IMG/VR virus record: IMGVR_UViG_3300028410_000065
Coordinates: 1-23,694 of that record
DNA: 23,694 bases
Source of the DNA: a virus
Reading direction: 5' to 3' (one strand)
The number at the start of each line of letters is the position of its first letter. Within the stretch, counting starts at the first letter, position 1. Position numbers and translations under genes: made by a program. The notes beneath the pieces are model-generated. The model was not told where the DNA came from. It saw nothing but the letters and a program-made list of their open reading frames with translations, and did not search any database. Of this stretch, positions 1 to 23,694 are shown in pieces.

Positions 1-2379
1 CTTAGCTTTTAACTTTTCTGTTCTTTCTTTACTTTCTATTTCTTTTTCTTTTAATCTATTTTTTTCTGTTTCTATACCTAATTTTTTATTAATTTCATCA
101 GACTTCATGTCTAACTCTTTCATTCTTATCTCGGAATCTGCTAAAAATTTATCAACTTCTAACTGATCTGGAATTCCATTACCATCACTATCTTGTGTTT
201 CTGCAAACTTAAATGAACCAACTTCTGCAACATAACGAGCTGTTTCAGCTACTAAATCTGCTTTATATTTTTCCATTTGTAGTTTTGTGTTTTCTAATTC
301 TAATTTATTTTTTTCATTTTCAGCATTAGCTTCTCTTTCTGCTTGAGCACCTTGAGCTTGCATTTGTTGCATTTTCATTTCGCCACCTTCTAAAGTATCT
401 ATTAATTCTCCTGGAGTTGCATTACCTCTAATCATTTTAGCAATAGAACTTAAAGTAGCAGATTGATTTTGTAAAGCTGCATGTGCTAATTGCTTTAACT
501 CATTATACATTCTCATGTCTTCAGAAGAAGAAGATATATAAGCACCTATTCTTGCTAAAGGTAATTTTTCTAAATCTAATTCAATAATCTTTTTAGATAA
601 ATCAGATAGTATATAAGTTAAATTTTCAGTACCATATTTATGATATGCAAATTTAGCAACATTTAAAAGTTGAGTTACAAAAGCTTTTTTACCTAACTCA
701 TGTGTAGCAAACCAAGGTTCTGTAGTATAGTTAGACTGAACTATTTGTTGTTGCGTAGTTCCAACTAATTCTCTATTACCCTGTTGACCTGTTCTAGCAT
801 CATTCATTCCAATAACTTTACCACATTGAGCATCAATATATTCTAGTAATTGTACTTTTTTATCTATAGATGCAGCTGCAGTCATATCAACACTTCTCCA
901 AGAAGTCATGTCATTATTACCTCTATTACCTTCTTCATTAGGATTTATCCAAATAATGTCATCTACATTTAAGTAATGTTGCCATTTATCTAGATCTATT
1001 CCCATTGATGTAGGAATTTGATTAATATTTGCTAGTAGTTTTTTACCTTTATCAGAAGCTATATCTCTTTGTATTAATCTAAATACAATATTAGCAAAGT
1101 ATTGAAAAGGTAACATTAAATCTACTGGACCTACTGGTTGTGAATTTAAATTATTATGTATAACACCTGTGTAAGGTAATGGGCAATCATAAGGATCATC
1201 CTCATTATCATAAAATTTATCTACTGCTCCCCAATCTGTCCAAATATCATCATTAATTTCAGTTATTTGTCTAATCTCTGGATACCATTCCCACTTAATA
1301 CTTAAATCTCCTCTTTCTTCATTTACACTGTAACCTTCTGGCACACGCATAACTTGAATACCTTCGTCTTCATCCATGTAAGTTAAAAAGCCTACTTTGT
1401 ACCAATCTCTCCAAACATGATGCATAACTTTAGATTTATTACTAGTAGTAGCTGGACTACCATCAGTATCTAAAGAGAACCAGTCATTTTGATCTACATC
1501 AGATTCTATTTCCCATTTGTCATCTATTCTAGTTCTAGCTCCACCACCTCTACTGCTTCCTTCATAAATTCTATCTATTTCAGATTTAGTTAAGTTAGGA
1601 AACATAGATACAACTCTAGATGGACTCATGTAATCATATGTAGTAGCCCATTCACCTTCGTGAATAAACATTAAATCTGAATCCATATCACAAGAAAATC
1701 TTAAAGGATTAACAACTTTACCTATTGGTTTTTTATTAACAATACCAGTATAGTATATTTCAAAAGCTGAAGTTAATCCATGCTTCCAAGCTGTTCTATC
1801 TTTTTCTTTTAAGAATTGATCTTCTTTAAGATGATTGTAAATTTCTTGAGCCATTGTTTCATATGAGTCTCTGTAGTCTCTCATATAATCCGCAATTTCT
1901 TCTGGGGACATAACCTCTTGTTCCATTTTAGCAATTTCTTTTTCTTGCAAATCTGGATTACTTTTAAGAGCTTCTTCCATTCTAGCTTTTTTAATTTCAT
2001 TAACTACATACATAGAAGTTAACTCACCTTTCTTTTTATTATTTTCTTGAACTGCTTCAGGATTTGTAGTAAATATTCTAGTGTTATCTGGACGTTTTAA
2101 CATCTCTCCTTCTAAATATTTAAAATGAGAAGTAAGTATAGGAAAATTATGCATTTCATCTGCTAAGTCTCCACTTGAAAATCCATGAGGTTTTGTAATG
2201 TGTTCAAAATTTTCTTGATTAAGTATACCATTTACAGCATCATAATTTATTTTGTTCTTTTTGTAGTTTGAGGAATAGTTACTATCTGTACTAATTTCTC
2301 TAGCTTTGGCAATATGCCATTCTTTTGTTTTTTGAGATTTTGACACTCTGTTTTTATAAACAACTTTTTTATTTTCCAT
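1..2379 (-). CDS. Portal protein, 3' end beyond the window (partial)
   Basis: The reading frame is open for 793 codons from an ATG at 2379 to the left edge, so the protein is at least 793 residues long. It follows the large terminase with a 1-base gap, the usual place for a portal, the dodecameric ring through which DNA enters the capsid. Around residues 75-95 it reads FPILTSHFKYLEGEMLKRPD, which resembles the conserved N-terminal segment of crAss-like portals (aromatic-P-x-I then GE-x-x-KR). The C-terminal third is rich in Glu, Lys and Gln and looks like coiled coil. At residues 730-738 (bases 166-192) there is a DSDGNGIPD motif, a calcium-binding EF-hand or dockerin-like loop. The assignment rests on position, size and these motifs. 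A fused C-terminal domain cannot be judged because the end is missing. Confidence 0.75.
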   Translation of the reverse strand, partial: MENKKVVYKNRVSKSQKTKEWHIAKAREISTDSNYSSNYKKNKINYDAVNGILNQENFEHITKPHGFSSGDLADEMHNFPILTSHFKYLEGEMLKRPDNTRIFTTNPEAVQENNKKKGELTSMYVVNEIKKARMEEALKSNPDLQEKEIAKMEQEVMSPEEIADYMRDYRDSYETMAQEIYNHLKEDQFLKEKDRTAWKHGLTSAFEIYYTGIVNKKPIGKVVNPLRFSCDMDSDLMFIHEGEWATTYDYMSPSRVVSMFPNLTKSEIDRIYEGSSRGGGARTRIDDKWEIESDVDQNDWFSLDTDGSPATTSNKSKVMHHVWRDWYKVGFLTYMDEDEGIQVMRVPEGYSVNEERGDLSIKWEWYPEIRQITEINDDIWTDWGAVDKFYDNEDDPYDCPLPYTGVIHNNLNSQPVGPVDLMLPFQYFANIVFRLIQRDIASDKGKKLLANINQIPTSMGIDLDKWQHYLNVDDIIWINPNEEGNRGNNDMTSWRSVDMTAAASIDKKVQLLEYIDAQCGKVIGMNDARTGQQGNRELVGTTQQQIVQSNYTTEPWFATHELGKKAFVTQLLNVAKFAYHKYGTENLTYILSDLSKKIIELDLEKLPLARIGAYISSSSEDMRMYNELKQLAHAALQNQSATLSSIAKMIRGNATPGELIDTLEGGEMKMQQMQAQGAQAEREANAENEKNKLELENTKLQMEKYKADLVAETARYVAEVGSFKFAETQDSDGNGIPDQLEVDKFLADSEIRMKELDMKSDEINKKLGIETEKNRLKEKEIESKERTEKLKAK

Positions 2380-2380
2380 T

Positions 2381-4549
2381 TTATTTATTTTCTAATCTAT
2401 TAAGTAATTGGCTAGCAATCGTATTTACATTTTTTTCTTTAAACTCTTCTTCTTTATATTCTTCAATCACTAGCATTAACTGGAATAAAGCCATCACTCT
2501 ATCAAAGTTACCAGATCTGCTGTATGCCATAAGTTCTTCTATTAGTCCAAGTGAAGGTATAAGGTCTAAATTAAATATAGTTTCCCCTTCCTCACTTATA
2601 CCTCTTTCTATCATTAACCAATTGTAACACCATTTTTCACAAGCACCTTTCATCTTGTCATTCATAGGAGCACCATACACACGAGATACTTTAGAATTCT
2701 TTATAACCTTACCCATTGCTGAATCAGGTTGATGTTCTAATAAATGTACTTTACCTTTTCTATGAAAATAAGCCATAACATCTTTACCTATTTCATTCTC
2801 ATGCATTATTTTAGCATTACCATAATACATAGATAACATCATAGCAACCTCATTTATATCATCTGTAGATTCATATCTACCTGTATATTCTGCTACTATT
2901 TCATCATAACCGTGATCAAATTTTTGATAACCTTTATACACTATTAATGATGCTAAAGATTTATATGCAGATTTATTATCTACATCAAACTTAACAGGGT
3001 CATACCCTATCTTATACATTTCAGAAGGATAATCAGTTTCTGGCGGACTTTGATAAATCATTACAGCACTTTCAGCATTGTTTGATTTTTTGTGAGGATA
3101 AGAATATATAGGTTCTAACGATCTGTCAGGTATAAATTTAATAGGTCTCTGTGGATCTCTAGTTCTTTCTAACTTTCCAGGAACTCCTATATTTTTATAT
3201 CTGTTGTTCATTTTTAACCTGCTCTTAACTCTTTTAAGTAAAGCAACTGGAAATACGTTTCCTTCAGGCTTTAGGAAAGCTTCTGTTGGAGTTTTACACT
3301 TTTGAGTAATGGATACATCATAATCTTCTTTAGATCCCTTAGAAGCTACTTTACGTTCTTTATCCAAAGACAATTCAGCTACCCATCTAAAAGAGTTTCC
3401 ATTTTTATCCATTGAAACATGTAATTTACCATTTTCATCTACATAAGATGCACCTGGTCTAAACCACATTTCATCTACAAATAAACCTGACTTACTTTGT
3501 GTTTCATTTTCTTCGTATATGTTATCATACTCTGCTAAACCATAATCTGAAGGTGAGTTATGCATCTCTGCAAAATCTTGTGTAGATCCCTCCATGTCAC
3601 CACCTGTACCAAATATAATAGGTATACCAATCCACGTTTCACCATCTCTTAAAGTAGGTTCAGCAAATCTGTAAGCTTTTTTTAGCATGTTAATAAGACC
3701 ACCCTCCTCAAATATAAATCTAGTACAAGATAGACCTGCGGATTTATCTGGATTATCTTTAAGAGTAAGAATTTTTATTTCAGATAAGAATCCCTTTTCA
3801 ACATCTTGTCCATTAATTTTTTCCATCCAACCAGACCTAATAAATGTTTGAGTATCTTTTAGTTTAGAGTGTCTAAATTCTGTGTATTCATTTAAGAAGT
3901 TACACATATTCTTAGCCATGTTAAATGTGTTAATAGCTTTGTCTTCAATTTCAGCTGCAATTACAACTCTAGATTTAGAGAAGAATGTGTATATCCATAC
4001 AGCACCTGCAGCATTTTTAAATGAGAATCCTTTACGTCTAGCTTTTGCTAGTATAATTCCTTTTTTATCTTTACTAGATTTTCCAAATTTTACAGGGTTT
4101 TCACAAAGTTCTAATTCTAAGAAATAGTAATAGTCCATAGAAACAAAATTAGGGAATCCTAATTCCTTAGTTTCCCTTCCATCTGGTTTTGTAACTGTTT
4201 TTTCTATTCTACAAAAGTTTAAATAAAAGTAATGTTCTCCTGTAATATAAACTCCTCCAATTGTAAAACCATTTAAACATCTATCTTTTTGCTCTTGCCA
4301 ATATTTATAATATTGAGAGCTTCCAGGTATAGCCGTAGTGTAACAAGTGTTACCTTTACTTTCATTTAAATCAAATTCATTAGCAGCAGGTGTAAACACA
4401 CTACTATCTTTAAACAAAAGATAATCTCTATTTAAATTAGAAACTGGATTTCTAAAAGATAAATCAGACACTAAATCTTTTACCTCTTCAGGTATAGTTG
4501 ATTTAATATCTGTTATAACCTCTGCTATTTTTGGATCGTATTTAGTCAT
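2381..4549 (-). CDS. terL: Terminase large subunit (DNA-packaging ATPase-nuclease)
   Basis: This 722-residue protein is the packaging motor. The N-terminal ATPase has a deviant Walker A region at 164-176 (GIILAKARRKGFS), a Walker B at 278-284 (FIFEEGG, with the acidic pair for Mg and catalysis) and a coupling-type motif at 311-317 (IIFGTGG). The C-terminal RNase H-like nuclease shows its acidic triad: D517 in GYDPV, E584 or E586 in HENEIG, and D683 in FDRVMAL. The length and the ARRKGFS form of Walker A match TerL of crAss-like and related Bacteroidota phages. The start overlaps the upstream gene by 8 bases, and the portal gene begins 1 base after the stop. All catalytic motifs appear intact. 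Confidence 0.93.
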   Translation of the reverse strand: MTKYDPKIAEVITDIKSTIPEEVKDLVSDLSFRNPVSNLNRDYLLFKDSSVFTPAANEFDLNESKGNTCYTTAIPGSSQYYKYWQEQKDRCLNGFTIGGVYITGEHYFYLNFCRIEKTVTKPDGRETKELGFPNFVSMDYYYFLELELCENPVKFGKSSKDKKGIILAKARRKGFSFKNAAGAVWIYTFFSKSRVVIAAEIEDKAINTFNMAKNMCNFLNEYTEFRHSKLKDTQTFIRSGWMEKINGQDVEKGFLSEIKILTLKDNPDKSAGLSCTRFIFEEGGLINMLKKAYRFAEPTLRDGETWIGIPIIFGTGGDMEGSTQDFAEMHNSPSDYGLAEYDNIYEENETQSKSGLFVDEMWFRPGASYVDENGKLHVSMDKNGNSFRWVAELSLDKERKVASKGSKEDYDVSITQKCKTPTEAFLKPEGNVFPVALLKRVKSRLKMNNRYKNIGVPGKLERTRDPQRPIKFIPDRSLEPIYSYPHKKSNNAESAVMIYQSPPETDYPSEMYKIGYDPVKFDVDNKSAYKSLASLIVYKGYQKFDHGYDEIVAEYTGRYESTDDINEVAMMLSMYYGNAKIMHENEIGKDVMAYFHRKGKVHLLEHQPDSAMGKVIKNSKVSRVYGAPMNDKMKGACEKWCYNWLMIERGISEEGETIFNLDLIPSLGLIEELMAYSRSGNFDRVMALFQLMLVIEEYKEEEFKEKNVNTIASQLLNRLENK

Positions 4550-5081
4550 GTAGTATAGTTGAAGGTTTTACATTACCTTTTCTTTTAGCTGTAGTAGCTT
4601 TTTGTTTAGTAACAAGATCTTTTAAAGAATCTAATGATTCAAATAATTTACCTGCTTCTTTAATAGTATTTACAACATCTCTTACGTTATAAATAGGTTT
4701 ACCTTTATCGTCTAAAGCTTTAAAATCTACAGAATAATTAAACTCTTCTAATTTTTTAAGAGCATATTCAGCAGAAGCTAAAAATCTCATTGCTTCAGTT
4801 TCTTCTAAAATTTTTACTTTGTCAATAGCTAATTGGATTTCTTTTTCAGGAAACCAATCATTAACTATACAATCTTCTCTAACTAAAAGAGGTCTATCTT
4901 CTGGTGAAGACTTTGCATAAATAGAAGCTGGTGATGCCATATGATACACGTATTTAATGGCACCAGAAGCTTTTAATTTATCTGCTTTTTTGTCTAATTT
5001 CCATAGAACTGTAAATTCAGGAATATGTAAACCTTCAATTGTTATAATTGGTTCATTATTTATTAGATCAAAAATATTCAT
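4542..5081 (-). CDS. Putative terminase small subunit or packaging-associated protein
   Basis: The 179-residue protein is encoded directly before terL and overlaps it by 8 bases. No catalytic motif is visible. The middle and C-terminal parts (about 85-160) look helical and charged, followed by a basic tail with KAKRKGN-like composition that could bind nucleic acid. Small terminases are usually small helical DNA-recognition proteins encoded just upstream of terL, and that position is the main argument here. I cannot see a clear helix-turn-helix. A head-associated or other packaging accessory protein is the alternative. Confidence 0.5.
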   Translation of the reverse strand: MNIFDLINNEPIITIEGLHIPEFTVLWKLDKKADKLKASGAIKYVYHMASPASIYAKSSPEDRPLLVREDCIVNDWFPEKEIQLAIDKVKILEETEAMRFLASAEYALKKLEEFNYSVDFKALDDKGKPIYNVRDVVNTIKEAGKLFESLDSLKDLVTKQKATTAKRKGNVKPSTILHD

Positions 5082-5534
5082 TTATTTAGTATTTCGTGTA
5101 TCTACTTTTTTATATTTTTCATAAGTTCTCATACCTCCTATACCTAACATACCTAATACTACTGGCATCATTTGGCTCATATCCAAAGTTTCTGGACATA
5201 CTGCATTTAGACTTAGAGTTTCTACTAAAGTACAATAGACAGGTATAAATATAAAGTTAATTGCAAAAACGGATGCACATACCCAGCCTATTGCTGGCCT
5301 CCAACCTGCTACAAATATAGAAGGGTGCGATGCTTCAACTTTATTAATACTTATCTGACCTAGCATTAATTCTTGTTCAAGCTTTTTCTCTTCTAATAAT
5401 ATCTCCATGTACTTCTCTTCAATTTCTCTTTTAGAAGTAAAATTTTTATCTACGGCATCTCCAATTTTTTCAATTAAAGACCCATCTCCTTTACCTTTTA
5501 CAAGGTTTAGTGCTGCTGTTAATATTGGTCCCAT
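5082..5534 (-). CDS. Holin of the three-TM (gene-transfer-agent release) type
   Basis: The 150-residue protein begins with a short amphipathic region and a charged coiled-coil segment (about 38-60, EEKYMEILLEEKKLEQEL). It then has HPSIFVAGWRPAIGWVCASVF, the hallmark start of the first membrane segment in the Holin_3TMs family, followed by further hydrophobic stretches around 88-106 and 122-136. Holins of this class permeabilise the inner membrane so that endolysin reaches the wall. The gene starts within the stop codon of the endolysin gene (TAATG), a classic lysis cassette. The family match is by recognition of the GWRPAIGW motif, and the lysis role is strongly supported by the neighbour. 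Confidence 0.8.
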   Translation of the reverse strand: MGPILTAALNLVKGKGDGSLIEKIGDAVDKNFTSKREIEEKYMEILLEEKKLEQELMLGQISINKVEASHPSIFVAGWRPAIGWVCASVFAINFIFIPVYCTLVETLSLNAVCPETLDMSQMMPVVLGMLGIGGMRTYEKYKKVDTRNTK

Positions 5535-5974
5535 TATACTTTTCTTAATTCAAAATGAGGCATATCATCAAATCTTTGATCTGTTAATATCTCTCCGTCC
5601 ATATCCCAATTGGCTCCCCACCTTACTTGGTGTGTTATTTCTCCTTCTGACAATAATATTGTAGCTGATGCTAAAATAGAACCTCCTAAAGCAGCTAAAT
5701 GTGCAGGGTCAAAAGCCAATTTTTTATTTCCCTTCACATAGGCACATATGTCCACAGCCATAGAAGGCGAAAGATTATGCTTACCTAGTTTTTTATATCC
5801 ATCTATTTTAGATGCACCTTTTTTAAACAACTCATTTTGCCTTGCAATGCTTCTGTGCCCCTCTGTGATAATAAAATCAACAGGAGTTAACTGGATTGCT
5901 AACGCAAATATTTTTTGTAAATCTTCATGACAAGTTTTTAAATTGCCAAAAGATCTTTTACTTAATTTATACAT
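5534..5974 (-). CDS. Endolysin, M15-family zinc peptidase (L-alanyl-D-glutamate or D-Ala-D-Ala type)
   Basis: The 146-residue single-domain protein carries the M15 metallopeptidase signature in order: EGHRSIARQNELFKKGASK at 38-56, a first zinc-ligand pair H66 and D75 in GKHNLSPSMAVDI, then VRWGANWDMDGE at 117-128 and the C-terminal DMPHFE with ligand H140. This is the layout of phage peptidoglycan endopeptidases such as the T5 endolysin. No signal peptide or cell-wall binding domain is visible, so export would depend on the holin encoded immediately downstream. Its start overlaps the end of the groEL-like gene by 8 bases. Confidence 0.92.
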   Translation of the reverse strand: MYKLSKRSFGNLKTCHEDLQKIFALAIQLTPVDFIITEGHRSIARQNELFKKGASKIDGYKKLGKHNLSPSMAVDICAYVKGNKKLAFDPAHLAALGGSILASATILLSEGEITHQVRWGANWDMDGEILTDQRFDDMPHFELRKV

Positions 5975-7487
5975 ATTTAGTTTTTACCATTACTTTAGTT
6001 GTAAGCAAAGTAGCCACAACTGAAACTGCATTTTCAACTGCAATTATTGTTACTTTAGCAGGATCTAATATTTTAGTTTTGCTCCTTTTCTCCATCTCCA
6101 TAGTCTTTGCATTAAAAATAGAATCAGTATCATGATTTAGTATTGCTTCTTCAATTACTAATATATCTTTTTCTTGAACACTTGCATTAATGCATATTTG
6201 TTTAAAAGGTATACTAGCTGCTACAGACAATAATTTACAGTGTTGTCCAGCTATTAATAAAGCAACACCTCCACCTGGAAGTACACCTTGTTCTAAGGCT
6301 GCTCTAGTTGCTGCGACTGCATCATCTACTCTGTCTTTCTTTTCTTTTAATTCAATTTCTGTGGTAGCACCTACTTTTATAATAGCTACTTTGCCTTTTA
6401 ATTTAGCAATTCTTTCATCCACTCTACTTTGTTCGTACTCAGTAGGCAATTCATCTTTTATGTTTAATAGACCTTGAATTCTGTCTTCTGCTTTATTTTC
6501 TTTACCTATAAAAGTAGTTTTTCTTTGAGATATAATTACTTTTTCAATAGTACCAAAAGGTTCGGTTGGTTTTAAAGTATCTGTAACAACACTTCCACCT
6601 GTAATAGCACATATATCTTTTAAGCTTTCTAATCTACCTTGTGCATATCCTTCTGGAGTTATAACACAACATTTAATCCTACCATTAACATTGTTATGTG
6701 CTAACCAAGATAAAGCTTCACCAGTTACTTTAGCGTTAACTATAAGTAAAGGTTTATTAGCTTCCATAGCTTGTTGCATTAAAGGTAATACATCTGCAGA
6801 GGATTTCATAGGTAAATTAGTACAATATACTAAAGGATTTTCATATTCAACTACTTTTGAATCAGCTCCAGGAGTTAAAAAGTGTATAGACTCATAACCT
6901 CTGTCTATTTCCATACCTTTTACAAATTCTACTTCTGTTTCTATACCAGTAGCTTCTTCAACAGTTACTACACCATTTTTTCCTACAGTATTAAATACTC
7001 CTGCTATTAATTCTCCTAGTTTTTCATCACCATTACAAGAAATAGTAGAAATATCTATTAAATTCTTAGAGTTTACTTTTAAAGTTTGTTCTTTTAAGGA
7101 TTCTATAATAACAACTAGATCATCCTCCATTTCTTTTTTAATTGTTAAAGGATCTGCTCCATTAGCAATTCTTTCTGCACCTAGATTGTAAATAGATTGA
7201 GCTATTACTGTAGCTGTAGTTGTTCCATCACCTACTAAGTCATTTGATTTAGTAGCTACTTCTTGTATAACTCTAATAGCAATATTTTCTATTGCATCTT
7301 CAGACCATATCTCTTTAGCTACTGATACACCATCTTTTGTTATAATAGCTTTAGGATTACCATTAACATCTTCTTTATATATAATTACATTCCTACCTTT
7401 AGGTCCTAACGTCACTTTTACGGCGTCACATATAATGTTAACGCCGTCTTTTAGTGAATCTTGTAATTCTTTTCCAAATATAACCAT
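5967..7487 (-). CDS. groEL: GroEL-type group I chaperonin (phage-encoded)
   Basis: The 506-residue protein aligns along its whole length with GroEL (about 545 residues in bacteria). ATP-site elements are intact: VTLGPKGRNV at 25-34, DGVSVAKE at 52-59, GDGTTTAT at 86-93 with D87, and RVDDAVAATRAALEQGVLPGGG at 386-407 with D388 in the place of the E. coli hydrolysis aspartate. The apical part includes the GMEIDRGY segment near 191-198. The C-terminus ends in basic residues and lacks the GGM repeat tail that lines the bacterial ring cavity. It lies between endolysin and a GroES-like gene, inside the late operon, so its clients are probably virion proteins. The divergence and shorter tail argue for a long phage history rather than a recent host capture. 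Confidence 0.96.
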   Translation of the reverse strand: MVIFGKELQDSLKDGVNIICDAVKVTLGPKGRNVIIYKEDVNGNPKAIITKDGVSVAKEIWSEDAIENIAIRVIQEVATKSNDLVGDGTTTATVIAQSIYNLGAERIANGADPLTIKKEMEDDLVVIIESLKEQTLKVNSKNLIDISTISCNGDEKLGELIAGVFNTVGKNGVVTVEEATGIETEVEFVKGMEIDRGYESIHFLTPGADSKVVEYENPLVYCTNLPMKSSADVLPLMQQAMEANKPLLIVNAKVTGEALSWLAHNNVNGRIKCCVITPEGYAQGRLESLKDICAITGGSVVTDTLKPTEPFGTIEKVIISQRKTTFIGKENKAEDRIQGLLNIKDELPTEYEQSRVDERIAKLKGKVAIIKVGATTEIELKEKKDRVDDAVAATRAALEQGVLPGGGVALLIAGQHCKLLSVAASIPFKQICINASVQEKDILVIEEAILNHDTDSIFNAKTMEMEKRSKTKILDPAKVTIIAVENAVSVVATLLTTKVMVKTKYV

Positions 7488-7489
7488 AA

Positions 7490-7936
7490 TTATTCTGCTG
7501 GTTCTACATAGTCTACTCCGTAAGACTCATAAGTTAGTACATAGGGAGAAAACTTTTTATTGTTATCAGTCCATGCACTAGAATCTGTCTTATCAAAATA
7601 AATTGTACTTCTTGGATAATTATCTAAGCTCCAATGAACAATATCCCCTACTTCTACTTCTACACATTGTGGTCCTTTTGCTATTACTATACCTTTGTTT
7701 TGATACATAGGTTTGTAGCTGTCCTCTCTATCTACACCTTCTGAATCTGTGATTAGTCCTGATTCAGGAGCTAACAATCCATTGTCATCTTCATCTGGCA
7801 TATCATATCTTTTAATTATTAGTAAATCTTTAATGGTTTTTCCAATTTTATCTTTGTACTCATCCATTACATAAACTTCTTCTGTCTTTTTAACCATGGC
7901 TGTAGCCATATCCTCATTTGTTGTTTTGTTTTTCAT
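7490..7936 (-). CDS. groES: GroES-like co-chaperonin (divergent)
   Basis: I place the start at the ATG at 7936 (148 residues), because the longer frame would need a TTG inside the previous gene. The protein is longer than bacterial GroES (about 97 residues). The middle reads GIVIAKGPQ...VEVEVGDIVHW, the GroES beta-barrel pattern (GxVxAxG then VxVGDxV). The preceding segment KDLLIIKRYDMPDEDDNGLLAPES resembles the GroES N-terminal strand and a mobile-loop-like insert. Two bases separate it from groEL, so the two are clearly co-expressed. It would cap the phage chaperonin, or possibly the host ring. Assignment by motif plus context is firm, but the extended N-terminus is unexplained. Confidence 0.82.
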   Translation of the reverse strand: MKNKTTNEDMATAMVKKTEEVYVMDEYKDKIGKTIKDLLIIKRYDMPDEDDNGLLAPESGLITDSEGVDREDSYKPMYQNKGIVIAKGPQCVEVEVGDIVHWSLDNYPRSTIYFDKTDSSAWTDNNKKFSPYVLTYESYGVDYVEPAE

Positions 7937-7937
7937 A

Positions 7938-8231
7938 TTAATCTTCAATTATTATGTTATTGTCTTCTTTAAACTTAAACCATTCTTTTGTCTCCATAAT
8001 GTCTGGAAACCTCTTACCTTCATTGCAGCTCTTATATACATATAGCTTACCAGGGTAACTGCATCCACATTGAACACACTTTCCTGCAACACCACAAGTA
8101 CTGGCACAAATTTTGTCTCTATATATAATCTGCTCTTTGACATGTTCTTCTAATAAATTAAATCTATCACCAAACATTCTAATATTACCACTAACAAAAT
8201 CTTTTATATTGGTTAATGTTATACCTTTCAT
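7938..8231 (-). CDS. Small Cys-rich protein, putative zinc or metal binding
   Basis: The 97-residue protein has a charged helical N-terminal half and a cluster of cysteines at about 42-69: CASTC, GKCVQCGC and a final KSC. This spacing suggests a zinc-ribbon or a small metal cluster site. The remainder (KRFPDIMETKEWFKFKEDN) is acidic. It sits between the groES-like gene and a run of unknown late genes, with 1-base overlaps on its upstream side. A role in virion assembly is possible, but only the operon position suggests it. Confidence 0.6.
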   Translation of the reverse strand: MKGITLTNIKDFVSGNIRMFGDRFNLLEEHVKEQIIYRDKICASTCGVAGKCVQCGCSYPGKLYVYKSCNEGKRFPDIMETKEWFKFKEDNNIIIED

Positions 8232-8587
8232 TATAATCTGTCGTATTTGTACTTAGTTAAAGCAGTTAATTTTAGCATATTAGTTACAATAGATGCTAAT
8301 TCAGGTAGTGATTCTACATAAGGGTAAAACTCATCTAACTTCTGAATAAACTCATCTAGTACTTCTTCAAAAGGTAAACCCTTATGATATACTGGTAAAT
8401 TAACACTTAATTCTTCCTTAAACCTTGTAGAATAAATTATATTAAATTCTCTTAATAAATTATTTGATTCTACTAAATAACTATCTATTAGTTCTCTCTC
8501 TTGCACTGTTTCTACAGTCATTCCATTTAGTAGAGTGCTGACTAACGTTTCTGTTACGCCCTCTACAAATACTCTTACTTTTTTCAT
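8231..8587 (-). CDS. Late-operon protein of unknown function
   Basis: The 118-residue acidic protein is mostly predicted helical, with repeated Leu and Glu patterns and no cysteine, signal peptide or membrane segment. I do not recognise a family. It shares its first and last bases with its neighbours (TAATG junctions), so it is almost certainly translated as part of the late operon. Confidence 0.6.
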   Translation of the reverse strand: MKKVRVFVEGVTETLVSTLLNGMTVETVQERELIDSYLVESNNLLREFNIIYSTRFKEELSVNLPVYHKGLPFEEVLDEFIQKLDEFYPYVESLPELASIVTNMLKLTALTKYKYDRL

Positions 8588-8871
8588 TATCTTTTATATC
8601 CCATTGGTACTACTATTGTTAAACTTTCTTTTAATTCTATTAGCTTTTTAAAACTCATTTTTATTAAGCTACTTTCTTTTCTAATGTCATCATATATTAA
8701 GCATTTAGTTTTATAAGGTTTTCCCCCTTGTTTTAGTACCTCTTCAGGGAAAACAAACCTTATATCAAAATTCTTTTTTAGTGTTACACTCTCATGAGCA
8801 CAATATTCATTCCCTTCTTTGTCTTTTTTCCAGACATCTACTAATGTGTTTAATGTTTTATAGTGTTCCAT
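8587..8871 (-). CDS. Late-operon protein of unknown function
   Basis: The 94-residue protein starts at an ATG 22 bases inside the preceding gene. It has alternating hydrophobic and charged residues typical of beta strands (FDIRFVFPEE, KCLIYDD, LTIVVPMGYKR) and is basic overall. No motif or membrane segment is visible. The codon pattern matches the neighbours, and conservation of the operon layout is the argument that it is real. Confidence 0.58.
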   Translation of the reverse strand: MEHYKTLNTLVDVWKKDKEGNEYCAHESVTLKKNFDIRFVFPEEVLKQGGKPYKTKCLIYDDIRKESSLIKMSFKKLIELKESLTIVVPMGYKR

Positions 8872-9149
8872 GTGTTATTTCTAATTTTCCAAAGAATTTT
8901 AATTTTTTCTTTAATCTTAATATTATCTTTACCTTTGTTCTTTAAACTTTTAGCTGTTTTAATATGTGCTGATATAATATGTTTTATTATCCGTGGATTA
9001 ACTTTTATTTTACCAAGCTCTTGTATATGTATTGTGTTACCTTCATTGTTTGACATTTCTTCTTTAATATATTTGAAGAAGTGGTTGTAAACATTTTTAA
9101 GTAAGAACTCTGATACATTATTTTCTTCTGCTAATACTTTTAGATCCAT
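8850..9149 (-). CDS. Possible HU/IHF-like DNA-binding protein
   Basis: The 99-residue protein is highly basic. Residues about 18-58 run VYNHFFKYIKEEM...GNTIHIQELGKIKVNPRIIKH. This resembles the HU/IHF pattern in which a helix is followed by a VxIxGFGxFxVRxR beta-arm start. The C-terminal 40 residues are Lys-rich (KSLKNKGKDNIKIKEKIKI). A nucleoid-type or structural DNA-binding role would fit, but the similarity is short and the usual C-terminal arm is not clear. An unrelated basic protein is the alternative. Confidence 0.4.
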   Translation of the reverse strand: MDLKVLAEENNVSEFLLKNVYNHFFKYIKEEMSNNEGNTIHIQELGKIKVNPRIIKHIISAHIKTAKSLKNKGKDNIKIKEKIKILWKIRNNTWNTIKH

Positions 9150-9523
9150 TATACAATATTGAACTCATATACTAGTGTAATTTTTTTATGATCTCTTAAT
9201 TTATCTTTAGCTAAGTTAATAGCAGGTTTAATAGAAATCTTTTTATTAACTTTTATTAAATAACCTTTTTCTATTAATTTAGTAATATAATTTTCTAGGT
9301 TAGAATAATTTTTAAAACCAAATTCTTCTCTTACTGCTCTTTTAGCTGTAGTAGAAAATCTATCCTTTCTTATTAAGTCACCCTCTAGTATCCAAAACTC
9401 TGTTAAGATCTCTAACTCCATATCTGTGATTCTTCTATGAGCTGGGAAACTATTTGAGGTGTGTCTTAAAAATTCTTTGTAAAATTGCTTTAAATTTAGT
9501 TCTTTACTTCTTCTAGCTATCAT
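9149..9523 (-). CDS. Basic protein, possible winged-helix fold
   Basis: The 124-residue protein is rich in Lys and Arg. Residues about 31-95 have the order of a winged helix: a helix in ITDMELEILTEFWILEGD, a second around TAKRAVREEFG, then a likely recognition helix YSNLENYITKLIEKGYL followed by a short beta wing. That suggests nucleic-acid binding, possibly late regulation. I cannot assign a family. It is the second gene after the late promoter and overlaps its upstream neighbour by 4 bases. Confidence 0.45.
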   Translation of the reverse strand: MIARRSKELNLKQFYKEFLRHTSNSFPAHRRITDMELEILTEFWILEGDLIRKDRFSTTAKRAVREEFGFKNYSNLENYITKLIEKGYLIKVNKKISIKPAINLAKDKLRDHKKITLVYEFNIV

Positions 9524-9714
9524 ATTAAAATTACTTTTATATCATCTTCCTCCCCTTCAATAGGACTACCATCAAGTTTATACATACTTATAGCACCACC
9601 ATAGTGTTTAATAAAACCAAAAGGGTATTCAATATAAGTGTGATCCGCTACTGTATTTAAATTTGAAACACTTTCTATGTAATCAAAAATTTCTTTTTTT
9701 ATCTCTATCTTCAT
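9520..9714 (-). CDS. First gene of the late operon, unknown function
   Basis: The longer frame begins at a TTG at 9735, but that codon lies upstream of the promoter -7 box, so the ATG at 9714 is the likely start (64 residues). The protein is acidic and ends in a hydrophobic VILI. There is no recognisable domain. The ATG is only 7 bases from the -7 element, so the transcript would have a very short leader or almost none. Its place right behind the promoter makes it the most strongly positioned gene of the operon. Confidence 0.55.
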   Translation of the reverse strand: MKIEIKKEIFDYIESVSNLNTVADHTYIEYPFGFIKHYGGAISMYKLDGSPIEGEEDDIKVILI

Positions 9715-9721
9715 TGTAATA

Positions 9722-9752
9722 CAAAGGTACGACAAATTATCATAACAACCAA
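9722..9752 (-). promoter_or_regulatory. Bacteroidota-type promoter of the late operon
   Basis: On the minus strand a TTG (plus 9750-9752) is followed after 20 bases by TACCTTTG (plus 9722-9729). This matches the established Bacteroidota housekeeping promoter TTG-N19/20-TAnnTTTG. It points at the first late gene, whose ATG is 7 bases further on. No ribosome binding site fits between them. Confidence 0.75.
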
Positions 9753-9790
9753 GTAGTATTTATAATTTTTTTTGTGTAGATAAAATTAGG

Positions 9791-9820
9791 CATAAAAAAA
9801 GGAGAGTGTAAACTCTCCTA
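9791..9820 (-). terminator. Intrinsic terminator
   Basis: Read on the minus strand, an 8-bp stem AGGAGAGT/ACTCTCCT (plus 9800-9819) with a 4-base loop is followed by a run of seven T (plus 9794-9800). It ends the transcript of the two membrane-protein genes and insulates it from the late promoter downstream. Confidence 0.88.
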
Positions 9821-9841
9821 ATTATGGTCCTAAGCGATTCT

Positions 9842-10030
9842 TTAAGAACTGTATCCTGTTTTCCTGTAATAGAAGTGTGCAGCAGTCCAACCTAAAAGTG
9901 TAAGTACTATTGTACATAATGCTACTTTAAGTCCTGATCCATTAATAAGAGTAAAAGATATAATAGCACCTGTTATAGCAAATAAGCTTTTTAATGGTCT
10001 AAGTACTGAGTAATTTTTAAATAAATTCAT
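9842..10030 (-). CDS. Small membrane protein, two predicted helices
   Basis: The 62-residue protein has two hydrophobic segments at about 15-30 and 34-51 with a short loop containing NGSG, and a Lys/Arg-rich tail. The start overlaps the upstream membrane-protein gene by 14 bases. The terminator at 9791 follows its stop. No family recognised. It may act together with its neighbour in the host membrane. Confidence 0.6.
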   Translation of the reverse strand: MNLFKNYSVLRPLKSLFAITGAIISFTLINGSGLKVALCTIVLTLLGWTAAHFYYRKTGYSS

Positions 10031-10385
10031 ATGTGTATGTTATATAAGTTAATGTAACTGCTATTATTAAAGAAGTTATTCTAACAAATAGATTAGCAGC
10101 TACGGGTAGTTTTTTAAATTCTAAATCAGTTTTATTACTACCTAAATAAAACCATTCTTTCATTTTTATCTTTGAGAAAGCTAAATCAAATATAGCTACT
10201 CTTAAAAAAAAGTATATAGGAACTCCTAAATAACTATTTATTAATAGTCCCATTATACTAGCAATCATAACAGTACCAGTTAACCTTAAATTTGATATTA
10301 GATCATGTTTGTCACCATATATTACTTCTAAAGTAACTTCTAATAGAACCAATAACAATAAGTTTATAAATAAGAGTGTATACAT
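10017..10385 (-). CDS. Membrane protein, probably four helices, unknown function
   Basis: The 122-residue protein has hydrophobic segments at about 3-22, 38-52, 55-70 and 100-118, separated by a charged loop around 72-92. It lies directly downstream (15 bases or fewer) of the structured noncoding stretch at 10390-10680, which could be its leader. Some phage holins have this size and topology, but the separate location from the lysis cassette argues against calling it one. Confidence 0.58.
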   Translation of the reverse strand: MYTLLFINLLLLVLLEVTLEVIYGDKHDLISNLRLTGTVMIASIMGLLINSYLGVPIYFFLRVAIFDLAFSKIKMKEWFYLGSNKTDLEFKKLPVAANLFVRITSLIIAVTLTYITYTYEFI

Positions 10386-10389
10386 AATT

Positions 10390-10680
10390 TCTTTGTCTTT
10401 TATACTTACTGTGAAATAAGCATAGCTTTTCCCCTTGTAAGTTTTACCTTAGTTGCTATTTCAAGTTTAAACTTCGTTAGTAGCAGTGATTGAGCCTCTG
10501 GATAACAATATGGGGTGAACTCCCCAGACCTTTATGGTGTCTAATCTATCCAACACTACTAACTCGTTTTAACCCTTGTGTATCTATTGGAGAAAACTCT
10601 GATTCTATTTGAATCTACAATCCAACTTCTAACCTCTTATTGGTTACCTAGAGGTGGTATTCATAACTGAATGATACACT
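10390..10680 (-). ncRNA. Structured leader or independent noncoding RNA
   Basis: This 342-base gap between two minus-strand genes holds no open frame but many complementary segments. Pairings seen include GTTAGTAG (10476-10483) with CTACTAAC (10556-10563), which encloses a stem of TCT/AGA and GGGG/CCCC (10497-10528); ACCTCT (10632-10637) with AGAGGT (10650-10655); and GATTC (10601-10605) with GAATC (10611-10615). A -7-like box lies at 10682-10689, just upstream on the minus strand. I checked for RNase P RNA, tmRNA and tRNA signatures and found none. It could be a trans-acting RNA or a long regulated leader of the membrane-protein genes. Confidence 0.5.
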
Positions 10681-10681
10681 A

Positions 10682-10689
10682 CAAATATA
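10682..10689 (-). promoter_or_regulatory. Promoter -7 box (TATATTTG) for the structured RNA
   Basis: On the minus strand TATATTTG matches TAnnTTTG. The -33 region is weak (TTA near 10711-10713). The position about 10 bases before the structured stretch supports independent transcription. Confidence 0.45.
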
Positions 10690-10727
10690 CAACTATTTTT
10701 ATTAATATCCTAATTTATTTTAAAGTT

Positions 10728-11165
10728 TTATGTATATTTTTTCATTATATTCTCTAAATCATTTAATATCTTTACATTAGATGTAATATCTTTTTCTTTA
10801 ATGTCTTCTACTCTCTGTATTAGCTTTATCCAATCATCTGCCTTCATTACAACAAAGTGTTCATTAGTTTTAGAAGTCTTCTTATGTGCTATTACAGTAG
10901 GGTATTTTTGTATACTATCATCTTCTGTAAAGTTCTTTTCTTTGCAAGCATCTATCTTATCAAATATATCTTTATAGTTAATGCCTCTAGGATACCCACA
11001 TTTTAATTGCATATTATAAGGTATGTTTATAAGGTCTATACCTGAATCATCAGCTATCCTACTACCTTGCCTTGCAGTAATACATTTATCCCAACCTAAG
11101 TCTTTAAACACATTAGCCCACATTCTTTCATACCTATGCCCTTTGTCTCTGTTTTTATTTGCCAT
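10728..11165 (-). CDS. PD-(D/E)XK nuclease, Hjc-type Holliday junction resolvase-like
   Basis: The 145-residue protein starts with KGHRYERMWANVFKDLGW, the helix bearing the first acidic residue (E13) in archaeal-type Hjc resolvases. It continues with TARQGSRIADDSGIDLI, giving D44, and QLKCG, giving Q53 and K55. The E-(G)ID-(Q/E)xK order is that of the PD-(D/E)XK fold, with Gln in the place of the usual Glu. Such enzymes resolve replication or recombination branches before packaging. It is the last of five tightly overlapping small genes, and its ATG is within the upstream stop (TAATG). A different endonuclease of the same fold is possible. Confidence 0.65.
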   Translation of the reverse strand: MANKNRDKGHRYERMWANVFKDLGWDKCITARQGSRIADDSGIDLINIPYNMQLKCGYPRGINYKDIFDKIDACKEKNFTEDDSIQKYPTVIAHKKTSKTNEHFVVMKADDWIKLIQRVEDIKEKDITSNVKILNDLENIMKKYT

Positions 11166-11287
11166 TATTCAAACTCATCTTTTACTTTGTTATATAAAGC
11201 TTCTATTTCATCTTCACTCATATCATCTAGTATAACATTTAATGGAAACTCTTGGTATATCTCAAAAAATTCTTTTTTACTTATCAT
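11165..11287 (-). CDS. 40-residue acidic protein
   Basis: ATG at 11287 lies inside the end of the previous small gene and the stop shares a base with the nuclease ATG. The product (MISKKEFFEIYQ...KVKDEFE) is acidic and probably helical. No function is visible. Its place in a chain of overlapping starts and stops is the reason for calling it. Confidence 0.5.
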   Translation of the reverse strand: MISKKEFFEIYQEFPLNVILDDMSEDEIEALYNKVKDEFE

Positions 11288-11426
11288 TACTTTTTACTTT
11301 TATTTTTTTTTCAATTTCAAGTGCTTGTTCTAATAAAAATTTTTCAATTTTATCATTAACTTTTCTTTGAGATTTAAATCTTTCAGGAGTATTTACATAC
11401 TCTGCATTTACATTATTTATTAGCAT
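11277..11426 (-). CDS. 49-residue charged helical protein
   Basis: ATG at 11426 overlaps the previous gene by 14 bases and the stop overlaps the next by 11. The second half (KIEKFLLEQALEIEKKIKVK) is a probable amphipathic helix or short coiled coil. No family recognised. Confidence 0.48.
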   Translation of the reverse strand: MLINNVNAEYVNTPERFKSQRKVNDKIEKFLLEQALEIEKKIKVKSNDK

Positions 11427-11613
11427 AATTTACTTCTTCAAAGTTCCTACAATTAACACATTTAGGATTATTGCAATTCATTCCTATTGGAACCATTACA
11501 TTAAATTCTAAACAAGTAGTTAATACTTCTATTTCTTCTCCTTTAAATCTTTCAGGATTTCTTTTATACCTTTCCATTTCTTCTAGGCTTATTTCTGTTT
11601 GTATTTTTTTCAT
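11413..11613 (-). CDS. Small protein with a Cys cluster, putative zinc finger
   Basis: The 66-residue protein has a charged N-terminal helix, then CLEF...GMNCNNPKCVNC at about 34-56. The CxxxxCxxC spacing suggests a half or dimeric zinc-binding site. It starts 1 base after the upstream stop. Function unknown. Confidence 0.52.
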   Translation of the reverse strand: MKKIQTEISLEEMERYKRNPERFKGEEIEVLTTCLEFNVMVPIGMNCNNPKCVNCRNFEEVNYANK

Positions 11614-11614
11614 A

Positions 11615-11752
11615 TTATTTTTTCCACTTTAAGTTTTTTAGTACTTCTTCATCTGGTGTGTCTTTAAGTATTTCATCTAACATCTCCATATTAGTTTTTA
11701 TAATATTAGTTTTAACCTTTATTTTTTCCCACCATTCTAATTTATTTTTCAT
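11615..11752 (-). CDS. 45-residue first gene of the nuclease operon
   Basis: ATG at 11752 lies 6 bases after a TACCTTTG box, the same arrangement as the late promoter and its first gene. The product is basic at both ends with an acidic middle (EILKDTPDEEVLKNL). No known domain. The conserved promoter-to-ATG geometry supports this start. Confidence 0.5.
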   Translation of the reverse strand: MKNKLEWWEKIKVKTNIIKTNMEMLDEILKDTPDEEVLKNLKWKK

Positions 11753-11758
11753 TTACTA

Positions 11759-11766
11759 CAAAGGTA
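11759..11766 (-). promoter_or_regulatory. Promoter -7 box (TACCTTTG) of the small-gene and nuclease operon
   Basis: Identical to the late-operon -7 box and extended by the same two bases (TACCTTTGTA). The upstream -33 element is poor (TTA near 11788-11790). Direction is leftward, away from the divergent gene at 11922. Confidence 0.6.
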
Positions 11767-11921
11767 GTACATATATAGCGTAAATGCTAATTTAGTACTC
11801 AGAAAAAAAATTATAAAAAAAAATTTAGAAAGAGTTCAGGTGGTTAGAGGAGCCAAAACAACAACCCCCCATCTTAAATCTGACGGTAAAGCCCCCTAAT
11901 GGGTAATATCATAGAAACAGA
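11767..11921. other. Divergent intergenic region between the leftward and rightward gene blocks
   Basis: All genes to the left are on the minus strand and all to the right on the plus strand, so this 155-base gap is where transcription diverges. It contains A-runs (11804-11828), a G-rich stretch (11838-11855) and C-runs near 11864 and 11891. I find no plus-strand match to TAnnTTTG; the nearest is TAAATCTG at about 11875, without a TTG at the right distance. Confidence 0.5.
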
Positions 11922-12302
11922 ATGCATACATATATAGTTAAAGAGGTCAGTACTGCTGATCCAGCTAAAACAAACGGAGTTGTTCTACACTCAGCACAGG
12001 TTGCTCAAGTAGGAGGAGTGGTAAAGAGAGGTGACAAGACAATTCAACTGAAAGATAAAGCAGTTGGATGGATCACAACATTTGATGACAAACTAGAGGT
12101 AGGTGATTCTATTGACTATGATGAGAAGCTTCATCGTGTCAACTGGCTAACTGCCAATGATAGAGTTATTCACCTTGCTGTTAATGAGCAAGAGCGTGAA
12201 GACAGAAAAGCTGTCCTAGCTGCTGGTGGTTATGAGAAGCAACAAGAAAGCATTAAAGCAATGCTAATGGCTGATGCTGCTATTGCAGGCAATGAAGGCT
12301 AA
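11922..12302 (+). CDS. Conserved-looking protein of unknown function, first rightward gene
   Basis: The 126-residue protein begins with a beta-rich part (about 1-75, with VGDSIDYDEKLHRVNW) and ends with a helical, Ala-rich tail (AVLAAGGYEKQQESIKAMLMADAAIAG). The gene is visibly richer in G and C than every neighbour and uses codons such as GTC, ATC and CGT that are rare nearby. That suggests selection for high expression, or a different origin. It is a single-gene transcription unit, with the terminator 7 bases after its stop. An abundant early protein is the likely reading. I do not recognise the family. Confidence 0.7.
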   Translation: MHTYIVKEVSTADPAKTNGVVLHSAQVAQVGGVVKRGDKTIQLKDKAVGWITTFDDKLEVGDSIDYDEKLHRVNWLTANDRVIHLAVNEQEREDRKAVLAAGGYEKQQESIKAMLMADAAIAGNEG

Positions 12303-12309
12303 AGATAAG

Positions 12310-12333
12310 GGGGCTAACGCCCCTTTTTCTCTT
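12310..12333 (+). terminator. Intrinsic terminator
   Basis: GGGGC (12311-12315) pairs with GCCCC (12320-12324) around a TAAC loop, followed by five T. It closes the one-gene unit starting at 11922. Confidence 0.88.
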
Positions 12334-12362
12334 TAAATTGCAATAAGAATTAGATTAAAAAT

Positions 12363-12402
12363 ACTTAAATGGTTAGATAAGGTTCGATTCCTTAATAAGT
12401 AG
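12363..12402 (+). ncRNA. Minimal tRNA-like element (acceptor helix plus T-arm only)
   Basis: A T-arm with stem TAAGG/CCTTA and loop TTCGATT is flanked by TACTTA (12363-12368) and TAAGTA (12397-12402), which pair as a 6-bp acceptor-like helix. Between the 5' strand and the T-arm is only AATGGTTAGA, which resembles a D-loop without a stem. There is no anticodon arm. It is not a functional tRNA as written. It could be a decaying tRNA, an attachment-site relic or a purposeful mimic. Confidence 0.5.
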
Positions 12403-12419
12403 CTAAAGAAATAAAGATA

Positions 12420-12476
12420 TGATGATGATAATTTGGTTTATAATATTAATACTGATAATAACTCAGGTAGATTAAC
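12420..12476 (+). CDS. Possible 18-residue hydrophobic micropeptide
   Basis: Three consecutive ATG codons are followed by almost only Ile, Leu, Trp and Phe (MMMIIWFIILILIITQVD), a single membrane-helix pattern. It may be a chance frame in AT-rich DNA. It is listed because its composition is membrane-like and it precedes the next gene by 17 bases. Confidence 0.2.
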
Positions 12477-12493
12477 AATTTAAAAGAAATAAA

Positions 12494-12739
12494 ATGGAAA
12501 TAATTAACAAAATAGATGGCATAAAGTCACAAATTCCTATTCAATTAGAATATTATATAGGTTTAAACACTATGATATTTTCTAAACCTCGTACAAGCTT
12601 TGAAAATATAGTTTCAATAGAATTAATAGTTAAAGATGTGCAAGGTTGGGACGTAATGGTAGTAACTAATTCCACAGGCTTTAAGTATATGTACAAAGGT
12701 AAGTGGAATGATGGTTTTATGCCACAAAATGAGTCATAG
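12494..12739 (+). CDS. Small protein of unknown function
   Basis: The 81-residue protein has beta-type alternation (SIELIVKDVQGWDVMVVTNSTGFKYMYKG) and no membrane segment or cysteine. The start follows an A-rich leader containing TTAACAATTTAA, a motif repeated before the following genes. No family recognised. Confidence 0.55.
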   Translation: MEIINKIDGIKSQIPIQLEYYIGLNTMIFSKPRTSFENIVSIELIVKDVQGWDVMVVTNSTGFKYMYKGKWNDGFMPQNES

Positions 12740-12750
12740 TAAGAGTTTAG

Positions 12751-12780
12751 AGAGTGGTAGGAGTTAACATCCACCACTCT
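12751..12780 (+). other. Stable hairpin after the 81-residue gene
   Basis: AGAGTGG (12751-12757) pairs with CCACTCT (12774-12780), with an inner GGA/TCC. No T run follows, so it is not a typical intrinsic terminator. It may protect the 3' end of the upstream message or be a processing site. Confidence 0.4.
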
Positions 12781-12830
12781 AAGCCTATTCTAACACTATT
12801 TCTCTAAGTTATCACACATACTATTATATA

Positions 12831-12843
12831 GCTTTTTAACAAT
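12831..12843 (+). promoter_or_regulatory. boxA-like sequence (one mismatch)
   Basis: GCTTTTTAACAAT differs at one base from the GCTCTTTAACAAT copies near the tmRNA. It lies 25 bases before the next ATG and is followed by two more TTAACAAT/CTAACAAG repeats. Confidence 0.3.
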
Positions 12844-12868
12844 TTTAACAATCTAACAAGAAACTAAA

Positions 12869-13105
12869 ATGAATCAAAACAAAAATTTACTAGAAGACAA
12901 TACTATTACTAACACTGAAGAAGATAATTTTGCAATATTAGCAAACAAATCTAAATCATTAGTAGATAAAAATAAAAATAGTGTAAAATGTCAACATTTG
13001 TCAACATCAGACTTTACATCAAGTGGTAAAACTAAAATTTGCAATGATTGTGGAGTAATATTTAAAGCTACTGTTATTTGGACAGAACAAATAGCATCTC
13101 ATTAA
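12869..13105 (+). CDS. Small protein with a C-terminal zinc-ribbon-like motif
   Basis: The 78-residue protein has an acidic, polar N-terminal 35 residues, then KCQHLSTSDFTSSGKTKICNDCGVIF. This C-x-H...C-x-x-C set is typical of small treble-clef or zinc-ribbon proteins. Such proteins often bind nucleic acid or RNA polymerase, but nothing more specific can be said. Confidence 0.55.
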   Translation: MNQNKNLLEDNTITNTEEDNFAILANKSKSLVDKNKNSVKCQHLSTSDFTSSGKTKICNDCGVIFKATVIWTEQIASH

Positions 13106-13131
13106 TCTAACAATCTAACAATAACAATCAA

Positions 13132-13335
13132 ATGAAAAGATTAACAAACTTACAGTTAAAAGACATTATAAAGCAATTTAATGATCTTAAAGAAGATGGG
13201 CAGATTATACAGACTAGTGAAGATGAATTCATTACTGTTGATGATTATGCTAAAAATGTAAAAGAAGATATAGAAAGTTTTCAAGAAAAAGATTTTGATT
13301 GGGATTTAAACTTACATAACAAAAACAATGAATAA
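13132..13335 (+). CDS. Small acidic protein of unknown function
   Basis: The 67-residue protein is strongly acidic in its second half (EDEFITVDDYAKNVKEDIESFQEKDFDWDL) and soluble. The leader has two CTAACAAT repeats. Its last 8 bases overlap the next small gene. Acidic small early phage proteins sometimes mimic DNA or inhibit host enzymes, but no such role is shown here. Confidence 0.5.
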   Translation: MKRLTNLQLKDIIKQFNDLKEDGQIIQTSEDEFITVDDYAKNVKEDIESFQEKDFDWDLNLHNKNNE

Positions 13336-13432
13336 ATTAAACAAAAAAATAGACCCTAATGAATGGGATGAATTTGGTAATTTAGTACCTGATCCAGAAG
13401 GTAATGATCCTGATGGACACGAAGCTCTTTAA
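13328..13432 (+). CDS. 34-residue acidic protein
   Basis: ATG at 13328 overlaps the previous gene, and the stop at 13430-13432 lies inside the first boxA copy. The product is rich in Asp, Glu, Asn and Pro (NEWDEFGNLVPDPEGNDPDG), with D/N/G spacing that could bind calcium. Function unknown. Confidence 0.42.
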   Translation: MNKLNKKIDPNEWDEFGNLVPDPEGNDPDGHEAL

Positions 13433-13436
13433 CAAT
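13424..13436 (+). promoter_or_regulatory. boxA antitermination-like element, copy 1
   Basis: GCTCTTTAACAAT is identical to the core of the E. coli rRNA leader boxA (TGCTCTTTAACA plus AT), which binds NusB-S10 in RNA and prevents premature termination. It sits 4 bases before the 12-bp helix element and about 100 bases before the tmRNA. Confidence 0.45.
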
Positions 13437-13439
13437 ACT

Positions 13440-13516
13440 AATAAACAACTGTAACCAATTTGTATTACTGAATATAATTGGGTAAAAACATTTGAACTGC
13501 ACTTCAGTTGTTTATT
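13440..13516 (+). ncRNA. 77-nt RNA closed by a perfect 12-bp helix
   Basis: AATAAACAACTG (13440-13451) pairs exactly with CAGTTGTTTATT (13505-13516), followed by a T run. Inside, CCAATT pairs with AATTGG and encloses TATT/AATA. It is between two boxA-like copies and directly upstream of the tmRNA. Possibilities are an RNase III processing stem, a terminator-antiterminator device, or a small stable RNA. Confidence 0.5.
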
Positions 13517-13524
13517 TTTTTAAA

Positions 13525-13536
13525 CTCTTTAACAAT
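13525..13536 (+). promoter_or_regulatory. boxA antitermination-like element, copy 2
   Basis: CTCTTTAACAAT ends 2 bases before the mature 5' end of the tmRNA. It repeats 12 of the 13 bases of copy 1. Confidence 0.45.
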
Positions 13537-13538
13537 AT

Positions 13539-13908
13539 GGGGGTGTTCTGGCTTTTGACAGAATGGCTATGATTAGACGAACAAGTATGCAAAAATGAAA
13601 CTATCAATGCATTAAATAATATGTTTCAAGTCATAAACGACAAACAAATATCAAATACAACTGTTGATGCTCAAGGAGTATTACAGATGTTCCCTACTGT
13701 TAAGCTAGAAATAGCAGCATAGTATGGCTGATTTAAGCTGGTAACTAAATTACCAAAAACAGAGATAAAACTGTAAAGCTAAAGGTGGAGCTTGTACTAA
13801 GTAGTACAGCCTAATATTCTAGTTTAAAGAATACAAACAAAAACAAAACTTGTAACAATTTATTTATGATTAACATTTTGGACCTGGGTTCGACTCCCAG
13901 CACCTCCA
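13539..13908 (+). ncRNA. ssrA: Transfer-messenger RNA (tmRNA)
   Basis: The tRNA-like domain is complete. Acceptor strands GGGGGTG (13539-13545) and CACCTCC (13901-13907) pair over 7 bp, including a G3-U70 wobble, the alanyl-tRNA synthetase identity element. The 5' D-loop region reads TTCTGGCTTTTGACAGAATGG, as in Bacteroidota tmRNAs. The T-arm is CTGGG-TTCGACT-CCCAG (13884-13900) with discriminator A13908. CCA is not encoded. Internal hairpins such as GGTAA/TTACC and GTACT/AGTAC stand for the pseudoknot-rich 3' part. tmRNA rescues stalled ribosomes and tags their products for proteolysis with SmpB. No smpB is seen in the window, so host SmpB would be used. Confidence 0.95.
13633..13722 (+). 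other. tmRNA tag reading frame (29 codons, unusually long)
   Basis: The bases AGTC (13629-13632) followed by ATA AAC GAC match the E. coli resume region (AGTC GCA AAC GAC). That places the resume codon at 13633 and gives a 29-residue tag that begins INDKQI and ends KLEIAA before TAG at 13720-13722. E. coli and most Bacteroidota tags are about 9-11 residues and end ALAA. The C-terminal AA needed by ClpXP-type recognition is kept. The resume position is by analogy only. Confidence 0.65.
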
Positions 13909-13942
13909 CAATAATAATTTAACATTTTAACAATTTAACATT

Positions 13943-14236
13943 ATGAATAACGAAGAAAAAACAAAAAATAATATGAAAACATTTGCAGTATTAATTACAT
14001 CATCAGATGGTAAAACATTAATCAGTAATCACGATGAATCTGGAGATAGTATTGTCAGTATTATACAATTGTATGAAAGTTTAGGTCAATTACCTAAAGG
14101 TCAAATCATAAAAGCAATAGTTGAAAAAACTGAACATTATACTCCAATAGAAGCTAAAGATTTTGATAATGGTACAATAAAGGAAATGAATTCTGATTTT
14201 AATGTTGACTTATATGAACAAATTTTGTGTATGTAA
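13943..14236 (+). CDS. Small protein of unknown function
   Basis: The 97-residue soluble protein has a beta-type N-terminal part (KTFAVLITSSDGKTLIS), a helix around SIVSIIQLYESLGQL and an acidic end. It begins 34 bases after the tmRNA, behind three TTTAACA/TTTAACAAT repeats, so it may be transcribed with the tmRNA. No family recognised. Confidence 0.52.
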   Translation: MNNEEKTKNNMKTFAVLITSSDGKTLISNHDESGDSIVSIIQLYESLGQLPKGQIIKAIVEKTEHYTPIEAKDFDNGTIKEMNSDFNVDLYEQILCM

Positions 14237-14390
14237 ATCAAAAATCATAGTCAGACAAAAGACGTTAAAAGAAGGGAATAGCTGAATATCCTTAAACAAA
14301 TAGAAGCTAGATCTACATAAAACCATCCGTAAGATAGATGGCACACAACCAAAAAAGGGAAAAGTGTGCTGATGTAGAAGGAATAGAAAA
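14237..14390 (+). ncRNA. Noncoding stretch with a three-way-junction RNA (core 14312-14378)
   Basis: TCTACAT (14312-14318) pairs with ATGTAGA (14372-14378), enclosing two hairpins: CCATC/GATGG (14323-14341) and CACAC/GTGTG (14342-14368). Upstream, AAGG/CCTT (around 14273-14293) or TAGCT/AGCTA offer alternative pairings. There is no open frame. Together with 14403-14596 this makes a 400-base gap that is filled by RNA structure. Confidence 0.5.
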
Positions 14391-14402
14391 CAGTGAAATA
14401 AT

Positions 14403-14486
14403 AAAATGTCTCTTTCATGGGCGAGGTTAATACGGATATTCTTTTAAAGATCCCTATTAATAGTGGTTCAAGTCCACTGCATTTTT
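14403..14486 (+). ncRNA. tRNA-like element with an extended anticodon arm (Lys-UUU-like loop)
   Basis: Acceptor-like strands AAAATGT (14403-14409) and GCATTTT (14479-14485) pair over 7 bp. The T-arm AGTGG-TTCAAGT-CCACT (14462-14478) is perfect, and a D-like stem CTC/GAG encloses TGGG. In place of a 5-bp anticodon stem there is a long hairpin, TTAATA/TATTAA then GGAT/ATCC (14427-14460). Its tip contains CTTTTAA, the canonical loop of tRNA-Lys(UUU). Whether it is charged or translates is unclear. It is too irregular for a standard tRNA call. Confidence 0.5.
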
Positions 14487-14497
14487 TATTTTAACCA

Positions 14498-14596
14498 AAA
14501 ACACACTGTATTACTGCAGTAGTACCACGTTTTATCTATAATGATAAATTCAATAAAGTATAATCTACAAGGTAGAGGGTTCTTTCAGTGTGTTTT
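14498..14596 (+). ncRNA. 99-nt structured RNA closed by an 11-bp helix
   Basis: AAAACACACTG (14498-14508) pairs with CAGTGTGTTTT (14586-14596). Inside are TTTATC/GATAAA with a TATAAT loop (about 14533-14550) and CTAC-AAG-GTAG (about 14567-14577). The 3' strand ends in T-rich DNA. It lies 42 bases before the next ATG and 11 bases after the tRNA-like element. Confidence 0.5.
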
Positions 14597-14638
14597 ATTT
14601 TATTTTTATTAATCAAAAAACAAGAAAAAAGAAATATT

Positions 14639-14830
14639 ATGAATTATTTAGATTTAGATCCTTATTTAATAATAGGATTATCAGCCGTTTTAATTATAGT
14701 AGTAATGTTTACTGCATATGATTTATTTGAAAATGAGTTAGTGATGACCAATAATTGGTTTACGTGTAGTATGATATTTTGGGTATCTATAGCTTTGCTT
14801 ATTTTATCTTTTATTTATTTAACTTATTAA
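14639..14830 (+). CDS. Small membrane protein, two helices
   Basis: A GTG at 14588 would extend the frame but lies inside the helix of the preceding RNA, so I start at the ATG at 14639 (63 residues). Hydrophobic segments at about 10-25 and 42-61 flank an acidic/polar loop (DLFENELVMTNNW). First of three consecutive small membrane-protein genes. Function unknown. Confidence 0.55.
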   Translation: MNYLDLDPYLIIGLSAVLIIVVMFTAYDLFENELVMTNNWFTCSMIFWVSIALLILSFIYLTY

Positions 14831-14841
14831 CAGAAATCAAT

Positions 14842-15012
14842 ATGAAAAAATTATTATTATTTACATTATTAGGCTTAACATTAATTTTAATATTATTAGG
14901 TTATGCTACAATAATATGGTGGGGAACATTACAAAGTTATATAGCTTTATTTGAAGTTTTTGTATTCTCTTTTTTACTTTATAAAACTTTTATTGAATTA
15001 AAAAGAATATGA
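14842..15012 (+). CDS. Small membrane protein, two helices
   Basis: Start at the ATG at 14842 (56 residues), 11 bases after the previous stop; the longer frame would overlap that gene. Segments LLLFTLLGLTLILILLGY and YIALFEVFVFSFLLY are membrane-spanning, and the ends are basic. The stop overlaps the next start (ATGA). Confidence 0.55.
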   Translation: MKKLLLFTLLGLTLILILLGYATIIWWGTLQSYIALFEVFVFSFLLYKTFIELKRI

Positions 15013-15299
15013 ATTTTCTTATTATATATTTTATAGGGTATCTTATTATGTTTTTATATGCATCTATAAGTGAAATTTTAATTGAAAAAGATAAACTTAC
15101 AGTAGAAATTTTACTTGGATTTTTTTTGATAAGTATAAGTTCTTGGGGGGGTTTATTTTTTATTTTAGCAATTAAATCAATTGATAGAATAATTGTATTA
15201 AAAAGTAAAATGAGTAAACCTCTTAAAAAATGGTTAAACACAACAATTTATACTCCTAACACAGGTGGAGCTAATCATTTTACAACAAACAAGAAATAG
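15009..15299 (+). CDS. Small membrane protein with a soluble basic tail
   Basis: The 96-residue protein has helices at about 2-20 and 33-55, separated by an acidic loop, and a basic C-terminal tail of about 35 residues (KSKMSKPLKKWLN...). It is translationally coupled to the previous gene by ATGA. Function unknown, perhaps membrane modification or superinfection exclusion together with its two neighbours. Confidence 0.55.
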   Translation: MNFLIIYFIGYLIMFLYASISEILIEKDKLTVEILLGFFLISISSWGGLFFILAIKSIDRIIVLKSKMSKPLKKWLNTTIYTPNTGGANHFTTNKK

Positions 15300-15348
15300 A
15301 TAATTGAAACACATCCTTTGCGGAAATTTGGAACGTTGTTATCTTTAT

Positions 15349-15451
15349 ATTAATAGTAGTGAAGCTGTAAAAATGTGGACAAGCTAAGGGTTTAGCTCAC
15401 ATTAGGTTCTACGGAATTAACAGAAACCTTGAAAGACCCGAAACTATTAAT
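15349..15451 (+). ncRNA. 103-nt three-way-junction RNA
   Basis: ATTAATAGT (15349-15357) pairs with ACTATTAAT (15443-15451). Inside, AATGTG/CACATT encloses AGCTAA-GGGT-TTAGCT (15372-15403), a 12-bp interrupted hairpin with a 4-base loop, and AGGTT pairs with AACCT (15404-15429). No open frame. Confidence 0.5.
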
Positions 15452-15456
15452 AACAC

Positions 15457-15589
15457 AAACTATTCACAAAGTAAGAAAGCTCGTACTGACTCTTAACTGA
15501 GAAGTACAAGTATATATTAAAAGAACTACGATAAATTAATATCACGTAGAATCTTAAAAGGCAGGTGAAGATCCTGAAGTGAATAGTTT
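15457..15589 (+). ncRNA. 133-nt RNA closed by an 11-bp helix with three hairpins
   Basis: AAACTATTCAC (15457-15467) pairs with GTGAATAGTTT (15579-15589), followed by a T run. Internal hairpins are GTACT-ga-CTC/GAG-a-AGTAC, CTACG/CGTAG and CAGG/CCTG. The closed helix with three arms looks like a cloverleaf, but no T-loop or anticodon loop is recognisable. Confidence 0.52.
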
Positions 15590-15608
15590 TTTAAAAAATT
15601 AAATACAA

Positions 15609-15854
15609 ATGAAAAAATTACTATTAATACTAACATTTCTTACATTTTTAGGATGTAACAAAGAAAATATTACACCAACACCAGAGTGTAATTGTGGAAC
15701 AATATCTGATTATGGAACTAAAAATGGTTTGTATTGGATAGAATTAGAAAATGATTGTTCAGGTAATAAAGAACATTGGTTTTTTAGAGAAGAAGTTTTT
15801 ATAACTGCACAAATAGGTTATAATTTGTGTATGTATGATGAACCAAATTGGTAA
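15609..15854 (+). CDS. Secreted lipoprotein
   Basis: The 81-residue protein has a signal peptide of type II: two Lys, a hydrophobic core LLLILTFLTF and a lipobox LGC with Cys16 as the acylation site. The mature part is about 66 residues and has more cysteines (CNCGT, DCSG, NLC) that may form disulfides. Signal peptidase II would anchor it in an envelope membrane. Phage-encoded small lipoproteins are often superinfection-exclusion or receptor-blocking proteins. That is inference for this one. It lies between two structured RNA blocks. Confidence 0.7.
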   Translation: MKKLLLILTFLTFLGCNKENITPTPECNCGTISDYGTKNGLYWIELENDCSGNKEHWFFREEVFITAQIGYNLCMYDEPNW

Positions 15855-15879
15855 AGAAATACGTTAAACCTATGACGTT

Positions 15880-15927
15880 GTGATTAACCTCGGTCCTGAA
15901 AATGGATAAAACCGTGGTCAATGTCAC
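15880..15927 (+). ncRNA. Long interrupted hairpin
   Basis: GTGATT-a-ACC-t-CGGT (15880-15894) pairs with ACCG-t-GGT-c-AAT-gt-CAC (15911-15927) around a 16-base loop. It is the first element of a noncoding stretch that runs to 16330. Confidence 0.45.
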
Positions 15928-15949
15928 TAAATAAAGATAGAATATAAAT

Positions 15950-16019
15950 TGTAATAACACAAGCACCTGGAGGTAAGCAGGTTTAATAGAAACTACAGTC
16001 TAAGCTTAGTGTTATTACA
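15950..16019 (+). ncRNA. 70-nt RNA closed by an 11-bp helix
   Basis: TGTAATAACAC (15950-15960) pairs with GTGTTATTACA (16009-16019). ACCTG/CAGGT (15965-15982) and TAGA/TCTA form internal arms. The size is that of a tRNA, but no T-arm motif is present. Confidence 0.5.
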
Positions 16020-16031
16020 TACAAATTTATC

Positions 16032-16172
16032 AAGTGTACCAACTGTATGGTAATATGTTGGATAGAGATATAGTAACTAATCTGTTAAATGACGTTACTT
16101 AGATGAAACAATAGTATGTTTGAATAGATTTAACACTATAATAAAACATTGAGAAGTAGTTAGAATACACTT
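16032..16172 (+). ncRNA. 141-nt multi-hairpin RNA domain
   Basis: AAGTGTA (16032-16038) pairs with TACACTT (16166-16172). Internal helices: CCAAC/GTTGG (16039-16061), AGTAAC/GTTACT (about 16072-16101) and ATAGT/ACTAT or TGTTT/AAACA near 16113-16148. The 3' strand abuts the next domain without a spacer. Confidence 0.48.
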
Positions 16173-16304
16173 AGGAGTTTACAACAAGAGATAGACAGAA
16201 TGGAGGATGAATTAAGTAATCCGAGTCATGTACTAATTATCTTGTGACCATTTATAGAAATATAGATGGTGCTAATACATCACTGAGAATACAGTAAAAC
16301 TCCT
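16173..16304 (+). ncRNA. 132-nt multi-hairpin RNA domain before a terminator
   Basis: AGGAGTTT (16173-16180) pairs with AAACTCCT (16297-16304). Inside are GGAT/ATCC (about 16213-16230) and a hairpin ACCAT-t-TATA capped by a GAAA tetraloop (about 16247-16269). It directly touches the terminator that follows, so it is the last domain of this RNA block. Confidence 0.5.
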
Positions 16305-16330
16305 AGCAGGAGAGTATAATCCTGCTTTTA
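16305..16330 (+). terminator. Intrinsic terminator closing the RNA block
   Basis: AGCAGGA (16305-16311) pairs with TCCTGCT (16320-16326) and is followed by TTT then A-rich DNA. It ends the chain of structured RNA domains and separates it from the next gene. Confidence 0.72.
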
Positions 16331-16345
16331 AAAAAATTAAAAATT

Positions 16346-16507
16346 ATGACAATATTAGAAATTACATTAACAGGAATAATATGGATAGCGTATGGTTGTC
16401 GTGTAAGTGACCAACATGATTGGAATGAACACTCTGCATCTCATATAATTTTTGCACCTATTGTGCTACTTTATAGAGTAGTAGTAGGAATTTTCAATAA
16501 ACCTTAA
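16346..16507 (+). CDS. Small protein with hydrophobic ends
   Basis: The 53-residue protein starts 16 bases after the terminator. Hydrophobic stretches (LEITLTGIIWIAYG and HIIFAPIVLLYRVVVGIF) flank a polar loop with His and Asp (SDQHDWNEHSASH). It could be a two-helix membrane peptide or a metal-binding membrane protein. Not recognised. Confidence 0.48.
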   Translation: MTILEITLTGIIWIAYGCRVSDQHDWNEHSASHIIFAPIVLLYRVVVGIFNKP

Positions 16508-16519
16508 AACAAAATCAAA

Positions 16520-17152
16520 ATGCAATTAGAAACAGTACAGGTAATAATGTTACCTGCAAAGAGCGGAGCTATTCATAGATACGGTCCTAGTTTATTGTTA
16601 TATCCTTATGGAGACAGTAAAGCTTGTCATCTCTATTTCACATCAGATGAAGAGATTAAAGATGAGGATTGGTACTATTGGAGTGTGACAAACTCTATAC
16701 AAAAATTTAAGGCTCACCTTCGCGACACAAATACACCCAAAAACTCTGATGGTAGTAGAAAAATTGTAGCAACAACAGATAAGAAGCTTATTGGAGTAAA
16801 CCAAATACCACAATCATTTGTAGAAGAATATTCTAGACAAGGCGGTATTAATGAGGTTAACTTAGAATATCTTGATTGGTGTGACTACGATGATGATAAC
16901 CCTACAGGATTAGATAAACCTGATTGGAGATTAAAATTAACACCTAACAATGAAGTAATAATACACTTGATTAAAGAAAAAATGTATAGTAAAAGTGAAG
17001 TTGAAATCTTTCTTAAAAAAGGATTTAATGATTTTAGACTAAAAACAAAAAGTGTTCAATATGTTGTTGGAAATGGAAATCCAAATACAAATGGAACTAA
17101 AAAAAAGTTTTTAATTACTAATATAAACAATTGGATTAAAGAAAATTTATAA
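16520..17152 (+). CDS. Conserved-type phage protein of unknown function
   Basis: The 210-residue protein is the largest unknown of the plus-strand block. It resembles a group of hypothetical proteins common in Bacteroidota phages, marked by KIVATTDKKLIGVNQIPQSF followed by VEEYSRQGGINEVNLEY. The N-terminal part is beta-rich, the middle is acidic (DWCDYDDDNP) and the last 60 residues are basic. No catalytic motif, signal peptide or membrane segment is visible. The family memory is from pattern recognition without a search, and its role is unknown. Confidence 0.68.
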   Translation: MQLETVQVIMLPAKSGAIHRYGPSLLLYPYGDSKACHLYFTSDEEIKDEDWYYWSVTNSIQKFKAHLRDTNTPKNSDGSRKIVATTDKKLIGVNQIPQSFVEEYSRQGGINEVNLEYLDWCDYDDDNPTGLDKPDWRLKLTPNNEVIIHLIKEKMYSKSEVEIFLKKGFNDFRLKTKSVQYVVGNGNPNTNGTKKKFLITNINNWIKENL

Positions 17153-17155
17153 ATT

Positions 17156-17407
17156 ATGAATTATAGAAAAATACATATAAAACCTAAACCTCCATTAAGT
17201 AAAACATCAAAACCACCACCAGCTCCTATAGCAAAAGTAACAGTTAAAACTTATACTGTAGAAGAAATTAACGCTATATTTGATGAAAGAATATCAAATA
17301 TAAAAACAGAATTAAAACATACTAATTGTCCTACTTACCTAGACACTACATCTTATTTAATAGGAGCAAGAGAAATACTAACAGATTTAAAAAAAAAATT
17401 TAAGTAA
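17156..17407 (+). CDS. Small protein with a Pro/Lys-rich N-terminus
   Basis: The 83-residue protein has a KPKPPLSKTSKPPPAPIAK linker-like start (about 8-26), then a helical domain ending in ILTDLKKKFK. It follows the 210-residue gene by 3 bases. Function unknown. Confidence 0.52.
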   Translation: MNYRKIHIKPKPPLSKTSKPPPAPIAKVTVKTYTVEEINAIFDERISNIKTELKHTNCPTYLDTTSYLIGAREILTDLKKKFK

Positions 17408-17409
17408 TT

Positions 17410-17556
17410 ATGAAAAATAAAAGACCAAGAATTAAAGTAAAACAACCTACAAATGTTAAAACTACTAATAGAGTAGAACTGATTTGTAGTGGTAATTTAG
17501 ATGGATTTAATAGTTCACAAAGAAAAATGAATCCAGGAACTGTAACAAGATTTTAA
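17410..17556 (+). CDS. 48-residue basic protein
   Basis: ATG at 17410 is 2 bases after the previous stop, and the next ATG follows after 1 base. The product starts KNKRPRIKVKQP and is basic and polar with no hydrophobic segment. A nucleic-acid binding peptide is possible. Confidence 0.48.
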   Translation: MKNKRPRIKVKQPTNVKTTNRVELICSGNLDGFNSSQRKMNPGTVTRF

Positions 17557-17557
17557 T

Positions 17558-17761
17558 ATGATATTATATTTAATAATATACTTTTTAATAGGAGTATTGA
17601 TTAATTTCAAATTAGTTTCATTAACTGAAAAGCATGGAATTGAATTTTGGAATAAAGATGATGGTAAAGACATTGATAAAATGTTATTTTCCACGTTAAT
17701 AGCGTGGCCTTTAATGTTGTTAGTCATTTTTTACATAATAATTAAACATTATAAGAAATAA
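17558..17761 (+). CDS. Small membrane protein, two helices
   Basis: The 67-residue protein has helices at about 2-20 and 43-63. The loop between them is charged (EKHGIEFWNKDDGKDIDK). First of three adjacent membrane-protein genes. Function unknown. Confidence 0.55.
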   Translation: MILYLIIYFLIGVLINFKLVSLTEKHGIEFWNKDDGKDIDKMLFSTLIAWPLMLLVIFYIIIKHYKK

Positions 17762-17763
17762 TT

Positions 17764-18051
17764 ATGAAATTAAAAGGATATAATAAATTAATATTACAAG
17801 TAATATTATTATCTGTAAGTATGATGTTAATGTCACTTTTTACTGACACTGAATTTTGGTATAACAATTTTAATACTTTACATTTATTAGATTTAAGTGA
17901 AAGATGTGGAAAAGGTGGTTTTGGAGGATCAGAAGGTCACCATTATCACTGGAACTATAGAGGATTTGTATATAGTATTTCTGGATTTATATTATTTGTA
18001 ATTACAGTAATAAGAATAATTAACACACATAAAGAAGATGATTTTAGCTAA
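17764..18051 (+). CDS. Small membrane protein with a Gly/His-rich loop
   Basis: The 95-residue protein has helices at about 8-26 and 67-87. Between them lies CGKGGFGGSEGHHYHWNYRG, a cluster of His, Cys and Gly that could bind metal. Part of the same run of membrane genes; overlaps the next by 14 bases. Confidence 0.55.
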   Translation: MKLKGYNKLILQVILLSVSMMLMSLFTDTEFWYNNFNTLHLLDLSERCGKGGFGGSEGHHYHWNYRGFVYSISGFILFVITVIRIINTHKEDDFS

Positions 18052-18304
18052 ATATCAAAGAATAAGTCTAAATATGTTAATAACTTCTATAATATGTTAT
18101 AGTATATTTTATTTAATTAAAATATATATTGTATGGGAATCAGAACATTTTTTTCAAATATTTATGGATTTACCTAATATAAATTTAGAAGAAAGAGCAA
18201 CATTTTTGTTTATATGGGCATTCTTTCAATTTGTAAATTGCATAGTATGGTTCAATATTATAACTGATAGAATTAAAAAAAATAAATCAAATTTAAGGTA
18301 TTAA
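18038..18304 (+). CDS. Small membrane protein, two helices
   Basis: The 88-residue protein has helices at about 10-32 and 58-78, an acidic loop between them and a basic tail. It overlaps the previous gene by 14 bases. Function unknown. Confidence 0.55.
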   Translation: MILAKYQRISLNMLITSIICYSIFYLIKIYIVWESEHFFQIFMDLPNINLEERATFLFIWAFFQFVNCIVWFNIITDRIKKNKSNLRY

Positions 18305-18318
18305 AACAAGAAAAAACA

Positions 18319-18600
18319 ATGAACAAAGTAACACGTAAAAAGAGATATTCATCTCCAGATGAAGTGATTAGATCACTATCAACTAAAAATGATGTAAGAA
18401 TTGTATCTGCAAAAGATGGCAATCAAATTGTAAGAGTACTATCTAATAGTGCTAGAGGTAGAAAAAATGATCTAGGTAATAGTAGTCTTGGAAAAATAGA
18501 CTATTTAACAAATCATTGTGGTAACAAATTTACTAAACAAATAGTAGATAAGTTTGAACCAAAAAAGCCTTTTAAAAAGAAATACCCTACAACAAGGTAA
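18319..18600 (+). CDS. Small basic soluble protein
   Basis: The 93-residue protein is rich in Lys and Arg, with NKVTRKKRYSSPDEVIRSL at the start and KPFKKKYPTTR at the end. It may bind nucleic acid. No family recognised. A hairpin follows its stop codon. Confidence 0.52.
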   Translation: MNKVTRKKRYSSPDEVIRSLSTKNDVRIVSAKDGNQIVRVLSNSARGRKNDLGNSSLGKIDYLTNHCGNKFTKQIVDKFEPKKPFKKKYPTTR

Positions 18601-18602
18601 TT

Positions 18603-18642
18603 AAGTAAATACTACTGTGTAGAAATATGCAGTAGTATACTT
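18603..18642 (+). terminator. Hairpin, possible weak terminator
   Basis: AAGT and ATACTACTG (18603-18617) pair with CAGTAGTAT and ACTT (18630-18642), 13 bp with a 2-base bulge. The following TTAAAATA gives only a short T run. Confidence 0.45.
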
Positions 18643-18653
18643 TTAAAATATCA

Positions 18654-18767
18654 ATGAGATTAAAATTAAAATTGTTTTATTTATTCAGATTGAATAAAAT
18701 TACAAAGAATTTAATAAAAAATGGAGTAGTATCCAAAAGAGACCTAATAAAAATTAACAAGAAATGA
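18654..18767 (+). CDS. 37-residue basic leader peptide coupled to the amidotransferase
   Basis: ATG at 18654 gives a basic, partly hydrophobic peptide (MRLKLKLFYLFRLNKITKNL...) whose TGA overlaps the ATG of the next gene (ATGA). The overlap suggests translational coupling, or a regulatory leader peptide. Confidence 0.42.
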   Translation: MRLKLKLFYLFRLNKITKNLIKNGVVSKRDLIKINKK

Positions 18768-19492
18768 ACAAATTAAAAATTGGATTAGTAACAAATATGA
18801 CTGTAAGAAGTCATGTAGGCATGGGAATTGCTTATGTAAGATTTTGTGAAGAAATAGCAAGAAGAGCCGAAAAAACATTAAATTTAGTATTAATACATCA
18901 TACTAATGATTTTATTAAAGACTTAGACATTTTAATATTACCTGGTGGAGCTGACGTAGATCCTGCACTTTATGATGAAGAATTATCTTCATTAGTAGGT
19001 CGTTTAGATCCACAGAGAGACTTTTTTACTAGAAATGTATTACCATTATATGTTGAGAGTAAAACGCCTATATTTGGCATTTGTAGAGGTCATCAAGAAT
19101 TAGCTGCTCATTTTGGTATGAAGCTTATTCAAGATAAGATAGAACCTTTGTCTGAATATGTATTTGGAGCAGTTATAGAAAAAGTGGAATTAAAGAATTT
19201 CTTTAATACTCATGCTTCTGGTGCTAAAAAAGGAGAATACATATTAATAAAAGATGAAAGAGTTAATCACATTATGGATGTTAATTCTAGACATCATCAA
19301 TGTGTTAAAGTTTGTGACACTGAAAAAGCAGTTGTAACAGCAGCTCTAGGTAAAATTGATTCTGGTAGAATAGAAGCAATGGAATATATAGGTTATCCTA
19401 TAGTGTCTGTACAATGGCATCCTGAAATTTTGTTTGATACATATACTATGAGATCAATTGAATTACTACTAGAATATGAAAAAAAAGATTAA
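18764..19492 (+). CDS. Class I glutamine amidotransferase / gamma-glutamyl hydrolase-like (peptidase C26)
   Basis: The 242-residue protein shows the full GATase1 set. LPGGADVDPALY at 59-70 is the oxyanion region. FGICRGHQ carries nucleophile C107. VNSRHHQC lies at 173-180, and VQWHPE supplies H219 and E221. The PGG-DVDP and RHHQ features match gamma-glutamyl-GABA hydrolase-type enzymes (PuuD) rather than biosynthetic amidotransferases. No partner synthase domain is fused. Phage enzymes of this class have been linked to amidoligases that attach gamma-glutamyl or peptide groups. A second copy lies at 23148. The actual substrate cannot be read from the sequence. Confidence 0.88.
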   Translation: MNKLKIGLVTNMTVRSHVGMGIAYVRFCEEIARRAEKTLNLVLIHHTNDFIKDLDILILPGGADVDPALYDEELSSLVGRLDPQRDFFTRNVLPLYVESKTPIFGICRGHQELAAHFGMKLIQDKIEPLSEYVFGAVIEKVELKNFFNTHASGAKKGEYILIKDERVNHIMDVNSRHHQCVKVCDTEKAVVTAALGKIDSGRIEAMEYIGYPIVSVQWHPEILFDTYTMRSIELLLEYEKKD

Positions 19493-19512
19493 AATAGTAA
19501 AGATTATTAATT

Positions 19513-19580
19513 TTGAGTATTACTCAAGATTTGGAGCACCTTTTTAAGGTAGGATCAAAGCCGTGAGAACCTAATTCTCA
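19513..19580 (+). ncRNA. Three small hairpins before a tRNA-like element
   Basis: TTGAG/CTCAA (19513-19527), ACCTT-TTT-AAGGT (about 19538-19550) and TGAGA/TCTCA around a 7-base loop (19564-19580) follow each other. The first TTGAG could instead pair with a CTCAA just after the third hairpin, closing the whole as one domain. It ends 1 base before the tRNA-like element. Confidence 0.4.
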
Positions 19581-19581
19581 A

Positions 19582-19649
19582 GAACACACATAGCTTAATG
19601 GTAAAAGCATTTTTTAAAAAAGATTATGGTTCGATTCCATGTGTGTTCG
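19582..19649 (+). ncRNA. tRNA-like element with a reduced anticodon arm
   Basis: GAACACACA (19582-19590) pairs with TGTGTGTTC (19640-19648), 9 bp. A perfect D-arm (TA-GCTT-AATGGTAA-AAGC) and T-arm core (TGG-TTCGATT-CCA) are present. Between D-arm and T-arm are only 16-17 bases, T6 then A6, where a normal tRNA has about 22, so the anticodon arm can be at most 3 bp. The 9-bp acceptor with a 3-bp T-stem core still sums to the 12 bp of a normal coaxial stack. Either a decayed tRNA or a deliberate tRNA mimic. Confidence 0.55.
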
Positions 19650-19651
19650 CT

Positions 19652-19927
19652 ATGTATAGTAAAATAGAAGGAAAAGAAGGTGAATATTTAAAAGAAGTAA
19701 ATGATTTGTTTGAAAATAATGGGATAGATGATTTTATAATTGATCATGATGATTATGTAGAAAAATCAGTTAAAAACCAGAAACCTATAAGAGGTTTTTA
19801 TTTTTGTACAAATAATAGAGAAATTAATATTCAATTGGAAGAGATAAATACTCTAAGAATGGACGTTTTTAAAGGAATGTGTGCAGTAAAATGTTTAAAA
19901 GAAGTAGAAAATGTATTACCGTTTTAA
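19652..19927 (+). CDS. Small protein, paralogue of the 20203 gene
   Basis: A frame from 19598 would lie within the tRNA-like element, so I start at the ATG at 19652 (91 residues). The protein is acidic and soluble. Its end FKGMCAVKCLKEVENVL is similar to VKAFAAVECLKNVQSVI at the end of the protein encoded at 20203. Function unknown. Confidence 0.52.
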   Translation: MYSKIEGKEGEYLKEVNDLFENNGIDDFIIDHDDYVEKSVKNQKPIRGFYFCTNNREINIQLEEINTLRMDVFKGMCAVKCLKEVENVLPF

Positions 19928-20225
19928 ATTAAGATCAAAAATATTTTTAGTATTGTTATCAATATTAACATTTATATTAACAATAAGTTTTATTGTTAAA
20001 AATTACGAGAATTTACAATTTTTAGTAATGTTTTTTATAATTATTATTTTTGTCTTAATATATCAAGGATTAATAATAAGTAGTAAACTTACTCAATTTA
20101 ATTTAGGATTTGAGGATTGTAAAAGAAATAAAAGTAAAAAGAAATTAATAATAGATGAAGATTATCATTTAGGTTATAATTTCTATATAAACAAAATGTT
20201 TAATGAACAAAATAGAAAAAAATAA
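19911..20225 (+). CDS. Small membrane protein, two helices
   Basis: The 104-residue protein has helices at about 10-27 and 37-55 and a long charged C-terminal tail (GFEDCKRNKSKKKLIIDEDYH...). It overlaps both neighbours, by 17 and 23 bases, which points to coordinated translation with the two paralogues. Function unknown. Confidence 0.55.
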   Translation: MYYRFKLRSKIFLVLLSILTFILTISFIVKNYENLQFLVMFFIIIIFVLIYQGLIISSKLTQFNLGFEDCKRNKSKKKLIIDEDYHLGYNFYINKMFNEQNRKK

Positions 20226-20532
20226 AAAAAATGTTATAACAAGTCATAAAGGTATTGTTAACTTTTATGCAGGCCATTATGATACACTTTTAAAAAATCA
20301 TTTTGAAGTAAAATCTTGTATTATACCTAAAATGGAATTAGGTTTTAAAAAAGCAAATGATGGCGAATCTACTTTTGTTTTTCATAGTAGGCAAGGAAGA
20401 GAATTTACAATTAAATTTGATTTTCCTAAAAAATTACCTCTTAAACTGGTAAAAGCTTTTGCAGCTGTAGAATGTTTAAAAAATGTTCAATCTGTTATTA
20501 TGAATGATTACTATCATAATAACATTTATTAA
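20203..20532 (+). CDS. Small protein, paralogue of the 19652 gene
   Basis: The 109-residue protein is basic. Its middle is beta-rich (STFVFHSRQGREFTIKFDF) and its end is the shared VKAFAAVECLKNVQSVI helix. The pair flanks a membrane protein gene. No family recognised. Confidence 0.52.
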   Translation: MNKIEKNKKNVITSHKGIVNFYAGHYDTLLKNHFEVKSCIIPKMELGFKKANDGESTFVFHSRQGREFTIKFDFPKKLPLKLVKAFAAVECLKNVQSVIMNDYYHNNIY

Positions 20533-20539
20533 AATATCC

Positions 20540-20646
20540 CTATACTCCATACAAGGTATGTGAGTGGGAAGGTTGGTATGACTCTATTACAGTACCTTAA
20601 ACTGTAAGAGTAATTATTCTATACGTTAATTAAAATCCTAGTATAG
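20540..20646 (+). ncRNA. 107-nt structured RNA closed by a 7-bp helix
   Basis: CTATACT (20540-20546) pairs with AGTATAG (20640-20646). Inside are CATAC-AAG-GTATG (20548-20560) and an 11-bp hairpin ACTC-ta-TTACAGT with ACTGTAA-GAGT (20581-20611). The gap between genes is fully occupied by this RNA. Its architecture is that of the 14237-16304 domains. Confidence 0.5.
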
Positions 20647-20658
20647 TAGGTAAACAAC

Positions 20659-20880
20659 ATGTATTTAATTATATTTGAAAATCACCTTAAAAGAGTTTGG
20701 AAACAATTTGGTAACTATCACAGAAGATTCTATTGGAAGCCTGGTCAATATCAATATTGCCAGCAAGGTAAAAGAATCTTGTGTAGAAAAGAAGTCCAAG
20801 AAGATAGAACTCTATTTTTTAATGCTATAACAGGCGAAGAAGTTATTTTAACTAAAGAAGCAACAGTAGAAGCAATATGA
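20659..20880 (+). CDS. Small basic protein of unknown function
   Basis: The 73-residue protein has aromatic and Arg-rich segments (RVWKQFGNYHRRFYWKPGQYQYC) and two further cysteine-containing turns. The TGA overlaps the next ATG (ATGA). No family recognised. Confidence 0.52.
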   Translation: MYLIIFENHLKRVWKQFGNYHRRFYWKPGQYQYCQQGKRILCRKEVQEDRTLFFNAITGEEVILTKEATVEAI

Positions 20881-21119
20881 GAGTAATATCAATTGAAGAC
20901 ATTAAATGGTCTTTAGATCTTAAAAAAAGATTTAGTAATTATCCTAAGCTACCTAATGCTTTAGTTCAACAGTGTTTTACTGGTGGAGATTTAGAACATG
21001 GTAGAGTTGAAAGAGAATATAGAGGGAGTCACATCTCAATATATTCTTTTCAAAGAAGACTCAGAAATTGGGAGAATAATTATCAAATGCAATCAATAAA
21101 TAATTTAAACAAAAGATAG
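20877..21119 (+). CDS. Small basic protein of unknown function
   Basis: The 80-residue protein is charged with no membrane segment. The second half (HGRVEREYRGSHISIYSFQRRLRNW) is Arg-rich. Coupled to the previous gene by ATGA. Confidence 0.5.
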   Translation: MRVISIEDIKWSLDLKKRFSNYPKLPNALVQQCFTGGDLEHGRVEREYRGSHISIYSFQRRLRNWENNYQMQSINNLNKR

Positions 21120-21120
21120 T

Positions 21121-21537
21121 ATGAAAAAAAGATCATTATATTTTGAAAACAAATCTAAGTTTAAAAAAGTAAAAATTGCTAGAAAAGTAAAAGCTCCTAA
21201 GCCTGGAAATCCTAATGCAGCTAAGTTTAACCCTCCTATAAAAAGTACATATCTTCAAAATTATTTTTTAGATGAAAATTGTCCAAGAACTTCTGAAGAA
21301 AATGGAAATTTAAAAGTATTTTCAACTGGAATTCCTAACAGAGCCACAAGAAAATCAATGATGGGTCAAGCTAAGATGCCTAATTCTGGAAACAGAAAAA
21401 TGACTAGAGGTAGAAAAAAAACCTATTTAATGGTTAATAAATTCATAAAAGTTAAAAAAATAACTAAAAATGGATTTAAAATTTTTTACAAAAAAGTTCA
21501 AGTAAGTTTAATTCACGTTTATAACAAATTTAGATAA
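21121..21537 (+). CDS. Very basic protein, probably nucleic-acid binding
   Basis: The 138-residue protein has about one Lys or Arg in four residues, with basic tracts at the start (KKRSLYFENKSKFKKVKIARK), the middle (NRKMTRGRKKTY) and the end. Gly and Pro between them suggest a poorly ordered protein. It begins 1 base after the previous stop and shares a base with the next start. Confidence 0.52.
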   Translation: MKKRSLYFENKSKFKKVKIARKVKAPKPGNPNAAKFNPPIKSTYLQNYFLDENCPRTSEENGNLKVFSTGIPNRATRKSMMGQAKMPNSGNRKMTRGRKKTYLMVNKFIKVKKITKNGFKIFYKKVQVSLIHVYNKFR

Positions 21538-21845
21538 TGAGAAAAAAAGAACAAGTAGTAAATCAAGAAAAAGTGTATTTCTTTTATGGTAAAAGAGGTA
21601 AAAATCAAATAACTTTAGGAGGAATAGTTAACCCTAAAGATAATACTAAAATGACTATTGGTCTTGCACAATGTCATAAAAATGATGTCTTTAAAAAAGA
21701 AAAAGCAAGAATGATTGTAACAGGTAGAGCTGTGACTCATTTAGAAAATAGGGATAATAGAGAAAATGAATCTATGCAGATAAATATAAACCCTAAAAAT
21801 CCTGGAAGAGAGTTTTCTGCATTTGCACAAGCATACTGTGATTAA
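21537..21845 (+). CDS. Small soluble protein of unknown function
   Basis: The 102-residue protein has beta-type alternation (KVYFFYGKRGKNQITLGGIV, then MTIGLAQC). It starts in the stop codon of the previous gene (TAATG). A terminator follows 22 bases after its stop, so it ends this operon. Confidence 0.55.
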   Translation: MRKKEQVVNQEKVYFFYGKRGKNQITLGGIVNPKDNTKMTIGLAQCHKNDVFKKEKARMIVTGRAVTHLENRDNRENESMQININPKNPGREFSAFAQAYCD

Positions 21846-21867
21846 ACATTTTTATAAATTATAATAT

Positions 21868-21892
21868 AGGGGATTAATTTCCCCTTTATTTT
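21868..21892 (+). terminator. Intrinsic terminator
   Basis: GGGG (21869-21872) pairs with CCCC (21881-21884), extended by an A-T pair, then TTTATTTT. It abuts the tRNA gene that follows. Confidence 0.75.
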
Positions 21893-21982
21893 GGTCAATT
21901 AAACTCATTGGTAGAGTTCTAGACTTTAAGTGATTAAGTTCACCCAAATCCTGAGTAATAAGTTCGATTCTTATATTGACTG
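21893..21982 (+). tRNA. tRNA-Leu (anticodon UAA), class II variable arm
   Basis: Acceptor GGTCAAT/ATTGACT (7 bp with one G-U), D-stem AACT/AGTT with a GGT-containing loop, anticodon TAA at 21927-21929 after U33, a 21-base variable region with a short TTCA/TGAG stem, and a T-arm ATAAG-TTCGATT-CTTAT (21958-21974). The anticodon stem has one A-A mismatch and one G-U. CCA is not encoded and the discriminator is G rather than the usual A of tRNA-Leu, so function is likely but not certain. UUA is the commonest Leu codon in this AT-rich genome. Confidence 0.78.
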
Positions 21983-21997
21983 CTATTATTTAATATT

Positions 21998-22534
21998 ATG
22001 AATATAATTAATTTTAAAGTAATAGCTATACTAACACTAATAACAATTAGTGGATTTTGTATAACACCTACAAAGGTTGTGGAAAAACCTGTAGTTATAG
22101 AAATCCTATGTGAAGAAGATACTTACATAGAAGAAAAAGAAAACATATTTAATTTAATTGACAAATACTGTGCAAAATACAATGTATGTAATGCCGTAGT
22201 ATATCAAATAGGATTAAACGAATCTGGATGGCCTAACCCTAATAACTTAGAATATACTCAAAAAGTATGGGATTGTGGTGCATTTAGTTATGGTGATATG
22301 CAAATATGGGAACCAACTCGTAAAAGTATGTTTAAAAAACTTAATTTAAGTGATACAACTAGAGAAAACTGTTTGCACGCTAGCATATATTATTTACATT
22401 TAAAATATGTAAAATATGGCAGTTGGTATAAAGCTAGATTTGCTTACGGTAGAGGAAGTTGGAGACCAGAAAATACTTGGAAACCAATAGAAAAAAGATT
22501 TATGAACAAACACAACTGGAAACAATATGACTAA
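21998..22534 (+). CDS. Secreted lytic transglycosylase / lysozyme-like protein
   Basis: The 178-residue protein has an N-terminal hydrophobic signal segment (about 5-20), then a lysozyme-like domain. QIGLNESGW at 70-78 carries the probable catalytic Glu E75. AFSYGDMQIWEPT at 95-107 corresponds to the SxGxMQI motif of SLT-type transglycosylases. FAYGRGSW near 147-154 corresponds to the A-Y-N/G-x-G-x motif. Such enzymes cleave glycan strands of peptidoglycan. Its separation from the lysis cassette and its signal peptide suggest action in the periplasm, perhaps on virion entry or wall remodelling, rather than holin-dependent lysis. Confidence 0.75.
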   Translation: MNIINFKVIAILTLITISGFCITPTKVVEKPVVIEILCEEDTYIEEKENIFNLIDKYCAKYNVCNAVVYQIGLNESGWPNPNNLEYTQKVWDCGAFSYGDMQIWEPTRKSMFKKLNLSDTTRENCLHASIYYLHLKYVKYGSWYKARFAYGRGSWRPENTWKPIEKRFMNKHNWKQYD

Positions 22535-22539
22535 TAAAA

Positions 22540-23151
22540 ATGAAGATAACTAAAAATAAAGTTTTTTCTAATAGAAGTTTTAACAATAAAATATATTACA
22601 AGACTCATAAAAATGCACCAAAATATGGTGCAGAGTCTTGTTTTTCATTTTTAAATTTAAACTCAAACTATTTAAAAATTGAATTACACAAACATTCTGA
22701 TATTACAAGAAAAGAATTCTTAGAATATTTAAGAAAAATGAAATTAATTTTTAAAGATTTAGAATACAAAAAAGAAAAAAAGAAATATTATTTAATTATG
22801 GGTAGTTCTTTATTACCTAAAGGTACTTTAAATTCTAAAAAAAAAACTCTTGCAATTCTAACAATAATTAGATTTTTATGGGAAAGCCATGGAGATTGTT
22901 ATTCTGTTTCTTTTATTAAAGAATTTGTAAATGATAATCGTAGAATAGAAACTATGATTAAATTTTCAGAAGCATTCAATAATAATAAAGATAAAATCTA
23001 TTATTCTTCAGGACATGGTATAGATAGCCTCAATAATAAATCAAAAGGAATAGTAATTCAAACTTCTAAAGAATTTTTTAGTAAAGATAAAGATAGTGTG
23101 ACAGGTTATTTTGCAAGAAAAGAATCTAAATTTAAACCAAAAGCAATATGA
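22540..23151 (+). CDS. Protein of unknown function coupled to the second amidotransferase
   Basis: The 203-residue protein is basic and Lys-rich, with FLEYLRKMKLIFKDLEYKKEKKKYY as a likely helical part and no signal or membrane segment. It starts 5 bases after the transglycosylase stop and its TGA overlaps the ATG of the next gene (ATGA). The coupling makes it a candidate partner of the amidotransferase, but no ligase motif is visible. Confidence 0.58.
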   Translation: MKITKNKVFSNRSFNNKIYYKTHKNAPKYGAESCFSFLNLNSNYLKIELHKHSDITRKEFLEYLRKMKLIFKDLEYKKEKKKYYLIMGSSLLPKGTLNSKKKTLAILTIIRFLWESHGDCYSVSFIKEFVNDNRRIETMIKFSEAFNNNKDKIYYSSGHGIDSLNNKSKGIVIQTSKEFFSKDKDSVTGYFARKESKFKPKAI

Positions 23152-23694
23152 AAAAAGTATATGTAATAGGAAATGCAGTAAATTATGCTGAATTTTTAAA
23201 AGATTTTGAACTAACTAATGATTCAAAATCAGCAGATCTTATAATTTTAACAGGAGGAGAGGATGTAAGTCCTGAACTTTATGAAGAAGATTCTCATCCA
23301 CATACAGGAAACAATCCTGTAAGAGATGCTAGTGAAATAAATTCTTGGAATAAAATAAAACAAGAAAATCCTGATGTTTTAACTATGGGTATATGTAGAG
23401 GGTCTCAATTGGGATGTGTGTTGTCAGGTGGAAAACTTGTACAACATATGAATCATCCTTATATGCACAAAGTTTCTACACCAGAAGGTAAAGATTATGA
23501 AGTAACTAGTACCCATCATCAAATGCAATATCCTTTTAATCTTAATGAAAAAGATTATGAAATTAAAGCTTATTGTAAAATAACAGGTAGTACTTATGCA
23601 GAAGGAGTTCCAGCAGGTATGGAAAAACCTCCTGTAGATCCTGAAATAGTATTTTATAATAAAACTAAAATATTAGCAATACAAGGTCATCCTG
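23148..23694 (+). CDS. Second class I glutamine amidotransferase-like protein (partial, cut by right edge)
   Basis: Open from the ATG at 23148 to the window end (182 codons). It has LTGGEDVSPELY at 34-45, TMGICRGSQLG with nucleophile C83, STHHQM near 124-129 and ends in IQGHP, the start of the catalytic His motif. It shares the hydrolase-type GG-DVxP and xHHQ features with the 18764 gene, but is more compact at the N-terminus, so the two are diverged paralogues rather than a recent duplication. The catalytic Glu lies beyond the edge. Confidence 0.85.
   Translation, partial: MKKVYVIGNAVNYAEFLKDFELTNDSKSADLIILTGGEDVSPELYEEDSHPHTGNNPVRDASEINSWNKIKQENPDVLTMGICRGSQLGCVLSGGKLVQHMNHPYMHKVSTPEGKDYEVTSTHHQMQYPFNLNEKDYEIKAYCKITGSTYAEGVPAGMEKPPVDPEIVFYNKTKILAIQGHP

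Follow-up and report, generated by a model that had tools for sequence, protein, structure and literature searches.

The locus is best explained as an RNA island in the genome of a crAss-like phage, in which a tmRNA gene is followed by several structured RNAs between small genes. The window, a DNA stretch of 23,694 nucleotides, comes from a virus contig related to the crAss-like Cellulophaga phage phi14:2 and carries its own tmRNA (Table 1), for which tRNA-like ends, tag reading frame and Rfam score all agree. Several structured RNAs near a tRNA-type gene, as put forward in the original prediction, are real, and the gene is this phage tmRNA. The best-supported part of the locus is an RNA that we call family B, a compact pseudoknotted domain of about 90–130 nt. 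The island also holds a second and larger RNA, family C.

Table 1. Features of the RNA island, with positions in the window
Feature	Position	Strand	Basis or partner
Phage tmRNA, tag peptide VDAQGVLQMFPTVKLEIAA	13539..13911	+	ARAGORN; Rfam RF00023, 55.5 bits
Element A	14247..14404	+	blastn to phi14:2; structure by eye
Multi-hairpin stretch closed by 11 bp, without convincing homologue	14498..14596	+	fold
Family B element, canonical order	15349..15451	+	covariance model R1
Family B P1, 5' strand	15349..15357	+	pairs with 15443-15451
Family B conserved strand X, AGTGAAG	15358..15364	+	
Family B P2, 5' strand CTG	15365..15367	+	pairs with CAG 15421-15423
Family B pseudoknot strand AGGGTTT	15387..15393	+	pairs with AAACCTT 15424-15430
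Family B conserved strand Y, AAACCTTGAAAGACCCGAA	15424..15442	+	
Closed multi-hairpin stretch, without convincing homologue	15457..15589	+	fold
Family C element, approximate bounds	15936..16277	+	TATCAAGTGTACC/GTAATATG pattern, core helices
Terminator-like hairpin GCAGGA/TCCTGC, then TTTT	16307..16330	+	sequence and fold
Complementary pair TCTACAT/ATGTAGA	14312/14372		
Complementary pair ACACACTG/CAGTGTGT	14501/14586		
Complementary pair TATTAATAGT/ACTATTAATA	15348/15443		
Complementary pair ACTATTCAC/GTGAATAGT	15459/15579		
Complementary pair TGTAATAACAC/GTGTTATTACA	15950/16009		
Complementary pair AAGTGTA/TACACTT	16032/16166		
Complementary pair AGGAGTTT/AAACTCCT	16173/16297		

The three gaps that harbor these elements (14237-14638, 15300-15608 and 15855-16345) had been described as gene-free. 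In a mechanical list of ORFs of at least 40 amino acids this applies to the plus strand, except for two GTG-start ORFs from 14588 and 14590, but not to the minus strand, which carries ORFs, for example at 14251-14418. The complementary segments on which the prediction was built are present at, or at most 1–2 bases from, the positions claimed. In contrast, folding energies do not bear out an RNA density far above that of ordinary gaps. In 120-nt windows centered in the gaps the mean z was −0.95 (n = 10), −0.22 (n = 8) and −1.21 (n = 13), respectively, versus −0.64 in 250 windows from elsewhere in 11.8-23.7 kb. The gaps hence do not stand out by minimum free energy and fold no better than DNA elsewhere, and the same holds for the real tmRNA, with a mean z of only −1.00 (10 windows).

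Such energies would be expected from chance helices in AT-rich DNA. Chance would also suit the helices 14498/14586 and 15457/15579, as no convincing homologue was found for either closed stretch, and the helix AGGAGTTT/AAACTCCT, which turned out to be unconserved: AGGAGTTT occurs in six of eight family C relatives, its AACTCC partner in none of the eight within 200 nt downstream of the family C core. For the gaps as a whole, however, this explanation is extremely improbable. It is refuted for family B by pair counts and by the covariance model match described below and is very unlikely for family C, and for element A the argument is its conservation in phi14:2. Comparison places 15349-15451 and approximately 15936-16277 in RNA families that have homologues and show compensatory changes. 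It is sequence comparison, and not folding energy, that shows the gaps to hold structured RNAs. Single-sequence folding energies would have led to dismissal of the locus, though it is real.

Family B consists of helix P1, a conserved internal loop, helix P2 and a P4 hairpin, and a 7-bp pseudoknot connects loop and internal loop. In the copy at 15349-15451, P1 comprises 9 bp, and the pseudoknot AGGGTTT/AAACCTT forms seven of seven pairs, one of them G-U. Covariance model R1, trained without this copy, recovers it with 58.7 bits (E 4.5e-11 over 416 kb, R1 E-values being rough). In alignment A1, 94.1% of 899 cells are paired (73.4% when shuffled), and both sides changed in 23 of 29 pairs (16.8 when shuffled, with none of 500 shuffles reaching 23); both values describe the best-aligned subgroup, since A1 holds 31 of 55 representatives and excludes short-loop variants, the 15349-15451 copy and long-loop rows expected to align poorly. 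Slid versions of the pairing reached only 35.9–50.4%. Across all 55 representatives, the pseudoknot is paired in 333 of 385 cells (shuffled mean 286; 0 of 2000 reach 333), a count lowered by several misregistered rows, and P1 yields 457 contiguous pairs, versus a mean of 231 and a maximum of 269 after shuffling. P2 is CUG/CAG in 50 of them, CAG/CUG in three, and CUU/AAG and CUA/UAG in one each. The impression that the gaps contain no conserved motif is contradicted by AGTGAAGC and GAAAGACCCGAA, which share a fixed structural setting in 120 loci; the invariance of strands X and Y stems in part from search patterns that required both. A U-rich run often follows P1.

These 120 loci represent 96 distinct sequences, including the copy in the window. 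Family B is widespread in virus contigs, where it is placed like a tRNA within tRNA arrays. Among the other 95 distinct members, 70 have a same-strand tRNA gene no more than 300 nt away; it lies upstream in 51 (at a median distance of 4 nt) and downstream in 65 (at a median of 7 nt), and 46 members have tRNAs on both sides. Random positions on the same loci had a tRNA within 300 nt in 21.5 of 96 cases on average and in 32 at most, this set including one false row (L247). The 421 tRNA genes counted out to 1500 nt from the element all lie on its strand, rows L241 and L246, by eye coding sequence, being part of the count. No tRNA was found within 300 nt on the stretch at hand for 25 of the 95, and 20 loci lack any tRNA gene there. 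The copy at 15349-15451 is neither beside a tRNA nor in an array; its nearest tRNA-type gene is the tmRNA, 1.4–1.5 kb away.

Unexplained stable RNAs are already known from phage tRNA clusters. Like family B, T4 RNAs C and D (rnaC and rnaD, or species 1 and 2), 139 and 119 nt long, are RNAs other than tRNA encoded inside a phage tRNA cluster; D is spaced 1 nt from tRNA-Arg and C 6 nt from D. To our knowledge, they have no known function. They are not family B members, as R1 with filters off found neither (its best match in the 4 kb, with 15.1 bits, lay elsewhere), and by eye RNA C has a T-arm-like segment, which family B lacks. In analogy to these T4 RNAs, family B is most plausibly a stable RNA that is cut from tRNA transcripts and acts on translation; we give this reading, in which the function is inferred, about an even chance. 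Family B would then be co-transcribed with the neighboring tRNAs and freed by the maturation cuts of these tRNAs, i.e., by RNase P cleavage at the 5' end of the tRNA that follows and by 3' trimming of the one before. The freed RNA would persist, and the invariant strands of its loops, AGUGAAG, GAAAAA..AGUA and GAAAGACCCGAA, would bind a partner in the translation machinery during infection.

Alternatively, the U-rich runs often found after P1 and the complex, aptamer-like core could point to a cis-acting element of the tRNA operon, either an attenuator or a switch that senses a metabolite. This we consider improbable, as 46 members have tRNAs on both sides, one lies within a tmRNA, and no constant downstream gene was noticed. 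Furthermore, tRNA-type loci are favored by mobile introns, and family B could be a selfish or mobile intron-like RNA that settles there: members lie in tRNA arrays, within a tmRNA and, for L251, in a larger RNA beside a reading frame that we named HNH-like by reading, and by eye a group I intron seems to be present in the tmRNA-like stretch of L198. Mobility, however, agrees poorly with a single match in each of the 11 virus records tried (L264, with two, is an exception), with a position between tRNA genes that are not interrupted, and with a length of 90–130 nt without obvious coding content; we assign it a low probability. A stable RNA released from tRNA transcripts remains our preferred reading.

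Family B also occurs in natural circular permutation. Among 19 rows inspected, 11 were taken as permuted, and the nine of these that were tested all kept the pseudoknot and a P1 hairpin of 4–8 contiguous pairs. The other two, the near-identical L303 and L307, by eye keep the pseudoknot and P2, with about 16 extra nt in strand Y. According to the abstract of PMC10085705, only simple circular permutations of RNAs were previously known. One member is located inside the phi14:2 tmRNA at 4031-4500, an ARAGORN call for which the Rfam tmRNA model stayed below the gathering score on L004. Both in the window and elsewhere, families B and C are also found close to tmRNA genes; in contrast to tmRNA, family B has neither a tag reading frame nor tRNA-like ends. 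The site within a tmRNA makes translation or ribosome rescue the likely target, and together with the tRNA-gene-like siting in many phages it suggests that phages carry a translation-linked RNA part.

Permutation is also an argument for a different activity. Circular permutation is known for hammerhead and twister ribozymes, in which, as in family B, a compact core is reached through different terminal helices, so that the chain order is swapped. Family B could hence be a self-cleaving ribozyme that helps to cut tRNA arrays and splits the phi14:2 tmRNA in two; two-piece tmRNA can be functional. In agreement with this main rival are the compact pseudoknotted core, the many invariant nucleotides and the 4–7 nt distance to tRNAs that need separation. 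However, P1 is closed and frequently has a U-rich run after it, which would suit a free RNA equally well, no cleavage site is apparent, and host enzymes process tRNA arrays in any case. Unlike hammerhead and twister, the scanned family B members have no Rfam covariance match; the L141 member matched no Rfam ribozyme family at E=5 or below, and 13900-16400 matched none either. Cleavage is hypothetical and in our view unlikely; if family B self-cleaves, it would be a new ribozyme class.

More broadly, family B may represent a new functional RNA class, a portable pseudoknotted module, either ribozyme or ribosome- or tRNA-binding domain, that appears in tRNA arrays, tmRNA and family C, permutation included. 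We give this about an even chance. Such a module would occur as a free RNA that either P1 or P2 closes, or as a graft in tmRNA and in a larger RNA. The covarying pseudoknot and its place in the tmRNA of a culturable phage make it testable how a phage benefits when its tRNA operon includes a non-tRNA RNA. In blastn with two family B members, phi14:2 was the only match among isolate phages, and culture tests therefore depend on one phage.

Rfam 15 contains no family that matches family B; absent from this public RNA library, family B is a new RNA family. Titles and abstract openings searched did not describe families B or C, which is weak evidence as the search covered open-licence literature only. 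A 26-nt blastn match to phi14:2 had been the lead to family B; otherwise, the gaps with families B and C gave nothing convincing against isolate phages (E<=10). Our row filter failed 14 of 137 rows, among them L296, an R1 match with 84.3 bits, and L163, which may be a real member, while L241, L246 and its copy L247 passed and were dropped by eye as coding sequence. Fourteen genome contig stretches with an exact 18-mer lacked a full partner strand nearby, and partial ones in L215 and L219 were judged chance. R1 gave no match (E<=0.1) in 77 loci reached via GroEL (1.12 Mb). One weak match, a doubtful candidate with a family-like loop GAAAAAGGGTTTGTAGTA, came from 395 genomes in the phylum to which G016 belongs (33.2 bits, E 6.5e-4 per genome, corresponding to about 0.26 matches expected by chance over all 395).

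Family C has a larger RNA core, found in nine virus lineages, with few but real compensatory changes. Many of the core helices are invariant across these nine lineages. The pattern TATCAAGTGTACC-9 nt-GTAATATG keeps one and the same spacing in all 10 virus contigs, and the helices GATAGA/TTTATC, AAGTGTA/TACACTT, CCAAC/GTTGG, GAGATA/TATCTT and ACCATTTAT/ATAGATGGT are arranged around variable hairpins; core motif and core helices are both present at about 15936-16277. The guess of a large ornate RNA hence was right, family C being a large RNA with fixed core and variable peripheral hairpins. In eight family C carriers R1 gave two weak matches (L314, 23 bits; L311, 17 bits).

The suspected likeness to GOLLD and ROOL did not extend to identity. 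According to PMC12286853, both are structured phage or prophage RNAs often near tRNA islands, and GOLLD RNAs (RF02032) often exceed 800 nt; family B measures about 90–130 nt. In cmscan, no Rfam family scored above gathering in the gaps, and neither GOLLD nor ROOL matched on this contig, in 11 of 12 scanned family B loci or in the scanned family C loci; in L151, GOLLD and family B share one tRNA cluster. Apart from tRNA, tmRNA and this one GOLLD, no other Rfam family was found in family B and C carriers, and DLEU2_4, CRISPR-DR30, snR41 and the sodium riboswitch were chance-level names (single members, up to E=5).

Element A matches phi14:2 (KC821624.1, 99802-99945) with 72.5% identity (blastn, E 2e-9). 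It is conserved in phi14:2 only; pattern scans otherwise returned its own two near-identical records, and in six further contigs from one scan the rest of the element was missing by eye. A minus-strand gene is the rival reading, as phi14:2 gp131 and the minus ORF 14251-14418 share 12 residues, 10 of them identical (E 2e-4). This match is short, however, and indels between contig and phi14:2 break the reading frame; we therefore read element A as RNA. By eye, its two sequences form a GTC-AGACAAAA-GAC hairpin and a helix CTACAT/ATGTAG, and an H-type pseudoknot of AAGG..CCTT with TAGCT..AGCTA is possible.

The complementary segments that the original prediction had read as ornate RNAs recalling GOLLD and ROOL were located in the window where it had placed them, and plus-strand ORFs of at least 40 residues in the gap stretches amount to only two, both GTG-started, from 14588 and 14590. 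A folding-energy check did not distinguish the gaps from other windows by z: for 120-nt windows, the three gaps had means of -0.95, -0.22 and -1.21, compared with -0.64 over 250 others and -1.00 over the tmRNA. Rfam gave nothing at gathering score in the gaps and, up to E = 5, just chance-level names. The energy criterion alone would fail the structured-RNA claim, yet comparison between sequences decides the other way.

The window is a virus contig of 23,694 bases, whose terminase has about 35% identity to Flavobacterium phages and uncultured crAss-kind gut phages. The window also encodes a Cpn60/GroEL protein (Pfam PF00118), and across the 6.1 kb compared it does not differ from two longer contigs, likewise viral, of 88,950 and 74,712 bases. 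One stretch matches Cellulophaga phage phi14:2 (KC821624.1; Crassvirales, Steigviridae, Asinivirinae).

Features of the window discussed in the text
Feature	Position	Observation
tmRNA	13539-13911	
Element A	14247-14404	blastn to phi14:2: 158 bases, 72.5% identity, E 2e-9
tRNA-like stretch	14406-14484	possible 7-bp acceptor stem; T-arm GTGGTTCAAGTCCAC (14463-14477); long arm replacing anticodon arm
Long closing helices	14498-14596; 15457-15589	not supported by comparison: among compared loci, just short weak matches (22-45 nt, E 0.002-0.008)
Family B member	15349-15451	covariance model R1, trained without the window: 58.7 bits, E 4.5e-11 over 416 kb
Family C member	about 15936-16277	
tRNA genes	19584; 21893	
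Lowest folding z of the scan (11.8-23.7 kb)	22521-22720; 18521-18720	-6.1 and -4.4; outside the RNA elements

Family B goes back to a 26-nt blastn match with phi14:2, which yielded two strands, AGTGAAGCTG and AACCTTGAAAGACCCGAA, that occur in opposite order in the two phages. Scanning the virus collection with CCTTGAAAGACCCGAA returned 83 stretches; among the rows read, the partner strand lay upstream in 57 (window counted) and downstream in 9. A second scan with the pseudoknot letters free (GTGAAGC-N65..95-GAAAGACCCGAA) returned 114 stretches, from which loci among the matches listed were used, and a third for the swapped strand order returned 12. A pairing filter was passed by 123 of 137 canonical rows, and dropping three coding-sequence rows left 120 rows in 120 loci, 96 of them distinct including the window. 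These scans imposed the letters of strands X and Y, while P1, P4 and the outer P2 pairs were free, as was the pseudoknot in the second scan. X and Y are hence invariant in part because the search patterns demanded them.

In family B the closing helix P1 encloses strand X (AGUGAAG), P2, the P4 hairpin and strand Y. P2 consists of CUG/CAG, extended by six further pairs in long forms, and seven bases of the P4 loop (GAAAAARGGUUUnnAGUA) pair with strand Y, AAACCUUGAAAGACCCGAA. We aligned 31 long-form sequences out of 55 representatives. In this alignment, 94.1% of 899 cells were paired versus 73.4% in shuffles, both-sided changes occurred in 23 of 29 pairs versus 16.8, and covariation reached 0.606 versus 0.204; pairing fell to 36-50% when the partner was shifted by one to three columns. 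For the pseudoknot, 333 of 385 cells were paired across all 55 representatives (shuffled mean 286; none of 2000 shuffles reached 333), and AAGGUUU/AAACCUU is substituted by AAGGAUU/AAUCCUU, AGGCAUU/AAUGCCC, AUGGUUU/AAACCAU and AGGGUUC/GAACCCU. P2 reads CUG/CAG in 50 representatives, the reverse CAG/CUG in three, and CUU/AAG and CUA/UAG in one each. GUGAAG (of X) and GAAAGACCC (of Y) also occur in the same order near the 23S rRNA peptidyl transferase centre, which may be chance.

Besides the window, the R1 search of 23 sources gave, up to E = 1, only a near-identical contig and phi14:2 (48.8 bits, X unmatched, as expected for a permuted form). On 66 second-scan loci, picked after excluding false-looking rows, R1 made 66 matches in 65 loci; the one locus missed duplicates a false positive that is coding sequence. 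No match at E<=0.1 was found on 77 GroEL loci, and all 11 virus records tried held one match each. A single locus, L264, was seen to carry two (1682-1804 and 10264-10393, about 8.5 kb apart). Weak matches were noted in two family C carriers (L314 1-78, 23 bits; L311 8618-8675, 17 bits) and in a contig of the cellular genome G105 (L317 1501-1602, 33.2 bits), where the loop GAAAAAGGGTTTGTAGTA is closed by CACG/CGTG; this last match may be distantly related to family B.

Leaving the window aside, 70 of 95 distinct members lie within 300 nt of a tRNA gene, compared with a mean of 21.5 and a maximum of 32 of 96 for random positions in the same loci. Such a gene is upstream in 51 members (median 4 nt from P1), downstream in 65 (median 7 nt) and on both sides in 46, and the 421 tRNA genes counted up to 1500 nt away all share the member's strand. 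From spacing and strand we therefore conclude that family B occupies a tRNA gene's place in the array. The other 25 members have no such neighbour within 300 nt, and in 20 loci the stretch examined, in some cases short, held no tRNA gene at all.

Eleven rows, as read, carry the swapped order: pseudoknot strand, P2 3' strand, Y, P1 hairpin, X, P2 5' strand. In the nine tested, the pseudoknot forms 7/7 pairs in eight and 6/7 in one, with P1 helices of 4-8 contiguous pairs; Y is about 16 nt longer in the remaining two, which are nearly identical to each other. Such circular permutation is compatible with family B being a ribozyme and equally so with a binding module, and the former fits as well as the latter. 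The tmRNA that ARAGORN calls in phi14:2 (4031-4500), a locus scoring below gathering with the Rfam tmRNA model, holds the complete swapped element after its tag stop codon and ahead of its 3' tRNA-like part. The arrangement looks the same, by alignment and by reading the sequence, in IMGVR_UViG_3300035698_014712 (L198), which has two matches to the phi14:2 tmRNA (116 positions at 75.9%, 87 at 74.7%) and in which ARAGORN called no tmRNA. By eye, a group I intron seems to interrupt the T-loop of the tmRNA-like sequence there (about 720-990), its core strands ending in GATATAGTCC. Elsewhere the element follows the tmRNA at a distance, by 1.4-1.5 kb in the window and about 1.2 kb after a tmRNA-like stretch in L302. 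L251 seems to have a larger RNA, resembling phi14:2 2905-3540, in which the P1 helix GTAGTTA/TAACTAC takes the place of a hairpin, as suggested by 20-nt identities and a shared GTGACC..GTGCTAATA arm.

The comparisons show the fold, spread, tRNA-like placement, permutation and residence in a tmRNA. Family B would be co-transcribed with tRNAs, released by their maturation and persist as a stable RNA, whose invariant loops may have a binding or catalytic role in translation during infection. Phages were already known to have structured RNAs close to tRNA genes. T4 RNAs D and C likewise lie in a tRNA cluster (D 1 nt from tRNA-Arg, C 6 nt beyond), but are not members by R1. GOLLD and ROOL, too, are often found near tRNA islands (PMC12286853), and one locus, L151, holds GOLLD and family B in one cluster. 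We found no description of families B and C in the literature searched, and their scanned members had no match in Rfam 15; as far as searched, the family B fold, permutation and place inside a tmRNA are new.

Family C was reached through L115, which matches the window around 16028 (95% over 44 nt). The pattern TATCAAGTGTACC-N5..25-GTAATATG hit 10 virus contigs, with a gap of exactly 9 letters in all though 5 to 25 were allowed. Counting the window's two near-identical records once with it, this gives nine lineages, which share AAGTGTA/TACACTT, CCAAC/GTTGG, GAGATA/TATCTC (or a variant) and a CCAUUUAUAG/CUAUAGAUGG arm; GATAGA/TCTATC is found in all eight whose 5' part is present. Hairpins between the core helices differ greatly in length, the minimal form (L310) measuring 143 nt. 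Covariation support is modest because most core pairs never vary. CCAAC/GTTGG becomes CCACC/GGTGG in L312, ACCAT/ATGGT becomes ACTAT/ATAGT in L309, the latter arm has CCC/GGG in phi14:2 and CGT/ACG in L251, and one A-U pair is G-C in L315. In L312 and L315 the last AAGTGTA-helix pair fails, as does the first CCAAC-helix pair in L311. The helix predicted from AGGAGTTT is not supported: AGGAGTTT is retained in six of eight relatives, its supposed partner in none. On the scanned loci, Rfam found tRNA and one tmRNA, nothing else. L313 has a tmRNA about 240 bases downstream of family C, and its locus, like the window, carries a GroEL gene.

The phi14:2 counterpart of element A lies close to the record end, beneath the minus-strand 'gene' gp131. 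Both sequences have a GTC-AGACAAAA-GAC hairpin and the originally predicted CTACAT/ATGTAG helix, and each contains what looks like an H-type pseudoknot. We read element A as RNA because the minus-strand frames have just 12 residues in common and indels break the frame. Two sequences are too few for a covariation test, and searching the virus collection with two patterns brought up no third lineage.

Further short minus-strand annotations of KC821624.1 cover the phi14:2 tmRNA (gp013/gp014) and another gene-free RNA-like stretch (gp007-gp009); these and gp131 are probably not real genes. The window's tRNA-like stretch, called by neither ARAGORN nor Rfam, resembles phi14:2 at about 1760-1860. The gene-free positions 1280-1620 of phi14:2 have short conserved blocks in common with L115 15321-15513, L204, L163, L143 and L113 (26 to 47 nt, 87-96%), and may represent yet another RNA family of these islands.
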